64,000 nt of DNA from Bacteroides sp. ET71 (GTDB taxonomy: Bacteria; Bacteroidota; Bacteroidia; Bacteroidales; Bacteroidaceae), in the NCBI RefSeq assembly GCF_023336905.1, contig NZ_JAMBLS010000002.1, positions 1 to 64,000 on the forward strand, written 5' to 3'. The notes beneath the pieces are model-generated. The model did not search any database. It had not been told where the DNA came from and worked only from the letters and a program-made list of their open reading frames with translations. Of the stretch, positions 1 to 64,000 are shown piece after piece; the first letter of the stretch is position 1; every line of letters begins with the position of its first letter. Made by a program: the position numbers and the translations under genes.

Positions 1-7
1 TAATATC

Positions 8-48
8 AAAAAAGAGGGTATTCCCGATGAGAAATACCCTCTTTTTTG
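8..48. terminator. bidirectional intrinsic terminator
   Basis: A perfect 15-bp inverted repeat (AAAAAAGAGGGTATT and its complement) encloses a 10-nt loop, with an A-run on the left and a T-run on the right. It can end transcription in both directions. It lies just downstream of the leftward OmpH-like gene. Confidence 0.85.
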
Positions 49-94
49 ATGCGCTGTCGTCTAACAGACTATTTTCTGCAAAAATATCACTCCA

Positions 95-694
95 TTACTT
101 GCTCTTGGAAACATAACGGGCATTCAATCCTTCAAGGATTTCTTGCGTAATGTTATAAGCATCGTTAGCATACAGCAGGTTGTCAAAACCTGTGTTGCTG
201 ATAATGAAATCATAGTCTTTGTCCTTATTATATTCTTTCAAGAAATTATTGATGGAATCGCGCAACTGAAGACTGTTTTTTTCGTTTTCGCTCATCAATT
301 CAGATTGCAACTTATTGCTCAGTTCTTGCAAGTCTTGCTCCAATTTAGCAATGCGGTTATATTCCTGTTGTGCTCTCTCTTGCGACAAATAAGCATTGTT
401 TTGATACTTTGTTTGGAACTCCTGTTTTTGCTTGGCCAAATCATTGGCTTTCTGGTTCAAAGTCAAGCGCACATTTTCGCTTTTCTTTACCATATCTTCA
501 TTCAAATCAATGCAAAAATTGTATTTACTTAAAAGCGTGTCAACTTCTACATAGGCAATCTTCAGACCAGAAACGCCATTGGCTGGCGCAGCATTGGAAG
601 CAGTTTGCTGATTTGCATTATTGGCACATTGAGAAAATGAAACGACTAAGGCCAATGCGACCAAACCGTTTACAAGATAATTCAATCTCTTCAT
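95..694 (-). CDS. OmpH/Skp-family outer-membrane protein chaperone, lipoprotein
   Basis: This 199-residue protein starts with a lipoprotein signal peptide (hydrophobic segment ending FSQC at about residue 23). A short Asn/Gln/Ala linker follows, then KIAYVEVDTLLSKYNF, the usual entry into the OmpH/Skp fold. Residues 70-150 are a charged coiled coil (KQEFQTKYQNN, EYNRIAKLEQDLQEL), and the C-terminus (YDFIISNTG, YANDAYNITQEILEGLN) is typical of the family. Skp-type proteins are periplasmic holdases for outer-membrane proteins. The lipidated form is common in Bacteroidota, so this copy is probably anchored in a membrane. It is a single gene ending at a strong terminator. Confidence 0.88.
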   Translation of the reverse strand: MKRLNYLVNGLVALALVVSFSQCANNANQQTASNAAPANGVSGLKIAYVEVDTLLSKYNFCIDLNEDMVKKSENVRLTLNQKANDLAKQKQEFQTKYQNNAYLSQERAQQEYNRIAKLEQDLQELSNKLQSELMSENEKNSLQLRDSINNFLKEYNKDKDYDFIISNTGFDNLLYANDAYNITQEILEGLNARYVSKSK

Positions 695-719
695 GATAAA
701 ATATTGTTTTTTAAATTAA

Positions 720-953
720 TTATTTCACCTCTTCTGCCCCGGAGTTTTCCCACTCTTCTATTGAGAAGCGCGGCTTCTGACGAGCTTCCCGGTCTTGAGA
801 CTGGACACAACCGATACCTTTATCACGCAAAGCCTTATTGCCGCTTACATGAGTATTAGGAAATTTTCCACCTTTTACGAAAAAGACTTTAACACCTAAT
901 AATAGCACACAAATAGCAACTATTAACAATGATATCAGTATTGTATCGAGCAT
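720..953 (-). CDS. small single-span membrane protein, conserved hypothetical
   Basis: A 77-residue protein with one N-terminal membrane helix (about residues 4-24, ILISLLIVAICVLLLGVKVF). The rest is polar and contains a conserved-looking block FPNTHVSGNKALRDKGIGC with a cysteine, followed by an acidic tail. I do not recognise a function. Similar short proteins appear beside housekeeping genes in Bacteroidota. A TATCTTTG box lies just upstream, so it probably has its own promoter. Confidence 0.75.
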   Translation of the reverse strand: MLDTILISLLIVAICVLLLGVKVFFVKGGKFPNTHVSGNKALRDKGIGCVQSQDREARQKPRFSIEEWENSGAEEVK

Positions 954-973
954 TTCTTTTAAATTTGCGGGTG

Positions 974-981
974 CAAAGATA
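974..981 (-). promoter_or_regulatory. Bacteroidota -7 box (TATCTTTG) for the 77-residue membrane protein
   Basis: The minus strand reads TATCTTTG, matching TAnnTTTG, about 20 nt before the start codon. No clear -33 TTTG is visible at the expected spacing. Confidence 0.55.
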
Positions 982-1101
982 GAGGTTTGCTTGAACTACA
1001 CCACTATTTTTATTCTAAAAAAGAGAAAGGGAAACAAAATAGCGAACCAATTTAACTATATTTAGTAATAAGAGGTTTATAATCCACTAAACACAGAAAG
1101 T

Positions 1102-2562
1102 ATGGAAAAGAAAGATTTGAAACCAGCGGAAGTATTCATGTATTTTGAAAAAATATGTCAAGTTCCTCGTCCTTCAAAGAAAGAAGGAAAAATAATCGCT
1201 TACCTGCAAAATTTCGGAAAAGAACATGGCTTAGAGACACGTACTGATAAGGCCGGAAATGTTTTAATCAGGAAACCTGCCACACGAGGTATGGAACAAT
1301 GCAAAACTGTGGCTCTACAAGCACACATGGACATGGTATGCGAAAAAAACAATGACGTGCAGCATGATTTTCTGACAGATCCGATTGAAACGGAAATTGA
1401 CGGTGAATGGATGACCGCCAAAGGCACTACACTAGGAGCTGACAATGGCATCGGCATAGCTACAGCATTGGCAATACTGGCAGATAGCAGTATAGAACAT
1501 GGACCTCTGGAGTGTCTCTTTACAGTGGACGAAGAGACTGGACTGACCGGAGCTTTCGCTTTAGAAGATGGATTTATGAATGCAGATATTCTACTGAATC
1601 TGGATTCGGAGGATGAAGGTGAATTGTTCATCGGCTGCGCAGGAGGAGTAGATTCCGTAGGAGAATTTACGTATCAGGACATAGATGTTCCCCAAGGATA
1701 CTTTTATGCCAAAATACAAATAAAAGGTCTGAAAGGCGGACATTCTGGAGGTGACATACATTTAGGAAGAGCCTGTGCTAACAAATTATTAGCACGCTTC
1801 TTAATCCAGGCATCCAATCGGCATGACATGTACTTGTGTGAAATTGACGGAGGGAATCTGCGCAATGCCATTGCCCGTGAAGCCCACGCCGTCATAGCCA
1901 TACCGGAAACCGACAAACATGCCATTCGCACAGAACTAAATGTATTCGCTGCTGAAGTAGAAGCAGAATATGCAGTAACAGACCCGGATATGCAGTTTAT
2001 ACTTGAATCGGAAGCTCCCTCAAAGAAAGCCATCGATAAAGATACAACCAAACGACTGTTACAGGCCCTCTACGTTATGCCTCACGGCGTTCAAGCAATG
2101 AGCCAAGATATTGCCGGCCTGGTTGAGACATCCACTAATCTGGCCTCAATAAAAATGAAACCAGAGCATATCATACGCATAGAAACCAGCCAACGAAGTT
2201 CCATCACATCAGCCAAACAAAACATAGCAAACGTAGTGCGCACTGTTTTTGACATGGCAGGAGCGGCCATATCGCACAGCGATGGCTATCCTGGGTGGAA
2301 ACCTAACACTCATTCTGAGATACTGGAAATAGCCACAGCATCATACAGGCGTCTGTTTGGTGTGGAAGCCAAAGTAAAAGCTATACATGCAGGATTGGAA
2401 TGTGGCTTATTCCTTGACAAATACCCTACATTGGACATGATTTCGTTTGGCCCGACACTGCAAGGCGTACATTCACCCGACGAACGCATGTATATTCCCA
2501 GCGTAGAACGTTTCTGGCTACATTTATTGGACATACTGAAACATATTCCGCATAAAGAATAA
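1102..2562 (+). CDS. pepD: aminoacyl-histidine dipeptidase (PepD-type, M20 family)
   Basis: Full-length 486-residue M20C metallopeptidase that cleaves dipeptides such as beta-Ala-His and other Xaa-His substrates in the cytoplasm. The dinuclear-zinc ligands are visible in order: QAHMDMVCE (His), TLGADNGIG (bridging Asp), DEETGLTGA (catalytic Glu plus ligand Glu), NLDSEDEG (Asp) and the C-terminal VHSPDE (His). The lid-domain motif KGGHSGGDIH is also intact. No signal peptide is present. The next gene starts 15 bp downstream on the same strand, so the two may be co-transcribed. Confidence 0.95.
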   Translation: MEKKDLKPAEVFMYFEKICQVPRPSKKEGKIIAYLQNFGKEHGLETRTDKAGNVLIRKPATRGMEQCKTVALQAHMDMVCEKNNDVQHDFLTDPIETEIDGEWMTAKGTTLGADNGIGIATALAILADSSIEHGPLECLFTVDEETGLTGAFALEDGFMNADILLNLDSEDEGELFIGCAGGVDSVGEFTYQDIDVPQGYFYAKIQIKGLKGGHSGGDIHLGRACANKLLARFLIQASNRHDMYLCEIDGGNLRNAIAREAHAVIAIPETDKHAIRTELNVFAAEVEAEYAVTDPDMQFILESEAPSKKAIDKDTTKRLLQALYVMPHGVQAMSQDIAGLVETSTNLASIKMKPEHIIRIETSQRSSITSAKQNIANVVRTVFDMAGAAISHSDGYPGWKPNTHSEILEIATASYRRLFGVEAKVKAIHAGLECGLFLDKYPTLDMISFGPTLQGVHSPDERMYIPSVERFWLHLLDILKHIPHKE

Positions 2563-2577
2563 ACTTTCTACATTCCC

Positions 2578-3627
2578 ATGAAACACTGCCTGTTCTTCCT
2601 ATTGCTTACGACCTGCTTCCTTACAGGGCAGGCGCAAGCTGTACGAGATACGGCAGTGTTTTATGTCATGAGCTATAACGTAGAAAATCTTTTCAACTGC
2701 CGACACGATTCCTTAAAGGACGATTATGAGTTTCTGCCTGACGCCACACGCCATTGGACACCTTACCGATATTGGAAGAAGCTGGACAATATTGCCCGAG
2801 TCATCAGAGCCGTAGGAGGATGGGAACTTCCAGCACTTGTTGCTTTATGTGAAGTGGAAAATGACAGCGTATTGTTCGACCTGACATGCCGTTCTATATT
2901 GCGCAAGAGTACGTATCGCTACCTCATCACAAATTCGGAGGACGAACGAGGCATAGACGTAGCCTTGTTATATCAAAGAGAATTATTCAAGCCTTTGCAG
3001 ACAAGACATATACGCATAAAGAAACCACGCAAAGACAGTCGCCCGACACGAGATATATTGCATGTGACAGGTAAGATACTGAGCATGGACACGCTGGATG
3101 TGTTAGTCGCTCACCTGCCTTCAAGAACCGGAGGAGCCAAACAGTCCGATGCTTACAGACAAATGGCTGCCGAACAAATACGGGCCATCACTGACAGTCT
3201 GGCGCAAGTGAGAGAACGAGCGCAAATCATTGTCATGGGTGACTTCAACGACTATCCTAACAGCCGACTGATTCAAGAGACATTAGGTGCCGAGAAGCCT
3301 CCTATGACATCCACACAGGCGGATTCGAAGAAATTATACCACCTATTGGCCGAGCAAGCTGAAACACAACGCCACCAAGGAAGCTATAAGTATAAAGGGG
3401 TGTGGCAATGGTTAGACCATATATTGGTCAACGGGAACTTATTAAAAGAGGACACGCCGTTTCATCTGTCCGAAGCACAGGCCGGAGTATTCGCTCCGCC
3501 CTTCTTATTGACAGAAGACCTGCAATTTGGAGGTGTAAAGCCTCTCCGCACTTATCACGGGATGAAGTATCAAGACGGATACAGCGACCATCTGCCTGTA
3601 TATGCCCGCTTTATCGTAATCTATTAA
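2578..3627 (+). CDS. secreted endonuclease/exonuclease/phosphatase family protein
   Basis: A 349-residue protein with an N-terminal signal peptide (LFFLLLTTCFLTGQAQA) and an EEP (DNase I-like) fold. Diagnostic motifs are MSYNVENLF near residue 30, the catalytic AHLPSRTGG, GDFNDYPNS (Asp/Asn pair) and the C-terminal SDHLPVYARF (Asp-His). Family members hydrolyse phosphodiesters or phosphomonoesters of nucleic acids, sugars or lipids. Substrate cannot be told from sequence. Export suggests nutrient scavenging or extracellular nucleic-acid breakdown. Confidence 0.9.
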   Translation: MKHCLFFLLLTTCFLTGQAQAVRDTAVFYVMSYNVENLFNCRHDSLKDDYEFLPDATRHWTPYRYWKKLDNIARVIRAVGGWELPALVALCEVENDSVLFDLTCRSILRKSTYRYLITNSEDERGIDVALLYQRELFKPLQTRHIRIKKPRKDSRPTRDILHVTGKILSMDTLDVLVAHLPSRTGGAKQSDAYRQMAAEQIRAITDSLAQVRERAQIIVMGDFNDYPNSRLIQETLGAEKPPMTSTQADSKKLYHLLAEQAETQRHQGSYKYKGVWQWLDHILVNGNLLKEDTPFHLSEAQAGVFAPPFLLTEDLQFGGVKPLRTYHGMKYQDGYSDHLPVYARFIVIY

Positions 3628-3656
3628 GAGATGGGGAACTTACCCTATCCCAAACA

Positions 3657-4313
3657 TCAAAAGGCTGCATACACCAACATTCCCGCCACTGTCAGTCCGC
3701 CTGTCACCATGGGCACCCAAAGGTCTTTAAAATGTTGTGGCCTGCGATAACCAACCAGCCATCGGAACAGTCCGTACATCAATGCTGCACCACACAAACC
3801 CAGCAAAGCACCTGCAAGCAAATCGCCCGGATAGTGTACGCCCAGGTAAGAACGGGAGTAACACGTCAACAATGCCCAGGCACACATGAAGAGGGTGAAT
3901 CCACGCCGACGGATGAGGAACATCAAATAGAAGGTCAGTCCGAACGTATTGGCCGCATGGCAAGAGGGGAAGCCATAACTGCCGCCCCGGTAGCCATTGA
4001 CGATGTGGACATATTCTGATAGAGGGTTCTCCAGATTGGCAGGGCGAAGGCGTTCGACCCAAGGGCGGATGACGGAAGCCCCTATCTGGTCGGCAAACGT
4101 TATGGTCAATGCCACGCCTACCAAGCAGGCCAATGCCACTCTCCAAGAAAGGTTGCGGAAGAGGACATATACCAGGGCGGCATACATCGGTATCCATATC
4201 CATTTGCCGCTATATGCGTACATGAAGGTGTCAAAGTAAGGGTTGTGCAGCCCGTTGATGGCAAGCAGCAGTTGGCTGTCCAGGTCGTTGAGGAGTTGCA
4301 GGAAGTCGGTCAT
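3657..4313 (-). CDS. PAP2-superfamily membrane phosphatase
   Basis: A 218-residue integral membrane protein with about six membrane helices. It carries a recognisable PAP2 signature: VERLRP (motif 1 remnant), GFPSCHAAN (motif 2, PSxH, with Cys in place of the usual Gly) and YSRSYLGVHYPGD (motif 3, SRx5HxxxD). Such enzymes dephosphorylate undecaprenyl pyrophosphate or lipid A and phospholipid phosphates at the outer face of the inner membrane. It is 13 bp from the end of the sulfatase-fold phosphotransferase gene and is probably its downstream operon partner. Confidence 0.9.
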   Translation of the reverse strand: MTDFLQLLNDLDSQLLLAINGLHNPYFDTFMYAYSGKWIWIPMYAALVYVLFRNLSWRVALACLVGVALTITFADQIGASVIRPWVERLRPANLENPLSEYVHIVNGYRGGSYGFPSCHAANTFGLTFYLMFLIRRRGFTLFMCAWALLTCYSRSYLGVHYPGDLLAGALLGLCGAALMYGLFRWLVGYRRPQHFKDLWVPMVTGGLTVAGMLVYAAF

Positions 4314-4326
4314 AAGCAGAAAACAA

Positions 4327-6192
4327 TTATCGGTTGGCTATGTCGTCATAAAGCTTTTGCAGGTAGGCCTGTGCCTCCACCAGTGTCCGCTCGGGCCAGG
4401 AGCCTTGCATGGTGGCGGGGGTTTCGGCGTTGATGTCGTAGACCACGTAGGAAGAGTCTGTCACCATGCCCAGCATCCCCGGGAAGGTGAAGTAGGCAAA
4501 ATGCGGGGATGAGGGGTTCAGCAGGTCTTTGCTGAAGGTGAACTGAGCGTGCGACAAGCCCAGTTGGCCCAACAGGGTGGCGGCCAGGTCGTGCTGGGAA
4601 CCGTAGGTGTCGATGCGGCGGGGACGGGACACGGCTCCACCGGTAAAGATGAGGGGAATACGGTAACGCTGTTCGTCAAAGTTGCTCAGCGTCTCGGGGT
4701 ATGCGCCTTGGTGGTCGGGAACCAGGACGACAAGCGTGCGCTGCCACTGGGGCAAGCGGCGGAACTGGCGGATGAAGTCGCCCACGCAACTGTCGGTATA
4801 GGCGAAGGCATTGCGGCGGTTGTTCTGTAGGCGGCGGTAGGGCACCTCGAAGGGCTCGTGGCTGCTGGAGGTCTGCAAGACGCGGTAGGCGGGACGGGTC
4901 GATGCGGTGTCGGCACGGAGGTCGTCCAAAAGGCGGCGGAAGACGAGATGGTCGTGCACACCCCATTTGCTCAGGCGCTGGGAGACCGGGAAGTCACGGT
5001 CGCAGACTATGTCTTCGAAGCCGGATGACATCAGGTAGGAGCGCATGTTGGTAAAGTCGGCATCGCCCCCGTAGTAGTAGCAGGTGCGGTAATCGGCCTC
5101 GTCCTTCAGCACGCCGGCTATGGCGGGAAGGGACTGTGTCTTGCGGGGATATTTCATGATGCTGGTAGAGGGTTGTGCGGGATAGCCGCTGAGGATGGAC
5201 ACCAGGCCGCGGTCGGTTCGGAAGCTGTTGGCATACAGATGGGTGAAGAGTACGCCATCGGTGGCCAGAGAGTCGAGGCAGGGGGCTACGTCGGGTTCGC
5301 CGCCGAGGGTGGCCATCAGGTGTGAGGAGAAGCTTTCGAGTATGATGAAGAGCACGTCGGGACGGGTGGTGTTGAGCAAGGCGCCGCTGCCCGTGGGAGG
5401 AAGGGCCTTGGCCGAGGGTTGCCGGACCTGGGGGTCGACGAGGGTGGCAAAGAGGCTGTCGGCGTCGGCGGCCTGGAGGAAGCGGTATTGGGTTGCAAAG
5501 TCGGTCTGCTTGGAGATGCTTTCCAGCAGGCTGAAGGCGGGGTTGATGGCGGCATGGTTCAGGCGCTGGTTGGTGCTGAAGTAGACTTTGCCGGTGTTCA
5601 TGGTGGAGACGGTGAACCCTCCGCGTATGGGGATGAAGAGGATGCCGGTGAGCAGCAGCATGGCTACGGATACGACCCAGCGCCGCGAAGGCACGTGCAG
5701 GCGGTGCAAGGGGCGCACGACGGTGACGTGGAACAAGGCATAGACGAGCACCGTCCACGCACCCATCGACAGGAATCCCAGCAGGGCCATCCAGCCACTG
5801 GCGCTGGCCATGGCGTCGCGGGGCGAGGAGAAGAAGTAGAAGAAGGGGGTGGTGTCGAGGCGGAAGCCCCAGTATTCATACAGCACCAGGTCGATGACAA
5901 AGATGACGCCTATCAGCAGGGAGATGAGGATGAAATAGGCTTGGAACACCACGCGCAGCCATCGTCCGCAGCTCCAGGCCGAAGCTATCAGCAGCAGGCC
6001 GGGAAGGGCGCTGAGATAGCCCGCCACGCTGAGGTCGAGCGGAAGGCCGTGCAGGATGACATCGAAGCACGCTGTCCAGGGTTCGCCGGCATACAGGTCG
6101 GCATAGAACAGCATAAACAGGGGTTTCTGCACTGCGAAGAGGCAGACAAAAAGCACGTAGATTTTGACGAACGTCAGCAGTCTTTCTTTCAT
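4327..6192 (-). CDS. LTA-synthase-like membrane sulfatase/phosphoglycerol-transferase family protein
   Basis: 621 residues counted from the ATG that gives MKERLLTF. The reading frame stays open about 156 nt further upstream, but that stretch is not protein-like, so I prefer the internal start. About five N-terminal membrane helices (residues 1-190) are followed by an extracytoplasmic alkaline-phosphatase-fold domain: LFIILESFSSHL at the metal site, RGLVSILSGYPAQPSTS carrying the likely nucleophile Thr/Ser, and VVLVPDHQGAYP with the metal-binding Asp-His. Relatives transfer phosphoglycerol or phosphoethanolamine to envelope glycans or lipids. The gene is clearly more GC-rich than its left neighbours. 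Confidence 0.88.
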   Translation of the reverse strand: MKERLLTFVKIYVLFVCLFAVQKPLFMLFYADLYAGEPWTACFDVILHGLPLDLSVAGYLSALPGLLLIASAWSCGRWLRVVFQAYFILISLLIGVIFVIDLVLYEYWGFRLDTTPFFYFFSSPRDAMASASGWMALLGFLSMGAWTVLVYALFHVTVVRPLHRLHVPSRRWVVSVAMLLLTGILFIPIRGGFTVSTMNTGKVYFSTNQRLNHAAINPAFSLLESISKQTDFATQYRFLQAADADSLFATLVDPQVRQPSAKALPPTGSGALLNTTRPDVLFIILESFSSHLMATLGGEPDVAPCLDSLATDGVLFTHLYANSFRTDRGLVSILSGYPAQPSTSIMKYPRKTQSLPAIAGVLKDEADYRTCYYYGGDADFTNMRSYLMSSGFEDIVCDRDFPVSQRLSKWGVHDHLVFRRLLDDLRADTASTRPAYRVLQTSSSHEPFEVPYRRLQNNRRNAFAYTDSCVGDFIRQFRRLPQWQRTLVVLVPDHQGAYPETLSNFDEQRYRIPLIFTGGAVSRPRRIDTYGSQHDLAATLLGQLGLSHAQFTFSKDLLNPSSPHFAYFTFPGMLGMVTDSSYVVYDINAETPATMQGSWPERTLVEAQAYLQKLYDDIANR

Positions 6193-6292
6193 CTTGTTTT
6201 GATATCTGAGGGTTATCGGCTGCAAAAATAAGTCTTTTCTCCGAATATCCTGACACGTAGGGCCGCATAGTTGAAGATTATGGCCCAAGAAG

Positions 6293-6372
6293 CCCTTCCC
6301 CATCCCACCCCGCCGGGGAGGGGGATGGCATCTTATCCAATCTCCCATGAAACAAGGGGCGGAGGGGAAGGG
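6293..6372. repeat. intergenic inverted repeat, REP-like element
   Basis: The outer arms CCCTTCCCC and GGGGAAGGG enclose inner arms CCATCCCACCCC and GGAGGGGGATGG. The DNA can fold into a nested GC-rich hairpin. It sits in the 458-bp gap between the phosphotransferase and the ModF-like gene. I see no gene in that gap. The arrangement resembles dispersed palindromic elements found between genes, but its copy number cannot be judged from this window. Confidence 0.6.
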
Positions 6373-6432
6373 TATATGGATGAAGCAGGAATCGTATGGG
6401 ACCTGACCGCGAAGGCTATAATAGGCTCAGGA

Positions 6433-6520
6433 GAATCATTGCCGATGATTCCTAGAATCATTGCCGATGATTCCTAGAATCATTGCCGATGATTCCCAGA
6501 ATCAATGCCGATGATTCCCA
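6433..6520. repeat. four tandem 22-bp units, each a hairpin
   Basis: Four head-to-tail copies of a 22-bp unit of the form GAATCATTGCCGATGATTC plus three bases. In copies 1-3 the ends GAATCAT and ATGATTC are perfect inverted repeats around TGCCG. Copy 4 has one change (GAATCAA). The array lies in the same gene-free gap as the REP-like element. Possible roles are a protein-binding array or a variable-number repeat. Confidence 0.85.
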
Positions 6521-6650
6521 TACAGGGATATAACGAAAGGGCACTCCCTATATGACGCTTCCGGGAAAAGTATATGGAAGAACCCCGAAAGGTATAAGAG
6601 AGTGCCCCGAAAGGCAGGGGGAAGTGCCCGAAAGGAGTCCGTCGTCAGCC

Positions 6651-8117
6651 TCAACGGCGACGGAGCAGATGCAGGCGGTGGTCGATGCAGGGGGGCAATT
6701 CGTCTTCGTAATGCGTCACCATCACCAGCGTCTTACCCCGCCTGTGGCAGAAAGCCTCGATGACAGCCCTCACGCGCCGGCGGTTGCGCGTATCCAGCCC
6801 ATGCAGCGGCTCGTCCAGGATGAGCAGCTCAGGGTCTTTGACAAAGGCACGGGCCAGCAGGCACAGTCGCTGCTCGCCGCTGGACAGGTGGAGGAACGAG
6901 CGCGCGGCCAATCCGCCCACCCCAAAGACCTCCATCCACCAGGCACACGTCTCCACCTCGCCCGGCGCCGGACGGCGGTACAGGCCGATGCTGTCGTGCA
7001 GGCCGCTGGCCACGATGTCCTGCGCCGGAAGATTCTTCTGATAAGCCCGGTGCATCTCGGGGCTGACATAGCCGATGTGCCGCTTGATGTCCCAAATACT
7101 CTCGCCCGAACCCCGCTTGCGCCCGAACAGACGGATGTCGCAAGCATAAGACTGCGGGTTGTCGGCGCAGACCAAGCTGAGCAAGGTCGACTTGCCCGCC
7201 CCGTTCTCGCCGGACAACGCCCAGCGTTCGCCCCGTCGCACGGTCCAATCCAAATCCTGCAAAATCGTGCGGTCGCCATAACGGATGCTCACACGGTTCA
7301 GGCGCACCACCTCGTCCGAATCATACGCTTCGTGCGCATAAGGCAGGCCCAGGATACGTTCCGACAGGCCGTCGGCCGCCTCCTCCACCACTCCTGCCCC
7401 CTCATTCAGCCAAGCTTCGCGCGACACCTTCACCCCCACCCGGCGCTCTGCCACAGGCACCACATGGGTGATGAACGACGGGATGTCCCTTTCCACCGAC
7501 AGCACCAGGACAATCTGCAACGTCCCCAGCCCCGACAGCCTCGTCAGCACATCGCCCAACAACGCCCGCGCCCGGGCATCCAGCCCGATGAAAGGATTGT
7601 CCATGATAAGGATGCGCGGAGCACCCAACAAAGCCTTGGCCAACTGAAACTTCCTCAATTCGCCGCTGGACAGCAGGATGACAGGCTTATCCATCAGCAC
7701 ATCCAGGCGAAACAGCTCGAACAGCCGCCTCACCTCTTCCGAATCCTCATACGCCCCCAGCAATTCCCTCACCAGAGGCACCTCGTCCTGGTCGTGCGCG
7801 TTCCACCGCTGCTGGTAATAATAGTTCGCGTCCGCACTCCCATACGTATCACGGAAAGCCAGGTAGCGCACGTTCTCGTAGACGGCTTGCCTCACGGACG
7901 GGCGGAAATCATACGCCACGCTCCCCGACAACAACGGATACTTGCCCGTCATCAAGTCCACCAGCAAACTCTTCCCCGCCCCATTAGGCCCCACAATGGC
8001 CACATGCTCACCCGGCTTCAGCTCCAGACTGACAGGCGCAGCCAAGCGTACCTCAGGGTTACGGGCCACAGCCTCTGTCAAGCAGATAGTATAAGATTGT
8101 TCAGTCATACTCCTCAC
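6651..8117 (-). CDS. modF: two-cassette ABC ATPase of the ModF/PhrA type
   Basis: 488 residues with two ABC domains and no membrane segment. The first cassette has Walker A GPNGAGKSLL, signature LLSSGELRK and Walker B ILIMDNP. The second has Walker A GENGAGKSTLL, signature LHLSSGEQRL and Walker B LLILDEPLHGLD, ending in a switch His (MVTHYEDE). This is the architecture of ModF (PhrA), linked to molybdate metabolism in E. coli although its exact role is unclear. No molybdate transporter genes are adjacent. The gene is strongly GC-rich compared with the genes to its right. Confidence 0.85.
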   Translation of the reverse strand: MRSMTEQSYTICLTEAVARNPEVRLAAPVSLELKPGEHVAIVGPNGAGKSLLVDLMTGKYPLLSGSVAYDFRPSVRQAVYENVRYLAFRDTYGSADANYYYQQRWNAHDQDEVPLVRELLGAYEDSEEVRRLFELFRLDVLMDKPVILLSSGELRKFQLAKALLGAPRILIMDNPFIGLDARARALLGDVLTRLSGLGTLQIVLVLSVERDIPSFITHVVPVAERRVGVKVSREAWLNEGAGVVEEAADGLSERILGLPYAHEAYDSDEVVRLNRVSIRYGDRTILQDLDWTVRRGERWALSGENGAGKSTLLSLVCADNPQSYACDIRLFGRKRGSGESIWDIKRHIGYVSPEMHRAYQKNLPAQDIVASGLHDSIGLYRRPAPGEVETCAWWMEVFGVGGLAARSFLHLSSGEQRLCLLARAFVKDPELLILDEPLHGLDTRNRRRVRAVIEAFCHRRGKTLVMVTHYEDELPPCIDHRLHLLRRR

Positions 8118-8130
8118 TTTTTAAACCGCG

Positions 8131-8164
8131 CAAAGATACGCACTTCCCACACAAAAGAAACAAA
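8131..8164 (-). promoter_or_regulatory. promoter of the ModF-like gene
   Basis: The minus strand carries TATCTTTG (8131-8138) and a TTTG about 22 bp further upstream (8161-8164), matching the Bacteroidota -7/-33 arrangement. The box is 13 nt before the start codon. Confidence 0.6.
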
Positions 8165-8200
8165 AACCCCGAAATACTTCGCCGATTGCCGGGGATTCCC

Positions 8201-8208
8201 TATCTTTG
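8201..8208 (+). promoter_or_regulatory. -7 box (TATCTTTG) of the DUF4494-yggS unit
   Basis: TATCTTTG lies 46 nt before the start codon of the DUF4494 gene. It is divergent from the ModF promoter only about 60 bp away, so both units share one short control region. Confidence 0.6.
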
Positions 8209-8254
8209 TCGGCCTCATTTGAGGTAAACAACCCATTAAAATCAGATTAAAGTT

Positions 8255-8725
8255 ATGCCAATGCACACCTGGTTCGAATGTAAGATTCGATACGAAAAGA
8301 CAATGGAGAACGGTATGAACAAGAAAGTAACCGAGCCCTACCTAGTAGACGCCCTCAGCTTCACCGAGGCCGAAGCACGGATTACGGAAGAAATCACCCC
8401 CTTCATCTCGGGCGAGTTCATCGTCTCCGACATCAAACGTGCCAATTACAGCGAGCTCTTCCCCAGCGAAGAAGAAGCCGCCGACCGCTGGTTCAAATGC
8501 AAACTGGTCTTCATCACCCTCGACGAAAAAAGCGGTGCCGAGAAGAAAACCTCAACCCAAGTGCTGGTACAAGCAGCCGACTTGCGCGACGCCGTCAAGA
8601 AACTGGACGAAGGCATGAAGGGCACCATGGCCGACTACCAGATAGCTTCTGTGGCCGAAACAGCCATCATGGACGTATATCCCTTCCACGCCGAACCCGA
8701 CGATAAACCGGAGGCACAACCATGA
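8255..8725 (+). CDS. DUF4494 family protein
   Basis: A 156-residue soluble protein that I recognise as the Bacteroidota DUF4494 type. It opens with HTWFECKIRYEKTMENG and has ALSFTEAEARITEEITPF and DIKRANYSELF. No signal peptide, membrane helix or catalytic motif is visible. The function is unknown. Its stop codon overlaps the start of yggS (ATGA), which implies translational coupling with a PLP-homeostasis protein. Confidence 0.85.
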   Translation: MPMHTWFECKIRYEKTMENGMNKKVTEPYLVDALSFTEAEARITEEITPFISGEFIVSDIKRANYSELFPSEEEAADRWFKCKLVFITLDEKSGAEKKTSTQVLVQAADLRDAVKKLDEGMKGTMADYQIASVAETAIMDVYPFHAEPDDKPEAQP

Positions 8726-9399
8726 GCATCAGCACCAACCTAAAACAAGTATGGGAGGAACTCCCCCAAGGAGTACGGCTGGTAGCCGTCTCCAAGTTCC
8801 ACCCCAACGAAGCCATACTGGAAGCCTATCGTGCCGGGCAACGCATCTTCGGCGAAAGCAAAGTACAGGAAATGAATGTCAAGCACGACAGCCTTCCGGC
8901 CGACATAGAATGGCATTTCATCGGACACCTGCAATCCAACAAAGTGAAATACATAGCCCCCTATGTCTCGTTGATACACGGCATCGACTCTTTCCACCTG
9001 CTGGCCGAAGTCAATAAACAAGCCGCAAAAGCAGGACGCATCATTGACTGCCTGCTGCAAATCCATATAGCACAAGAAGAAACCAAATTCGGCTTCTCCC
9101 CCGATGAGTGCCGCCAGATGCTGGCCGAAAAGCAATGGCAAGCCCTAACCCATATCCGCCTTTGCGGATTAATGGGAATGGCAACCAACACCGACAACAT
9201 GAACCAGGTTCAACTAGAATTTACCTCTCTTCACGACTTGTTTAACGAAATAAAAACAACCTGGTTTACCAATGCACCCTGGTTTTGCGAGCTATCCATG
9301 GGCATGAGCCACGATTACCACGAAGCTATCCAGGCCGGAAGCACGTTGGTACGAGTCGGAAGCCACATCTTTGGAGAAAGAGACTATTCTGCCCATTAG
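8722..9399 (+). CDS. yggS: YggS-family pyridoxal-phosphate homeostasis protein
   Basis: 225 residues with the single-domain TIM-barrel PLPBP fold. The PLP lysine lies in RLVAVSKFHP. Other family blocks are IFGESKVQEM, EWHFIGHLQSNKVK, LLQIHIAQEETKFGF, GLMGMATN, LSMGMSHDYHEAI and the C-terminal STLVRVGSHIFGERDY. The protein buffers pyridoxal phosphate and affects amino-acid and vitamin B6 balance. It is not an enzyme in the usual sense. It is coupled by a 4-nt overlap to the DUF4494 gene. Confidence 0.94.
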   Translation: MSISTNLKQVWEELPQGVRLVAVSKFHPNEAILEAYRAGQRIFGESKVQEMNVKHDSLPADIEWHFIGHLQSNKVKYIAPYVSLIHGIDSFHLLAEVNKQAAKAGRIIDCLLQIHIAQEETKFGFSPDECRQMLAEKQWQALTHIRLCGLMGMATNTDNMNQVQLEFTSLHDLFNEIKTTWFTNAPWFCELSMGMSHDYHEAIQAGSTLVRVGSHIFGERDYSAH

Positions 9400-9474
9400 A
9401 GCATCCACTGCATTTCTTTTACTCCTCGTAACATATTTTTAGAGAAAACCTTCCATACAATAGTAAGTATTTCT

Positions 9475-9482
9475 TAATTTTG
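9475..9482 (+). promoter_or_regulatory. possible -7 box (TAATTTTG) of the ThiE-like gene
   Basis: TAATTTTG fits TAnnTTTG and lies 33 nt before the start codon. The -33 element is not clear. Confidence 0.45.
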
Positions 9483-9514
9483 TCCCGAATAGAATCCAGA
9501 TTGTAGCAGAACAC

Positions 9515-10120
9515 ATGAAACTCATCGTAGTCACCACGCCGACGTTTTTCGTAGAAGAGGACCAGATTATCACCGCCCTCTTCGAAGAAGGACTGGACAT
9601 ACTCCACTTGCGCAAACCGGAAACACCTGCCATGTATTCCGAGCGTCTGCTGACCCTCATACCGCAAAAATACCATAAGCACATCGTCACCCACGAACAT
9701 TTCTACCTACAAGAAGAGTTCGGGCTGATGGGCATTCACCTCAATCGCCGCAATCTTGTCGAACCTCACGACTATTCCGGACACATCAGTTGCACATGCC
9801 GTACTCTGGACGAAATAGAAAATAAAAAACACTTCTACGATTACCTGTTCCTCAGCCCAGTCTTTGATTCCGTATCTCGCCAACGTCCGGCAGCCTTCAC
9901 CGTAGAAGAGCTGCGTCAAGCCGAACATTCAGGCCTCATCGACAACAAGGTCATGGCCTTAGGAGGAGTCAGATTAGAAAACCTCCCATTGGTGCGCGAC
10001 CTGGGATTTGGAGGAGGAGTTATCATGGGCGATTTATGGAACAAATTCAACGCCTGCACTGACCGAGATTACCGAGGCATCATCGAATATTTCAAACGAT
10101 TGAGAAAAGCTGTAGACTGA
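9515..10120 (+). CDS. thiamine-phosphate synthase-like (ThiE/TenI family) protein
   Basis: A 201-residue TIM-barrel protein with the ThiE/TenI layout: LIVVTTPTFF, GLDILHLRKPE (the L-R-K segment), IVTHEHFYLQEEFGLMGIHLN, LFLSPVFDSVSRQ and VMALGGVRLENL. ThiE joins HMP-pyrophosphate and thiazole phosphate to make thiamine phosphate; TenI-type relatives aromatise the thiazole. No other thiamine genes are nearby and the phosphate-binding glycine loop is only partly typical, so the exact activity is uncertain. The helicase gene begins 10 bp downstream. Confidence 0.82.
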   Translation: MKLIVVTTPTFFVEEDQIITALFEEGLDILHLRKPETPAMYSERLLTLIPQKYHKHIVTHEHFYLQEEFGLMGIHLNRRNLVEPHDYSGHISCTCRTLDEIENKKHFYDYLFLSPVFDSVSRQRPAAFTVEELRQAEHSGLIDNKVMALGGVRLENLPLVRDLGFGGGVIMGDLWNKFNACTDRDYRGIIEYFKRLRKAVD

Positions 10121-10130
10121 TACTTTCCCC

Positions 10131-13100
10131 ATGGAACTTCTTGTTTATAAAGCCTCAGCAGGTTCGGGAAAGACTTTCACCTTAGCAGTGGAATATATCA
10201 AGCAACTCATACTCAATCCTCGAGCCTATCGACATATCCTTGCCGTTACCTTCACCAATAAAGCAACGGCAGAAATGAAAGAACGCATTTTGCAACAACT
10301 ATACGGATTGCACGCCGGAGACCCTACATCCAATGCTTATCTGAGACGCATTGCCGATGACCTGTCTGAAGAAGGGTATTCTATAAGTGATGACGATATC
10401 CGCCAGAAAGCAGGCATTGCACTACAATATATGTTGCACGATTACAGTCGCTTCCGCGTAGAAACCATTGATTCATTCTTTCAATCGGTCATGAGAAACC
10501 TCGCACGCGAACTAGAACTAAGCCCCAACCTTAATATTGAATTAGACAGTGACAAGGTACTAAGCGATGCAGTCGACAGCCTGATTGAAAATCTCACACC
10601 AACATCGCCTGTATTGGCTCTGTTATTAGACTATATCAACGAACGTATTGCCGATGACAAACGCTGGAATGTATCGGATGAAGTAAAACTTTTTGCTCGC
10701 AATATCTTTACAGAAAGCTACATTGAACGAGGAGAACTACTTCGAGAAAAGATGCGGAACCCACAAGCAATCCGTTTATACCGCAATGTACTCCGTGAAA
10801 TAGAAGCAAAAGCAAGAAAAAAAATGCAGGACATTGCCGACCAGTTCAAAGAAGTTTTGCAATCAAACGGATTATCGCCAGAGGATTTAAAAGGGGGACA
10901 AAGAGGTATAGGTAGTTATTTTGCCAAACTAAAAGCTGGGAAACTGGCAGACAAAGATGTATTGAATACTACTGTAGCCAACAGTATGGATAGTCCAGAA
11001 AACTGGGCTGCCAAATCCTCCCCACATAAGGTAAGTATCATTACTCTGGCCGATAGCACTCTACGACCATTATTAATGCAAGCAGAAGAACAAAGACCTC
11101 AATGCCTATACGACATAAACAGTACACGCCTCTCACTGCAACACCTCGATAAACTACAACTATTAAATCATATAGACCAGGAAGTACGTCGACTGAACAA
11201 CGATCAAAACCGTTTTCTTTTATCTGACACCAACGCTCTGCTACACGGACTAATGCGTGAAGGAGACTCTGCTTTTGTATTCGAAAAAATAGGTGCAAAC
11301 ATTCATCATGTAATGATTGATGAATTTCAAGATACCAGTCGAATGCAGTGGGATAACTTTCGGTTACTATTATCAGAAAGCCTGGCACAAGGAGAAGACA
11401 GCCTGATTGTCGGTGATGTTAAGCAATCCATATATCGTTGGAGAAATGGAGATTGGACCATTCTGAACAATCTGAAAAGAGGAGATAAGCCTCTGGCACA
11501 ATATGTACACGTAAAGACATTAACAGTTAACCGTCGTAGTGAAGCACGTATTATTGAATTTAACAATCATTTCTTCACCGCAGCTACCGACTACTTTAAC
11601 ACATTACACATGGCGGAACTCAAAGAGCCATGTCAATCATTGATAGAAGCTTACTCTGACGTAATACAGCAATCACCTAAAACAGAAACTAAAGGCTATG
11701 TGCAAATACAATTATTGCAACCAGATGAGAATACCGACTATACCACTCAAACATTGAAGGCTTTAACTGAAACAGTACAACAATTACAACATGAAGGAAT
11801 CAAACTACAAGACATAGCAATATTAGTTCGAAAGAATAAGAATATACCACTCATTGCAACTTATTTCGATAAAGAACTGGGAATACCAATCGTATCAGAT
11901 GAAGCTTTCCGACTAGATGCATCACCTGCTGTTTGCATGTTGGTAGATGCACTACGTTACTTGACATGCCCAGATAATACCATAGCCCGTGCTACACTCC
12001 TCTTAGACTACGGACAATGGATAGACGACACTCTACCTGACGACTTCACTTTACGACAAGAAGAATTGCGTTTGATGCCACTCTATGAGTTACTAGAGGA
12101 ATTATGCGTCATCTTTCACATCGAACAAATAGAAGGACAGGAAGCCTATCTATTCGCTTTTTTCGATGCAGTAACTGTTTATTTAGCTGATTCACCAGCC
12201 GACGGTTTCCTTAACTATTGGGACGAAACATTGTGCAGTAAAACCATTCCCGGTGGCGAAGTTGAAGGGATTCGCATTCTATCCATTCACAAATCAAAAG
12301 GATTGGAGTATCACACTGTTCTTATTCCGTTCTGTGACTGGAAATTGGAAAACGAAACAAACAATCAACTGGTATGGTGTACTCCTGATTCTTCTCCTTA
12401 TAACCATTTAGACTTAGTACCAGTAACTTATGGACCGACAATGGCTTCATCTGCCTACCGCAGTGATTATTTAAACGAACGATTACAATTGTGGGTCGAC
12501 AACCTAAATCTTCTCTACGTTGCATTTACCCGTGCAAGCAAGAATTTAGTTTGTTGGAGCCGAAAGGGATATAAAAACACCGTAGCAGATTTATTAGCTG
12601 AGGCATTACCTTGTTTATCCCAGAAAGGAATAGGGACTTGGAATGATGAAGAGAACATTTACAGCTATGGACAACTTTGCTCTTCAGATTCACCACAAAC
12701 CAATCCAATAAATGAAAAAAGGAATAACCGATTAACCGATAGTCCTAAACGATTGCCCATTTACTTAGCAACCCTACGGCCAGATATTGAGTTTCGCCAG
12801 TCTAACCGTTCCGCAGACTTTATTGCTGGTCGAGAAGGAGATGAATCACCTCAACGCTATATCGACCGCGGGCAACTGCTTCATACATTATTCTCAACTA
12901 TCGACTCAATAGAAGATATTGACCAAGCCGTAGATCACTTAGTTTTTGAAGGTATCATTGCTGATGCACAAGAAGAAGAAAAGATTCGAAGTCTTACCCG
13001 ACATGCTTTCACCCTACCGCAAGTACAAGACTGGTATTCTGGGCGATGGACCTTGTACCGCGAATGCAACATTATTTGGATGGAAAACGGCGAACTACAC

Positions 13101-13298
13101 ATGAAACGTCCAGACCGAGTAATGATGGATAAAAATGGATGTACAATAGTAGTAGACTTCAAATTCGGAAAACCGCGCCGTTCTTATGCCAAACAAGTTC
13201 AAGAATATATTGACTTACTTGTACAGATGGGACAAGACCCCAAGCTCATCGAAGGTTACTTATGGTATGTAGATGAAGATCGGATAGAACGGGTATAA
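10131..13298 (+). CDS. AddA-like UvrD-family helicase/nuclease
   Basis: 1,055 residues. Superfamily 1 helicase motifs appear in order: Walker A KASAGSGKTF at the N-terminus, VTFTNKATAEMKERI (Ia), MIDEFQDTS (II), VGDVKQSIYRWRNGD (III), ILSIHKSKGLEYHTV (V) and NLLYVAFTRA (VI). The C-terminus has a RecB-like nuclease fold with VVDFKFGKP and QVQEYIDLL. With the next gene it forms an AddAB-type double-strand-break end-processing enzyme that unwinds and trims DNA before RecA loading. The two genes are 126 bp apart. Confidence 0.92.
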   Translation: MELLVYKASAGSGKTFTLAVEYIKQLILNPRAYRHILAVTFTNKATAEMKERILQQLYGLHAGDPTSNAYLRRIADDLSEEGYSISDDDIRQKAGIALQYMLHDYSRFRVETIDSFFQSVMRNLARELELSPNLNIELDSDKVLSDAVDSLIENLTPTSPVLALLLDYINERIADDKRWNVSDEVKLFARNIFTESYIERGELLREKMRNPQAIRLYRNVLREIEAKARKKMQDIADQFKEVLQSNGLSPEDLKGGQRGIGSYFAKLKAGKLADKDVLNTTVANSMDSPENWAAKSSPHKVSIITLADSTLRPLLMQAEEQRPQCLYDINSTRLSLQHLDKLQLLNHIDQEVRRLNNDQNRFLLSDTNALLHGLMREGDSAFVFEKIGANIHHVMIDEFQDTSRMQWDNFRLLLSESLAQGEDSLIVGDVKQSIYRWRNGDWTILNNLKRGDKPLAQYVHVKTLTVNRRSEARIIEFNNHFFTAATDYFNTLHMAELKEPCQSLIEAYSDVIQQSPKTETKGYVQIQLLQPDENTDYTTQTLKALTETVQQLQHEGIKLQDIAILVRKNKNIPLIATYFDKELGIPIVSDEAFRLDASPAVCMLVDALRYLTCPDNTIARATLLLDYGQWIDDTLPDDFTLRQEELRLMPLYELLEELCVIFHIEQIEGQEAYLFAFFDAVTVYLADSPADGFLNYWDETLCSKTIPGGEVEGIRILSIHKSKGLEYHTVLIPFCDWKLENETNNQLVWCTPDSSPYNHLDLVPVTYGPTMASSAYRSDYLNERLQLWVDNLNLLYVAFTRASKNLVCWSRKGYKNTVADLLAEALPCLSQKGIGTWNDEENIYSYGQLCSSDSPQTNPINEKRNNRLTDSPKRLPIYLATLRPDIEFRQSNRSADFIAGREGDESPQRYIDRGQLLHTLFSTIDSIEDIDQAVDHLVFEGIIADAQEEEKIRSLTRHAFTLPQVQDWYSGRWTLYRECNIIWMENGELHMKRPDRVMMDKNGCTIVVDFKFGKPRRSYAKQVQEYIDLLVQMGQDPKLIEGYLWYVDEDRIERV

Positions 13299-13424
13299 AA
13301 GCCGAAACTGAATTTTGCGACAATCACAATGATTGATACACCCGCAAACTATTTACCCAATAAAATAATAAAAATAACGACAACAGCCCCCAAGCTTCCG
13401 ATAATAAAAACTGAAAGAAAAAAA

Positions 13425-16322
13425 ATGGAAACATTCCTTCAATTGGTCGCACAAGACCTGAAAAATAAAATCAAAGGAGATTTGTCGCATACAGCTATTA
13501 TTTTCCCTAATAAACGTGCTAGTCTTTTTTTCAACGAATACTTAGCCTCGCAAGTAAATCACCCCCTTTGGTCACCTGCCTATTTTACTATCAGTGATTT
13601 ATTTCGTCAACTATCTATTCTTCATCTCGGCGATCCAATCCGATTGGTGTGCGAGCTATATCACATTTTTTGCCATGAAACCGGAAGTAGAGAAACGTTA
13701 GACGATTTCTATTTCTGGGGAGAACTGCTTATCAGTGATTTTGACGATCTAGACAAGAATTTGGTTGATGCAGACCGCCTCTTTAATAACCTACAAAACT
13801 TGCATGACATTACCGATGACAATTCTTTTCTAACACCAGAACAAAATGAAGCACTCAAACAGTTTTTTATCAATTTTAATCCCGAACAGCACACAGAGCT
13901 AAAACGCCGATTCACTTTTCTCTGGGACAAATTAGGCGCTATCTATAACAAATACCAACAGCGACTAACGCATTTAGGCATTGCTTATGAAGGAATGATG
14001 TATCGCCGTGTCATCGAAGAACTGAATACAGCCATATTACCACACGAGCATTATGTTTTCGTTGGTTTCAATGTACTCAATCAAGTTGAAAGCCGCTTTT
14101 TCCAGTGCTTGCAAGAAGCAGGAAAGGCTTTATTTTATTGGGATTACGACATTGCATATACCCGTCTACCTCTCGAAGCCAATCCTCCCTATACACATGA
14201 AGCAGGAGAGTTTATCCTCCGTAATCTCCGCAAGTTTCCTAACGAATTATCAGAGAAACACTTCGATTGTCTGCGTTCTTCCAAACAAATCAACCTCATC
14301 TCTGCTTCTACTGAAAATGCACAAGCTCGATTTCTTCCTCAATGGATATCGCACATCCAAGCAGAAAACAAAAATCTGGAACGAGAAAACGCAGTAGTCC
14401 TTTGCAACGAGTCATTGCTGTTGCCTGTGCTACATTCTATCCCGCAGGAAGTGCATAATGTCAATGTCACTATGGGATTCCCATTGGCACAGACTCCCAT
14501 CTACGGTTTTATCAACGCCCTATTGGAGTTACAAACCAGCGGATTCAACTCGAAAACTGGACGCTATGAATATGAAAACGTACTTACAATCTTACGACAT
14601 CCCTATACACGTCAGCTTTCATCGCAAGCTCCATCATTGGAACAACGCTTAGTACAAGACAACCGATTTTATCCTTTGCCTTCTGAGCTAATGGTTGATG
14701 ATTTCCTGCAAGCCATTTTCACGCCACAGCACGGAACTGTAGATTTGTGCCGTTATATAGCTGACATGATACAACGTACTACTATTATCTATAAGAAAAA
14801 AGACGAAAAGCAAGAGAATGAAATATTCGGGCAACTCTATCGAGAATCACTTTTCAAAAGCTATACATTGGTCAACCGTTTGTTTAGCCTGGCTGCATCA
14901 GGCGACCTTGAGGGATTACGGACAGATACATTGCGCCGCTTACTCAATCGCCTGCTGAGCATGACTTCCATTCCATTTCACGGTGAACCAGCTATCGGAA
15001 TGCAGATAATGGGCGTACTTGAGACACGAAATTTAGACTTCCGAAATTTGCTTATTCTTTCTCTCAACGAAGGCCAACTGCCTAAGGCCAAAAACGATGC
15101 TTCATTTATTCCATATCATCTAAGACAAGCGTTCGGCATGACCACCGTCGAACACAAGAATGCAGTCTATGCTTATTATTTCTACCGGTTGATCCAACGT
15201 GCCGAACACATAACACTACTATACAACACCGCATCAGATGGATTGAACCGAGGCGAGATGTCACGCTTTGCCCTTCAGCTCCTAGTGGAATACCGCCACC
15301 CGATTCACCGTTATTACCTGGAAGCTGGACAATCGCCCCGTCGCATCCGCCCAATTAGTATAGAAAAAACGCCCCAAACTCTGGATGTATTATTACGCAG
15401 GTTCGACATACATCATTCTCCACATAGTATTCTTTCTCCTTCGGCTCTCAATGCTTATCTAGATTGCCCGCTAATGTTCTACTATCGCTACGTTGCCGGA
15501 CTCCACTCACCCGAAGAAGTCAGCGCAGAAATAGATTCCGCACTTTTTGGCACAATTTTCCACCGTTCAGCAGAACTAACCTACCGTGCATTAACGGCTA
15601 CCGGTGCCAATATAAACAGTAAAGATATAGGAACTCTGTTAAAAGATGAAATTCGTCTGCAAAGCTATGTGGATCAGGCATTCAAAGAAAAATTCTTTCA
15701 CTTGGACAAATCGAATGAGAAGCCCGAGTATAATGGTACTCAACTTATACACTCCAAAGTCATAGCGTCTTATCTGCGTCAGTTGTTGCGCAATGACCTT
15801 AAATATGCACCTTTCCGCATAGAGGGAATGGAAAGGAAAGTCGCAGAGGTAATGGAAATAAGCACATCTCAAGGAAAAGTAACAGTAAACATCGGTGGCA
15901 CTATCGACCGGCTGGACAACAAGGGAGACACGCTTCGTATCGTAGACTATAAGACCGGAGGTACGCCCAAATCTCCTGAAAGCATTGAGCAACTTTTTAC
16001 GCCTGCTGCCGGAAGGCCGAGCTACATATTCCAGACATTTCTTTATGCAGCCATCATGTGCCGCAAGCAACCGTTAAAAGTCATGCCTGCCTTGCTCTAT
16101 ATCCACAAAGCTGCTTCAGAAGATTATACCCCTGCCATCACCATGGGACCTGCACGTCAAGAAAAGATTTGCATCGACAATTTTGCCTTGTTAGAAGAAG
16201 AATTTCGTGAAAGGCTGCAAAAACTGTTGTATGAAATCTACGACCCAGCCATCCCTTTCACACAAACAGAAGACGAAAAACGCTGCTCTTATTGCGACTT
16301 CCGCAATTTATGCAGGCGATAA
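13425..16322 (+). CDS. AddB-like PD-(D/E)XK nuclease
   Basis: 965 residues from the ATG giving METFLQLVAQDLK. An ATG 96 nt upstream is in frame but adds only low-complexity Lys/Ile/Thr sequence. The N-terminal IFPNKRASLFFNEYL is a degraded helicase-like block. Near the C-terminus GTIDRLDNKGDTLRIVDYKTGG contains the nuclease Asp and DxK. The cysteines in YLDCPLMFYYRY and CSYCDFRNLC match the four-cysteine iron-sulfur staple of AddB nucleases. It works with the upstream helicase in recombinational repair. Confidence 0.9.
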   Translation: METFLQLVAQDLKNKIKGDLSHTAIIFPNKRASLFFNEYLASQVNHPLWSPAYFTISDLFRQLSILHLGDPIRLVCELYHIFCHETGSRETLDDFYFWGELLISDFDDLDKNLVDADRLFNNLQNLHDITDDNSFLTPEQNEALKQFFINFNPEQHTELKRRFTFLWDKLGAIYNKYQQRLTHLGIAYEGMMYRRVIEELNTAILPHEHYVFVGFNVLNQVESRFFQCLQEAGKALFYWDYDIAYTRLPLEANPPYTHEAGEFILRNLRKFPNELSEKHFDCLRSSKQINLISASTENAQARFLPQWISHIQAENKNLERENAVVLCNESLLLPVLHSIPQEVHNVNVTMGFPLAQTPIYGFINALLELQTSGFNSKTGRYEYENVLTILRHPYTRQLSSQAPSLEQRLVQDNRFYPLPSELMVDDFLQAIFTPQHGTVDLCRYIADMIQRTTIIYKKKDEKQENEIFGQLYRESLFKSYTLVNRLFSLAASGDLEGLRTDTLRRLLNRLLSMTSIPFHGEPAIGMQIMGVLETRNLDFRNLLILSLNEGQLPKAKNDASFIPYHLRQAFGMTTVEHKNAVYAYYFYRLIQRAEHITLLYNTASDGLNRGEMSRFALQLLVEYRHPIHRYYLEAGQSPRRIRPISIEKTPQTLDVLLRRFDIHHSPHSILSPSALNAYLDCPLMFYYRYVAGLHSPEEVSAEIDSALFGTIFHRSAELTYRALTATGANINSKDIGTLLKDEIRLQSYVDQAFKEKFFHLDKSNEKPEYNGTQLIHSKVIASYLRQLLRNDLKYAPFRIEGMERKVAEVMEISTSQGKVTVNIGGTIDRLDNKGDTLRIVDYKTGGTPKSPESIEQLFTPAAGRPSYIFQTFLYAAIMCRKQPLKVMPALLYIHKAASEDYTPAITMGPARQEKICIDNFALLEEEFRERLQKLLYEIYDPAIPFTQTEDEKRCSYCDFRNLCRR

Positions 16323-16332
16323 GCAGATGTTT

Positions 16333-16884
16333 TCAGCCTTCGTCAGCGTTGAACATATATTCTTCTTGCCTGTCGGGGATGGTAAAATCACGATTGGCAA
16401 ACAGCTCTGCCAACCCGGATATCTGCTTTAGCCGGAGCAGTTCATCGCGGTCCATCCCGATATTCTTCATAATCCATTCATCGCTCATACCAGCCTTGTC
16501 CAACTCGGCGACGATGTTGCACATCAATTCTATGTTGTGCGTTCCTCTGGCCCGATTGTGCCGAATGGTGGAAGCCATCCGGTTGGATATGTCCTTGCGT
16601 ATCACCACAATTGGCAACATGCCTTTTTCCCGCTCATAAATGCGCTTCGAGGTTTTCAACACACGATAGCGGTGGAAGCCATCCACTATGATATAGCGGT
16701 CTTTCTCTTCTTCATAATAGCAGACGCACGGCATGGTAAAACCGTCTTCCCAAATGGACAGTTCCAGTAAACGCATTTCAGGGGGAGCCACGACATTGGG
16801 ATTATAATCGTTAGCAAAAACTTTTTCTACGGGCACGGCCTTTACTTCATATACCGGGCTCTTATATTCATCAGAATCGCTCAT
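16333..16884 (-). CDS. ibrB: IbrB-like ParB/sulfiredoxin-fold protein
   Basis: 183 residues with a ParB N-terminal-like domain: VFANDYNPNVV, LLELSIWEDGFTMPC, YIIVDGFHRYRVL (the GxxR nucleotide-binding box) and RHNRARGTHN. This is the companion of IbrA in E. coli, where the pair was named as regulators of immunoglobulin-binding protein expression. The ParB/Srx fold is now known to include NTP-binding switches and enzymes. It overlaps the end of ibrA by 4 nt and is the last gene of a three-gene leftward operon. Confidence 0.85.
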   Translation of the reverse strand: MSDSDEYKSPVYEVKAVPVEKVFANDYNPNVVAPPEMRLLELSIWEDGFTMPCVCYYEEEKDRYIIVDGFHRYRVLKTSKRIYEREKGMLPIVVIRKDISNRMASTIRHNRARGTHNIELMCNIVAELDKAGMSDEWIMKNIGMDRDELLRLKQISGLAELFANRDFTIPDRQEEYMFNADEG

Positions 16885-18170
16885 AGTTTCATATTCTTAA
16901 ATTGTTCCATAATCTTGTCACGCCTGTAAGCTTCTTCTTTGGTGAGAGCAAAACCCATATACTTGCAAGCATGGTCGTTTTTCAAGATGCAAATGCACAT
17001 CCGTTTGTAGGTGGGTATCTCTCTGAATTCAGGGATGTCAATATCGTCCAGATAAGCCATACGCACCGGACGCTTTGTTGTTTTGTAATTCGTATAGTTC
17101 ATCACTTCAATGGGTATGCCGGCATCACGCAGTTTCTGGATAGTCGATTCGGCCAGACAGCCTCCCCGCGTACGCCAAAATTCCATGCTTACTGTCAGCT
17201 TGCGCAAGTAATTGCGCCGAGTCTTTTCTGGCAAGGTAGAGAGCAGAAATTGCATGAAACCTTTCCATGTGTATCCTTTGGGTAACCGGATGCTTTGCCA
17301 GCCCATAGCCCGTGTACCACCATAGATGCCGGTAAAGTTCACTCCGTTTACACGGCCTATCATCTTGCCCCAGGTGTTTGGGTCGATGGCCCGGTACAGA
17401 CGGAGGCTGTCTTGGGCTTCGCACAAGAAAGGGCTGGCCACGCGCTGCCGTTCGATGCTGACTCCAGCCATATAATAGAGGTCGTATAAATGGTTATAGT
17501 CGAAGCCGAACTTTCCGTTGGCAGTCCACACATCTACCGTTTTCCAATCATAAATGGGATAGGCGTTGTAGACATCGTTGCCAATCTTCGAAGTCCAACG
17601 ATAGTTGTGGTACATCTGGTATTTACGGTTGAGGTGAATACTGCGCCAGCGGTTAAAGCTTTCCTGCGTACGGATGCCTATGAGGAAACACGAACGGACG
17701 GCGTCGGTTTTCTGGTGAAGCCATTTGGCAAAGTACATCTGAAATTCATAGTCCCACATCTCGGAGGTGTAGAACGAGAAATCGTCTTTAGTCAAACATC
17801 TTTGGGGCATCTGCCGCACCCAGATGTCTTTCAAATCATCATCCCACGGACGCCAATAGCTCTGGTACATTGAGGTGCAAGTGGCCACTTTAAAAGGTAC
17901 GCAGACGCGGTAAACCTCCAAGATATCCTTATTGGCTTCCAGAATACGGTCTACGAAATCAATGGTGTACTGATATTGCACTTCGTAATCCATGTGGAAG
18001 ACATACAACTTACGCCCCGGATAATGACGCCGGATGTATGACATACAGAGGTTGAGCAACACACCACTGTCTTTCCCTCCGGAGAAAGAGACGCAGACGG
18101 TATCAAACTCGCGGAAAATGACGTCCAGCCGTTCCAAGGCCAGGTCGTAGACATTTTTAGGACTACTCAT
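16881..18170 (-). CDS. ibrA: IbrA-like phosphoadenosine-phosphosulfate-reductase-family protein (DUF3440)
   Basis: 429 residues. The N-terminal half is a PP-loop ATP pyrophosphatase domain with VSFSGGKDSGVLL, the SGGxDS motif shared with PAPS reductases and the DNA-phosphorothioation protein DndC. The C-terminal half is the DUF3440 extension. The protein is likely to activate a substrate with ATP, but the true reaction is not established. It overlaps both neighbours (4 nt with ibrB, 8 nt with the acetyltransferase-like gene), so the three are translated as one unit. Confidence 0.88.
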   Translation of the reverse strand: MSSPKNVYDLALERLDVIFREFDTVCVSFSGGKDSGVLLNLCMSYIRRHYPGRKLYVFHMDYEVQYQYTIDFVDRILEANKDILEVYRVCVPFKVATCTSMYQSYWRPWDDDLKDIWVRQMPQRCLTKDDFSFYTSEMWDYEFQMYFAKWLHQKTDAVRSCFLIGIRTQESFNRWRSIHLNRKYQMYHNYRWTSKIGNDVYNAYPIYDWKTVDVWTANGKFGFDYNHLYDLYYMAGVSIERQRVASPFLCEAQDSLRLYRAIDPNTWGKMIGRVNGVNFTGIYGGTRAMGWQSIRLPKGYTWKGFMQFLLSTLPEKTRRNYLRKLTVSMEFWRTRGGCLAESTIQKLRDAGIPIEVMNYTNYKTTKRPVRMAYLDDIDIPEFREIPTYKRMCICILKNDHACKYMGFALTKEEAYRRDKIMEQFKNMKL

Positions 18171-18567
18171 GCACAGGCTCCTTCCTCATTTTCACATAAC
18201 GGGTCCAGGCTTTCTCCAATATAAAGCCCAGACGAGCGAAGACTTCTTCATCTTCGCGGAAGCTGACAGCAACCAGGCATTTATCTTGAAACACCTCTGA
18301 CGCACGGGTCAACAAAAGGGCCAGCACATCTTGATCTTTACCCCGCACATAGTAATTGTTAATGACGGTCTCTCCCCGTTTGCACTCTACGGGGACAAAG
18401 CCTATCACTTCTTCCGTTTCGTCCAGTCCCACGAACCACTCGAAATGCGCGGACGTGCGAAAGGGGAAGTTATAATTTTGCTTCAGCACCACAGGATCCA
18501 TCACCAGTGGAGCCACGAGGCGATAGAGTTCTTCCTCGGTGCCGTGCAGTTGCTTGATTTCTATCAT
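18163..18567 (-). CDS. GNAT-like protein upstream of ibrA
   Basis: A 134-residue protein with a weak GNAT acetyltransferase pattern: strand pairs around HFEWFVGLDETEEVIGFVPVE, a helix with LALLLTRASEVFQ, and CLVAVSFREDEEVFARLGFI, which resembles the C-terminal GNAT strand-helix. The acetyl-CoA pyrophosphate loop is not obvious, so it may be a degenerate or atypical member. It is first in the operon with ibrA and ibrB and overlaps ibrA by 8 nt. Confidence 0.72.
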   Translation of the reverse strand: MIEIKQLHGTEEELYRLVAPLVMDPVVLKQNYNFPFRTSAHFEWFVGLDETEEVIGFVPVECKRGETVINNYYVRGKDQDVLALLLTRASEVFQDKCLVAVSFREDEEVFARLGFILEKAWTRYVKMRKEPVHE

Positions 18568-18621
18568 ATCCGGATTAATATAATGTATGTAATATAAACA
18601 TATGCTTTCCGATAACGCTCA

Positions 18622-18629
18622 CAAAGATA
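18622..18629 (-). promoter_or_regulatory. -7 box (TATCTTTG) of the GNAT-ibrA-ibrB operon
   Basis: The minus strand has TATCTTTG about 55 nt before the first start codon of the three-gene operon. The remaining gap up to serB (about 190 bp) holds no convincing gene. Confidence 0.55.
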
Positions 18630-18815
18630 CAAAAAAGCCCGCCAAGTTATACCCTTATCCGCGCAAAATCCGCCGAACCGCCGGCAAAGTCTTGCCCCAA
18701 TACGAAAGATGAGCAGTTCCCAGCCAGACTGATGTGACACCACAGGTAATGACAGTTGCCTTGTCAGCACATCGGCCACTCCTCACTCTCGGAAGAAGCG
18801 AGGCTGTACCGCACT

Positions 18816-20048
18816 TCAGCGAGGCGCATCAATGTAAGAGTCCTTAAATCCTAAAAAGTAAAGCACACCGTCCAAGCCGATGGTATTGATGGACTGGCTG
18901 GCATTGGCCGCCACTTTAGGCTTGGCATGGAAGGCTATGCCCAAACCAGCCAGTCCCAACATGGGCAAATCGTTAGCACCATCGCCCACGGCAATGGTCT
19001 GCGCAATATCTACCTTCTCCACCTGGGCAATGAGACGCAGCAGCTCGGCCTTCCGTTTGCCGTCGACCACATCGCCCACATAACGTCCTGTCAGTTTACC
19101 GTCTACAATCTCCAGCTCATTGGCATAGACATAATCGATACCGTATTTCTTCTGCAAGTATTCACCGAAATAAGTGAATCCTCCGGACAAGATGGCAATC
19201 TTATAACCGTATTTCTTCAAGACATACATCAGACGGTCCACGCCTTCGGTGATGGGCAGATGTTCGGCAATATCTTGCATTACACTCACGTCCAACCCTT
19301 TGAGCAAAGCCACCCGCTCACGGAAACTTTCCGTGAAATCAATCTCACCGCGCATGGCCCGCTCGGTAATGGCCTTCACCTGCTCACCTACCCCGGCACG
19401 TATGGCCAACTCGTCAATGACCTCCGTCTCGATAAGAGTGGAATCCATATCAAAGCATATCAGCCGACGCATCCGGCGATACATGTTGTCTTGCTGAAAA
19501 GAAAAATCCATCTCCAACTCCGACGCCATCTTCATCAGTTGCGCCTGCATCTGCTCACGGTCTCGCGGTGTACCCCGGACAGAGAACTCAATGCAGGCCT
19601 TCGTCCTCGCCTCTGTCTCATTCAGAGGAATACGCCCGGTCAGTCGCTTAATGGCATCGATATTCATCCCCTGGTCAGCCAGGATGCGGGTAGCTGCGGC
19701 TATCTGCCGGGCCGAGAGCTTGCGCCCCAACAACGTCAGGATATAACGGTTCTTACCCTGCATACCCACCCATTCTTCATATTCGCCGGCACTAACCGGA
19801 TAAAAACGAACGGATACACCCAACGAAGAAGCCTTAAACAGCAACTCTTTCATGATGAATCCCGAATGTTGCTCTTCCGTCTTACACAAGATGCCGAGCG
19901 AAAGCGTGCTGTGAATGTCTGCCTGGCCAATGTCCATGATGGTAGCTCCATACTTAGCCAAGATTTCCATGACCGAGGCGGTCAACCCAGGGCGGTCTTC
20001 GCCCGTGATACGGATGAGAATAAGTTCCGTGTTCTGCAATTCTTGCAT
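18816..20048 (-). CDS. serB: phosphoserine phosphatase
   Basis: 410 residues from the ATG giving MQELQNTELILIRITGEDRPG. The 18 residues encoded upstream are not family-like. Two ACT-type regulatory regions occupy about residues 1-165 (GEDRPGLTASVMEIL; RYILTLLGRKLSARQIA). The HAD phosphatase follows: ICFDMDSTLIETEVIDELA (nucleophile Asp), AILSGGFTYFGEYLQ, and VGDGANDLPMLGLAGLGIAF with the Mg2+-binding Asp residues. It dephosphorylates L-phosphoserine to serine in the cytoplasm. ACT domains suggest feedback by an amino acid. Confidence 0.94.
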   Translation of the reverse strand: MQELQNTELILIRITGEDRPGLTASVMEILAKYGATIMDIGQADIHSTLSLGILCKTEEQHSGFIMKELLFKASSLGVSVRFYPVSAGEYEEWVGMQGKNRYILTLLGRKLSARQIAAATRILADQGMNIDAIKRLTGRIPLNETEARTKACIEFSVRGTPRDREQMQAQLMKMASELEMDFSFQQDNMYRRMRRLICFDMDSTLIETEVIDELAIRAGVGEQVKAITERAMRGEIDFTESFRERVALLKGLDVSVMQDIAEHLPITEGVDRLMYVLKKYGYKIAILSGGFTYFGEYLQKKYGIDYVYANELEIVDGKLTGRYVGDVVDGKRKAELLRLIAQVEKVDIAQTIAVGDGANDLPMLGLAGLGIAFHAKPKVAANASQSINTIGLDGVLYFLGFKDSYIDAPR

Positions 20049-20080
20049 GTCAATAGTTTTTTTAAAAGATGAATCGAACG

Positions 20081-20088
20081 CAAAAGTA
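20081..20088 (-). promoter_or_regulatory. -7 box (TACTTTTG) of serB
   Basis: The minus strand has TACTTTTG about 32 nt before the chosen serB start. It supports the internal start, because the longer frame would begin only about 14 bp upstream of this box, inside the promoter region. Confidence 0.5.
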
Positions 20089-20181
20089 AAGAAAAATCCC
20101 ATACAGGAAGAAGCTAAGCTCCTTTTTTATGCTAAACAACATAAAAAACAGAGGTAAAAAACGCACTTTTTGACTTGTTTA

Positions 20182-20214
20182 TTTGGAGAATTGTTTTATA
20201 AATGCGTACCTTTG
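20182..20214 (+). promoter_or_regulatory. promoter of the TlpA-like gene
   Basis: TTTG (20182-20185) and TACCTTTG (20207-20214) are spaced 21 bp apart, a strong match to the Bacteroidota consensus. The implied leader is about 115 nt long before the start codon. It contains an imperfect GTCCGGAA/TTCCGGAT inverted repeat. Confidence 0.7.
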
Positions 20215-20336
20215 CACCCGATTTCAAAAACTGAAGGCTTTGAATGTCAGCATCCAAAACCTGAAATAGCGAAAGTCCGGAAATGAAATCACCGCCACAA
20301 GCGGGTTCCGGATAGTATTAACCAAAACCGTATTGC

Positions 20337-20855
20337 ATGAGACATGTAAAATGGATCTTTGTTGTATTGTTAATTAGTTTTTTGACATCTTTTGTAAACA
20401 AAGACAAACCCAACTGGGGGTTGAACGTGGGCGACACTGCACCGGACTTTTCCATCCGTACTCTTTCGCCCAACCAACACGAACAAAACCTTTCTGATTT
20501 GAAAGGGAAACGTGTATTATTAAGTTTCTGGGCCAGTTACGACGCATCGTCGCGCCTATGCAACGCCGCACTGAGCAACACCCTGCGCACCTCTGCTCCA
20601 GACAACGTTGAAATGGTTTCCATATCATTTGATGAATACGAATCCATCTTCCAGGAAACCATTCGCAAGGACCAGATAGCGACGTCGGCCTGCTTCGTAG
20701 AAACAGAAGGAGAATCTTCCAAACTTTACGAAGAATATCAATTGGAAAAAGGATTCACCAATTATTTATTAGACGAAAACGGCATTATCTTGGCCAAAGA
20801 CTTGTCAGTCGACGAACTGACCGCTTATTTAGCCCCTGCTCCTGCTCTGAATTAA
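20337..20855 (+). CDS. exported TlpA/redoxin-fold protein lacking the redox cysteines
   Basis: 172 residues with an N-terminal signal or anchor (WIFVVLLISFLTSFV) and a thioredoxin-like fold typical of TlpA/ResA: VGDTAPDFSIRTL, LSDLKGKRVLLSFWAS, then YLLDENGIILAKDLS. In active proteins the segment after FWAS is WCxxC. Here it reads YDASSRLC, so both redox cysteines are missing and only a displaced Cys remains. It is therefore unlikely to be a normal disulfide oxidoreductase and may be a binding or structural protein. It is a single gene with its own promoter. Confidence 0.85.
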   Translation: MRHVKWIFVVLLISFLTSFVNKDKPNWGLNVGDTAPDFSIRTLSPNQHEQNLSDLKGKRVLLSFWASYDASSRLCNAALSNTLRTSAPDNVEMVSISFDEYESIFQETIRKDQIATSACFVETEGESSKLYEEYQLEKGFTNYLLDENGIILAKDLSVDELTAYLAPAPALN

Positions 20856-20894
20856 AGAGTTATCAATTTTACTATGAAATAATGCTGCAAAGTC

Positions 20895-20926
20895 TTGCGT
20901 TTTTCAAAACAAATTCATTACCTTTG
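20895..20926 (+). promoter_or_regulatory. promoter of tRNA-Gly
   Basis: TTG (20895-20897) and TACCTTTG (20919-20926) are 21 bp apart, upstream of the tRNA gene. Confidence 0.65.
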
Positions 20927-20961
20927 CACACGTTTTCATAGTATAGAGTTTAAATTTGGCT

Positions 20962-21037
20962 GCGGCAATAGCTCAGTTGGTAGAGCATCAGCTTCCCAAG
21001 CTGAGGGTCACGAGTTCGAACCTCGCTTGCCGCTCCA
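20962..21037 (+). tRNA. tRNA-Gly(CCC), with encoded CCA
   Basis: A complete cloverleaf: acceptor GCGGCAA/TTGCCGC, D arm GCTC...GAGC, anticodon stem TCAGC/GCTGA with loop TTCCCAA giving anticodon CCC, T loop TTCGAAC and encoded CCA. It reads GGG codons. The outermost T-stem pair is A with C, not a Watson-Crick pair. The phage integrase lies just downstream, so the 3' half is probably the left attachment site. Confidence 0.95.
21011..21037. other. probable attL core at the tRNA-Gly 3' end
   Basis: Tyrosine integrases of temperate phages commonly recombine at the T-arm and 3' end of tRNA genes. Here the integrase gene begins about 160 bp from the tRNA end, pointing away from it, and everything further right is phage-like. 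The exact core cannot be fixed because the matching attR is outside the window. Confidence 0.6.
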
Positions 21038-21046
21038 TTGAAAATC

Positions 21047-21078
21047 AGGCACTTAGGAAATATTCCAAGTGCCTTTTT
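21047..21078 (+). terminator. intrinsic terminator after tRNA-Gly
   Basis: The stem AGGCACTT/AAGTGCCT, extended by AGG/CC pairing, is followed by a run of six T. It ends the tRNA transcript or insulates it from the phage. Confidence 0.8.
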
Positions 21079-21142
21079 TACATTTATCTTGCGTATAAAA
21101 GCGAAATAAGCTACATTTGGGGACATTAAACCACATAAAAAC

Positions 21143-21165
21143 GGGTCAAATATCGGGTCAAATAT
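21143..21165. repeat. direct repeat GGGTCAAATAT x2 before the integrase
   Basis: Two copies of GGGTCAAATAT separated by one base lie immediately upstream of the integrase start, between it and the attachment site. The position fits an arm-type binding site for integrase or an excisionase. That role is inferred from position only. Confidence 0.5.
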
Positions 21166-21195
21166 GACCTAATGCCCTTAACAAAAGAGATAAGT

Positions 21196-22398
21196 ATGAA
21201 AGCAAAGATAGCATTGGATACGCGAAGATGCAAGAAAGATGGGAAATTTCCAGTAGTCATCGAAGTAAGGAATCAAGATAAGATAAGAATTTCTACACCT
21301 TATTCATCCATTCCTGAAAACTGGGATGGATCACAGTTCAATAAGAATGAAAGCAATTTCAAAAGGAAAAACATCATTTTGCAGGATTTACTTAACCGAA
21401 CAGAACGCTATCTGTTAAGTTTGGACGAGAGCCAAAAGGGTATATCCGATAAGGAAATGAGAAAGATTCTATCCGAAATCATATCCGGAAAAGAGCCGGA
21501 TGATCATAGAATGACATTTATCGAATGTTTGGACGAATTTATTGCCCATAAAGATAAGCCAGGAACAAAGACTGTTTATACAACGACTCGAAACAAGATA
21601 TTGACTTTCGATAAAGATTGTACTTTTGAATCCATAAACAAAGACTGGTTGATGCGTTTTGAGCAATGGATGAAAGAATGTGGTATGAAAACAAATGCGT
21701 ATGCCATTCACCTGCGCAACATCAGGGCTGTATTCAACTATGCCATAGACGAAGACTACACCACGCTCTACCCTTTCCGGCGTTTCTCCATCAAGAAGGA
21801 AGAGACCAGAAAGCGAAGTCTTACCGTAGAACAACTCCGGACATTGCGCGATTACCCTTGTGAGGATTATCAGATTAAATACAGAGACCTTTTCATGCTC
21901 ATGTTCTACTTCATCGGCATCAATGCGGCCGACCTGTTCCTTGCCCGAAAGAAAGACGTTGTGAACGGCCGCTTGGAATATAAGAGAGCTAAAACCGGAA
22001 AACTATACTCCATCCTCATACAACCGGAAGCGAAAGCCATCATTAACCGTTATGCAGGAACCGGCGAATACCTGCTGAATGTGATGGATGAATATAAGAA
22101 CTACAAAGACTTCCTGCATCGAATGAACATAGGCCTGCAGCAGATTGGAGCCATGGAACGTGTGGGACGCGGTGGCAAGAAAGTCCGAGAGCCTTTGTTC
22201 CCGGATATTTCATCATATTGGAGTCGCCACACCTGGGCTACCATCGCAGCACAACTGGACACGCCCAAGGATATTATATCCGAAGCCTTGGGACACGAAT
22301 ACGGCAGCTCCACCACCTCCATATACATCAACTTCAACCGCGAGAAGGTAGATGAAGCAAATAGAAGGGTGATAGATTTATTAAATCAACAATTATAA
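21196..22398 (+). CDS. int: tyrosine-type site-specific integrase
   Basis: 400 residues from the ATG giving MKAKIALDTRRCK. An ATG 24 nt upstream is possible, but a purine-rich stretch (AAAGAGATAAG) precedes the chosen one. The layout is an N-terminal arm-binding domain, a core-binding SAM-like domain (about residues 110-200, GTKTVYTTTRNKILTF), then the catalytic domain with the box I region LFLARKKDV, WSRHTWATIAAQL (box II Arg-His; the usual first His position is Tyr), GHEYGSSTTSIYINF (His and nucleophile Tyr). It catalyses phage integration and excision at the adjacent tRNA-Gly. Confidence 0.93.
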   Translation: MKAKIALDTRRCKKDGKFPVVIEVRNQDKIRISTPYSSIPENWDGSQFNKNESNFKRKNIILQDLLNRTERYLLSLDESQKGISDKEMRKILSEIISGKEPDDHRMTFIECLDEFIAHKDKPGTKTVYTTTRNKILTFDKDCTFESINKDWLMRFEQWMKECGMKTNAYAIHLRNIRAVFNYAIDEDYTTLYPFRRFSIKKEETRKRSLTVEQLRTLRDYPCEDYQIKYRDLFMLMFYFIGINAADLFLARKKDVVNGRLEYKRAKTGKLYSILIQPEAKAIINRYAGTGEYLLNVMDEYKNYKDFLHRMNIGLQQIGAMERVGRGGKKVREPLFPDISSYWSRHTWATIAAQLDTPKDIISEALGHEYGSSTTSIYINFNREKVDEANRRVIDLLNQQL

Positions 22399-22456
22399 AT
22401 CATTAATCAGGCTACACATTCTTTCTAATTTCGTCTTAAAATTATTATAATCTTAC

Positions 22457-22580
22457 TACCTTTGCAGCGTCCAGCATAAAACAAAGCTAAGAGCACTCCA
22501 TGCACATGGAAAGAAGGCGCCGAAAAGCGTTTTGACGTCTTCTTTCCCTTTTTTATTCCACTTTACGCACATTAAGCCCT
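22457..22580 (+). ncRNA. structured RNA leader with the GTCCAGCATAAA motif
   Basis: TACCTTTG (22457-22464) is followed after four bases by GTCCAGCATAAAACAAAGC. The same box, spacing and motif recur at 54.70 kb. Downstream, GGAAAGAAG and CTTCTTTCC flank a long hairpin, then a T-rich stretch. It could be a separate small RNA ended by that hairpin, or the leader of the HU-like gene, which starts about 95 nt later. I do not recognise a named RNA family. Confidence 0.55.
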
Positions 22581-22675
22581 CCTTATGCCCACCAACAGAC
22601 TTCGCCAAACGTAGCGACCGTATCTTTGCGCGCAGCGAAAACAATCGAGTACAAACCTTTAAAAAAACAAGAAGT

Positions 22676-23149
22676 ATGAGTGTAAACTATTCATTAGCCT
22701 ACATGAGCAGTGAACCGGGCAATCCGGATGCTCCCAAGAAGTATTACGCCAAGATGCAGGCCAGTGGCGTAGTGACAATGGATGAGATAGCCGAAGACAT
22801 CAGTTATGCAACCACCCTGACAGACGGCGATGTGCTGAACGCCCTGCGAGCCTTGATAAAGCAGGTTAACAAGCACTTGGCCGCAGGAAAAATCGTTCGC
22901 TTGGAAAATTTCGGTACTTTCCAGCTCCAATTGCATAGCGAGGGAACGGAGACGGAAAAAGAGTTTACCGCGTCCAATATTACAGATGTCAGTATCCAGT
23001 TCCGTCCGGGCAACCCTATCAAGGCAGCCACACGCGCAGGAAATGGTGGATTGGAGTTCAAGCGAGTGGCCAAACTGGGAGAAACACTTCCTGATGACGA
23101 GACAAGCGATGAAGACAATGAAGACAGCGGACAAGGAACCTTCGGATAA
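22676..23149 (+). CDS. HU-like DNA-binding protein (Bacteroidota type)
   Basis: 158 residues from the ATG giving MSVNYSLAYMSSEPGNPD. The frame stays open upstream, but that part is non-coding leader. Core features of the Bacteroidota HU-like group are YYAKMQASGVVTMDEIAEDI, a helix with GDVLNALRALIKQVNKHL, GKIVRLENFGTFQLQL and the DNA-contacting strand FRPGNPIKAATRAG. The C-terminal 20 residues are acidic (DDETSDEDNEDSG). Such proteins bend or coat DNA. In phages they may assist integration or packaging. Confidence 0.88.
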   Translation: MSVNYSLAYMSSEPGNPDAPKKYYAKMQASGVVTMDEIAEDISYATTLTDGDVLNALRALIKQVNKHLAAGKIVRLENFGTFQLQLHSEGTETEKEFTASNITDVSIQFRPGNPIKAATRAGNGGLEFKRVAKLGETLPDDETSDEDNEDSGQGTFG

Positions 23150-23170
23150 ACCTCCGCAGCAGGATTGACT

Positions 23171-23236
23171 AATTACCTGTACGTAAATGCTGAATTACCC
23201 ATAGGTAAATGCAAAACTACCTACGGGTAATTTTTT
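23171..23236 (+). terminator. terminator hairpin inside a 22-bp repeat array
   Basis: Three units at 22-bp steps carry near-palindromes of the form TACCCATAGGTA or TACCTACGGGTA; the first unit is degenerate. The last two units pair to form a 14-bp hairpin (one mismatch) followed by TTTTTT, a good terminator for the HU-like gene. About 50 bp are almost identical, in inverted orientation, to 46,464-46,513. Confidence 0.75.
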
Positions 23237-23272
23237 GTCCCTGCAAACGAGGGCGGAATCAAATGTAAACCG

Positions 23273-23280
23273 TATATTTG
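23273..23280 (+). promoter_or_regulatory. -7 box (TATATTTG) directly before the DUF4248 gene
   Basis: TATATTTG ends 7 nt before the ATG. Transcription should begin at or next to the start codon, which suggests a leaderless message. Confidence 0.55.
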
Positions 23281-23287
23281 CACATGT

Positions 23288-23491
23288 ATGGGAGCAATTT
23301 ATCTTAGCGAACTGGCGCAAGCCTATTTTCCGAAGTCGACGCCACGGAGCGCGGTCGCGCAACTGCGCCGGTGGATTGTGCTCAACACGGAGCTTTGCAC
23401 GCGGCTGGAAGAACTTCATTTCAAACCACGGCAGAGGGCGCTCACGCCGTTGCAGCATGAGGCTATCTTGAGGTTTCTGGGGGAGCCGTAG
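23288..23491 (+). CDS. DUF4248 family protein
   Basis: A 67-residue basic protein matching the Bacteroidota DUF4248 pattern: YLSELAQAYFPKSTPRSAVAQLRRWI, then a C-terminal LTPLQHEAILRFLGEP. It looks like a small helix-turn-helix DNA-binding protein. Such genes are common beside HU-like genes in Bacteroidota mobile elements. The ATG lies immediately after a TATATTTG box. Confidence 0.8.
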   Translation: MGAIYLSELAQAYFPKSTPRSAVAQLRRWIVLNTELCTRLEELHFKPRQRALTPLQHEAILRFLGEP

Positions 23492-23503
23492 CATGCAGAA
23501 ATA

Positions 23504-23524
23504 AGAGCGACAATATGTCGCTCT
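23504..23524. terminator. hairpin after the DUF4248 gene
   Basis: AGAGCGACA/TGTCGCTCT is a perfect 9-bp stem with a 3-nt loop, without a long T-run. It lies between the rightward DUF4248 gene and the converging lysogeny block. The next about 200 bp hold no gene that I can support. Confidence 0.5.
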
Positions 23525-23727
23525 CTCGTTATTTACTTGGATAATATTATCCATTACTTTCATCTCCTGCAAAGACTGATAATCAGAAAATTTTAGATAT
23601 CAGTATAATCATAGATATGCTTATTCATAACTTATCTCCTTTGGGTTTAATATTATCACGAAACCTTGATTGCGCAAAGAAGTGCTACTCACAAACTGAA
23701 TTGAAATATTTGAAGAAAGAAAGAATT

Positions 23728-24126
23728 TTATTTCATATCTTCCACTTTCACCACATGCAAATCAGATTCCCAAACCTTATCATCCACTTTCAGCGTCACG
23801 ACATAAGTCCCGTCTGACGGAATGGGTATATTATTGCCTTTCACAACAACATTTATAATGGCATCCTTGCCTTTTGTATTGGTCGTGTCGGCTGTCATTT
23901 GTCCGGGTGGCATGATATACACATTTTCATCGTTCTTTTTAACGGAAAAATCTATCTTGTGTACGCCTTTCTCATTTTCGCTAAACACCACTCTTGCAAC
24001 CAAGGCGAATTCGGGGTGCAATGTCGGAAATTCCTTGGCGTAGATACTGTTGAACGTGCCAACTATAATCAGTTTACCACCATATTCTTGTGCGCTGTCA
24101 CACAAGGTAAAAATATCTACTTTCAT
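23728..24126 (-). CDS. DUF6941-like protein
   Basis: A 132-residue soluble, beta-rich protein. KVDIFTLCDSAQEYGGKLIIVGTFNSI and FALVARVVFSENEKG resemble the DUF6941 family. No catalytic motif is visible. It is the last gene of a leftward group and overlaps the preceding gene by 4 nt (ATGA). The function is unknown; small beta proteins of this family are often found near defence or stress genes, but that link is only circumstantial here. Confidence 0.75.
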   Translation of the reverse strand: MKVDIFTLCDSAQEYGGKLIIVGTFNSIYAKEFPTLHPEFALVARVVFSENEKGVHKIDFSVKKNDENVYIMPPGQMTADTTNTKGKDAIINVVVKGNNIPIPSDGTYVVTLKVDDKVWESDLHVVKVEDMK

Positions 24127-24575
24127 ATTAATTTATTCTCTATTTGTCTGTTACCACTATGCGCTGAATATCCAAGCAACCTGTCATATACGGAAAAAGG
24201 CGTTTTAATCTTCCCTATTGTCCGTATGTTAGTTTCTATAAGACTGGCACCATGTCTGCCACTTTGTCCCTCCTTTACGATAGGTTTCAAGCTGTCCCTC
24301 TTCGTATCGGCATAAAGACGGATTGCATCGCCTTGTATTCTGTCCCCAACATTTCCATGGACCCCCAATCCAATCCTTATTTGTTGCTCTTCTTCTGTCA
24401 GATTCAAACTTTCCGTCACTTCCACACTGCAATTACGATCCAATTCATACAGAACCATATTTTTGTTGGTTATCGGGTCTTTGCGCAGGCCTCCTTTCTT
24501 GAACTCCATTCTTCGGGCTGAAACGGAACATTTCTTTCCCTCCACCATTTCGCCCTCTCTGATAAACTCTGTCAT
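24123..24575 (-). CDS. hypothetical protein of the lysogeny block
   Basis: 150 residues, soluble, predicted mixed alpha/beta. I do not recognise the family. Its start overlaps the stop of the upstream gene by one base (TAATG) and its stop overlaps the downstream start (ATGA), so it is translationally coupled on both sides. It contains KGGLRKDPITNKNMVLYELDRNC and a polar C-terminus with no membrane segment. Confidence 0.7.
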   Translation of the reverse strand: MTEFIREGEMVEGKKCSVSARRMEFKKGGLRKDPITNKNMVLYELDRNCSVEVTESLNLTEEEQQIRIGLGVHGNVGDRIQGDAIRLYADTKRDSLKPIVKEGQSGRHGASLIETNIRTIGKIKTPFSVYDRLLGYSAHSGNRQIENKLI

Positions 24576-25003
24576 TACTTTTCCGTTAAACTTTTACGAA
24601 TGGAATTGCCGCTGAAAGAAAACAGATCTGCCATGTCATCCACATCCTTAACGTCTTTCAAATAAGGACACAGCGATATTGCAACTTCTATGTCATTCAT
24701 ATCGGCTTCTTCGTTATTAGACACCACATAATCATCTTCATGCTCATCTATTTCTTTATCAAACTCTTCATCGGTTATCTCTTTGTCAAGAAGCTGATTA
24801 TATAGTCTAAAATAATTCCTTTCCCGTGTACGGTTATTCACCGCCCTTATAAGTAGCTGGCTCATGCGATCCATTGATGTTACCATATTGACCGCCTTAT
24901 TGTCTGCAACACCCACAAAAGCCGTGTGGACACCATCGCTCATGGTGACCATTTTAATGCTTTCGCTGTCTATCACAGACAATGAGCTTCTAAAATTATC
25001 CAT
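24575..25003 (-). CDS. hypothetical acidic protein of the lysogeny block
   Basis: 142 residues. The N-terminal part (SVIDSESIKMVTMSDGVHTAFVGVADNKAV, which includes positions 8-37) is beta-like. The central part is a helix ending in an acidic stretch (EEFDKEIDEHEDDYVV). No known motif. It is first of three tightly overlapping genes. A TATATTTG box in the preceding inverted-repeat region could drive it. Confidence 0.7.
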   Translation of the reverse strand: MDNFRSSLSVIDSESIKMVTMSDGVHTAFVGVADNKAVNMVTSMDRMSQLLIRAVNNRTRERNYFRLYNQLLDKEITDEEFDKEIDEHEDDYVVSNNEEADMNDIEVAISLCPYLKDVKDVDDMADLFSFSGNSIRKSLTEK

Positions 25004-25039
25004 AATCTATATGCAATTAATAATATAATGTAATACAAA

Positions 25040-25089
25040 TATAGTGCAAAACCATTTCTTACACATGACTTCGCACTATAAAAATGGTT
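25040..25089. promoter_or_regulatory. interleaved inverted repeats with a leftward -7 box
   Basis: TATAGTGC (25040-25047) pairs with GCACTATA (25073-25080), and AACCATTT (25050-25057) pairs with AAATGGTT (25082-25089). The two pairs alternate. A TATATTTG box on the minus strand overlaps the left end. This looks like an operator region, or an RNA pseudoknot, controlling the three genes to the left. Confidence 0.5.
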
Positions 25090-25112
25090 AATGAGTGGTT
25101 AGCGCCATTGTT

Positions 25113-25238
25113 TCATTCTTCTGCGACATGCACGAGAAGCATCCGGTTGCTGCCCAAAATCCTTGGAGGTACCACATTCACGATACTGCTGTACCTGTCG
25201 CTCTCGCCATGCTTAAGCTGAAAAGTAGCGGATTTCAT
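25113..25238 (-). CDS. 41-residue hypothetical protein
   Basis: Reads MKSATFQLKHGESDRY at the start and ends LLVHVAEE. The start codon overlaps the stop of the upstream 32-residue frame (ATGA) and is preceded by AGGAG. Small, soluble, unknown function. Support comes from coupling and the ribosome-binding sequence only. Confidence 0.45.
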   Translation of the reverse strand: MKSATFQLKHGESDRYSSIVNVVPPRILGSNRMLLVHVAEE

Positions 25239-25333
25239 ATTAACACACTCCTAACCTGATCCGGGGATTGTTGAAAAGCCAAAGCCAGCACAGCAATGAT
25301 GGGTTTGGCGATTCTGCACCAATTCTCTTTCAT
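25235..25333 (-). CDS. 32-residue hypothetical peptide with a hydrophobic segment
   Basis: Begins MKENWCRIAKPIIAVLALAF, which has a short hydrophobic stretch. It is preceded by GAGGAGGTTAAGGA, an unusually strong Shine-Dalgarno sequence for this organism group, and is coupled (ATGA) to the 41-residue frame. The function is unknown; a small membrane peptide is possible. Confidence 0.45.
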   Translation of the reverse strand: MKENWCRIAKPIIAVLALAFQQSPDQVRSVLI

Positions 25334-25364
25334 TCCTTAACCTCCTCGCAAAATTGTATGGATT

Positions 25365-26069
25365 TTATTTAACTTGTACTCTCTCTGCTTCGCCCGTCCA
25401 CTTGTCGATGACCAAAAGCTTGCTAACCACGTATCTTCCGTTCTGGATGTACAAGAAGAATAACGCTAAAGCTAAAATAGCAATAATTATCTTGATTACT
25501 TTATATGGATTAATTTTAGTGCGAGTACATTCATTCTTTCTCGAATTGTAATTTGATTCATCGAAATATAAAGATTTTATACTTTCATTCTTTTGCTTTT
25601 CAATAGATTCTTTGCCAATCGGATTGCTTTCAATCAGTTTCCCATCTATATCTAATACAAATGGAAATTTCGTTTTATCATTCCCAAGTCCATTTTGTTT
25701 GAAAAGACTAACACGATGTAGCAAGTTTGATAGCAATAAACTTTGAGTATTCTCAGATTTGTTTTTAGATACCACATTAAACGAACTAAATTCTTTTCTG
25801 AAAAAATTATATGCGATACTACATTCTTTTTGACTCAAGCAACAATTAGTTATGCGAATACTATTAATCTTATTTTCAGAGTTTATGTTAAAGAATAAAT
25901 CCATATTGGGCAAATTACTGAAAGAGATTTTCTTTATATATAACCCAGATTTTGTTTCTTCTTGATCATAGTTGCGGAGAATGTGTTTTGCATAACTTAT
26001 ATCGGCCATTAATGGGATATCATACACACGTATAGCTCCAATATCAGATATCGATAATATACTTTTCAT
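25365..26069 (-). CDS. tail-anchored membrane protein of the TIR operon
   Basis: 234 residues. The first about 185 are soluble (SILSISDIGAIRVYDIPLMA, LFFNINSENKINSIRITNC). A single C-terminal membrane helix follows (VIKIIIAILALALFFLYI, about residues 190-210) with about 25 residues after it. I do not recognise the family. Its start overlaps the stop of the two-helix membrane protein (ATGA), so it belongs to the repressor-TIR transcript. The membrane topology fits a sensor or effector in a defence or exclusion module, by inference only. Confidence 0.72.
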   Translation of the reverse strand: MKSILSISDIGAIRVYDIPLMADISYAKHILRNYDQEETKSGLYIKKISFSNLPNMDLFFNINSENKINSIRITNCCLSQKECSIAYNFFRKEFSSFNVVSKNKSENTQSLLLSNLLHRVSLFKQNGLGNDKTKFPFVLDIDGKLIESNPIGKESIEKQKNESIKSLYFDESNYNSRKNECTRTKINPYKVIKIIIAILALALFFLYIQNGRYVVSKLLVIDKWTGEAERVQVK

Positions 26070-26710
26070 ATTGACTTTCTTCTATCTTCTAATTCAACAA
26101 ATTTATCTCTTTGTTCTTGAGTAAACTCTTTAGAATTACTTTCCATTATTTCATTTATGGCACCATAAAAACTTGCCTCATCACCAATATTTTTAAATTC
26201 TGATGGGTTCGTGGAATTCAAACATACAGTCATGTTCTTTAAAACCGTATTTATATTTTCATGGACTTGATTGTCGCATCTGGTAAAATGCAAAATAGAA
26301 GAAACAAACACTCTATATGCCCGCATATAATTAACAGAATCACTATTTCCTCCAAGCATCGCAAAACCCTGGACGAAATCTGTAATTCCCATAGTATATT
26401 CTTCTGTTTGAATTCTTTTACTTTCTAAATCTATAAAAGACAATCTGATATCTTCCCGCATAGTTTTATTCTTCTTTACGGAATCAGATATCTTCTTATT
26501 TAAATCAAGAGCATTATAGATATTCCAACCTATCAACAATGCCACAAGTAATGATAATACTCCAACAATCACCCCTATATAATCAAAACCTGGTTCATCC
26601 TCGCTTATTAATCTTGGGCAAGTATTGCACAAAGCAACAATGCTAAATATTACAGCAATAATTGTCAATATTATAGAGAAACAAACATGAGCATACAAAT
26701 TATTCTTCAT
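26066..26710 (-). CDS. two-helix membrane protein with cytoplasmic coiled coil
   Basis: 214 residues. Two membrane helices lie near the N-terminus (VCFSIILTIIAVIFSIVAL and GVIVGVLSLLVALLIGWNIY). A charged, helical soluble part follows (ALDLNKKISDSVKKNKTM). The family is not recognised. It starts 9 bp after the TIR gene and overlaps the next gene by 4 nt. A two-helix membrane protein beside a TIR protein is a plausible partner or effector. Confidence 0.75.
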   Translation of the reverse strand: MKNNLYAHVCFSIILTIIAVIFSIVALCNTCPRLISEDEPGFDYIGVIVGVLSLLVALLIGWNIYNALDLNKKISDSVKKNKTMREDIRLSFIDLESKRIQTEEYTMGITDFVQGFAMLGGNSDSVNYMRAYRVFVSSILHFTRCDNQVHENINTVLKNMTVCLNSTNPSEFKNIGDEASFYGAINEIMESNSKEFTQEQRDKFVELEDRRKSI

Positions 26711-26719
26711 ATTAATAAA

Positions 26720-27448
26720 CTACACAGGAATTCCAGCATTTTTAATTTCCTTCAATAAGCTAAATTTCCAATTATCATCGAAAGGAACATATAACACCCC
26801 GTCAATATCTGATGGCTTTTCTACTTTGTTTTTGCATAAAGCGCACACATTTCCTCTTCCTAATTTAGCCACAAAATAACCAAATTCAAATATTACATTT
26901 TGCCTTGCCCTTCCATTTAAATCATCCCGATTACTCCCACCAACATCGTCAGGAGAAAGCAATATTATAGCAAAGTTTACATCGCTATACTCTTCGAATT
27001 TTTCTATTACAGTTCTTCCACCATTAGGGCACTCATTTAATATTATAGGTTCCAATTTTAATTCTGAAGAAATATATTGAGCAACAGTTAATCTCATCAT
27101 TTCATCATGACCATGTACAATAAAAACTTTTTTATTAGGAATGTTGCCTTTTGTATTCTTATCCATTCTTTCTATCCTATTTATTAAAACATTAAAAGAT
27201 GATTTTATCGATTTGAAATTGTCATACAACACATAACCATTTCCGCTATTATTTACAGAATTAAAAATCTTTAGATAAGGGTCTTCTGGGGGAATTCCAT
27301 TGCCATCAAAGAGAACTAAAGCAGCAGAATGCCAATTAAGATAAGCGTCAATAACATTTCTCATATTAGGATCTTGTTGTTGAATAAGACTTTCATAATA
27401 GTTCATCAGTCTTTTCACTTCTTCTATTTTTGATTGTAAATCTTTCAT
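26720..27448 (-). CDS. TIR-like (CAP12/Pycsar-type) domain protein
   Basis: 242 residues. Residues 1-100 are helical. Residues about 107-242 form a TIR-like domain of the PF10137 kind: KKVFIVHGHDEMMR, NGGRTVIEKFEEYSDVNFAI, ILLSPDDVGG, ARQNVIFEFGYFVAKLGRG (with the conserved Glu) and DIDGVLYVPFDD. Domains of this kind act as NAD+-consuming effectors in CBASS, Pycsar and other anti-phage systems. No cyclase or second-messenger sensor is seen nearby. Its start codon overlaps the repressor stop (TGATG), so it is made together with the repressor in the lysogen. Confidence 0.88.
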   Translation of the reverse strand: MKDLQSKIEEVKRLMNYYESLIQQQDPNMRNVIDAYLNWHSAALVLFDGNGIPPEDPYLKIFNSVNNSGNGYVLYDNFKSIKSSFNVLINRIERMDKNTKGNIPNKKVFIVHGHDEMMRLTVAQYISSELKLEPIILNECPNGGRTVIEKFEEYSDVNFAIILLSPDDVGGSNRDDLNGRARQNVIFEFGYFVAKLGRGNVCALCKNKVEKPSDIDGVLYVPFDDNWKFSLLKEIKNAGIPV

Positions 27449-27837
27449 CACTTAATCTCCGTCATAGAAACCAACTTATCAATGATACAATCCCGCTGCT
27501 TGTAGTTAGAAATAAGCTCACGACAAAGTTCATATAACTCACTACTCTTTTCTAATGGCTTCATTTCCTTCAACCTGCGATTTTCTTCCTTCAGGGCTTT
27601 AATTTCATCATTCTCATTTGGTGTTTCACCAAAAAACACACCTACACGCACATTTAACAGCGACGCTATTTTTTCTAAGTCAGTGGCTTGAATCTTATTA
27701 TTATTGATACATCGATGCAAGTTTGCTTCGCTCATATTAATGTCTTTAGCCAATCCTTTTAGCCCACCTTCTCGATTTTCACACATCTTTTTAATAATCT
27801 GTAAATCCATATCAATCAAATATTTAAATTTATACAA
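27448..27837 (-). CDS. XRE-family prophage repressor
   Basis: 129 residues (120 if the ATG at 27,810 is used). An N-terminal helix-turn-helix spans about residues 12-65 (LKGLAKDINMSEANLHRCINNN, IQATDLEKIASLLNVRVGVFF). A coiled-coil segment (EIKALKEENRRLKEM) and a C-terminal helix probably mediate oligomerisation. No protease-like CI domain is present. It faces away from the early operon across a 135-bp control region, the classic repressor position. TIR and membrane genes follow in the same transcript. Confidence 0.85.
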   Translation of the reverse strand: MYKFKYLIDMDLQIIKKMCENREGGLKGLAKDINMSEANLHRCINNNKIQATDLEKIASLLNVRVGVFFGETPNENDEIKALKEENRRLKEMKPLEKSSELYELCRELISNYKQRDCIIDKLVSMTEIK

Positions 27838-27847
27838 CTAAAAAATA

Positions 27848-27911
27848 TGCAAATCGAATCAAAAATAATGGCTAAAAAATTTGCAAGCCACTATACTTTT
27901 TAATAGCTTTG
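27848..27911. promoter_or_regulatory. lysogeny/lytic divergent control region
   Basis: Rightward: TTTG (27880-27883) and TAGCTTTG (27904-27911), 20 bp apart, give a strong early promoter. Leftward: a TATTTTTG box (27860-27867) could serve the repressor. The inverted repeat TGCAAAT (27848-27854)/ATTTGCA (27879-27885) brackets the leftward box and covers the early -33, so it is a good candidate operator. Confidence 0.65.
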
Positions 27912-27972
27912 CACCATAAAGTTAGCAATAAACTTTAATCATCCCTAAGAAACGAAGTAAAATAAAGTAATA

Positions 27973-28209
27973 ATGAATAAGAAAGACAATACGATGTACA
28001 ACCTGATGAATAACCTGAAAGCCCTGCGTCCATTACTTCCGCAAGGATACATCAAGACCATTGCAGCAAAGACTGGAGACTGCGAGGCAACTGTCAGCAA
28101 TGCCCTACAAGGAAGATCACGCCGCTATGACATCATCAACTGTGCCATAGAACTGGCTTTAGAAAACAAAGCCATATTGGAAAAGTTGGACAAAGTGGTC
28201 AATGCATAG
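27973..28209 (+). CDS. small helix-turn-helix protein, first early gene
   Basis: 78 residues. GYIKTIAAKTGDCEATVSNALQGRSRRYD is a helix-turn-helix of the kind found in Bacteroides phage regulators. The position right after the early promoter and opposite the repressor suggests a Cro-like antirepressor. An alternative ATG lies seven codons in. Confidence 0.78.
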   Translation: MNKKDNTMYNLMNNLKALRPLLPQGYIKTIAAKTGDCEATVSNALQGRSRRYDIINCAIELALENKAILEKLDKVVNA

Positions 28210-28228
28210 AATTGTAAACTAAGGAAAC

Positions 28229-28456
28229 ATGAAAAAGAAAAGATACATATTCAACGAAAACGGGTGGAAGCTAAAACGGGTGGACATCATACAATATAGA
28301 CCGTGGGAATCTTCGGCTATGACCATCGACGTGCGCAAACTCATAGAGATGACAGATGAGGAATTACTAAGGTATAAAGCTGTCGGCCCGGTATCGCTGA
28401 AGAAAATCAATGAAGCAAGAAAAGTATTGAAGGAATTATTGTTTGAAATTAAATAA
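28229..28456 (+). CDS. small protein resembling the RNA polymerase alpha C-terminal domain
   Basis: 75 residues. The second half, IDVRKLIEMTDEELLRYK followed by AVGPVSLKKINEARKVL, matches the helix-hairpin-helix of the RpoA C-terminal domain (family pattern: a Leu-rich helix, then GxxSLxxI). The first part is basic. It may bind DNA or contact host RNA polymerase. The assignment rests on pattern only; any HhH DNA-binding protein would look alike. Confidence 0.68.
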   Translation: MKKKRYIFNENGWKLKRVDIIQYRPWESSAMTIDVRKLIEMTDEELLRYKAVGPVSLKKINEARKVLKELLFEIK

Positions 28457-28465
28457 ATAGAAATT

Positions 28466-29215
28466 ATGGAAGAGAACAGAATTAATGTAGTAGTTCCCAA
28501 GGACTACAATGGGAAGCCTATCGAAGTTGTTTTGAGACAAGGAGTAGCACCGGAATTAGTACCGGAGAAGGCACCTAAATTGATAAAGAAATCCGGATCT
28601 ATAGACGCGCCATTTCGTTGGTTGGAAAAGCGCATTGATACGATTGACCAAAAGAAATGCAACATTGCCGTTTCACGACGCATGATGAGCATTCATCTGT
28701 CTATAGATGAGGAAAATTTCTATAGCCACGAGATTACAGGCTTGCTAGAGCTTTCAGAAGAAGTAAAAAGGCTGAAAATCAATGGTTCCGAATGGGATAG
28801 GAATGAACTGGCCAGAATCTTAGCCATTAGCAAAAGATTCTTCTGCGATGAAAACGAATTCGCACAAATAATCCAAGCACTTGAATCCACTGAAATACAG
28901 TCGAAAAGAAACTCCAATAATACCAAAAATAATAGATCTCGGGAGAATAGAAGTTCCGAATCCATAGAAATCAACACTCCCGAATCGTTCAAGCTTGTGA
29001 TTCCTGTATTGCAAGGGTATGAAAAAAAGAAAATAACAGTTTCCATATACGTTAATTTAACGACCTCCCAATACACCAATGATTTTGAGGCAAAATTCGT
29101 TCTCCTATCAGAGGATGTATATAGATATATTGACGAGGTAAGGGATAAACTGATAGACGAACAGGTAGGCCTCCTCCGCAACCTGGCTCCGAAAGTTCCC
29201 ATTATTGAGATATAA
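28466..29215 (+). CDS. early protein, paralogue of the 34.3-kb gene
   Basis: 249 residues. The N-terminus INVVVPKDYNGKPIEVVLR, the segment RWLEKRIDTIDQKKCNIAVS and the C-terminus DEQVGLLRNLAPKVPIIEI align with the protein encoded at 34,280-35,017. The middle contains a Ser/Asn/Arg-rich linker (KRNSNNTKNNRSRENRSS). I do not recognise the family with confidence; a distant relation to phage DUF2303 proteins is possible. It is AT-rich compared with its paralogue. Confidence 0.75.
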   Translation: MEENRINVVVPKDYNGKPIEVVLRQGVAPELVPEKAPKLIKKSGSIDAPFRWLEKRIDTIDQKKCNIAVSRRMMSIHLSIDEENFYSHEITGLLELSEEVKRLKINGSEWDRNELARILAISKRFFCDENEFAQIIQALESTEIQSKRNSNNTKNNRSRENRSSESIEINTPESFKLVIPVLQGYEKKKITVSIYVNLTTSQYTNDFEAKFVLLSEDVYRYIDEVRDKLIDEQVGLLRNLAPKVPIIEI

Positions 29216-29295
29216 CAATAAATAAGGAGGAACACCGACCGAAATGCTTGTAGCCGCTCAAGGCTCAGAAATGAATAAGATTGAAATAAAAACGT

Positions 29296-29622
29296 ATGAA
29301 CATGGAAGCAACGACACCGGAATACCAGTCCATCGAAGAGCAGGCCGCGAAGAAGGAATTCATCTTCATCAATGGGAAACCTTGGCCATGGAACTGCTAC
29401 TTGTGGAAAGGAAGGGAAGAAAGAAGGCTTCCCCTCCGCATGTACCCGAAGGAACTCTACCTCTACATCAGATACGAACTGTGTAGGGCGTTCCAGTCAG
29501 TTCGCAATTCTCTATCCGTGTGGCTTCGCTCGCTACGATGTTCTGGATACAACTCCTCCAATAATCACAGCAGCAAGACGGATGAGCCTTCAAACAAGGA
29601 CGATAATTGGGACCAAGGGTGA
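29296..29622 (+). CDS. possible early protein overlapped by an opposite gene
   Basis: 108 residues. The first half (EATTPEYQSIEEQAAKKEFIF, spanning positions 4-24, and YLWKGREERRLPLRMYPKEL) looks protein-like. The second half runs over the leftward zinc-ribbon gene and is low in quality. The real gene may be shorter or frameshifted near the end. Confidence 0.4.
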   Translation: MNMEATTPEYQSIEEQAAKKEFIFINGKPWPWNCYLWKGREERRLPLRMYPKELYLYIRYELCRAFQSVRNSLSVWLRSLRCSGYNSSNNHSSKTDEPSNKDDNWDQG

Positions 29623-29707
29623 TGGTAAACTTTGTGCGCTTGTGGCACACCGGACATTCCAAGGAGCTTAGGTACTCCTCAAGTTTTTGGGCATTAATGC
29701 TATTCAT
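29468..29707 (-). CDS. small zinc-ribbon-like protein, leftward
   Basis: 79 residues from the ATG giving MNSINAQKLEEYL. A GTG eight codons upstream lies too close to the promoter. Cysteines in LECPVCHKRTKF and AHPSCCCDYWRSC suggest a zinc-binding fold. It runs against all its neighbours and has its own TATCTTTG box, the pattern of a phage 'moron' expressed in the lysogen. The function is unknown. Confidence 0.58.
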   Translation of the reverse strand: MNSINAQKLEEYLSSLECPVCHKRTKFTITLGPNYRPCLKAHPSCCCDYWRSCIQNIVASEATRIENCELTGTPYTVRI

Positions 29708-29735
29708 ATCGCTATCAAGTTTTTGTTTCACACCA

Positions 29736-29743
29736 CAAAGATA
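29736..29743 (-). promoter_or_regulatory. -7 box (TATCTTTG) of the leftward zinc-ribbon gene
   Basis: TATCTTTG on the minus strand lies about 29 nt before the preferred ATG. It gives this gene independent expression from within the early region. Confidence 0.55.
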
Positions 29744-29822
29744 GCGAAATCCCGGAGAAAAGCGTGAGCGGCTGGATCGAATCGGCCTCCGGGAACCAAT
29801 ATAAACTTAAAAACGAAACGAT

Positions 29823-29987
29823 ATGAAACTCTACATCTACCCCATCGTCAGCCTCGTGATGCTCATCGCCAGCCGGCTGATTTCACATTATGTCCCGTAC
29901 GAAGCATGGAGCATCGCACTGTATGTGCTGGGATTCATTCCGTTGGGAATATATGCCTGGAAATGTGATAAACTCTCTAAAAACTGA
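29823..29987 (+). CDS. 54-residue two-helix membrane peptide
   Basis: Starts MKLYIYPIVSLVMLIASRLI and has a second hydrophobic stretch (SIALYVLGFIPLGIYAW). The C-terminus is basic. The frame is complete, with a start shortly after an A-rich stretch and a stop just before the next gene. Unknown function. Confidence 0.6.
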   Translation: MKLYIYPIVSLVMLIASRLISHYVPYEAWSIALYVLGFIPLGIYAWKCDKLSKN

Positions 29988-29994
29988 TAGAATT

Positions 29995-30207
29995 ATGGCA
30001 AGACAACGGATTATAGGAAAGATACAACCGATTCCGAAGGTGTGGCTCAGCAAGAAGGAACTGGCCGCCTATCTGGGAGTGACTACGAGATATATCGAGA
30101 TGAACATCAACACCAATCCTAAAGTGGACATATACAGGCCCAGCGAGCGGATAGTGTTGTACAACAAGGAGAATATCGACCAGATCGTACGCAGGTCGAA
30201 AATATAA
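29995..30207 (+). CDS. excisionase/MerR-like DNA-binding protein
   Basis: 70 residues from the ATG giving MARQRIIGKIQPIPKVWLS. The frame is open upstream but non-family there. WLSKKELAAYLGVTTRYIEMNI is a winged-helix motif as in excisionases, followed by IVLYNKENIDQIVR. It could assist prophage excision or regulate early genes. Confidence 0.75.
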   Translation: MARQRIIGKIQPIPKVWLSKKELAAYLGVTTRYIEMNINTNPKVDIYRPSERIVLYNKENIDQIVRRSKI

Positions 30208-30219
30208 AAAACTTATACC

Positions 30220-30353
30220 TTCCCCTTAGCTCAGCGGAAGAGCATCGCGCCAGCCACATAATGATGTGTGAATAAGCATAACTCTCGAAAGGTTGGATCA
30301 GGATAACACCCACAGCGCGAAGGGCGGCAGTTCGAATCTGCCAGGGGAAACCA
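30220..30353 (+). tRNA. tRNA-shaped gene with a 64-nt insert in the anticodon arm
   Basis: A well-formed tRNA body: acceptor TTCCCCT/AGGGGAA, TA, D arm GCTC...GAGC, T arm GGCAG-TTCGAAT-CTGCC and encoded CCA. The anticodon stem is TCGCGC/GCGCGA, but its loop is 64 nt (30,251-30,314) instead of about 7 and contains its own hairpin (CACAT/ATGTG). There is no U33 next to the stem, so no anticodon can be assigned. It may be a tRNA with a small intron, or a tRNA-like RNA with another role. Confidence 0.7.
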
Positions 30354-30384
30354 TTAATCGATCTTTGACATATTGAGAGTCCGA

Positions 30385-30579
30385 ATGACTGGCAATCAGA
30401 AGGACTATAAACTGGGATTCCCCCTTTACCGAAGAGCGAAACGAAGTACCGACGAAGTAGCTGAAGGGGCATGTGAAAAGAGGCCGGACAAAGGAGCGAA
30501 ACACACCGGTCAAATCACATGTAAAAAAATGACTTATATTATTCCGAGTGAGCGTAGGCCGCTTATGAACACACCTTAA
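30385..30579 (+). CDS. possible 64-residue basic protein
   Basis: Reads MTGNQKDYKLGFPLYRRAKR at the start and is strongly basic (RRAKRSTDEVAEGACEKRP). A GAGAG stretch precedes the ATG. No known motif. It sits between the tRNA-like gene and the next operon segment. The 187 bp that follow, up to 30,766, contain only the hairpin described next. Confidence 0.35.
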   Translation: MTGNQKDYKLGFPLYRRAKRSTDEVAEGACEKRPDKGAKHTGQITCKKMTYIIPSERRPLMNTP

Positions 30580-30705
30580 CTGGATGGCACTCACTTAATA
30601 TACCATCCCCGCCCGGCCACGAGCCTGCCCTTTGATGTGGAGGCGGGGAACAAACCCTAACCACGTTTTTGTCATATATATTTTGTGTTAGACATGTTAA
30701 TTGCC

Positions 30706-30735
30706 CCGTCCGGTCCGTGAGGATAGGACGGATTT
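30706..30735 (+). terminator. GC-rich hairpin before the next early segment
   Basis: CCGTCC/GGACGG form a 6-bp stem around a 14-nt loop, followed by ATTTT. It may terminate or attenuate transcripts entering the next gene group, which begins about 30 nt later. Confidence 0.45.
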
Positions 30736-30766
30736 TCATACAGAAACAATCAAAACCTACATAGAC

Positions 30767-30961
30767 ATGAAACCCAAGTTCAAAGTCACCGGCTACCAGG
30801 TAGTACGGTCTGACAAGCAGCGCGACACCATCACGCTGTTCAATCCTATTACGATAGACGATATAGAATCCTATCGCAATAAGCTGAAAGGCTACTATGA
30901 AGGATGCAAGTATGTGAACCTTAATTACGTTCTTATTCATGCAGGGGAGGATGAACGATGA
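30767..30961 (+). CDS. 64-residue hypothetical early protein
   Basis: From the ATG giving MKPKFKVTGYQVVRSDKQRD. Mixed alpha/beta with DTITLFNPITIDDIESYRNKL. No known domain. The stop overlaps the start of the next gene (ATGA). Confidence 0.65.
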   Translation: MKPKFKVTGYQVVRSDKQRDTITLFNPITIDDIESYRNKLKGYYEGCKYVNLNYVLIHAGEDER

Positions 30962-31128
30962 AAAGATTCAGATTATTAGCAGCCATTTCCCTCTTCCTGA
31001 TGGCAACCAGCATGATTCTATCGGAATGTGGGATGGAATTTTCAAGCCTCGTTTGCTTAGTGTCCTCGCTCGTGCCCATCGGAGTTTACTGTTACCTGCT
31101 CGACCGCCATGAGAGAAAAGCTAAATAA
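30958..31128 (+). CDS. 56-residue two-helix membrane peptide
   Basis: Starts MKRFRLLAAISLFLMATSMI and has a second hydrophobic segment (LVCLVSSLVPIGVYCYLL). The tail is basic. It is coupled to both neighbours by overlaps (4 nt and 20 nt). A small holin-like or exclusion peptide is possible, but nothing specific shows. Confidence 0.6.
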   Translation: MKRFRLLAAISLFLMATSMILSECGMEFSSLVCLVSSLVPIGVYCYLLDRHERKAK

Positions 31129-31345
31129 CTTGTACGCTGAGATGGAGGCGGTGAAGGCTTCCACATTGGAATATCTCCCCGATTATGGATATTCTTCCAA
31201 AGAAGAGATAATGCAGCTCATTGAGGAAGATATACGTGAACTGGAAGAAGAAATCAAGGAATCATCCTTTGACTACTTCGATGATGAGCTGGAACAGGAA
31301 CGCCGCACACTCTGCCTGTCGCAAGGGCTGGCGCGCTGGTGCTGA
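31109..31345 (+). CDS. 78-residue acidic helical protein
   Basis: Strongly acidic and helical (EEIMQLIEEDIRELEEEIKE). It overlaps the preceding gene by 20 nt. No family recognised; DNA-mimic or adaptor roles are conceivable for such charge but unsupported. Confidence 0.6.
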   Translation: MREKLNNLYAEMEAVKASTLEYLPDYGYSSKEEIMQLIEEDIRELEEEIKESSFDYFDDELEQERRTLCLSQGLARWC

Positions 31346-31372
31346 AACGAAATTAATCCTAAATAATGAATT

Positions 31373-31567
31373 ATGAATGAACTGGAAGAAATGAAACGCC
31401 TGGCCGACGAAATCGTGGCCGAGGGCGAAGCCTTCTGCCGACGCATGAAGGAGCACGACCACCGCATGGAGCGGGAGCATCGCGAGATGATGCGGATGAT
31501 TGACACCGCCGCAGGGAATTACAGTAGAGTGAACGAACAACTAAACACCATCAGACATGGACACTGA
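31373..31567 (+). CDS. 64-residue coiled-coil protein
   Basis: Heptad-like, charged protein (LEEMKRLADEIVAEGEAF, HDHRMEREHREMMRMID). It overlaps the start of the ERF gene by 11 nt, implying coupled translation with the recombination genes. Confidence 0.62.
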   Translation: MNELEEMKRLADEIVAEGEAFCRRMKEHDHRMEREHREMMRMIDTAAGNYSRVNEQLNTIRHGH

Positions 31568-32186
31568 AATTAAGAAGAACCTGTACGAGAAGATACAGCT
31601 TGTTTCCAACGAGATTAAGAACATCGAAAAGAACATGACTGTGGGCAAGGGCAATTATGCTTACAAAGCCGTTCAGGACATTGATGTGACACTTGAAGTG
31701 AAGCAGGCCGAAGCCAAGTATCGCCTTGTGAGTATCCCAATAAAGCAGGAGCTTGTCAAGTCCGAAATCGTCCGAGTGGTGAAGGACGGAGGTGGAGAAG
31801 CCATCCAGTATATGGACATTGTGAAGATGACCCTACGCATCGTCAACCTCGACAATACGGCTGAGTTTGTGGACGTGGAAAGCTTTGGGCGCGGACTTGA
31901 CCCTGGAGATAAAGGCTTTGGGAAGGCATCAACCTATGCGCGGAAATACGCTTTGCTTAACGCTTATAAGATTGCCACGGGCGAAGACCCGGACGACACC
32001 AAGAGCAAGGAGCAGACACCCGTCACGGTGGATGAAGTGAAGGATGCCGTCATCAATTACATGATGACTGATAGCGCTTTCACGCAGAACATTCTGTCCT
32101 ACTTCAACGTTGGCAGCACCGATGACATGAACGCCAAGCAGTTCCAGTTGGCCTACAACAACCTCAAGAAGAAAGGAAAGTTATGA
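31557..32186 (+). CDS. ERF-family single-strand annealing protein
   Basis: 209 residues of the ERF type: KIQLVSNEIKNIEKNMT, GNYAYKAVQDIDVTLEVK, then a beta domain with KMTLRIVNLDNTAEFVDV and the signature GDKGFGKASTYARKYALLNAY. The C-terminal third is a flexible, helical tail. ERF proteins anneal complementary single strands during phage recombination and replication. It is directly coupled to an exonuclease and SSB, forming a complete annealing module. Confidence 0.92.
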   Translation: MDTEIKKNLYEKIQLVSNEIKNIEKNMTVGKGNYAYKAVQDIDVTLEVKQAEAKYRLVSIPIKQELVKSEIVRVVKDGGGEAIQYMDIVKMTLRIVNLDNTAEFVDVESFGRGLDPGDKGFGKASTYARKYALLNAYKIATGEDPDDTKSKEQTPVTVDEVKDAVINYMMTDSAFTQNILSYFNVGSTDDMNAKQFQLAYNNLKKKGKL

Positions 32187-32803
32187 CAGAGACCATGTAC
32201 ATAGGTAGCGGGGACGTACATGCGCTGATGAGCGGCAAGAGCACCAAGAGCCACGCCGCTCTGATGCAACGCTTCGTAAGCGGCGTGAAGCCACGCTACA
32301 ACGCCTTCGCCAGTCCCATAGATGCCTTGCGCACCGGTGCCATACTCGAAGACCGCTACCTGCTGACCCTGCCCGACAACTACTTTCCGCAGTATGTCGT
32401 GCAGAGCGAGGAAATGGACGTGTTCAAATGCAGCATTGACTTCGCCCGCATCGAGAAAGGCCGGGTTACGGACTTCGACGAGCTTAAGACACTCTCCTTC
32501 ATGGACTATCTGGAAGCTATCGAACCCATACGGGACGACAACGCAGCCCTGCTGGAGTATGTTCGCCGGAAGCACAAGGCTTATTACTATCAAGTGCAAG
32601 AACAACTCTACTGTACAGGACTGCGGGAATGTAACCTTGTATTCCTCAGTGTCACCACCTACGATGACGAAGAGAACCGCCACCGCGACATCCTTCCGAA
32701 CGACTATTGCAAAATACGCATCGGTCGTGACGAACAGGCCATAGCCGAAATAAAAGACCGGGGAAGGATATTCCAACAGATAAAAGACTATTACACCAAT
32801 TAA
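32183..32803 (+). CDS. PD-(D/E)XK exonuclease partner of ERF
   Basis: 206 residues. IDALRTGAILEDRYLLTLP (Glu/Asp of the helix), the core RVTDFDELKTL (D...ExK) and AYYYQVQEQLYCTG (QxxxY) fit the phage exonuclease fold. It should resect DNA ends to give strands for ERF. It overlaps the ERF gene by 4 nt and precedes SSB. Confidence 0.82.
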   Translation: MTETMYIGSGDVHALMSGKSTKSHAALMQRFVSGVKPRYNAFASPIDALRTGAILEDRYLLTLPDNYFPQYVVQSEEMDVFKCSIDFARIEKGRVTDFDELKTLSFMDYLEAIEPIRDDNAALLEYVRRKHKAYYYQVQEQLYCTGLRECNLVFLSVTTYDDEENRHRDILPNDYCKIRIGRDEQAIAEIKDRGRIFQQIKDYYTN

Positions 32804-32813
32804 ATTATTACCT

Positions 32814-33248
32814 ATGAGCAAATCCCTCAACCAAGCCATCCTGATAGGCCACGTAGGAAAAGACCCCGACGTGCGCACGCTGGACGGAGGCATCAAGGTG
32901 GCCACATTCTCCCTCGCCACCAGCACCGGAGGCTACAAGAAGCAAGACGGCACCGACGTGCCCGAGCGTACCCAGTGGCACAACATCGTCTGCTGGCGCT
33001 CCCTGGCCGACCTGTGCGAGAAGTTCGTCCGCAAGGGCGACCGCCTCACCATCCTCGGCACCATCGGCTACCGCGAGTACGAGAAAGACGGCCAGAAGCG
33101 GTACGCCACCGACATCATCGCCTACGACCTGCTGTTGTCCGGCAAGGCGGATAACCCCAATGCACGCCCGCCGGTGACCGCCGCCGACGCGCCCGTGCAG
33201 TCCGACTTCCCGCCCATGCCGCCGCAGGGTGGCGATTTACCCTTCTGA
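32814..33248 (+). CDS. ssb: single-stranded DNA-binding protein
   Basis: 144 residues with a typical OB-fold: LNQAILIGHVGKDPDVRTL, VATFSLATSTGGYKKQDG, TQWHNIVCWRSLADLCEKFV, KGDRLTILGTIGYREYEKDG. The acidic tip DFPPMPPQGGDLPF is kept, so it can recruit host or phage partners through the C-terminus. It coats single strands for the annealing module. Confidence 0.95.
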   Translation: MSKSLNQAILIGHVGKDPDVRTLDGGIKVATFSLATSTGGYKKQDGTDVPERTQWHNIVCWRSLADLCEKFVRKGDRLTILGTIGYREYEKDGQKRYATDIIAYDLLLSGKADNPNARPPVTAADAPVQSDFPPMPPQGGDLPF

Positions 33249-33256
33249 TAAGAGCC

Positions 33257-33694
33257 ATGCTGTTCAACCTACAGAACGAGTACGACGTGCCCAAGTTCAA
33301 GCAGTACGTCAACAAGCTCTTCAAGGAGCGCGCCGTGGTCGAGGTCAAACGCAAGAACCCGGCGCGCACCCTGGCGCAGAACTCCTACCTGCACCTGCTC
33401 CTGGGATACTTCGGCACGCAATACGGTTGCTCCTTGGATGAAGCCAAGTTGGATTACTACAAGCGTACATGCAACCGCGACCTCTTCGAGCGCAAGGCCA
33501 CGAACAAGTTGGGAAAGGAAGTGACCTACCTGCGAAGCTCGGCCGAGCTGACCACCGCCGAGATGTCCCTCAGCATCGACCGCTTCCGCAACTGGTCGGC
33601 GTCAGTGGCGGGCATCTACCTGCCCGCCGCAAACGAACAACAGATGCTCGTCTACGCACAGCAGGAGATTGAAAGAAACCGTGAATTTATCTGA
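33257..33694 (+). CDS. NinB-like recombination protein
   Basis: 145 residues. RKNPARTLAQNSYLHLLLGYF resembles the conserved RxxxQNxxxH segment of NinB (lambda Orf), a recombination mediator that helps load onto SSB-coated DNA. The position right after ssb supports this. The gene is GC-rich compared with the rest of the phage. Confidence 0.68.
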   Translation: MLFNLQNEYDVPKFKQYVNKLFKERAVVEVKRKNPARTLAQNSYLHLLLGYFGTQYGCSLDEAKLDYYKRTCNRDLFERKATNKLGKEVTYLRSSAELTTAEMSLSIDRFRNWSASVAGIYLPAANEQQMLVYAQQEIERNREFI

Positions 33695-33699
33695 CCCCA

Positions 33700-33867
33700 A
33701 TGGACGTATGCAAGACCGACCTGGCCCAAGCCGCCCGCCTCCTTCGTGAAGCGGCAGCATACACCGCCGCCCACGCCACGGGCGCGAAGATGGCCGATAA
33801 GGCTAGGCAGATGATAAAACTTAGTAAGAAACTACAAAAGAAAATAGAACAATGGAACAACACTTAG
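33700..33867 (+). CDS. 55-residue helical basic peptide
   Basis: Starts MDVCKTDLAQAARLLREAAA and ends in a Lys-rich helix. It overlaps the next gene start by 16 nt. It ends with TAG, which shows that TAG is used as a normal stop in this phage. Unknown function. Confidence 0.55.
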   Translation: MDVCKTDLAQAARLLREAAAYTAAHATGAKMADKARQMIKLSKKLQKKIEQWNNT

Positions 33868-34283
33868 CCCAAGACATCAACGAGAAAGACCGTTGGCAGT
33901 TCCTCTGCGACAATGCCGACGCGGTCGAGAAAATCGGCTACACACATCGCTTCACGCCCGAAGAACTGGCGCAGAAGAAAGAATCGCTGGCCGAAGTATC
34001 GATACAAATCAACGACATTGAGCTGGAGAAGAAAGAGGTGATGGACAACTTCAAGGAACGCCTCAAACCGCTCAATGAAGAAAAATCCGAACTACTGGAC
34101 CACATTAAGAAAGGTTCGGAGTTCCGCGACGATGAGGAGTGCGCAAAGATACTCTACCACGACGAGCGCATGGCCGGATTCTACAACCGGCTTGGCGAAC
34201 TGGTCTACAGCCGCCCCATCATGCCGCAGGAAATGCAGAAGACAATGTTTAGTATTAACCGTAAAACAGGAACAGAATCATGA
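33852..34283 (+). CDS. 143-residue coiled-coil early protein
   Basis: A long charged helix (LEKKEVMDNFKERLKPLNEE, KSELLDHIKKGSEF) dominates, with a short ordered C-terminus (MAGFYNRLGELVYSRPIMP). It overlaps the following gene by 4 nt. No family recognised; a structural or adaptor role is likely for such a coil. Confidence 0.68.
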   Translation: MEQHLAQDINEKDRWQFLCDNADAVEKIGYTHRFTPEELAQKKESLAEVSIQINDIELEKKEVMDNFKERLKPLNEEKSELLDHIKKGSEFRDDEECAKILYHDERMAGFYNRLGELVYSRPIMPQEMQKTMFSINRKTGTES

Positions 34284-35017
34284 GTGAAAACAAATTGAAC
34301 GTGGTGGTGCCGCGCGATTACAACGGCACGCCCATCGAAATCATCCTCCGCGAAGGCAAAGCAGCCGAACAGATTCCCAACCACGAACCATTGTCCGTGT
34401 CAATCGACGGGACAATAGACACCCCGCTGCGTTGGTTGGAAAAGAAAGTGGAACTTATCGACCAGAAGAAAGCCTACATCTCCGTCAGCCGCGACGACAT
34501 GAGCATCGCACTCGTGGATAAAGAAAATGACTACTATTCCAACAACATTGCCGGAGGGCTGGAGGCGTCCAAGGAAATGAAGGCATTCGGAATCAACGCC
34601 GACAAGCGTTGGGAACCCATCAAACTAAGCCGGTTCTTCAAGATGCACCGCGCCTTCTTCAAGGACAAGACCGAGAATATGACGCTTGTCTCCACCTTGA
34701 AGAACTTCAAGGCCAAGGTAACGCAGGACATTGAACGCAGCAAGGAAGAGAATGGAAGCAAGACCGACAACTATTCTCAGGTGGTCGATTCCAATCTGCC
34801 GAAATCATTCAAACTAAACATCCCTCTTTTCAAAGGCTTTGCCTGCGAAGAAATCGAGGTCGAGATTTACGCGGATGTGGACGGTCGGGATGTGTCCCTT
34901 TCTTTGGTTTCTGCTGGTGCGAATGAAACCATTGAGGAATATAAGAACCGCGTGATAGACGAGCAGATAGAAGCCATCAAGGTGGTTGCGCCCGACATCG
35001 CGATTATTGAAGTATAA
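34280..35017 (+). CDS. early protein, paralogue of the 28.5-kb gene
   Basis: 245 residues. LNVVVPRDYNGTPIEIILR, RWLEKKVELIDQKKAYISVS, KSFKLNIPLFKGF and the C-terminal DEQIEAIKVVAPDIAIIEV match the 28,466-29,215 product along the whole length. This copy is more GC-rich and has a shorter middle linker. Possibly DUF2303-related, with low certainty. A tRNA-like gene follows 26 bp later. Confidence 0.75.
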   Translation: MSENKLNVVVPRDYNGTPIEIILREGKAAEQIPNHEPLSVSIDGTIDTPLRWLEKKVELIDQKKAYISVSRDDMSIALVDKENDYYSNNIAGGLEASKEMKAFGINADKRWEPIKLSRFFKMHRAFFKDKTENMTLVSTLKNFKAKVTQDIERSKEENGSKTDNYSQVVDSNLPKSFKLNIPLFKGFACEEIEVEIYADVDGRDVSLSLVSAGANETIEEYKNRVIDEQIEAIKVVAPDIAIIEV

Positions 35018-35043
35018 CTGGCAGCCCGGAAAGACGGGCATTG

Positions 35044-35197
35044 GGTATCGTGGCGGAATTGGTTAGACGCTGACAACTCTTAGTAGACTTGGTTACGATG
35101 TTATGAAAACGGGGCATCAATGTAAAACGTTAATACCGTTCTACGCATAAGACGTGAAGATTGCCAGGCATTGCAGGTTCGAGTCCTGCCGATACTA
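35044..35197 (+). tRNA. tRNA-shaped gene with a long structured insert (possible anticodon CUU)
   Basis: Acceptor GGTATCG/CGATACT (one G-U pair), a D arm with AATTGGTTAGA, and T arm GCAGG-TTCGAGT-CCTGC. The anticodon stem is best drawn as CTGACAA/TTGCCAG with one A-C mismatch. Between them lies a loop of about 80 nt whose start reads CTCTTAG, so the anticodon could be CUU (Lys) if an insert follows position 37. The insert folds on itself (GTAGA/TCTAC, AACGG/CCGTT). CCA is not encoded. Confidence 0.65.
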
Positions 35198-35203
35198 TAT
35201 TAA

Positions 35204-35231
35204 ATGGAGGGTAATTCATATTACCCTCCAT
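35204..35231. terminator. strong bidirectional terminator hairpin
   Basis: A perfect 12-bp stem (ATGGAGGGTAAT and its complement) with a 4-nt TCAT loop. It lies between the tRNA-like gene and the leftward 59-residue gene and can end transcripts from both sides. Confidence 0.75.
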
Positions 35232-35238
35232 AAATGTT

Positions 35239-35418
35239 TTACACTTCTTCAACGCTTTCATTGATATAGTCACCTATTAAACCGTGATTTGTCATATAAG
35301 TTCTGATTTCAGTCCTGTACGCAATTTCAAAAGCGTACCCTGATAGATTTGCACTTATTGCTCTTATTAAGCAATATGTTTTACCATTGTGTGTAAATGT
35401 TATGCGATAATTTTTCAT
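35239..35418 (-). CDS. 59-residue hypothetical protein, leftward single gene
   Basis: Reads MKNYRITFTHNGKTYCLIRA and ends IGDYINESVEEV. Small alpha/beta protein, no known domain. It is the only leftward gene here, has its own TATATTTG box and ends at a strong terminator. This is the typical layout of a moron expressed from the prophage independently of lytic genes. Confidence 0.6.
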   Translation of the reverse strand: MKNYRITFTHNGKTYCLIRAISANLSGYAFEIAYRTEIRTYMTNHGLIGDYINESVEEV

Positions 35419-35447
35419 TGGAAATAAGATTTTAAATAATGGAACAG

Positions 35448-35455
35448 CAAATATA
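35448..35455 (-). promoter_or_regulatory. -7 box (TATATTTG) of the 59-residue leftward gene
   Basis: TATATTTG on the minus strand lies about 30 nt before the ATG, inside the 43-bp gap to the NinG gene. Confidence 0.55.
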
Positions 35456-35461
35456 GGAAAT

Positions 35462-35938
35462 ATGCCTTATTATATAAAACGCAAACTAAAGAAAAAGGAC
35501 AAGCCTCTGCCGTTATTCGACAAGGCAGGAGTAAAAATCAAGAAGAAGCCGGATTTAGTGGCCAAGCTCGATAAAGTTTTCAGCCGCTATATCCGGCTTC
35601 GTGATTGTATGCCGAACGGGTATTTCCGCTGCATCTCGTGCGGCCAGATAAAGCCATACGGACAAGCGGACTGCGGGCATTATCACTCGCGCCGCCACAT
35701 GGCGACACGCTTTGACGAGGACAACGCCCATGCCGAATGTAGAGCTTGTAACAGATTCAAGGCTGACCACATGATAGGCTACCGTGATAACCTTATCGCC
35801 AAAATCGGCCAGAAACGCTTCGACCGCCTGGCATGGAAAGCCGCACAGACAAAGAAGTGGACGGACTTTGAATTAATTGAACTCACGAAGTATTACAAGG
35901 CTTTGGGAGACAAACTGAGCAAGGAGAAAGGACTATGA
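35462..35938 (+). CDS. ninG: NinG/Rap-like recombination endonuclease
   Basis: 158 residues. A basic N-terminus is followed by a zinc-binding HNH-like core: RCISCGQIKPYGQADCGHYHSRRHM and CRACNRFKADHMIGYRDNL (first 20 positions are the relevant ones). This is the NinG (Rap) family, structure-specific endonucleases for recombination intermediates. It overlaps the helicase gene by 4 nt. Confidence 0.9.
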   Translation: MPYYIKRKLKKKDKPLPLFDKAGVKIKKKPDLVAKLDKVFSRYIRLRDCMPNGYFRCISCGQIKPYGQADCGHYHSRRHMATRFDEDNAHAECRACNRFKADHMIGYRDNLIAKIGQKRFDRLAWKAAQTKKWTDFELIELTKYYKALGDKLSKEKGL

Positions 35939-37110
35939 CCTACCAACTACGCGATTACCAACAGAAGGCCAGCGACGCCGCCATCCGCTTCTTTGCCGAC
36001 CGGAAGAGCAAGAAGAACGCCATCATGGTATTGCCCACAGGAAGCGGAAAGTCGCTTATTATAGCCGACATCGCCGCAAGGCTGGACGGACACGTGCTCG
36101 TGTTCCAGCCCTCGAAAGAAATCTTGGAACAAAATTACAAGAAACTATGTTCCTACGGTGTGCTGGACTGCTCCATCTACTCCGCATCCATGGGTAAAAA
36201 AGAGGTGTCGCGCATCACCTTCGCAACGATAGGCAGCGTGAAGAACCACCCGGAACTGTTCCAGCACTTCCAGTATATCATCATTGACGAGTGCCACCTG
36301 GTCAACCCCAAGGAAGGCATGTATAGGGATTTCCTCTCGATGCTGAGAGGTAAGGTGCTCGGACTCACGGCAACCCCTTACAGGCTGAGTTCAAACCGCG
36401 ACTTCGGGGCGATGCTGAAATTCATCACCCGCACAAGGCCGTGCGTCTTTTCCGATGTCATCTACCAAGTGCAGATAAGCACCCTACTTGACATGGGCTA
36501 TCTGGCCAAGCTGAGGTATTTCCACCTTCCGCCGCCCTGCTGGGACAGCCGTAATCTACAAGTAAACACCACCGGGGCCGACTACACCGACCGTTCCGTC
36601 ATTCAGGAATACGAACGGGTAGACCTTTACGGCTGGCTGGTGCAGATAGTCACCCGGCTGCTTCACAACACAAAGACGGGCATCCGGCGTAAAGGCATCC
36701 TCGTCTTTACCCGCTTCCTAAAAGAAGCCGAACAGCTTACAAGGAGTATCCCTGGAACGGCCATCGTCAGCGGCGATACCCCCAAGGCCACCCGCGAGAT
36801 GATATTGAAACAGTTCAAGTCCGGAGAAATTCCGGTGGTGGCCAACGTAGGCGTTCTAACGACCGGATTTGATTACCCGGAACTTGATACCATCGTCATG
36901 GCACGCCCCACGATGTCCCTCGCCTTGTGGTATCAGATAGTAGGCCGCGCCATCCGTCCCCACCCCGGCAAGGAAGAAGGCTGGATAGTGGATTTGGCCG
37001 GGAACCTTCCCCGGTTCGGCGAAGTCAGGGACTTGCGCCTTGTCGACGGCGGTAACGGCAAGTGGGCCGTGTGGAGTAAGGGGAGGCAGCTTACCAACGT
37101 ATATTTCTAA
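35935..37110 (+). CDS. superfamily 2 DEAD/DEAH-box helicase
   Basis: 391 residues: Walker A MVLPTGSGKSLI, IIIDECHLVNPKEG (DECH box), VLGLTATPYRLSS (motif III) and the C-terminal VVANVGVLTTGFDYPELDTIV and QIVGRAIRPHPGKE (motif VI). It has a compact two-RecA-domain core with no extra nuclease domain. Probably a phage replication or recombination helicase, coupled to NinG and followed 7 bp later by the replication initiator-like gene. Confidence 0.92.
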   Translation: MTYQLRDYQQKASDAAIRFFADRKSKKNAIMVLPTGSGKSLIIADIAARLDGHVLVFQPSKEILEQNYKKLCSYGVLDCSIYSASMGKKEVSRITFATIGSVKNHPELFQHFQYIIIDECHLVNPKEGMYRDFLSMLRGKVLGLTATPYRLSSNRDFGAMLKFITRTRPCVFSDVIYQVQISTLLDMGYLAKLRYFHLPPPCWDSRNLQVNTTGADYTDRSVIQEYERVDLYGWLVQIVTRLLHNTKTGIRRKGILVFTRFLKEAEQLTRSIPGTAIVSGDTPKATREMILKQFKSGEIPVVANVGVLTTGFDYPELDTIVMARPTMSLALWYQIVGRAIRPHPGKEEGWIVDLAGNLPRFGEVRDLRLVDGGNGKWAVWSKGRQLTNVYF

Positions 37111-37117
37111 AAGAATC

Positions 37118-37909
37118 ATGGATTACTATATACCTATTAGCAGACGGCTATTTGAGCACCAGCTGTGGTGCGAAGAGCGCGTATTTTCGAGGTTCGAAGC
37201 ATGGCTCGACATCCTTCAGAGCGCACGATTTGAGGACACGAAGCAACTTATCGGCAATAGGTTGATTGAAGTCAAGCGCGGACAGATGCTTGTTTCATTG
37301 CGGTTTTTAGCCGGTCGTTGGCAGTGGTCCACAAAGAAGGTGAACGCCTTCCTTGACCTACTGATACAGGACAAAATGATAACCAAGGAAACACCAAAGG
37401 AAACAGGACAAACCGTCTTAACTATCTGTAATTATGATAAATACAACCCGCAAAGGGAAGAAGAGGAAACGCCAAGGAAACAGAAAGGAAACACCTTGGA
37501 AACACCAAGGAAACAGGAAGGAAACAAAAATAATAAAGAAAAGAAAGAAAAGAAAGACAATAGAGGGAGTGTGGACGCGGCTCACGCCGCTACGCTCGCC
37601 CGGAAGAAGGATTTCTATCAATCACTCGTTCCTTTTCTTGGCCAATACCCCAAAGAGATGCTCCGTGAGTTCTTCGACTACTGGTCGGAGATGAACAGAA
37701 GCCAAACTAAAATGCGCTACGAACAAGAAACCACGTGGGAAACCGCCCGGCGGCTTTCCACATGGGCCAAACGTGAAAACCAGTATGAAAACCATCGGAA
37801 CCCTTATCCAAGTAAGCAGGAAGCCAACGACTACGCCCTCCACGCCTTGCAAGAACGCATGGAGCAACGCCGTAGCGGCCTTCAAGACGAGCTACCCAAG
37901 CCCTTCTGA
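37118..37909 (+). CDS. DnaD-like phage replication initiator
   Basis: 263 residues from the ATG giving MDYYIPISRRLFEHQLWCEE; upstream codons overlap the helicase gene. The N-terminal winged helix (FEAWLDILQSARFEDTKQL, GQMLVSLRFLAGRWQWSTKKV) is typical of phage replisome-organiser proteins. A Lys/Glu/Thr-rich linker with repeats (ETPKETGQ, ETPRKQKG, ETPRKQEG) follows, then a C-terminal helical domain (EMLREFFDYWSEMNR, QETTWETARRLSTWAKR). It probably binds the origin and loads host helicase. Confidence 0.82.
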   Translation: MDYYIPISRRLFEHQLWCEERVFSRFEAWLDILQSARFEDTKQLIGNRLIEVKRGQMLVSLRFLAGRWQWSTKKVNAFLDLLIQDKMITKETPKETGQTVLTICNYDKYNPQREEEETPRKQKGNTLETPRKQEGNKNNKEKKEKKDNRGSVDAAHAATLARKKDFYQSLVPFLGQYPKEMLREFFDYWSEMNRSQTKMRYEQETTWETARRLSTWAKRENQYENHRNPYPSKQEANDYALHALQERMEQRRSGLQDELPKPF

Positions 37910-37910
37910 C

Positions 37911-38435
37911 GTGCAGCGTGCCTACAACCCAGTACATTGGGGATACACCGCCAACAACCCGCAGAAAGCCTACCAGGCCGCGTGCCCCACGCTGATGGAG
38001 TACGATTTTGCCTACGGGCATGGAGAAGCCGCCAACTGGATAGACATCCAAGTCTCCGCCCTCTTCGGCGCAAGCTCCAAGGCCGACAAGGCGTTAGCCG
38101 ACAGCATCGGAATCTTCGCCAACACCTTTGCCGCCGAGGTGCGGACATACAAGCTCAGCGAACTCATGCTGTTCTTCGCCCGCTACAAGGCCGGGGTGTA
38201 TGACAACAGTTATGCCACCTTCGACACCCGCAGGATAGGCAACGCCTTCTTCAAGGAGTTCCTTCCCCAACGCGCCGCCGAACTGGCCGCCATCGAACGC
38301 GACCGTGCCACCGAGGCATACCTGAAAAGCCGGGAACTGCCGGAAGGTTACACTGTGCCAGAAGGTTACAATCCTTACACTTGGTACCAGGAGCGCGTCC
38401 GGCTCGGGGAAATCAAGTCTTACGGAAACTTATGA
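37911..38435 (+). CDS. hypothetical protein after the replication initiator
   Basis: About 174 residues from a GTG one base after the initiator stop. The frame also extends upstream to an ATG at 37,773, but that would overlap the initiator by 137 nt. It contains AYNPVHWGYTANNPQKAYQA, a helical core and PEGYTVPEGYNPYTWYQERV at the end. No family identified with confidence. The position suggests a replication or loader accessory role. Confidence 0.68.
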   Translation: MQRAYNPVHWGYTANNPQKAYQAACPTLMEYDFAYGHGEAANWIDIQVSALFGASSKADKALADSIGIFANTFAAEVRTYKLSELMLFFARYKAGVYDNSYATFDTRRIGNAFFKEFLPQRAAELAAIERDRATEAYLKSRELPEGYTVPEGYNPYTWYQERVRLGEIKSYGNL

Positions 38436-38659
38436 ACCGCTTTCAGCAGCTTACGAAATATTCCGCGCCATACAACAGACCGAAGATGAAGAAACAACCA
38501 TCCAAACCAACCCGTGACATCACCATACCCGTCAGATGCCGGGACTGCGTCAACGCATTGGAGTTCATCGAGAACTCATGCTACTGCAAGGCGATGGGAA
38601 GGAGGACGTGTGCCTGCCGGAGATACGGACGTGTATGCGAACATTTTCAGAAGAAATAG
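38432..38659 (+). CDS. cysteine-rich zinc-finger-like protein
   Basis: 75 residues from the ATG overlapping the previous stop (ATGA). The second half has VRCRDCVNAL, NSCYCKAMG and TCACRRYGRVCEHF, seven or eight Cys plus one His, a likely double zinc site. The first half is basic. Probably nucleic-acid binding. Confidence 0.7.
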   Translation: MNRFQQLTKYSAPYNRPKMKKQPSKPTRDITIPVRCRDCVNALEFIENSCYCKAMGRRTCACRRYGRVCEHFQKK

Positions 38660-38712
38660 TATTTTCATTCCCGCCCCGAAAGGTCAGCGGGATTTTTTAT
38701 ACCCATACCACA

Positions 38713-39636
38713 ATGAATATCGCACTGCTCCCCGTAGACAGCACCTACCCCAACCTCGCCCTGATGAAACTGTCCGCCTGGCACAAGAAGCATGGCGACA
38801 CCGTGCAATGGTACAACTCGCTTGACCGTTACGACAAGGTGTATATGACCAAGGTTTTCACCTTCACGCCCGACTATGGCTATTATATCAACGCCGACGA
38901 AGTGGAGAAGGGTGGAACCGGATACGACCTTCACAAAACACTACCCCAATCGATAGACCGCATCCAGCCCGACTACTCCATTTACCCGCAGATAGACGAC
39001 AAGACCGCCTATGGCTTCCTTACTCGTGGATGCCCCAACCGCTGCAAGTGGTGCGTGGTGCCGAAGAAAGAAGGAAAGATTGCCCCATACATGGACGTGG
39101 ACGAGATAGCCGTTAGTGGCCGCACCAATCTCATCCTAATGGACAACAACATCCTTGCCTCCGACTACGGATTGGCACAAGTCGAAAAAATCGTCCGACG
39201 AAAGTATCATGTGGATTTCAACCAAGGACTTGACGCACGGTTGGTGACGGACAACATCGCCAAACTGCTTGCCAAGGTTAAATGGATAAAGCGCATCCGC
39301 TTCGGTTGCGACACTCCCCAACAGATAGCCGAATGTGAACGTGCAACAGCCCTTATTGACAAATATGGATACAGGGGCGAATACTTCTTCTATTGCATCT
39401 TGTTGGATGATTTTAATGAGTCATTCAACCGAGTAAACCATTGGAGGAGCAAGGGCAGAAGATTCCTTCCTCATGCCCAGCCTTACCGCGATGTGAACAA
39501 TCCTCACCAAATCATTCCGCAATGGCAGAAGGATCTGGCTGGCTGGGCTGACAAGAAATGGATTTTCCGCACCTGCGAGTTCAAAGACTTCGAACCGAGG
39601 AAAGGATTTAAATGTAAACAATATTTTGAACAATGA
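38713..39636 (+). CDS. radical SAM enzyme
   Basis: 307 residues from the ATG giving MNIALLPVDSTYPNLALMKL. Upstream codons overlap the zinc-finger gene and are not family-like. FLTRGCPNRCKWCVVPKKEG holds the CxxxCxxC iron-sulfur motif at about residue 105. The N-terminus (NIALLPVDSTYPNLALMKLS) resembles a degenerate B12-binding-like region, and LILMDNNILAS and IRFGCDTPQQI follow as in MiaB/YgiQ-type barrels. The reaction is unknown; tRNA, DNA or protein modification are possible. It overlaps the next gene by 4 nt. Confidence 0.86.
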   Translation: MNIALLPVDSTYPNLALMKLSAWHKKHGDTVQWYNSLDRYDKVYMTKVFTFTPDYGYYINADEVEKGGTGYDLHKTLPQSIDRIQPDYSIYPQIDDKTAYGFLTRGCPNRCKWCVVPKKEGKIAPYMDVDEIAVSGRTNLILMDNNILASDYGLAQVEKIVRRKYHVDFNQGLDARLVTDNIAKLLAKVKWIKRIRFGCDTPQQIAECERATALIDKYGYRGEYFFYCILLDDFNESFNRVNHWRSKGRRFLPHAQPYRDVNNPHQIIPQWQKDLAGWADKKWIFRTCEFKDFEPRKGFKCKQYFEQ

Positions 39637-40031
39637 AACCAAAGAAACATTTTATCGACCGCGCCCAAACCAACGGTTCAATAGACCGCCTGAACCAGCT
39701 TCTTTCAGCCAGTCACATCCTGCTGTGCGAAGCCAACGGGCTATTGGAAGAAGCCGCAGACCTCATGAAACGAAACGGTCTTCTGCTGGGCGAATTGAAA
39801 CAACTTCACAACCAGTTCACCAATTCTGCCGACCGCTACTTCCGGGAGTTCGCCTCCATGGTGACTACCGAAGAGCAGAAGATGGACATGTTTAGTGATA
39901 TGGATGGCTTCGATGAATGGTTTAGGAAGTGGGCCAAGCTACCCCGAGAATGGAAGCCTTCGGAATTAAGAGCGACTAAGAGCGAATTTAAGAACGAAAA
40001 TAATAGCGACTATGACAAGAGAACAGATTGA
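39633..40031 (+). CDS. 132-residue helical early protein
   Basis: Helical and amphipathic (SIDRLNQLLSASHILLCEAN, LEEAADLMKRNGLLLGEL), with an acidic C-terminus (MDMFSDMDGFDEWFRKW). It overlaps both the radical SAM gene (4 nt) and the next gene (20 nt). No family recognised. Confidence 0.66.
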   Translation: MKPKKHFIDRAQTNGSIDRLNQLLSASHILLCEANGLLEEAADLMKRNGLLLGELKQLHNQFTNSADRYFREFASMVTTEEQKMDMFSDMDGFDEWFRKWAKLPREWKPSELRATKSEFKNENNSDYDKRTD

Positions 40032-40353
40032 AAAGGCGGCTGGTGAATATTCCGGAAGCGTATTGGGATTTAAAGACAATCCCGTAGTAATGGCTAATCA
40101 TAAGGCTTTTATGGATGGTGCCGAGTGGCGCATCAACTCCGTGTGGCACGATGCAAGCGAAGAGCCGGAACAGGAAGATGAACCTATTTTGGTGGAATAC
40201 GAAGATTGGGGAATTGAATGTTCGGATTATACTGTATGCGATGACATTTGGGATTATCGTACCAGATTGAAGCGCGATGGTGCTTGTTGTACAATTTTAC
40301 GATGGGCGTATATAAAAGACTTGATACCCGAAAGAAAGGAGGGAACGGAATGA
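40012..40353 (+). CDS. DUF551-like early protein
   Basis: 113 residues. INSVWHDASEEPEQEDEPILVEYEDW (first 20 positions relevant) and ILRWAYIKDLIPE follow the W...EEP...RWAYIxDLiP pattern of DUF551-like phage proteins. The function of the family is unknown. A second member is encoded at 43,616. Confidence 0.7.
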   Translation: MTREQIEKAAGEYSGSVLGFKDNPVVMANHKAFMDGAEWRINSVWHDASEEPEQEDEPILVEYEDWGIECSDYTVCDDIWDYRTRLKRDGACCTILRWAYIKDLIPERKEGTE

Positions 40354-40625
40354 AAACAGCAGAGCAATTTAGGGAACAGGCAATTAAACTTAATTTGCAT
40401 TATTGGGAGCATCATACTTGCGCTATTTGCGGAGAACCGGTCGGGTATTATTTCTTTACATGTCCGAATTATGAAGTTATCTTTGACAGCGGTTGCGGAT
40501 GCAGTTTTGGAAGTAATCCACGTCCATCAAGTTGGGAGGATGTCGCAGAGTTTTATAACATGCAAACAAGCCTTGATGTTATCAATAAAATGGATGAATT
40601 TTGGAAATGGGAGGAAACGGAATGA
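40350..40625 (+). CDS. zinc-ribbon-like early protein
   Basis: 91 residues from the ATG overlapping the previous stop. HTCAICGEPVGYYFFTC and SGCGCSFGSN carry two Cys pairs, likely a zinc ribbon. Two helices follow. Unknown function. Confidence 0.66.
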   Translation: MKTAEQFREQAIKLNLHYWEHHTCAICGEPVGYYFFTCPNYEVIFDSGCGCSFGSNPRPSSWEDVAEFYNMQTSLDVINKMDEFWKWEETE

Positions 40626-40810
40626 GTTACGATATGGATATGTGCGATGCTATGACCCATGACAACGGCTATTGCCCTCTGAGCGAGCAATGCAAGCGGT
40701 TTATCTTGGGGCAGAAAGCGTTGTTGGAGGATTATTACCCGATATATTGGATTGAGCCTTGTTATGAGGGCGGGAAATGCGAACTGTTTATAGAAGTAAA
40801 GGAGGACTGA
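40622..40810 (+). CDS. 62-residue cysteine-containing early protein
   Basis: From the ATG overlapping the previous stop (ATGA), reading MSYDMDMCDAMTHDNGYCPL. Cys in GYCPLSEQCKRF and EPCYEGGKC may bind metal. Unknown function. Confidence 0.62.
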   Translation: MSYDMDMCDAMTHDNGYCPLSEQCKRFILGQKALLEDYYPIYWIEPCYEGGKCELFIEVKED

Positions 40811-40813
40811 ATA

Positions 40814-40954
40814 ATGACAGTACAGGAATTGATTGACGAACTTATGAAAGTGGAAGATAAGTCGAAAGAAGTAGAAATTTACACTACATGCGGAACTGAT
40901 TACGAGGAAGTGGTGCACGTGTTAGAATATAGTGATTCAGTAATAATTTCTTGA
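40814..40954 (+). CDS. 46-residue early protein
   Basis: Reads MTVQELIDELMKVEDKSKEV and ends VIIS. It starts 3 bp after the preceding stop and ends 2 bp before the next start, a tight fit in the gene chain. It resembles short phage proteins with an LIDxLxKV helix and a beta hairpin. Unknown function. Confidence 0.6.
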   Translation: MTVQELIDELMKVEDKSKEVEIYTTCGTDYEEVVHVLEYSDSVIIS

Positions 40955-40956
40955 CT

Positions 40957-41775
40957 ATGGAACGCAAGATAGGAGAAATATTCGAGTACAAAGGTGAGTG
41001 GTATCAGTGTGTAGGAGGTACTTGTAGAAATTGTAGTTTTTACTATGATACTGCTTGCAAGAACATTACCACTATTGGAAGTACTAATTTTGGAAATTGC
41101 CATTGGTCTTTAAGAACAGACCATAAATCTGTCATCTTCAAGAAACTTGAAAAGGTCGGAGAGCCTTTCACAAGTGTAGGAAAACTATATCAACACTATA
41201 AAGTGTTCGAAATTGATAATGTTTGTGGAGATGGTTTTTGGTGCGTACACAATTATAAAGCAAAAACCTTAACAATAGAAATCAAACAAACCAAAGAAGA
41301 TATGGAAGAATATAGAATGCATGATGCAAAAGAAGATATTCCCGAATTTGACAAAGTTGTTGACGAGTGTCTGTTTGGCGAGGATAAACTAAACTTAAAG
41401 CCGTTTGACCTTGAAGCTGCGAAAGCAGGCAAGCCCGTCTGCACAAGGGACGGAAGAAAGGCAAGGATTATTTGCTTTGATAGGAAGGGGTATGATATGT
41501 TCCCTATTGTAGCTCTTATTATGAATGGCGACCGAGAAAGTGATATATATACTTATAGACCCAATGGCACATGGGATAATAGTGGAAATGAATCTGACAA
41601 AGACCTTATGATGCTCCCCGAAAAGAAAGAGGGATGGGTGAATGTGTATAGGGAAGAAAGCAATAACAATGAACGTTTAATAGAACAGATTATCTATAAG
41701 ACGAGAAAAGATGCCTTTGATAATGCTTGTCCTCAAGGTTATATTACAACTACTAAGATAAACTGGGAGGAATAG
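40957..41775 (+). CDS. 272-residue early protein with an N-terminal Cys cluster
   Basis: From the ATG giving MERKIGEIFEYKGEWYQCV. The N-terminal 70 residues hold QCVGGTCRNCSFYYDTAC, a likely metal site. The C-terminal half has FDLEAAKAGKPVCTRDGRKA, RIICFDRKGYDMFPIVALI and YRPNGTW, a small beta domain repeatedly seen in Bacteroides phage proteins. The function is unknown. Confidence 0.7.
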   Translation: MERKIGEIFEYKGEWYQCVGGTCRNCSFYYDTACKNITTIGSTNFGNCHWSLRTDHKSVIFKKLEKVGEPFTSVGKLYQHYKVFEIDNVCGDGFWCVHNYKAKTLTIEIKQTKEDMEEYRMHDAKEDIPEFDKVVDECLFGEDKLNLKPFDLEAAKAGKPVCTRDGRKARIICFDRKGYDMFPIVALIMNGDRESDIYTYRPNGTWDNSGNESDKDLMMLPEKKEGWVNVYREESNNNERLIEQIIYKTRKDAFDNACPQGYITTTKINWEE

Positions 41776-41777
41776 TT

Positions 41778-42080
41778 ATGGGAGCAATTGAATTTGGTAC
41801 ATGTGATATTTGTGGTAAGGAAACCGAGTTAGAAAGAACTTACTTCTACTATCCTATCCATTGCGAATGTTGTGGTAGCAAGGATAAGGATGGGCAGAAG
41901 CAGCATTTTGAGTTAGTTCATCATTGCAAGGATTGTCCTGCACCTATTCCGAAAGAAATTCATCCTTTGCTTAGAAGTATGAATGGCGATTTAATTCGTG
42001 CAAACATATCTAATATCTTGCCAAGTAATATACGAGGTATGTTTATCATTAACGATAAAATAGTAAAGGAACAGCCATGA
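41778..42080 (+). CDS. zinc-ribbon protein, Bacteroidota phage type
   Basis: 100 residues. TCDICGKETEL, IHCECCGSKDKDG and HHCKDCPAPIP are three Cys pairs, two zinc sites likely. The C-terminal half is helical (HPLLRSMNGDLIRANISNIL). It overlaps the next gene by 4 nt. Unknown function. Confidence 0.7.
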   Translation: MGAIEFGTCDICGKETELERTYFYYPIHCECCGSKDKDGQKQHFELVHHCKDCPAPIPKEIHPLLRSMNGDLIRANISNILPSNIRGMFIINDKIVKEQP

Positions 42081-42448
42081 TAGAAGAACAATTTGTCTCG
42101 TTCGACACGGCGAAAATGCTGAAAGAGGCAGGATTCGACGTGCCTTGTACTTCGCAATATACTGAGGGAAAGTGCATTTGGAATGTAGGTTATCCCTATA
42201 ACTTCAATCAAGATGAATTTGGCTATTCCCGACCCACGCATGCGTTGGCGGGGAGGTGGCTACGCGAGGTGTATAATGTTGCGATATACTCTTTATATGA
42301 TGATGATATGGAGCAATGGTTTTATGTCGTAGATGCCTTTACGAAGAATCCTGTGATAAATGGTTTTCAGTCTGGTTCTGAATATGATGATTATGAGTCA
42401 GCATTTGAGGACGGCTTACGTGAAGCAATTAAACTGATTAAAAAGTAA
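42077..42448 (+). CDS. 123-residue conserved phage protein
   Basis: FVSFDTAKMLKEAGFDVPC, YSRPTHALAGRWLREVYNVA and the C-terminal YESAFEDGLREAIKLIK form a pattern common in Bacteroides phages and mobile elements, with no assigned function. It is soluble. It overlaps the zinc-ribbon gene by 4 nt. Confidence 0.7.
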   Translation: MIEEQFVSFDTAKMLKEAGFDVPCTSQYTEGKCIWNVGYPYNFNQDEFGYSRPTHALAGRWLREVYNVAIYSLYDDDMEQWFYVVDAFTKNPVINGFQSGSEYDDYESAFEDGLREAIKLIKK

Positions 42449-42453
42449 GGATT

Positions 42454-43152
42454 ATGAAGAAGATAATGTTCTCAGATGAATTTCTGCTCACCCAAGCTGT
42501 GCTTGATGGCAGAAAGACGCAGACAAGGCGACTACTCACGTTGACCTTGCATAAAAAAGCGGATAGAGGTAATGCCTTGATTGAAGTTTCTCCATCCAAG
42601 GTATTCTTTGAGGATGGTAAATGGAAATTCGTATATGATGATTATGTTTTCCTTCTACCAAAAGGAAATTATCCAAAGTATAGAGTCGGCGAAGTGGTTG
42701 CGGTAGCGCAAAGCTATTGTTCCATTGCAGATGAACTGGAAAATTGCAATAATGCGACTTGTGCTGCACATTACGAGAAGAATGTGCAAAAGGCTTCTGA
42801 ATACATATCGTGGATGGAGCATCCCGGCTTCAATAATAAAATGTTCGTTGCCTCCGACAAAATGCTCCACCAAATCCGCATAACCGATGTGCGGGTAGAA
42901 AAGCTCCAAGAAATTTCGGACGATGATTGCCTGAAAGAAGGAGTAGTAGTCAATGAACCTAAAATTAAAGGTGGTATTAACATGTATTACCCTTGCGAAT
43001 ATCTTCGGTCATGTGCTAAAGAAGTAGGATGGGGCAGAGTGTTTCACACACCCCGTGAAGCCTTTGCTCACCTCATAAATAAGGTGAGCAGAAAAGACGT
43101 GTGGAATGAGAATCCGTATGTGTTCGTGTATGATTTTGAACTTGTAAAATGA
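42454..43152 (+). CDS. ASCH-domain protein
   Basis: 232 residues. MFSDEFLLTQAVLDGRKTQTRRLL at the start (positions 5-28 of the protein), PKYRVGEVVAVAQSY and IRITDVRVEKLQEISDDDC fit the ASCH fold (G-x-K-T-xx-R-R at the entrance, then RVGExVAV). ASCH proteins bind RNA or modified nucleosides, and some have amidohydrolase activity on acetylated cytidine. It is a possible nucleotide-handling or RNA-binding protein. Confidence 0.78.
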   Translation: MKKIMFSDEFLLTQAVLDGRKTQTRRLLTLTLHKKADRGNALIEVSPSKVFFEDGKWKFVYDDYVFLLPKGNYPKYRVGEVVAVAQSYCSIADELENCNNATCAAHYEKNVQKASEYISWMEHPGFNNKMFVASDKMLHQIRITDVRVEKLQEISDDDCLKEGVVVNEPKIKGGINMYYPCEYLRSCAKEVGWGRVFHTPREAFAHLINKVSRKDVWNENPYVFVYDFELVK

Positions 43153-43159
43153 TAGGATT

Positions 43160-43612
43160 ATGAAATCAAAGCAAGTGTTAGATGTACAACAAATGCAGCA
43201 CCTGCAAGAGCTGGGGCTGGAAATGAAAGAAACAATGCTGTATTGGGCAAGATGTGTGGATAACAATCCTCGTGCTGCAACCCACTATGGAAAATGGGTT
43301 CTGATAAAAGGGAATAATGCTCAAACCGTAGGTCTTATGCACTGGGAGTTTATTTCCACCTACACCTTGCAGGACGTGCTGGATGCGCTGCCAGCAAGTA
43401 TAAAACATAAAGATTTCAGATATTACCTTGTATATAATAAGTCAGAAGGATTTATTGGATATTATGGAGTAGATTTTGATGGAAATCATAGATATGCCCG
43501 ATACGAAGAGCTTTATAATGGAATAGACGGATTATCTGTAATTGATGCTGCCTACTCCATGTTGTGCTGGTGCATCGAACAAGGATATGTAGAACCGAAC
43601 AAAAACGAATGA
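43160..43612 (+). CDS. 150-residue hypothetical early protein
   Basis: Soluble, mixed alpha/beta (MQHLQELGLEMKETMLYWAR; YTLQDVLDALPASIKHKDFR; AAYSMLCWCIEQGYV). The C-terminal pattern LxDVLxxLP and AxYxMLxWCxExG is seen in other Bacteroides phage proteins, without known role. Confidence 0.68.
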   Translation: MKSKQVLDVQQMQHLQELGLEMKETMLYWARCVDNNPRAATHYGKWVLIKGNNAQTVGLMHWEFISTYTLQDVLDALPASIKHKDFRYYLVYNKSEGFIGYYGVDFDGNHRYARYEELYNGIDGLSVIDAAYSMLCWCIEQGYVEPNKNE

Positions 43613-43615
43613 GGT

Positions 43616-43927
43616 ATGAACGAGATACTGAAGAAAAGGATTGAGGAAGCGGCGGATAAACATTCATTCAAGTATTTGTCACAAGACAGAATTGAAGAAC
43701 TTGAATTAGGATGTCATTATGAAGCGGGATTTATGGAAGGCGCACAATACGTCCTCTCCCACCAATGGATAAGCGTGGACGAGGCGTTGCCGGAAGCAAA
43801 CGAAAACGTATTGGCTCTCATCGGTGGTGTCCCGGTTGTGGCCAAAGGCTACCACGTGAGAGCAAGACTGAGAGACATCTCCCACTGGATGCCCATCCCT
43901 AAGTTTGAACCCAATAAAACCGAATAA
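43616..43927 (+). CDS. DUF551 family protein
   Basis: 103 residues. HQWISVDEALPEANENVLAL, VPVVAKGYHVRARL and ISHWMPIPKFEP are the DUF551 signature (WxSVxxxLPExxxxVL ... HWMPIP). An N-terminal helix precedes. The function is unknown; the family is widespread in phages. Confidence 0.82.
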   Translation: MNEILKKRIEEAADKHSFKYLSQDRIEELELGCHYEAGFMEGAQYVLSHQWISVDEALPEANENVLALIGGVPVVAKGYHVRARLRDISHWMPIPKFEPNKTE

Positions 43928-43930
43928 CCC

Positions 43931-44083
43931 ATGAAGAAAATAGACCGCATCTATTCCCGCCACGAGCGTAACGGGAAATACTACCTCATCGCCCGAATCA
44001 AGCGGGACGGTGAGTTTGTGATAGAAGAAATCGAAGTGAGCGAACAGCAATACCGGAATGCCAAGGAGGGCGATTTGATATGA
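43931..44083 (+). CDS. 50-residue basic early protein
   Basis: Reads MKKIDRIYSRHERNGKYYLI, then ARIKRDGEFVIEEIEVSEQQ. It is a predicted beta hairpin with a helix. It is coupled to the next gene by ATGA. Unknown function. Confidence 0.62.
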   Translation: MKKIDRIYSRHERNGKYYLIARIKRDGEFVIEEIEVSEQQYRNAKEGDLI

Positions 44084-44271
44084 ACGATAAAACACCAGTT
44101 GTAATCAATGAGGGTATTCTTAAAGTTGGAAGTCTGGAAATTAAAGTTCTAACACTCGACAACGGATTGCGCATAATTCCAGAGGATGACTTCAAGAAAG
44201 CTATTAAATGGCTCGGATTTGACGAAGATGAAATAAGACAAATAATGAAGAATAAAGAGTTTCAATTATGA
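44080..44271 (+). CDS. 63-residue early protein
   Basis: Beta-strand-rich start (PVVINEGILKVGSLEIKVLT) with a C-terminal helix (FKKAIKWLGFDEDEIRQIM). Overlaps both neighbours by 4 nt. Unknown function. Confidence 0.62.
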   Translation: MNDKTPVVINEGILKVGSLEIKVLTLDNGLRIIPEDDFKKAIKWLGFDEDEIRQIMKNKEFQL

Positions 44272-44558
44272 AAGTCTACATATCCCTCCCAATAACCGGC
44301 CACGACATCGAAGAAGTAGAAGCCCGCTGCATCTTCGCCAAGTCCGTACTTAAGAAGAAAGGGCACACGCCCGTATCACCGCTGGACATTGACCACTCCG
44401 ACCCCGATTTCTACGAAGCTGTTATCGGTACAGACATTACTGCATTGCTATGTTGCGATGCGGTGGTGTTCCTCGATGGATGGCGAGAATCAAAGGGCTG
44501 CACTTTGGAACACGCTGCTGCCAAAATCTATAACAAACTAATCACATACGAACTATGA
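44268..44558 (+). CDS. DUF4406 nucleoside-2-deoxyribosyltransferase-like protein
   Basis: 96 residues. MKVYISLPITGHDIEEVEAR, a central HTPVSPLDIDHSDPDFYEAV and CDAVVFLDGWRESKGCTLEHA match DUF4406, related to nucleoside 2-deoxyribosyltransferases. It may act on the nucleotide pool or on a nucleotide-like ligand. The catalytic Glu lies in the TLEHA segment. Confidence 0.84.
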   Translation: MKVYISLPITGHDIEEVEARCIFAKSVLKKKGHTPVSPLDIDHSDPDFYEAVIGTDITALLCCDAVVFLDGWRESKGCTLEHAAAKIYNKLITYEL

Positions 44559-44959
44559 ACTTCAAAACCCCAATCTCAACCACCCGTGAGCAGTCGGAAA
44601 GGATGCTTGCGCTGGGCTTAAAGCCGGAGACGGCAGACTGCTACATCGAGTGCGCTCCGTCAGGAAAAGACTTCACGTATATCAGGCAGCCATATAACGA
44701 AGATATTTTCAAAAGAAACAATATAATCCCGTCCTGGAGCCTCGCACGACTGCTGGAGATGATGCCGCAATACATTGACAAAAGAGAAGAAGTGCTGCTT
44801 ATGATAGAGCCGCCGTTAATCGTTTATTACGACACCCGGTATAAAGGTCAACAGCATTTTACAACCTATCCAGATATATTTGACAACTGTATTTCAATGA
44901 TAGATTGGCTCATCAGAAACGGACATTTCAAGAAGGAATACTTAATTGAAAATCCATAA
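44555..44959 (+). CDS. 134-residue early protein
   Basis: FKTPISTTREQSERMLALGLK, then WSLARLLEMMPQYIDKREEV and the C-terminal YPDIFDNCISMIDWLIRNGH. This is a Bacteroides phage protein type without known role. It overlaps the previous gene by 4 nt and is the last gene before a terminator. Confidence 0.68.
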   Translation: MNFKTPISTTREQSERMLALGLKPETADCYIECAPSGKDFTYIRQPYNEDIFKRNNIIPSWSLARLLEMMPQYIDKREEVLLMIEPPLIVYYDTRYKGQQHFTTYPDIFDNCISMIDWLIRNGHFKKEYLIENP

Positions 44960-44975
44960 TATATTTGGGTATAGA

Positions 44976-45004
44976 AAAAGAGATACTAAAACAGTATCTC
45001 TTTT
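44976..45004. terminator. bidirectional terminator
   Basis: AAAAGAGATACT/AGTATCTCTTTT is a perfect 12-bp stem with a 5-nt loop, A-run and T-run at the sides. It ends the long early operon and could also end the leftward tRNA-like gene. Confidence 0.82.
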
Positions 45005-45027
45005 GATATTATCATTGTTTGTGAATT

Positions 45028-45095
45028 TTCAATGGAGGGATTCGAACCCTCATCTTCTTTTAATTGGACGCTTTAACCAATTAAGCTACAAAGGA
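45028..45095 (-). tRNA. degenerate tRNA-like remnant
   Basis: On the minus strand the D arm GCTT-AATTGGTT-AAAGC and T arm GAGGG-TTCGAAT-CCCTC are clear. The acceptor strands (TCCTTTG and CATTGAA) pair poorly, and the anticodon arm is about 5 nt too short to form a stem and loop. It is probably a decayed tRNA gene or a tRNA-like element. The remaining 120 bp up to 45,218 hold nothing that I can support. Confidence 0.5.
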
Positions 45096-45218
45096 GAACA
45101 CCATGACTTTCGTACATGGCGAAGCGATTGTTATCGCATCTGTCGTACAACAGTGATTGTTGCCTCTCACAGACAGTGCGGCAAATGTATGACTATTTTT
45201 TGAAATAAACAAATTATT

Positions 45219-45761
45219 ATGAATTTAAACGAACTACGAGACGAAGCCTACTCCATCGCCAAGGCGAACGGATAGCACGAAGAAGAGCACAGCGACAGCC
45301 ATTGGCTCATGTTAATCATAACCGAGATAGCGGAAGCCGTGCAGGCAGACAGGGAGAACCTACATGCCGACGTGGAAGCTTTCAAGAAGTACGAGATGGT
45401 ATTGGACTTCAAGGAGAACTTCGAGCGGCAAATCAAGAACACGGTAGAAGATGAGCTTAGCGATGTTATAATACGATGCCTTGACCTCTGCGGCGTGAAA
45501 GAGTTGGATGCCTATACTGTCAATGTAGAGTTCCCTTCCGGCATGGACGGATTCACAGAACGCATGTATTTCGTCTGCCGGCAACTGACGGACAGAATAT
45601 TAACAGCGGATAGTGTAATACTTGAATTTGTCCTGTCACAGACCATGTCATATATTGTGGAGCATTGCCGACGGAAAGGCATCGACCTCGACTTCTTCAT
45701 CCGCACCAAAATGAAGTACAACCGCCTGCGCGGCTACCGTCACGGAGGCAAAAAGTATTAA
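45219..45761 (+). pseudogene. MazG-like NTP pyrophosphatase gene interrupted by an amber codon
   Basis: The frame begins ATG (MNLNELRDEAYSIAKANG), then has TAG at 45,273-45,275, and continues HEEEHSDSHWLMLIITEIAEAVQADREN in the same frame to 45,761. Homologues usually have Trp, Phe or similar at the stop position, so TGG to TAG is likely. The remaining part keeps the ExxEA helix and DELSDVIIRCLDLCG (second helix pair of the MazG-type all-alpha NTP pyrophosphatases). Translation could restart at the ATG at 45,309, giving 150 residues without the first helix. Readthrough is an alternative. TAG ends other phage genes normally. Confidence 0.72.
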
Positions 45762-45776
45762 CATAAACTACACATC

Positions 45777-46133
45777 ATGTATATACAAGTAAAGAACAAT
45801 CCCGAATCGCCGGTACTCATCAGCCGGAAACTATTCAAGGCTCTTAACTTTAAAGGCAGAGGGCCTTGGTTTATACAACTCACCCGCATACGCGGAACCG
45901 ACACCTTCATCATCGTCAAACGAAGCCCGTCCGACACATTTCTAACCCAATGCAGCATGGTAACGTTAACACCTGATAGAAACCAGCGTACTCCTGCTCT
46001 TTTTCATTGGACAATTCCCTCGCTGCACTACTTTCTGGCCGTGACAGGTACGAGAATCATCGGAAGCAAAATTTTGAAAGTAAAACCTATTATCATCAAC
46101 CAAATAACCTATTATAAAATATGCACAGATTAA
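45777..46133 (+). CDS. 118-residue Bacteroides phage protein
   Basis: Beta-rich, basic: MYIQVKNNPESPVLISRKLF, FKGRGPWFIQLTRIRGTDTF, KSILKVK-like repeats near the end. No known domain. It overlaps the following gene by 13 nt. Confidence 0.65.
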   Translation: MYIQVKNNPESPVLISRKLFKALNFKGRGPWFIQLTRIRGTDTFIIVKRSPSDTFLTQCSMVTLTPDRNQRTPALFHWTIPSLHYFLAVTGTRIIGSKILKVKPIIINQITYYKICTD

Positions 46134-46459
46134 ACCCCATCAAAGCTGATATCAAATTCTTCTACAACGGAAGGATAGACATCCGAGCCCATGCTTCGAG
46201 ACGGATGCAGTTGGATGCCAACAGCCGGATATCTTTTTTCCTTGACAACGACAACAATCTCTATGTTAAGAAAGATGAGAATGGGCTGAATCCGGCATCA
46301 CCTCACGGAAGGAACACTCGACGATTCTATTCCGCTGACACCGCGCGGCAAGTCCTCCGTTTGCCCGACGTCCCTCAGGGAACAGACAGTGTGGGTTTCC
46401 GCATCGGAGAGCCGGAGGCAGACGGACTGTTTCCCATCATCACACGCATACCTTTGTGA
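46121..46459 (+). CDS. 112-residue phage protein, last early gene
   Basis: IKADIKFFYNGRIDIRAHAS, RISFFLDNDNNLYVKKDENG and the C-terminal DTARQVLRLPDVPQGTDSVG. Beta-rich, soluble, unknown function. It pairs with the preceding gene and ends just before the repeat-terminator. Confidence 0.68.
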   Translation: MHRLNPIKADIKFFYNGRIDIRAHASRRMQLDANSRISFFLDNDNNLYVKKDENGLNPASPHGRNTRRFYSADTARQVLRLPDVPQGTDSVGFRIGEPEADGLFPIITRIPL

Positions 46460-46467
46460 GAAAGGGC

Positions 46468-46548
46468 AAAAAATTACCCGTAGGTAGTTTTGCATTTACC
46501 TACGGGTAATTCATCATTTACCTATGGGTAGTTGACCAACTACCCCTG
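46468..46548. terminator. 22-bp repeat array and terminator between early and late operons
   Basis: ATTACCCGTAGGTA (46,473-46,486) pairs perfectly with TACCTACGGGTAAT (46,497-46,510), flanked by A6 on the left. On the minus strand this is a terminator for the late operon. A further palindrome unit (TACCTATGGGTAG) follows at 22-bp spacing. The segment is an inverted near-copy of 23,189-23,240. The spacing of two helical turns suggests protein binding as well. Confidence 0.78.
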
Positions 46549-46558
46549 GAAGCCCGTT

Positions 46559-46702
46559 TTACTCCGTCTCCTCTTCCGTGTCGGACACGTCAGACTGCAA
46601 CGAAGCCGCTTCAGCAGCGGCCGCTTCCAGTGCTTCCACTCTCTTTTCCAAATCTTCAATCTTCTGAAAAGCATGAATCTCGTCTCTGATTTTTTCTGCC
46701 AT
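46559..46702 (-). CDS. 47-residue acidic coiled-coil peptide, late operon end
   Basis: Reads MAEKIRDEIHAFQKIEDLEK, then an Ala/Glu coil ending SDTEEETE. Small helical peptide at the end of the late operon. It may oligomerise with a virion protein. Unknown function. Confidence 0.6.
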   Translation of the reverse strand: MAEKIRDEIHAFQKIEDLEKRVEALEAAAAEAASLQSDVSDTEEETE

Positions 46703-46792
46703 AGTCAAATCTCCTATACTTTAAATGGTTAATAATTAAAACTTATCTCGAAGAAATTCTTCATTCTTAATTCTTCATTCTTCATTTCTCCC

Positions 46793-49702
46793 CTACCTCG
46801 GCTTGTTCCTCCACTTGCGAGTAAAGTAAACCGATGTTGCCGACAACGACTGTCCGATATCCATTCCTCTCACCAGCAGCAGACGAAAATACCGATACGG
46901 AGACCCTTGCAGGCGTGACAGCCTGTGGCCCACCGCACTTCCTATGGGCACGTACCTCTGCCCGTCGTGGCTGGCATACGCCACTACAGCACCTTTCTCA
47001 CGCAGGATATGCCCCCGGTTGATGACCACATTCAACGTCTTCAACGCATCGTCGCCCAGCTTCAATGGACGGCTCAGCAGCAGCGTCTTCACCGATTTAT
47101 CACTATCATAGTCCTGTTTGGTCGATATATCCACAACCTCCCCACCATTCCGTTGCAAGTAGCATCCGGGATAATCCGTCACTGCTGTCACATAATCGGC
47201 CGACATCGTGGCCCACGTGCGTGAGTGCAGTGAATAGACATAAGCATACAGGCTGCCTTCTCGGAATATAACCAGTCGCGCATTAGGATAGTCATAAGCG
47301 ATACGGCATCCTGATAAGAAATCCTTCACAGGCACCAGGCTTCCTACCTCTTCCATTAATCCTTCCTTTGACAGTACATTGCTCAATCCCTCCACCGTCA
47401 GCGCATCGAACGACGGACCGTCCAACTCTGCCGACAGCAAATCCACATTACTGCCATCCACCACCATCAATCCCTTGTCCGACACGAACACCACCGCACC
47501 GTCCGTTTGCGTGATGCTCTGCGGATTGCTGCACACATCCCGGCTGATAGGCTGCTTGGCACTGTACAGCCCCGTATCCGACACTTCCATCGCCCAGATA
47601 CCGTCCGTGGCAAATACAAGCAGGGGGAACTGTCCGAACTGCCCCTGCGACAAAGCCCGTGTAGTAGACGAAATACCAACTATCTCCCCCACTCCAATCG
47701 TGTTGACTCCTCCCAACGGAAAGTAAAACGGATTTCCCACTTCGGACGTATATATCTTGTTCGGCATATTAACAGTTTTGTCAATGGAAGGTGTAGGTAT
47801 TTGAACACTATCCATATCCATCATAGTACTGTCGAAATCAAACAAAGCATACGCACCGTTCAAAGAATCATGTTCATTCAGTTCTATCTCGTATCTACTT
47901 CCAAGCGAATTAACCAATATCATCTTATACGCATTTGGATTCGGATAAAATACAAAAGGTGGCCAACTCTTCCGTTGATATTCTCCTGTTTCTTCCCATT
48001 TCCCATTTTCTGAATTATATTTGCTCAAAGGATAAGAAATAAAATCAGATATATTAGACATATAAATGCTGAATACAGAACTGCAAACGACAATACCTTT
48101 ATCATTTTCGTTAATAAATGTATATACATCCAAATCTGTAGAAGAAATACTCGGATTTATACTCAATTCATGAGTATCGGCATTGGAAGTAAAATTATGT
48201 ATGCAATCTTTCTTGCAAAACATAGATTGGGCAGGAAAACCATCAAATAACATTCGCTTCATATTAGCCATGTTCATCCGTTGGTTATATATATACGAAT
48301 AAGACGGAAAAAGTTTATCGTTACTTTGCCAATCGTCCGTCATTCTTTCTTTCAAGGTCAAGTTTTGAAGATAGGATTCTTCTATTTCGATTTCATGTGT
48401 CTGAAACCACTCCACATTTTCTGTTTCTATCTTCTTGATATAATAAAACAAAGACTGATTAAGGATGTCTTCTCGAAGTTTTTCAGTTCCCTTTTCAGGC
48501 ATTTCCACACAAACTGACGGATAGCCTCTCTCTTTACTATACATTAAAGCATAAAGCTGCTTATAAGTATATTCTAATGACAGGTTTTTAAATGGATATG
48601 AATATGTCCCATCCCCATTATCCACATATCCGGTCAGAGGAAGATAAGGAGAATCTTCCCACTTATCCCCAGAATCTTGCCCCCTAAATGACGTAAAATC
48701 TACTAATTTCCCAACGAAGGATGTATCAAAATTATCCGTATCATTGAAAGACTTGCATAAGCCTCCTGTGTCGTAGCTGTAAATTGGGGGTGATACAAAA
48801 ATATCTATGCTTTTAATGATGTCACCCCAATTATTTTTTAAATCTGGTGCTCCACCAACAGGCAGAATACGATAATTCAAGGACGCTGCCACCAACATAA
48901 TATCTATGTTTGCATTATTATAATGAAATTCTTCTCCACCAAAACTTTCAACAAAAACTACTGGAGAAATAGTAGTGGACGGCATCATTAATATAGGGGC
49001 TGAATGTCTTACTAAACTCCCATCAAACAATCTAAGTGCATATCTCACAAAAAATGGGAAACAAAAATACCCTTTCTTAGTGACCTGTTCATTGATAAAC
49101 TTATTTATCTTGGGCATAATCTGTTCCGTAACTTTAACTTGGTTTGATTCAGATAATGTACGGTAGATAACATCGCTACCTTCTCCCCAAACAGATATTT
49201 CGTCAAATGTTATATTGAATGTCGATTTAGAATCATCCGAATAACTAAAAAGTCTTGTTCTTCCGGTAAGGCCAAATTGAATATAAACATCCGGCAATTC
49301 ATCTCCAAGAATTTTATAATCACCATTTTTATACAAAATATAGAGTATACTCTTCTCTAAGAATACGATTAAGGTATTACCTATTGACTGAATTTGATTT
49401 ATTTTATCTCCACTGAAAACATAATTTAATGTCAAATCTTGCCTCAATTCATTTTCAGTAAATGTAAATGCCTTTAATGTACTATTTTCCACATACAAAT
49501 AATTCTTATATCCGGAGGCAGAATGTACATACAACAGCTTTTCTCCCTCTCCCAGCGTAAAGGCTGCATCGGGCAAGACGATAGGGCGCATCGCCCCGTT
49601 CTGGCTGATAATGTTGTGAGAAATGCTCAGGTCGCCGTCCGGACAATCCAAATCGGACGAGGCCTGCGTGATGCCCGTATATCTAATGTTGCTCTCTTCC
49701 AT
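46793..49702 (-). CDS. large structural protein, probably beta-propeller-like tail component
   Basis: 969 residues from the ATG giving MEESNIRYTGITQASSDLDC. Nine more codons exist upstream from a TTG. The sequence is beta-rich with repeated short blades (LLYVHSASGYKNYLYVENS; IVFLEKSILYILYKNGDYKI; LLVFATDGIWAMEVSDTGLY; AVVFVSDKGLMVVDGSNV). No transmembrane segment or enzyme motif. Size and repeats fit a tail hub, tail needle or receptor-associated virion protein. It is the terminal large gene of the late operon. Confidence 0.75.
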   Translation of the reverse strand: MEESNIRYTGITQASSDLDCPDGDLSISHNIISQNGAMRPIVLPDAAFTLGEGEKLLYVHSASGYKNYLYVENSTLKAFTFTENELRQDLTLNYVFSGDKINQIQSIGNTLIVFLEKSILYILYKNGDYKILGDELPDVYIQFGLTGRTRLFSYSDDSKSTFNITFDEISVWGEGSDVIYRTLSESNQVKVTEQIMPKINKFINEQVTKKGYFCFPFFVRYALRLFDGSLVRHSAPILMMPSTTISPVVFVESFGGEEFHYNNANIDIMLVAASLNYRILPVGGAPDLKNNWGDIIKSIDIFVSPPIYSYDTGGLCKSFNDTDNFDTSFVGKLVDFTSFRGQDSGDKWEDSPYLPLTGYVDNGDGTYSYPFKNLSLEYTYKQLYALMYSKERGYPSVCVEMPEKGTEKLREDILNQSLFYYIKKIETENVEWFQTHEIEIEESYLQNLTLKERMTDDWQSNDKLFPSYSYIYNQRMNMANMKRMLFDGFPAQSMFCKKDCIHNFTSNADTHELSINPSISSTDLDVYTFINENDKGIVVCSSVFSIYMSNISDFISYPLSKYNSENGKWEETGEYQRKSWPPFVFYPNPNAYKMILVNSLGSRYEIELNEHDSLNGAYALFDFDSTMMDMDSVQIPTPSIDKTVNMPNKIYTSEVGNPFYFPLGGVNTIGVGEIVGISSTTRALSQGQFGQFPLLVFATDGIWAMEVSDTGLYSAKQPISRDVCSNPQSITQTDGAVVFVSDKGLMVVDGSNVDLLSAELDGPSFDALTVEGLSNVLSKEGLMEEVGSLVPVKDFLSGCRIAYDYPNARLVIFREGSLYAYVYSLHSRTWATMSADYVTAVTDYPGCYLQRNGGEVVDISTKQDYDSDKSVKTLLLSRPLKLGDDALKTLNVVINRGHILREKGAVVAYASHDGQRYVPIGSAVGHRLSRLQGSPYRYFRLLLVRGMDIGQSLSATSVYFTRKWRNKPR

Positions 49703-49725
49703 GGAGTAGTTTATAAATTGATGAA

Positions 49726-50223
49726 TCAATACAACTTGTCGGACGGACGACGGATCGGGGCGATACGCAGCTCCAATACGCCCTTGATGCGCTCCAACTC
49801 GTCGGCCGCACGGGTAAGGTATTGCGCCGCTTCTTCCGGATTAGTCTTTTCAAAGATGCTATAGATGCAGTAGTCGGTCACGTGGGCATGCATCAGGCTG
49901 GTCAGTTGGGTGGTCGCGCCATAATTCCAACGGTCGGGCATGGCGAGGTTTAGTACATAGTCGCCATCCACATCTTCCAGACGGTCGTCATCCATCAGCC
50001 TTCCCGCAGTCAGGTAGCGGGCGCACCGGCTTCTCACGTTAGCCAGGCCAGCAGACATGGCACGGGCCACGATATACTTGTCCACGCCTTCCTCTGGAGT
50101 CTGTATATCTGCCGCTTTCTCTTCCTGTCCGGGGACAAAGAGCCTACGGCCTGTCACATGAGCCGCATTGATGACGTCGCCCATGATTTCCGCACGATTC
50201 AAAACGATGGTCACATTCCTCAT
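49726..50223 (-). CDS. 165-residue late protein
   Basis: Helical, soluble: AEIMGDVINAAHVTGRRLFV, IVARAMSAGLANVRSRCARY, AAQYLTRAADELERIKGVLE. It overlaps the preceding gene by 80 nt. No family identified. Its helical content and position suit a head-tail connector or tail-assembly protein. Confidence 0.7.
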   Translation of the reverse strand: MRNVTIVLNRAEIMGDVINAAHVTGRRLFVPGQEEKAADIQTPEEGVDKYIVARAMSAGLANVRSRCARYLTAGRLMDDDRLEDVDGDYVLNLAMPDRWNYGATTQLTSLMHAHVTDYCIYSIFEKTNPEEAAQYLTRAADELERIKGVLELRIAPIRRPSDKLY

Positions 50224-50773
50224 ATTGTTTCAGTATTAATCGGTCGTTCGCTTTCCTCACCATTTCCTCACAGCCACAGCCCGGCGTGGCAATCTCCACG
50301 TCATCCGGAATGTCTCTTTCAGAGAAACAGCCGCAAGGCTCGTCCCTATAGAGCAGTTTTTGGCGCAGGTCTGACGCATAATCCGTAGATTCGGTTTCAT
50401 ACTGGGAGGCACGGTCGGGAGCCAGGACGGACAACCACCCTGCGAGGACATGCGCCGCAATCATCATCTTGATGTCTGTGATGATACTCCCGGTCAACAA
50501 CGCATTGTACCGGGCAGGCATTTCAGCGGTGATGGTCAGCACCTCGTCTGCGTCATAGCTGGCAAGCTCGTGCGTAACGGTTTCATTCCGGAGGTAACGC
50601 TTGAAGAGCTGCACCACGGACGTATATCCCTCTATCCAATAGGTATCCAGGAATCCGCCTTCATACGCTGATGCCCATACCTGCTCGAAGTTGTCAGGAT
50701 GCACGGATGCCTCCAGCGAAGAGCGCTTCTCCACTTCCTTGAACACTTCCGATTTCCGTATTTCCAGCTTCAT
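50144..50773 (-). CDS. 209-residue late protein with Cys-rich C-terminus
   Basis: N-terminal and central parts are helical (EIRKSEVFKEVEKRSSLEAS; IITDIKMMIAAHVLAGWL). The last 80 nt of the gene overlap the next gene in another frame and encode ECDHRFESCGNHGRRHQC. The upstream CGCFSERD and GCGCEEM add Cys. It may bind metal. Unknown function; likely virion assembly. Confidence 0.7.
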   Translation of the reverse strand: MKLEIRKSEVFKEVEKRSSLEASVHPDNFEQVWASAYEGGFLDTYWIEGYTSVVQLFKRYLRNETVTHELASYDADEVLTITAEMPARYNALLTGSIITDIKMMIAAHVLAGWLSVLAPDRASQYETESTDYASDLRQKLLYRDEPCGCFSERDIPDDVEIATPGCGCEEMVRKANDRLILKQYEECDHRFESCGNHGRRHQCGSCDRP

Positions 50774-50824
50774 ACTTCTTTTTTGCGCAAAATAGGTGAA
50801 AATACGGAGGAAGACGGCTATATT

Positions 50825-50932
50825 TTATGACAACAGTTGCCAGCGTATAACAGAAAGCAGTCGGCAATAATCCATGTAAGGCAGATTGTCGGCTGCTTCG
50901 ATCAGTGCATCTATGTAAAACCGGTCTTTCAT
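50825..50932 (-). CDS. 35-residue late peptide
   Basis: Reads MKDRFYIDALIEAADNLPYM and ends RWQLLS. It is an amphipathic helix. The start overlaps the stop of the metallopeptidase-like gene (ATGA), which is the main support. Confidence 0.5.
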   Translation of the reverse strand: MKDRFYIDALIEAADNLPYMDYCRLLSVIRWQLLS

Positions 50933-51354
50933 AGGTTTACTTTTAAGTGATTCCTGCAATGTTCACAAAGGAATTTCCTGGCGACAGGAAACATCTGCTG
51001 CCCGATGCTCCCTGCCAGGTAAGCAGCTTCTTCGCCGTAAGGACTGACGTGGCAAGCCTGCTCGATATGGCGCGAGAGGTGGCGCATCTCGTGCAGCCAG
51101 GAATTGAGAAACTCGGCAGGAGAGGACGTAAGGCTAATGACCATCAGTGTTTCTCCACGTCCGAAGTTTGAATAGGTCAGTCCGGTGTCCAACCGGCCCG
51201 CAGACAGATTCCTTTCGGCACGCTTCAGGTCTGCGCCCCGGCATCCGAGACGGTAGAGGTGGCACAGAATACGGTCGAGCCAATAGGTCGTCACGGCATA
51301 ATACACCCGAACATGCCATTCATAGGACGGAATATAAAAGTCTTGCACTATCAT
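50929..51354 (-). CDS. HExxH metallopeptidase-like late protein
   Basis: 141 residues. WLHEMRHLSRHIEQACHVSP contains HEMRH, a zincin-type HExxH, with further His residues 4 positions later; EEAAYLAGSIGQQMFPVAR follows as a possible third ligand region (Glu). The N-terminal half is beta-like (YIPSYEWHVRVYYAVTTYWL). A phage virion peptidase or a SprT-like protein is possible. It overlaps the upstream and downstream genes by 4 nt each. Confidence 0.72.
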   Translation of the reverse strand: MIVQDFYIPSYEWHVRVYYAVTTYWLDRILCHLYRLGCRGADLKRAERNLSAGRLDTGLTYSNFGRGETLMVISLTSSPAEFLNSWLHEMRHLSRHIEQACHVSPYGEEAAYLAGSIGQQMFPVARKFLCEHCRNHLKVNL

Positions 51355-51767
51355 ATCATCTGCCTCCAGGGGATAATGATTCCCTTCCCGATGCAGTTGC
51401 CATAAAACTCGTCGAAAGCACGGGTTGGATTGCCGTCGATGTCATCAGCATAAAGTTTCAGATGCAGACATAGTTTCTCTTCGGTAGGAAGAGACTTGCC
51501 ATAGAAGTCCGCCTTGAACATATTGGCCAGGTAATAAATATCATAGCCTGATGCGTTTTTAACTTCGATGCGATACTTTTTCAGCATCTCGTCTATGTAT
51601 TCGGGATTCCAAGGTTCCAGTTTCTTCTTCTTTCCGGTTTCCTCGTCCCTGACTTCCATCTTCGACACGGCCCACCGATAGAGTTTTTCACTGAAATGCG
51701 GTCCATAGGTACTGACATACGACGCTTGGTCTTCCGGCAACTTCCCGTAAAAGTCTGTTCTTTGCAT
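51351..51767 (-). CDS. 138-residue late protein
   Basis: From the ATG giving MQRTDFYGKLPEDQASYVST; GGAGAATAC precedes it. Helical with aromatic residues (FSEKLYRWAVSKMEVRDEE, EYIDEMLKKYRIEVKNASGY). The frame is open 60 nt upstream, but that part is not protein-like. Unknown role in virion assembly. The 218 bp after the gene start contain no other supportable gene. Confidence 0.68.
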   Translation of the reverse strand: MQRTDFYGKLPEDQASYVSTYGPHFSEKLYRWAVSKMEVRDEETGKKKKLEPWNPEYIDEMLKKYRIEVKNASGYDIYYLANMFKADFYGKSLPTEEKLCLHLKLYADDIDGNPTRAFDEFYGNCIGKGIIIPWRQMI

Positions 51768-51985
51768 ATTGTATTCTCCTATTTCTGTAATGTTCTTATT
51801 ACCAAACAATAAATATTTGCAGATCACTGGATATCAATAGATTGAGAAAGAAAGAAGAAAGACCGCGACAAAGTAGTGACTTGACACGCTCAATGTACTA
51901 CATTGACACGACCAAGTGGCTACGTTGGAACGGCCTTTCCCGTACTTTCATCGGACGGAATGTATATTGTACAGATTGTTTACCA

Positions 51986-52315
51986 TTACATATACTGTCC
52001 GTTCGAGCGACGGCGACGGCGTTCACCCATGCCTTCGCCGGAATAGCCTCTGCCGCGCTGACCGTAGTCGCCGCGATCGCCCATGTCGTCGTCCTCATCG
52101 TCCACGCCCATGTCGCGCTGCATCGTGCGCTCGCCCATGCCTTGCGTCAGCTCGGTAGGCACGCGGTAGCCCAGCTTCTTCAGCTTTTTCAGGGCTTTTT
52201 CAAAACCGTGTCGGCAACCTTCTTCGTAGGCATCATCCACCTCGTCGCGCAGTCCGAAGCCGCCTTCCTGCTCATCGTCGATTTCGTGAATCAGTTTAAG
52301 ATTTCTGTAACTCAT
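51986..52315 (-). CDS. 109-residue late protein with Gly/Arg-rich tail
   Basis: From the ATG giving MSYRNLKLIHEIDDEQEGGF. The central helix FEKALKKLKKLGYRVP is followed by a low-complexity tail (DMGDRGDYGQRGRGYSGEGM and ERRRRR), likely disordered and nucleic-acid or membrane binding. Unknown function. Confidence 0.66.
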   Translation of the reverse strand: MSYRNLKLIHEIDDEQEGGFGLRDEVDDAYEEGCRHGFEKALKKLKKLGYRVPTELTQGMGERTMQRDMGVDDEDDDMGDRGDYGQRGRGYSGEGMGERRRRRSNGQYM

Positions 52316-52320
52316 AATTT

Positions 52321-52845
52321 CTATTGTTTTGGATTCGTCTTGGTTTCGTCCTTTTCTTCCAAACACTTCATCAGTTTCTCGTTCATGACCTGCAAGCGGG
52401 CCAATTGCGCTTTGATTTCTGCCAGTTCCTTATCCTGCTGTTGCTTTGCGGCAATTTCGGGGTTCAGCATGGAAAGCATCTGCTGGCAGGCGGAAAGGAA
52501 GTTCTTATGGTAGTCCACGCTGCGGAGCACTTCTTCGCTCTTCTGCTTCATGGTGATGATTTCAGCGTTCATCTCATCGCGCGAGGCAGAAACCAGCATC
52601 CCAGTCCGGGTATCGTCTGCAATGTCCATGTTGGCGGGCAATTCTTGCAGGTTCACGTTTTGGCCGTTGATGTTTACCACCACGTCCACCACCATAGTAG
52701 GTTGTGGATAACCCGCCGCAGATGGCTTGTAGACGGTACGCATCGGAGTGACGCTCACCACTTGCCCGTATTCCAGGCTGGGACTGTTTCCCGCATTCCG
52801 ATGAAGGATATACAATGCACTGTTAGGTCGTAAATTCTGAAACAT
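52321..52845 (-). CDS. 174-residue late protein with C-terminal coiled coil
   Basis: N-terminal beta domain (LYILHRNAGNSPSLEYGQVV, TMVVDVVVNINGQNVNLQEL) and a C-terminal coiled coil (KELAEIKAQLARLQVMNEKL). No family recognised. Such a domain order suits a virion assembly or internal protein. Confidence 0.7.
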   Translation of the reverse strand: MFQNLRPNSALYILHRNAGNSPSLEYGQVVSVTPMRTVYKPSAAGYPQPTMVVDVVVNINGQNVNLQELPANMDIADDTRTGMLVSASRDEMNAEIITMKQKSEEVLRSVDYHKNFLSACQQMLSMLNPEIAAKQQQDKELAEIKAQLARLQVMNEKLMKCLEEKDETKTNPKQ

Positions 52846-52909
52846 AGTCGAATTGGTTTAGTAATTGGAGGACGCCGCTTGCACGGCGCCCCGTTTGATT
52901 GATAGATTC

Positions 52910-53296
52910 TCAGGCTCCAGCCGTAGCTGTGCTCGGACGGAATCCGCCGTTCACGATATACAACTGGTTGGTGTACCGGTTGTAGTGAATCTCGTAGATT
53001 CCGGGGCCGGCGAAGTTGGCCACCGTAGCTGGTGTGGTGCCGTATTCCAGCAAGGGACGGGTATCACCATTCGTCCCTATCAGTATAGGAAGCGTGGCGG
53101 TAGTCTCTGTCGGGATGGCATCCCGAAGATCGAGGAAGAAACCGCCCACGTAGTTGCGCCGGTAGAAGGCATGGTTAGGCAGTTCTATCGTAACATTCTC
53201 CGTTCCTACCGTGACACCCGTGCTCGGTATGGTGTTGAAGTTGTTACGTCCCAGATTCGGGAAAAGGAAAGGCAAGTTTGGAAAGAAGTCCCACAT
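52910..53296 (-). CDS. 128-residue beta-rich late protein
   Basis: Opens WDFFPNLPFLFPNLGRNNF and continues with beta strands (GTENVTIELPNHAFYRRNY; ATLPILIGTNGDTRPLLEYG; IYEIHYNRYTNQLYIVNGG). It probably folds as a small beta sandwich in the virion. No family known. Confidence 0.7.
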   Translation of the reverse strand: MWDFFPNLPFLFPNLGRNNFNTIPSTGVTVGTENVTIELPNHAFYRRNYVGGFFLDLRDAIPTETTATLPILIGTNGDTRPLLEYGTTPATVANFAGPGIYEIHYNRYTNQLYIVNGGFRPSTATAGA

Positions 53297-53316
53297 AAGT
53301 CACCTCCTTTCCTTCG

Positions 53317-54303
53317 TTAGCCCCAAAATCCTGTGTTGTATCCACCGCAACCATATCCTGCATAACCGCCTGCGGCAGCACCGAAGGCAGCGGCACGGGC
53401 CACTTCGGGATTATAAACTTGCAACTGCGGGTATGGCACGCTTACCGTGTTGGGAAGCTTGCACTTGATGCCGTCAACCTCTCCCTGCAAGGATTGGATT
53501 CCTGCGACAAGCGGTGCAATCTGCTGAGCCACGCTTCCCATAATAGTTTGTGTCTGATGCTCGTTATTGAGTTGTGCAGCCAATGTTGCGCTCTTCTGAC
53601 GTTCCGCATCAAGTTTGTCTTGTAATACACGGGTTTCTGCCGCATCGAGCTTCGCCAAGATAGCTTGCGTTTGAGCTTGTGTGGCATCTTGCAAGTTCCG
53701 TGCATTATTATTCATTTCCCGTGTCAGCGTGTTCATGTTCTGACAGTTTTGAAGTTGCGTGGCACAACCTTGCCGTTCTATGGCCTGAAGCACGTTGCAG
53801 CAACAAGACGACATTTGAGAGATGATGTTGTTATCTCCGGCTTGCAAGGCATTGATTACCTGCGTACCGGTTAGTCCAACCTGGTTGCCCACCTGCGTAA
53901 TCGTGTTCTGCACGTTGCACAGGGCCGTCTGCAATTGCTGTGTCGAGCAGTTCAGCGAGGAGGCGATCTGCTGGATGGCATTCCCGTTGCCTTGGATGGC
54001 CTGCATCAGCAGTTCGCGGCCGGCATTTCCTGCCAGTTCTGCGGGCAGACCGTTGCCGCCACGGCCACCGCCGAAGAATCCGCCATTTCCGTTCCAACCA
54101 AAGATACTGGCGATGACCACTAACCAAATGATGCTCCACCAGCCGTCCTGGCCGCCAAAGCCGTTGCGATTGCCCATCAGGGCCAACAGATTGGGATCGA
54201 CGCTTCGGCCGCCCAACATTCCGGGCAACAGGGCGGTAATATCCAGCTTGCTGCCGCCATTACCTCCGTCGCCACCAAAAACATAAGTCCGTTCTGTAGA
54301 CAT
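53317..54303 (-). CDS. 328-residue late protein with Gly-rich ends and one membrane-like segment
   Basis: Gly-rich N-terminus (VFGGDGGNGGSK), a hydrophobic segment with Trp (WWSIIWLVVIASIFGW, about residues 55-70), then a Gly-rich stretch and a long Gln/Asn-rich helical region (QLQTALCNVQNTITQVGNQV; DNNIISQMSSCCCNVLQAIE) and a Gly/Tyr-rich end (AAAGGYAGYGCGGYNTGFW). It looks like an internal virion or DNA-ejection protein. Function inferred only. Confidence 0.72.
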   Translation of the reverse strand: MSTERTYVFGGDGGNGGSKLDITALLPGMLGGRSVDPNLLALMGNRNGFGGQDGWWSIIWLVVIASIFGWNGNGGFFGGGRGGNGLPAELAGNAGRELLMQAIQGNGNAIQQIASSLNCSTQQLQTALCNVQNTITQVGNQVGLTGTQVINALQAGDNNIISQMSSCCCNVLQAIERQGCATQLQNCQNMNTLTREMNNNARNLQDATQAQTQAILAKLDAAETRVLQDKLDAERQKSATLAAQLNNEHQTQTIMGSVAQQIAPLVAGIQSLQGEVDGIKCKLPNTVSVPYPQLQVYNPEVARAAAFGAAAGGYAGYGCGGYNTGFWG

Positions 54304-54364
54304 AAATAGTTAAGGTTTAGGTTTACGGGCAATATCGCCCGCCGGAGGCAAAGGTATGGATTGT

Positions 54365-54685
54365 TCATATCGAGGGGAATAAATTATTTTTCAGCTGTTT
54401 GCGAACATTTTGCGCGTAGATTGCAATCATTTTGTTGGTGCTCAGGCGTGCTTCATAATGGCCGAGAAGATAGCGTATGGATGCAGGCGTTTTCCGCATG
54501 TACACGGCAATTTGAACGGGATAGAAACCACGTTCGGAGAGCAGTTTCACGTAGATGCAACGGGCATCCACGACTTCTGTGTGCTTACAGGATGAAAGTA
54601 TCTGCGAAGCGGATACTTCTGTCTCCCGGGAGACAGCTTGAAGAATTTCGGCAAAGATTTCACTCTTACACATATCATGTTTCAA
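54365..54685 (-). CDS. DnaA domain IV-like helix-turn-helix protein
   Basis: 106 residues. VSRETEVSASQILSSCKHTE, VVDARCIYVKLLSERGFYPV and QIAVYMRKTPASIRYLLGHY follow the DnaA C-terminal domain pattern (ArCIyVkLL then a HTH before SirYLL). No AAA+ part is present. It may be a regulator of late genes or DNA binding. It lies between a palindromic RNA gene and a Gly-rich late protein gene. Confidence 0.72.
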   Translation of the reverse strand: MKHDMCKSEIFAEILQAVSRETEVSASQILSSCKHTEVVDARCIYVKLLSERGFYPVQIAVYMRKTPASIRYLLGHYEARLSTNKMIAIYAQNVRKQLKNNLFPSI

Positions 54686-54695
54686 TTTTATTGTT

Positions 54696-54853
54696 TACCT
54701 TTGCCTTGTCCAGCATAAAGAAACAAAGCATAGAATCCCATGTGAAGGCATTTGCCCTCAACGTGGTGGGATTCTATGCTCCTACTTTTTGTTTTATGCT
54801 GGACACATCAAACAAGAACACGTTGGGGGCTTTTCTTTTGCTCTAAAGCCCCC
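54696..54853 (+). ncRNA. long-hairpin RNA with the GTCCAGCATAAA motif, opposite to the late operon
   Basis: TACCTTTG (54,696-54,703) is followed after four bases by GTCCAGCATAAA, as at 22,457. Two perfect 13-bp stems are stacked: 54,707-54,719 with 54,793-54,805, and 54,728-54,740 with 54,767-54,779. The loop segment CCCTCAACGT is nearly complementary to ACGTTGGGGG downstream. The end is GGGGGCTT/AAGCCCCC (54,825-54,853). It is transcribed rightward in a gap between two leftward genes, so a small RNA is most likely. Confidence 0.6.
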
Positions 54854-54867
54854 GAAAAGAGCCTCGT

Positions 54868-55329
54868 TCAATGCCGCCTCACATAGACAACGACATACAC
54901 GACGAGAAAAATGATTAATCCCAGCAACCCGAAGATGGCCACGCCACCCACGTCCTGCTTGAATTGTTGCCACTTGCTCAGCTCTTTCTCCACTTCCACG
55001 ATTTGCGGTTGGGTAATGGTGACGTACCTGTCGATGAAGTAAGGCACCTTGACCTGCGTAGTGGCTGTGGGCCAGATGCCCAGGGAGTGTTGCAGCAATC
55101 CGTCGCTCCACCGTGCCCAACTATAGGCGTAGGGATTGGATAGGAAGGATGAGGTGTCACGTGTAGCGGTACTGTCCTTATAGGGAACCAGCCGAACGTA
55201 CATTGACGTGTCATGCACCACCGTGCTGTCCACCCGCACCGTCTCCACGGGGATGTACCGCACCTGCCTGCACGACGCAAGGCTCAGCAAGGCCAATACA
55301 TACAATAAGAATATCCCCGCCGTCCTCAT
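54868..55329 (-). CDS. unimolecular spanin (u-spanin) candidate
   Basis: 153 residues from the ATG giving MRTAGIFLLYVLALLSLASC. The N-terminus is a lipoprotein signal with a lipobox (SLASC, Cys about residue 20). The C-terminus holds a membrane helix (VAIFGLLGLIIFLVVYVVVY) with a short basic end. Lipidation at one end and an inner-membrane anchor at the other is the design of a one-piece spanin, which fuses the inner and outer membranes in lysis. It overlaps the transglycosylase gene by 4 nt. Confidence 0.75.
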   Translation of the reverse strand: MRTAGIFLLYVLALLSLASCRQVRYIPVETVRVDSTVVHDTSMYVRLVPYKDSTATRDTSSFLSNPYAYSWARWSDGLLQHSLGIWPTATTQVKVPYFIDRYVTITQPQIVEVEKELSKWQQFKQDVGGVAIFGLLGLIIFLVVYVVVYVRRH

Positions 55330-55730
55330 AGCAGCCCCCACCCCCTTTCCACGTCCTCCATCACCGCGTCCACCCCGTTCTCGTGCCGGGAGATGGCAGC
55401 GGCCAGGGCGCACATCGTGCCTTTGTCCTCGATGTCCGGCACGTAGCTGTCCGGCACCTGCATCTCGCGGCATACCGAACGGATGTAGGCCGATGTGTTG
55501 TTCTCGTTCGTGGGTGCCCAGCGGCTGATGAGCTCGGCGAGAGTCTGTAGCTTGTACTTCTTACGGTAGGTTTGAAGCGTATTGATCAATGCTCGGTAGC
55601 CCCACATCGGGGCGGTGAACTGGAAGAACTGCGGGTCGGTCTGCTTGGCACGTAGACCCATCCAGCGGTCGTTGCTCCGGCGGATGTTGCCCGGGTTATT
55701 GTTCCGTAATCCTCTGGGTTGATTGTTCAT
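55326..55730 (-). CDS. phage endolysin, lysozyme-like transglycosylase
   Basis: 134 residues. RGLRNNNPGNIRRSNDRWMG at the N-terminus is the hallmark of the phage lytic-transglycosylase group (often annotated as structural protein P5-like). MWGYRALINTLQTYRKKY and LAELISRWAPTNENNTSAYI follow. No signal peptide, so it needs the holin for release. It cleaves peptidoglycan glycan strands at host lysis. Overlaps the holin gene by 35 nt and the spanin gene by 4 nt. Confidence 0.88.
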   Translation of the reverse strand: MNNQPRGLRNNNPGNIRRSNDRWMGLRAKQTDPQFFQFTAPMWGYRALINTLQTYRKKYKLQTLAELISRWAPTNENNTSAYIRSVCREMQVPDSYVPDIEDKGTMCALAAAISRHENGVDAVMEDVERGWGLL

Positions 55731-56226
55731 GATTATCCTCCTTTATCACGTTGATATAATCCTCTTTTTTCCCGCCTGCCATTTTACGCAACACGACAGC
55801 AGCCACTTCTTTGAAGTTCAAGCTGTACCCTTTCGGCTTTAGGATGTTGCTGATGATGGACAGGAACTCGATGCCGCACACCAGCAGGCAAGCCCAACGG
55901 TCGATGGCATAGCAGTTGCCCGCTGCCACGTTTATCATGCATACCATGCACACGAACGAGAAGTACGTTACCATCTTGCCCATCGTACGACGGACGGCTC
56001 GGCTCACCCGGACTTCCTCCTTCATCAACAGGCTCTTGCGCACGCCGAAGCACAAGTCGCACACAATCACCGCACAGCTGACAATCAGCCACGGTACCAT
56101 GTGTGACAAACTTTCCTGAATAAAAGCAGTGGCCAACGCGGCAAATCCGCTGGACACGCCTTGCGTCACTATGTCTTTCACCATAAACCGCTCTTTTGAG
56201 TCCAAATGTACGCCTGTCTCATCCAT
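55696..56226 (-). CDS. phage holin family protein
   Basis: 176 residues (or 162 from the internal ATG giving MVKDIVTQGVSSG). Several membrane helices: FAALATAFIQ, MVPWLIVSCAVIVCDLCFGV, MVTYFSFVCMVCMINVAAGN and ACLLVCGIEFLSIISNIL. The soluble tail is charged. It matches the Bacteroidota phage holin layout with the FGxRKS loop after the second helix. It forms the membrane lesion that releases the endolysin. Confidence 0.82.
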   Translation of the reverse strand: MDETGVHLDSKERFMVKDIVTQGVSSGFAALATAFIQESLSHMVPWLIVSCAVIVCDLCFGVRKSLLMKEEVRVSRAVRRTMGKMVTYFSFVCMVCMINVAAGNCYAIDRWACLLVCGIEFLSIISNILKPKGYSLNFKEVAAVVLRKMAGGKKEDYINVIKEDNHEQSTQRITEQ

Positions 56227-56263
56227 ACCTGACTATATAAAATGGCAATACGAAACACGACAG

Positions 56264-56692
56264 TTATTCCGTCAAGTATTTCACCCATGAGAAGTAGGCG
56301 GAATTCTCATTATAATTCGCGTACTTTTCATTAGCATACGCCTCCTGCTCGAACGATACTGCCCGATAGGCTTTATTCCCGTCACGCAAGATACAGAGGC
56401 GGACCACATACTCCACCCCATACCACAAGTAATACAACAACGGAATCACCAAGAACCACCACGCGCTCACACCCCATGCCAGCACAGCCACCAGCAACAG
56501 CAACCCTGTGAGCAGCGTCATCTCCGTCCATTGCCGGGCATGGGTGCATTCATGGTTGCGCACATACTGCGGCACTTCCGTTTCCTTCAACTTGGTAAAT
56601 ACCCACGGGCCTACTGTTATTGTCTCGCAATAGCTGAAGAACAACAAGACTTCGGCTATCCAGCTTTCGTAATAGATGCGTTTCATAATCAA
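56264..56692 (-). CDS. membrane metallopeptidase-like protein (HExxH)
   Basis: 142 residues. YVRNHECTHARQWTEMTLLT contains HECTH, a zincin HExxH, followed by two membrane helices (GLLLLVAVLAWGVSAWWFL and VIPLLYYLWYGVEYVV). AYRAVSFEQEAYANEKY could supply the third ligand (Glu). It resembles M56-like or BlaR1-type membrane peptidase cores. It is just upstream of the holin in the late transcript, so a role in lysis or injection is possible. Confidence 0.7.
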   Translation of the reverse strand: MIMKRIYYESWIAEVLLFFSYCETITVGPWVFTKLKETEVPQYVRNHECTHARQWTEMTLLTGLLLLVAVLAWGVSAWWFLVIPLLYYLWYGVEYVVRLCILRDGNKAYRAVSFEQEAYANEKYANYNENSAYFSWVKYLTE

Positions 56693-56704
56693 TATGCTTT
56701 TGAA

Positions 56705-57199
56705 TTATCCGACTAAATTATAAGCAATAAGAGACAGGAACTCTTCCCGAGTAGTTTCCAATTCTTTGCCAGTACCTGCTTCCCGATAAATGAAGTTTCC
56801 CTCTGCTCCAATAAGGTCATAGATGTCAGCCAAGTCTTCTTTCGTCAGCTTTCCATTTTTTATTTCTACGGGTTCATCAGCCTTCTTCTTTCGAGCTTCG
56901 TCCAATGCCTCAAGAAATGCAGTTTGTTCCGCCTCAAAAGCCTTCATTTTCTCTTCATACTTTGACGTTTTCCCTTCTTTCATCTGGTGGTATTCTTTAG
57001 CTCTTTCTTCGTATCCTTCGTTCTTTAGCCCGCTCTCCACTTCTTGCATAATTTTGAAGTATTCATCCAACTTATGTTGATAGGTTACGCGAAGCAACAT
57101 CACGTTAGCTGCTGTTCCTTTACTTAAACGTCTACCTTCGAAGGTAAGAGGAATATTCAGCAGAATGTTCCTACAGTTGTAAATGTCGTTGTAAGTCAT
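56705..57199 (-). CDS. 164-residue late protein with coiled coil
   Basis: A helical and charged protein (YEERAKEYHQMKEGKTSKYE; MKAFEAEQTAFLEALDEARK) with an ordered C-terminus (LTKEDLADIYDLIGAEGNFI). It starts 3 bp after the fibre gene. No family recognised; fibre-assembly chaperones are often encoded at this place. Confidence 0.66.
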   Translation of the reverse strand: MTYNDIYNCRNILLNIPLTFEGRRLSKGTAANVMLLRVTYQHKLDEYFKIMQEVESGLKNEGYEERAKEYHQMKEGKTSKYEEKMKAFEAEQTAFLEALDEARKKKADEPVEIKNGKLTKEDLADIYDLIGAEGNFIYREAGTGKELETTREEFLSLIAYNLVG

Positions 57200-57202
57200 A
57201 CT

Positions 57203-58690
57203 TTAATTTTTAATTATCTTACTTTCTATATTTATTAATTTTTTATTCAAATTTACCACTTCTCTAGCAATGCTTATGGCAGAAGCAAGAGCTATTCTAT
57301 CATAAGCCATTGACAAATAACCTTCACAGTCTTCTTTAATTGCTTCTGGAATAATATCTTTCCAATATTGAGCGGAACAACCAATTTGTATATCTTTAAT
57401 TCTCTTATCTTTCCATTTATAACTAAAAATCTTTGCTTGAGCAATCTTATCTAATTCAATGTTTATATAAGTGCATATATCTTTCAATCTAATATCCGAC
57501 GATGCATCTACGGCATTTACGACATAAATTGTTTTCCATCTTGTATCAGGAGCTCCAAAATTCAATGCATTTCTCGAATTATAATAAGGTTGTAGACCAC
57601 CATCAATAAGGCAAAAAGCATTATTTTGACTTCCCCCTAATCTAAAACCAATATTATATCCAGGAGAACTGTCTATGCTTAATGTAACATTTCCACCTGT
57701 CAAAGTTTTCACTCCAGACAAATCCCCATCCATTGAAATACTACTGACATTAGACATGTCTCCACTCAACGATTTCGTTCCATCAAAGTTTTGCCCCCAA
57801 ATAGAACGTCCTATTTGTAATTTAGTCGCACTTGCCACATTAGATGAAGTTGTAGCAAAATCCGGCTCTGATTTTAATAGATTTTTCCAAGATTGATTTA
57901 AATCTGATAGACTTGATAATGTGATGTTATCAATTTCTTCAGACGTACCATTTTCTCCCTTTGGTATTCCAAAGTTAAGTTGATACTTTGGATTCCCCTG
58001 TAAGTCTGTTCCATCAGGAGTTAGAGATACTGTAGCAAGTGAGTCAGGTGAAAGGGTACTTACTTGTCCAATCTCTAATATAGGGGTCTTCCCATCTTCA
58101 CCGTCAGCTCCATCCTTGCCGTTTGTACCGTCAGCTCCATTAGCACCATTTTCTCCTTGTACACCTTGTGACGGTTTACCAGTGTCTTCACCATTTATAT
58201 ACCAGTTTCCATTATTACCAATGGACGGAGTTGAGCCATTTTGTCCTTTAGCAAGTACACCGGTATCTTCTTCTCCAATCCACCAATTATAATTCTCCCC
58301 TATGTGTGGGGTTATTCCTGGGTCACCTTTAGAACCTTTATTGTAAAATGGCGGTACTTCTACTTCTATTTCGCAATTATCCGTTTTCCCAATTGTCAAA
58401 ATAATACCAGTATCTCTTTTATCCCACAAATTGCAAATTCCATTATGAAAGTCTTCGTCAGTAAGATAAAAATGTCTTGTACAGGTCAATATTCCTGGGG
58501 GAAGATTGTGATCATCAAAACACACCATCAATCGACCGTCTGAATGCAAGTAGCAATTGGTATAAAAACCATCTATGTGGCTTGCCACATACTCCCTACC
58601 AAAAACAGTACGATATTCAAAAGTAAAAGGGACAGAAAAGTCACACCCGCTTTCTAACAACTTGAAATCAGACTTATAATTGACATTCAT
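57203..58690 (-). CDS. tail fibre with collagen-like repeats and S74 intramolecular chaperone
   Basis: 495 residues. A beta-rich N-terminus (1-110) is followed by Gly-X-Y-like repeats (GSKGDPGITPHIGENYNWWI; GADGTNGKDGADGEDGKTP), a beta-helical shaft and a C-terminal S74 peptidase/chaperone domain starting at SDIRLKDICTYINIELDKIA. In that family the chaperone trimerises the fibre and then cleaves itself at the Ser before DxRxKxD. The protein ends with a trimeric coiled coil (IAREVVNLNKKLINIESKII). It is a likely receptor-binding fibre. Confidence 0.9.
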   Translation of the reverse strand: MNVNYKSDFKLLESGCDFSVPFTFEYRTVFGREYVASHIDGFYTNCYLHSDGRLMVCFDDHNLPPGILTCTRHFYLTDEDFHNGICNLWDKRDTGIILTIGKTDNCEIEVEVPPFYNKGSKGDPGITPHIGENYNWWIGEEDTGVLAKGQNGSTPSIGNNGNWYINGEDTGKPSQGVQGENGANGADGTNGKDGADGEDGKTPILEIGQVSTLSPDSLATVSLTPDGTDLQGNPKYQLNFGIPKGENGTSEEIDNITLSSLSDLNQSWKNLLKSEPDFATTSSNVASATKLQIGRSIWGQNFDGTKSLSGDMSNVSSISMDGDLSGVKTLTGGNVTLSIDSSPGYNIGFRLGGSQNNAFCLIDGGLQPYYNSRNALNFGAPDTRWKTIYVVNAVDASSDIRLKDICTYINIELDKIAQAKIFSYKWKDKRIKDIQIGCSAQYWKDIIPEAIKEDCEGYLSMAYDRIALASAISIAREVVNLNKKLINIESKIIKN

Positions 58691-58693
58691 AGT

Positions 58694-61600
58694 TCAAAAA
58701 TAGGATATATTTGTAATTGTTCCAGAACCATCGTTATATTTCCTTTCAAACAACTCATCAGAATATATCAAAGAACTACCCTCAACTGACAAATCGTAAT
58801 TACTGCCATAGCTCCTACAGCCTATCAAATACATTATCGCTCCTGAACCTGTCCAAAAGCTGACATTGTAATTTTGATGGTCAGAACCAAACCATAACGA
58901 ACTATGCGCCACACAACCAATATTCACTGAAACCGTGTTCGCATTTGCATCCGCAACTACTCCACCTTGTGAATACCCATAGTCACAATTTACTCTTATT
59001 ACCTTGGCACCTTCATGCGCTGTAGAACAATTTTGAGAGTAATAATCAGAACCTATACCATTCATATAACCTCGGCAATCAATTTCCAACACGTGTGGTA
59101 TATGACCGTCTATTGCATGGTAGTTAAATCCATCATAGAAATTATCAGATGCTTCACAATCTACCATATAATAATTACCGCCTTGCGCTCGGAAACCACC
59201 CAAAGATGCAGATGTTTTTGCATCTGTGAATTTGCATTTGTAACATGCCACATAGTAGTCATCATTCAATAGATACGGATTTAACGCTCCATTAATGCCT
59301 CCTTTGAAATGGATATTCTCTATATAAGCATTATTCTTTATCTGTATAGGCGATTTTTCCAAATTATCTATGGTTACTTCTCCATAGCCTATCAAGTTGA
59401 TAGGTACTGTGATTTGTTGGTTGTCCAAATAATTCTTATCAACAGTGTAAGTTCCAGGCAAGAAAACAATTGTGCTTGGCTTCAATGCTAATGCTTCCGC
59501 AATAGTCTTTACGGCAGTTGACGGCAAAAGCCCTGTTCCACTATGGTCTCCATCTGGAGAAATATACACGGTCTTATTCCCCTTGATAATTTTTGAATGA
59601 ACGTCGAATAAAGGGATGAACTTTGTCCGCGTCTTATCGGATAACACTCGTATCTGTGCTCGACACGCAAAACCACTCGGCCATGATAAATCGTTCAACA
59701 TTAAGTCGTCGAAATCTACATAACCAGTCAAATGCTTCTGCCCCTTTGCGTATCCACCCGTATAGCCTTGTCCTTTTTCCAATTCAAATCCAGTTGACGA
59801 TACTTCACTTGGAGTTATGTTACCCTCGTCCACACGCTTAATTACGAATCGGACGCTTCTGGGAGAACTAATGGTGAATGAGACGCTTGTACCATAACTG
59901 GTAAGCATTGCAAAACCATTAGTAACATCCCAAGCAACCACGTTATAACTACTATTTACTGAAACAGTATAATTTCCAGAAGGTAGCTCTTCAGCTAAAC
60001 TTCGTATGCGATTAGCATCATTATTAAGTCCAATGATTGTTACAGCACCTTGTTCCCAACTTAACGAAGGCAAATCTTCTTGTTCATTACTCTCTACAAA
60101 AACAATCTTTGCAAACTTGAAATAATCTTTATATGTATCGTTGGCAACATTAATAGCAACATAACAACACTTGGAAGGTGTTGTAATCGTTATATCTCCG
60201 GGTTCATCCCACTCTCCCATTTTCACGATATTAGAACCGGAATAAGAAGAATTCATATTACGGGTATCTAATACATTCTTATTAATGTCTAATAATGAAA
60301 TGGACTTTCCTATCGGGATGTGCCATCCACTCAACGTATATGTTTTTTCACCCTCCACAGGAATAACAGCAGCCCTGTAATTCCAAAGGTTACCATATTG
60401 TAATTGTGAAGGATAGAGAAGCTCTCCAGGACTTGCATTGTTAACAGCCATTTCAAGCACATTGCGTACGGAGTACAGATTGTTTGGATTATTGCTATTA
60501 ATTAATGCAAAAGCATTTGTAATGGAATTTACTTCATTAGCAGAGTTAGTCAATTCTCTGAACACGATATTTCTTACACCGCTATCTCTAAAATCTTGTA
60601 CACTCGTTGAAATGAATTGATATATCTTGTACTGGTAACTTCCTACTTTGAACATCAGAAGCAATCCGGGTTTTATCAACACGTCAGGAACAATGTCAAT
60701 AACTTGGTCTAATGTATAGTAATTACCCGCTTCCAAAGGTGCTTCATAGTCCGCGTTAAAGATGAATGTCTTTTTCGTAAACAAATCTTGACTTATACCA
60801 TAAAAAGTACTTGTCCCCCAATCTTCTTGCCTCACTTTCGCGAAATTCTCAGGAATCCATCCATTATCTTGTGATTCACTTGTAGTGTTGAATGCGCTTC
60901 GCTTGCGAAAAGAACTTTGGGAAAAGTCAAACCCAGTCTCCGACACTTCACTTGGCGTGATGCCTGCGTCATCCATTTTCTTGATTACGAACCGCACTTT
61001 CTTTGTGGTGTCAAGAGTGAACGACACACTTGTGCCGTAATTTGTAAGCATCGTGAACCCACTCGTCACATCCCATGCGACTACATTGTATCCGCTGTTG
61101 ACTTCCACGGTATAATCACCCGCACCCAATGAAACGGCAAGGCTTCGTATGCGGTTGGCATCGCTTGTTAACCCGCCAACTGATACAGAACCTTGTTCCC
61201 AGTTTACCGTAGGGGTGATGCCCTCCGACAGCTTGAACCCAGTCGCCGACACCTCACTTGGTGTTATGTTGCTATTGTCCACCTTCTTGATGACAAAGCG
61301 GACGCTTGCCGTGCCATACAAAGTAAACGAAACACTCGTGCCATAATTCGTCAGCATTTCAAAACCGCTCGTAACATCCCATGCGACTATGTTGTAACTA
61401 CTATTTACTGAAACAGTATAATTTCCAGAAGGTAGCTCTTCAGCTAAACTTCTTATTCTGTTGGATTCTCCTTGTAGCCCAATTGTAGTAACTGAACCCT
61501 GTTCCCAAGAGAATTCTGGTAATTCTTCTTCAGGAGGAACAGTACCTTTTCCCAATTCAAATCCAGTTGACGATACTTCACTTGGAGTTATGTTACCCTC

Positions 61601-63337
61601 GTCCACACGCTTAATTACGAATCGGACGCTCTTTGTAGAATCAATAGTAAATGATACGCTCGTACCATAATCCGTCAGCATTTCATAACCGCTGGTAACA
61701 TCCCATGCGACTACGTTGTAACTACTATTGACGCTTACAGTATAGCTGCCAGCTTCGAGGTTATTTTCTGCACTTCTGATTCTTTTTGAATTTCCATCTT
61801 CCAACCCACCAACTGTAACTGAACCCTGTTCCCAACTTTCTTCTTCAGGAGGTGTCGGAGCCGTGGATACTCCATAAAGAGCTATATACTCCTGAAATAT
61901 GCCATCTTTATCGACGAATAACACACGCAATCCGAGCTGCCTCAACGCCTGCGGAACTTTTTCTATGGCTTGCGCTAAAGTCAACCGTCCCTCTAATGTT
62001 CCATCGTATGGGACGATATATCCCCATACTGAACTTTTAGTAAAGTCGTATGTACCTAATGCACCACTTAAATCATTCCAACCTTCACTATACCCAGATG
62101 GAACGCTGCCTGCCACGTAATAGGCATAAGGCTTGGCTGCTGACAATTCTCCTACAAGTGCCCAAGATGGAGAAGATTGGCTGGGAAGACTGCCTGAATT
62201 TGCGAAAAATCCGACAAAAGGATTGTCTATTCCCGACAATGCAGATACTTGACTTTGTATCGTGTTAAAGTTGTCCTTAACTATTTTACTTGAAGGTGGA
62301 TTTGTGGTAGAATCAGTAAGGGTTTGTTCTACTGTTGTTTTGTTTGCCCCTTCTTCAATGCTGTCAAATTTATCTTGTTCATCAATGGTCAACCCCTTAT
62401 CTTCTACAAACAACTTACCCGAAGATTGGTCAATCTTGGCTTCAAGAGTTTCTTTACTTGTTCTGTTTGATGCTTTTACTCCACCAAGTTCTGTTTCGTT
62501 GGCTTGGGGAATAGAAGTTATACCGCCACTGCCACCTCCTGCTGGAACATATAGTTTTCCCGTCGATGGGTCAATTTTGACCTCTACGGTTTCACTACTG
62601 GTCTTGCTTGCAGCTTTTATACCGCCCAACTTCGTTTCTGTGGCCACAGACAACGACCCTCCTCCGGGTTTCACATACAAGCGACCGGTTTCCGGATCCA
62701 CCTTGACCTCTTCCGTTTCGTCATCTGTCTTAGTGACTGCAGTGATGCCACCCAGCTTGTGCTCTTGAGCAACTTCCAGCTTAAACTTCAGCGAATCCAG
62801 ATATTCGCCCTCAGTCCCATTGAAATCGCCGCGCAACACCGCTATTTCGTAGGCAGAAAGACCGTCATAGCCATACGTGGCCACAGCACTCCGGATCTTA
62901 ATGTCCGCATCTCCGCTGTCCTTGTAGAAAGTGGATTCGCTGTCATACTCCGTCAGGGCAAACACATAATCCTTGCGCGAACGCATGATGCAGCGGTCGT
63001 TGAAACGATGGTCGTGCGGGTGCTTGAAGGGCCAGCGCAGAGGTTGGTTGCGACAGCCGGAGTCCACGCTTGGCGTAAGGGTGTCTGAGCTGGGGAGGAG
63101 ATTGTTATAGTTCTTCACCCAGATGGCTTCCAGCGAATAAGCGCCTTCCGGCAATCCCTGGGGAATGTCGAACACGAGGTTCCCGCCTTCGGCCACGGCT
63201 TCAAGCAGGTATTTCTCATAGTTACCGATAAGGAACACTTTGACCAACGCGCGAGAAAAGTCTTCGTGAACATCGCTGGTGCCACGGAAGATGCTCCATA
63301 CGACATGTATCTGACGGTCTTTGCTGATGTATATCAT
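58694..63337 (-). CDS. giant tail fibre/adhesin with repeated domains
   Basis: 1,547 residues. Residues 1-170 are an attachment domain. Next come three about 50-residue repeats (KLGGITAVTKTDDETEEVKV; TETKLGGIKAASKTSSETVE; ETELGGVKASNRTSKETLEA). Four about 95-residue repeats follow, each opening WEQG[SA]V and ending with a TPSEVSxTGFxL block; three are consecutive and the fourth is separated by an unrelated segment. The C-terminal 350 residues form a right-handed beta-helix (NKTVYISPDGDHSGTGLLPS; IAEALALKPSTIVFLPGTYT) like pectate-lyase-fold depolymerases. It is probably the main host-recognition protein, perhaps acting on a capsule. Confidence 0.88.
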   Translation of the reverse strand: MIYISKDRQIHVVWSIFRGTSDVHEDFSRALVKVFLIGNYEKYLLEAVAEGGNLVFDIPQGLPEGAYSLEAIWVKNYNNLLPSSDTLTPSVDSGCRNQPLRWPFKHPHDHRFNDRCIMRSRKDYVFALTEYDSESTFYKDSGDADIKIRSAVATYGYDGLSAYEIAVLRGDFNGTEGEYLDSLKFKLEVAQEHKLGGITAVTKTDDETEEVKVDPETGRLYVKPGGGSLSVATETKLGGIKAASKTSSETVEVKIDPSTGKLYVPAGGGSGGITSIPQANETELGGVKASNRTSKETLEAKIDQSSGKLFVEDKGLTIDEQDKFDSIEEGANKTTVEQTLTDSTTNPPSSKIVKDNFNTIQSQVSALSGIDNPFVGFFANSGSLPSQSSPSWALVGELSAAKPYAYYVAGSVPSGYSEGWNDLSGALGTYDFTKSSVWGYIVPYDGTLEGRLTLAQAIEKVPQALRQLGLRVLFVDKDGIFQEYIALYGVSTAPTPPEEESWEQGSVTVGGLEDGNSKRIRSAENNLEAGSYTVSVNSSYNVVAWDVTSGYEMLTDYGTSVSFTIDSTKSVRFVIKRVDEGNITPSEVSSTGFELGKGTVPPEEELPEFSWEQGSVTTIGLQGESNRIRSLAEELPSGNYTVSVNSSYNIVAWDVTSGFEMLTNYGTSVSFTLYGTASVRFVIKKVDNSNITPSEVSATGFKLSEGITPTVNWEQGSVSVGGLTSDANRIRSLAVSLGAGDYTVEVNSGYNVVAWDVTSGFTMLTNYGTSVSFTLDTTKKVRFVIKKMDDAGITPSEVSETGFDFSQSSFRKRSAFNTTSESQDNGWIPENFAKVRQEDWGTSTFYGISQDLFTKKTFIFNADYEAPLEAGNYYTLDQVIDIVPDVLIKPGLLLMFKVGSYQYKIYQFISTSVQDFRDSGVRNIVFRELTNSANEVNSITNAFALINSNNPNNLYSVRNVLEMAVNNASPGELLYPSQLQYGNLWNYRAAVIPVEGEKTYTLSGWHIPIGKSISLLDINKNVLDTRNMNSSYSGSNIVKMGEWDEPGDITITTPSKCCYVAINVANDTYKDYFKFAKIVFVESNEQEDLPSLSWEQGAVTIIGLNNDANRIRSLAEELPSGNYTVSVNSSYNVVAWDVTNGFAMLTSYGTSVSFTISSPRSVRFVIKRVDEGNITPSEVSSTGFELEKGQGYTGGYAKGQKHLTGYVDFDDLMLNDLSWPSGFACRAQIRVLSDKTRTKFIPLFDVHSKIIKGNKTVYISPDGDHSGTGLLPSTAVKTIAEALALKPSTIVFLPGTYTVDKNYLDNQQITVPINLIGYGEVTIDNLEKSPIQIKNNAYIENIHFKGGINGALNPYLLNDDYYVACYKCKFTDAKTSASLGGFRAQGGNYYMVDCEASDNFYDGFNYHAIDGHIPHVLEIDCRGYMNGIGSDYYSQNCSTAHEGAKVIRVNCDYGYSQGGVVADANANTVSVNIGCVAHSSLWFGSDHQNYNVSFWTGSGAIMYLIGCRSYGSNYDLSVEGSSLIYSDELFERKYNDGSGTITNISYF
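59770..61837 (-). repeat. four coding repeats (about 290 bp each) in the giant fibre gene
   Basis: Copies lie at about 61,542-61,837, 61,221-61,512, 60,919-61,205 and 59,770-60,063. The last copy is a mosaic. Its end (59,779-59,857) is identical over 79 nt to copy 1 (61,552-61,630), and its start (59,946-60,003) is identical over 58 nt to copy 2 (61,395-61,452). Elsewhere the copies differ freely. Confidence 0.85.
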
Positions 63338-63343
63338 AATGAG

Positions 63344-64000
63344 TTAGGATGGATTAAAATTTGACGTTGCCAGTTTAAGGAACAGGTCTCCCTGCTCCGA
63401 ATTGCCGCGGCTGATTTCAACCAGGCCGGCGCAATAGTATACTATAGATGAGCGCAACAGGGCGGGAATGCCAATGGTATCGCCTGAATCTCCCGAACGT
63501 ACTATAGGAATGGGAATATACAAGGCGCGTTCAATGCTATGGTCTGCCTTGCCGTCTTCACCTTTGCCTGCCGTGAAGTATTCCATGGTGCGTTGCCCTT
63601 CCGCATGGTGCGAAAATACGCAGACCGGTTTCAGAGGTGTGCCTCTGGTGAAAGAATTACGTTGCATCAAGTCCGTGCTGCTCCCCTCTTCGGCTACGGA
63701 GGTCACGGCGCGGTTCCACGACTTCAGTTTGAAACTGACCAGCCGGAGAAAGTCGTCCGGCAACAGTATATAGCCGCAACCGTTGCCTGCGTCAACAGGC
63801 TTGACGGATACAAGATCCAGGCTTTCCGCATCCAACAGCTGTGAGGGGCACATTTCGATAACTGATCGGACTGCCACCGCCAGTTTGGCGCGGATAAGTT
63901 CGTCCAGCTCCATGTTGTCTGTTCCTGTGGCCAGGTATTCACTTTCCACTTGGTTCTCGTCAAGAGTGACGCGGACGGCTTCCACCAATTCCTCTACCGG
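63344..64000 (-). CDS. virion protein, N-terminus cut by the window edge
   Basis: At least 218 residues, open to the right edge. Helical segments (LDELIRAKLAVAVRSVIEMC) precede a beta/alpha part (GCGYILLPDDFLRLVSFKLK; ALYIPIPIVRSGDSGDTIGI). SSIVYYCAGLVEISRG appears near the C-terminus. It resembles tail-assembly or head-completion proteins of Bacteroides phages, but I do not name the family. The true start lies beyond the window. Confidence 0.68.
   Translation of the reverse strand, partial: PVEELVEAVRVTLDENQVESEYLATGTDNMELDELIRAKLAVAVRSVIEMCPSQLLDAESLDLVSVKPVDAGNGCGYILLPDDFLRLVSFKLKSWNRAVTSVAEEGSSTDLMQRNSFTRGTPLKPVCVFSHHAEGQRTMEYFTAGKGEDGKADHSIERALYIPIPIVRSGDSGDTIGIPALLRSSIVYYCAGLVEISRGNSEQGDLFLKLATSNFNPS

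Follow-up and report, generated by a model that had tools for sequence, protein, structure and literature searches.

Bacteroides sp. ET71 carries a leftward four-gene operon at 25365-27837 of the window, by which we mean the whole stretch of 64,000 nucleotides that was analysed. An XRE repressor gene comes first and is followed by genes for a TIR protein, a two-helix membrane protein (2TM) and a further helix-bearing protein (protein 4). The question raised by this locus is whether the last three genes make up one defence system or were brought together as cargo. The initial annotation took the TIR and two membrane proteins for one module. This is not borne out, as the genes do not recur together in the loci searched.

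Setting and layout of the operon

The four open reading frames lie at the places and on the strand given by the initial annotation. The first, P0004 (27448..27837, reverse strand), encodes a 129-aa XRE regulator with a Cro/CI-type HTH (PF13443, 4.3e-6), in agreement with its earlier identification, and is a probable prophage repressor. It is coupled by a common TGATG to the TIR gene, P0001 (26720..27451, reverse strand), for which GTG 27451 and ATG 27448 are alternative starts. Nine bp separate the TIR stop from the ATG of P0002 (26066..26710, reverse strand; 214 aa), a 2TM family protein with a soluble C-terminal part and two N-terminal helices, predicted by hydropathy at aa 9-27 and 42-60. 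An ATGA overlap then leads into the gene for protein 4, P0003 (25365..26069, reverse strand; 234 aa). All three junctions, and the two-helix character of the third protein, had been described correctly. The fourth protein had been called tail-anchored: hydropathy does predict one helix near the C-terminus (aa 191-209), but because 25 residues come after this helix the protein is not strictly tail-anchored.

The prophage, which sits in tRNA-Gly, is 68,309 bp long and is delimited by two copies of a 48-bp direct repeat of the tRNA-Gly 3' end, attL at 20990..21037 (forward strand) and the other at contig positions 89299-89346. It has a tyrosine-type integrase (21172..22398, forward strand; Phage_int_SAM_5, 1e-17), as well as Erf, SSB, NinG and helicase genes. 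A Mu-like prophage was considered and dropped, as the tRNA att site, tyrosine integrase, Erf, SSB and NinG speak otherwise. Across a gap of 135 bp, the XRE gene faces a small divergent Cro-like gene (27973..28209, forward strand), whose HTH match is weak; by eye, a similar protein is found at the same place in the related viral contig L146. Two near-identical 15-mers, CTAAAAAATWTGCAA, 34 bp apart (27838-27852 and 27872-27886), form a candidate operator region at 27838..27886. The upstream box of a rightward promoter candidate, TTTG-N20-TAGCTTTG (27880..27911, forward strand), which follows the Bacteroides promoter consensus, falls within the second 15-mer. The divergent gene pair, the 15-mers and the promoter candidate together have the layout of a phage immunity region. 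With the att repeats, the integrase and the XRE gene facing a Cro-like gene, the proposal of a prophage repressor operon as the setting holds. No other repressor was seen between the integrase and the early genes, and DNA from 23600 to 30000 has no match in phage records.

GC content is 34.1% in the XRE gene, 31.3% in the TIR gene, 31.0% in the 2TM gene and 30.5% in gene 4 (28.6% in its body), compared with 39.2-48.4% in the other prophage stretches measured and 47.6% in a host stretch. The AT-rich cassette probably arrived as one block. Three more leftward genes, one with DUF6941 (4.7e-29), lie between the cassette and the integrase (23728-25003). Elsewhere in the prophage there is a phage-type radical SAM protein (38536-39636; phrog_9298, 9e-128) and, towards the right end, a leftward open reading frame of 4,656 codons (contig 73003-86973; L144/L145).

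By its sequence, protein 4 is an orphan that ends in a phage microprotein. An orphan soluble part (about 1-180) is joined to a helix and tail (match 25374-25517) that are homologous to a stand-alone 52-residue phage microprotein (68% over 50 and 66% over 44 residues), for which no match was found in phage records. Directly downstream of gene 4 is a truncated remnant of the 5' end of this single-helix microprotein gene (25275..25338, reverse strand). The gene is whole in two related elements, L076 and L146. L076, from an uncultured Bacteroides, has 75% DNA identity with the window over 1,425 bp of the tRNA-integrase stretch and 89% over 477 bp of the early segment, and encodes, besides an XRE protein, a 2TM member (E 1.4e-12), a protein with a DnaJ domain, a small protein with a helix, and the 52-residue microprotein. 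L146 is the start of a 67,541-bp viral contig with an integrase at 77% to that of the window, and holds an S24-type repressor (by eye), two short secreted-looking proteins and the microprotein; neither TIR nor 2TM was found in its 10.2 kb at the contig start. Thus, in a comparison based on three elements (the window, L076 and L146), repressor and cargo vary between fixed flanks, and gene 4 carries a scar left by exchange. Additionally, the 25 bp at 46755-46779 of the window recur without a mismatch in both L076 and L146, where the surrounding sequence does not match.

The TIR protein and the search for recurrent partners

P0001 (243 aa) has an N-domain (about 1-95) and a CAP12/Pycsar-type TIR domain (108-225). 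The PF10137-type identity claimed for it is well supported (CAP12-PCTIR_TIR, 6.2e-37; 126.7 bits over residues 108-225, against a curated Pfam cut-off of 24.7), and residues 81-243 match PADLOC PDC-S35 (4.3e-67). It belongs, as had been claimed, to the class of known NAD-consuming effectors. Glu189, in an FEFG segment, is invariant in 22 sequences (P0001 and 21 viral TIR proteins) and lines up with the Glu seen in Cap12 structures; we take it to be the catalytic Glu of PF10137 TIRs. To judge from its family, P0001 may consume NAD+ as an abortive-infection effector.

PDC-S35, a candidate single-gene TIR defence on which no paper was found in the open-licence PMC literature, is matched by the TIR half of P0001, whereas the N-domain (1-80) lies outside the match. 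Cap12/TIR-STING of CBASS and PycTIR of Pycsar share the TIR class and the conserved Glu, but neither STING nor another known ligand domain was found in P0001. For two cyclase families, the earlier remark that no cyclase is nearby can be widened to the whole assembly, in which SMODS CD-NTase (PF18144) and class III cyclase (PF00211) have no match, while the same models match in 3/14 and 5/14 control genomes. As both cyclases are absent from the assembly, there is no support for a CBASS or Pycsar system. In a 2026 TIR atlas, PF10137 TIRs are assigned to one clade, together with relatives of the phage-defence protein TIR-STING (PMC13142454).

Going by the sequences to which it is joined, the N-domain appears to be an exchangeable regulatory module of TIR proteins. 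It is found in 3/392 other genomes of the order at E <= 1e-3, two of the matches being strong (L060 and L061); in these two a TIR-like region adjoins it by reading, with weak NCBIfam support. Within the family, the search found it combined with PF10137 in L024 and with TIR_2 in L029. A sequence search of 50 viral TIR proteins found no N-domain of this kind. In L029, L060 and L061 the domain is joined to TIR domains of another class.

Among 200 other genomes of the family, P0001 has matches in seven (in L029 to the N-domain only, and weakly in L030), P0002 in six and P0003 in one, weak and C-terminal, and no genome is common to the three match lists. The viral-contig scan gave 51 TIR loci, one of them without a readable TIR open reading frame, leaving 50 TIR genes that were read. 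No 2TM member was found in the TIR-query loci (0/51 viral, 0/7 genomic; open reading frames of at least 80 aa, some loci ending at contig ends). Conversely, a search of 33 2TM loci turned up no PF10137 TIR (13 viral, L076, 6 from the family and 13 from the order, some again ending at contig ends). Viral-contig scans with P0001, P0002, P0003, the microprotein and the early gene at 28466-29212 as queries returned no relative. The trio of TIR, 2TM and protein 4 is not a recurrent system in anything searched. The initial annotation had itself named, as the result that would speak against its module, a TIR gene found mostly without the membrane genes, and this is what the search showed.

TIR is a common prophage cargo. 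Its position behind an XRE gene is unusual, since only 2/50 of the viral TIR genes read are found there. These two, at L080:3951-5471 and L096:4215-5435, are PF10137 TIR genes directly after an XRE gene on unrelated viral contigs.

Distribution of the 2TM family

The 2TM family was defined by homology over the two helices, with P0002 as a seed; L076 and the viral members were outside the first model. An order-wide alignment search found it in 24/393 genomes including the window's own, that is in 23/392 others, with the weakest matches doubtful. Genomic contexts were read for 19 members, comprising 6/6 other matches from the family and 13/23 from the order. The gene lies inside defence operons (restriction, Qat or Dnd/Pbe-like) in 9/19: type I restriction (L063, L064, L065), type IIG (L011, L067), type III (L073), Qat (L066), Dnd/Pbe-like (L075) and, with weaker PADLOC support, a helicase operon like that of L067 (L010). 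It is beside a prophage-type repressor in 5/19 (L009, L014, L070, L072, L074), and has neither repressor nor defence genes around it in the remaining five (L012, L013, L068, L069, L071), nor in the viral locus L136.

The viral contigs yielded 13 2TM loci, 11 of them distinct. The protein of L129 is identical to that of L014, so that the viral and genomic sets are not wholly independent. In Dulem virus 40, a complete phage record, the 2TM gene is flanked by two XRE genes. A same-strand XRE-type gene is found within 1.3 kb in 10/12 distinct 2TM phage loci (the 11 viral loci and Dulem virus 40) versus 2/47 distinct TIR loci (Fisher p = 6e-8), as judged with a leave-one-out repressor HMM that was trained on 2TM-adjacent repressors and may let other repressors near TIR genes escape. 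Direct reading of same-strand genes close upstream of TIR genes gave the same two cases, L080 and L096. The two 2TM phage loci without an XRE-type gene are L136 and L134, in which the contig stops 252 bp past the gene. Pfam models found Peptidase_S24 in 7 of 15 repressors scanned and HTH models in several others. The 2TM gene lies ahead of the repressor in most phage loci, and behind it in the window, L009, L072 and L076.

In a quick tree of 35 members, in which 3/32 inner branches are strong, the prophage label changes six times (0/500 shuffles as low) and the defence label five times (1/500). P0002 falls within a neighbourhood of 16 rows, made up of 12 phage, three other and one other-phage rows with no defence rows, and the 2TM of L076 is on the defence side. 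No Pfam or PHROG model fits any of 14 members scanned, NCBIfam matches for two members are far under cut-off, and P0002 has no match in PADLOC or in 50,697 phage records. SLATT effectors resemble the family in their two N-terminal helices, with sub-threshold matches only. Membership was rejected, as the score is 16.3 bits against a cut-off of 55 and profile alignment (hhalign) to two SLATT_4 proteins is no better than to reversed controls.

Readings of the cassette

We favour, as somewhat probable, an exchangeable immunity cassette of a Bacteroidales prophage at the RexAB/BstA position, in which a repressor-linked TIR gene, expressed in the lysogen, serves abortive infection and 2TM is an exclusion factor in its own right. 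Protection of the lysogen is our best guess for its role. This reading is suggested by the PF10137 and PDC-S35 matches with the invariant Glu189, by an AT-rich, repressor-first operon that faces a Cro-like gene with operator-like repeats, and by the other cargo that L076 and L146 hold between repressor and microprotein. It is also suggested by the association of 2TM with repressors (10/12 vs 2/47) and its presence in defence operons (9/19), and by precedents. BstA of prophage BTP1 is described as a defence factor of lysogens whose gene follows the repressor in many prophages, with lambda rexAB at the same site (PMC8585504). The likeness is in a defence-type gene directly behind a prophage repressor, although by family search the BstA protein is unrelated to those of the window. 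In a RexAB-type system of a Pseudomonas putida prophage, RexB is described as damaging the membrane (PMC12894663). The RexAB operons of lambda and P. putida prophage 1 are like the cassette in having a membrane protein in a repressor-side defence operon, but RexA is DNA-binding whereas the cytosolic partner here is a TIR, and no sequence match of 2TM to a RexB model was found. SpbK of ICEBs1, like P0001, is the product of a lone TIR gene on a mobile element, and aborts phage infection; its domain is of the TIR_2 type, however, and in the passages of PMC8880864 that describe it the gene is not in a repressor operon. Against the favoured reading count the rarity of TIR genes right behind XRE, the place of 2TM after the repressor here and before it in most phage loci, the low frequency of the 2TM family (6/200 in the family, 23/392 in the order) with P0002 unmatched in phage records, the 5/19 contexts and L136 without repressor or defence genes, and the position of L076 on the defence side.

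If the locus is such a cassette, the XRE protein would repress the divergent early operon that it faces, and its leftward transcript would keep the overlapping, tightly packed cargo genes on in the lysogen. By analogy with its family, the TIR protein would sense infection through its N-domain, the TIR domains would assemble and consume NAD+, and the cell would halt or die ahead of the maturation of a rival phage. Position and company suggest that 2TM may be a membrane exclusion or membrane-damaging factor, RexB-like as in lambda. Protein 4 appears to be a late addition, with helix and tail from the phage's own microprotein, and may do no more than anchor its soluble part at the inner membrane.

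Overlapping or closely spaced genes in a single operon, and the low GC common to all three, would also suit one tripartite system in which the membrane proteins act as infection sensors or as a pore and activate the TIR. This is distinctly unlikely, as no pair recurs in the 51 viral and 7 genomic TIR-query loci or the 33 2TM loci, and protein 4, an orphan, arose by fusion with a microprotein. The tight association of 2TM with repressors in phages, and its place between two XRE genes in Dulem virus 40, could instead reflect lysogeny control. In that case 2TM would be bound to the membrane and modulate the repressor or induction, and the TIR would be independent cargo. We consider this unlikely, given that restriction, Qat and Dnd/Pbe-like operons in which no phage repressor is seen also contain 2TM members.

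The overlap of the XRE and TIR genes, and the two further XRE-TIR neighbours (L080 and L096), are what a toxin-antitoxin-like addiction pair would give in place of a prophage repressor with cargo. However, the XRE gene is opposite a Cro-like gene within a prophage immunity region, no second repressor is seen between integrase and early genes, and XRE and TIR are not regular partners (2/47), making such a pair very improbable. There is just as little to expect from the idea that the cargo is decaying and functionless: the truncated microprotein remnant, the fusion behind protein 4 and the orphan state of this protein agree with decay, but the reading frames of XRE, TIR and 2TM are unbroken, and P0001 retains the conserved residues of its TIR domain, Glu189 among them.

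That prophages carry defence genes behind their repressor is already known (lambda rexAB and bstA), and no paper on TIR or 2TM cargo at this position in Bacteroides prophages was found in the open-licence PMC literature. The part worth pursuing is the link that the 2TM family makes between prophage immunity regions and host defence operons. Tentatively, 2TM may be an undescribed Bacteroidales family of membrane effectors with a dual use: a lysogen-expressed exclusion or suicide factor at the repressor locus of temperate phages, and a membrane-damaging back-up, embedded in host restriction, Qat and Dnd/Pbe-like operons, for when the first-line system is beaten. Its pairing with a TIR here would be due to cargo shuffling. 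With no fitting model in Pfam, PHROGs or NCBIfam, the family offers an inexpensive starting point for the annotation of defence genes in gut Bacteroidales.

Two of the other 2TM loci have a gene content of note. A phage immunity region at L133:4902-7741 has three 2TM family genes around an XRE-type repressor gene. In the prophage repressor operon at L009:4707-7855, an undecaprenyl diphosphate synthase gene (PF01255, 6.9e-83) lies beside 2TM, and perhaps serves cell-envelope exclusion.
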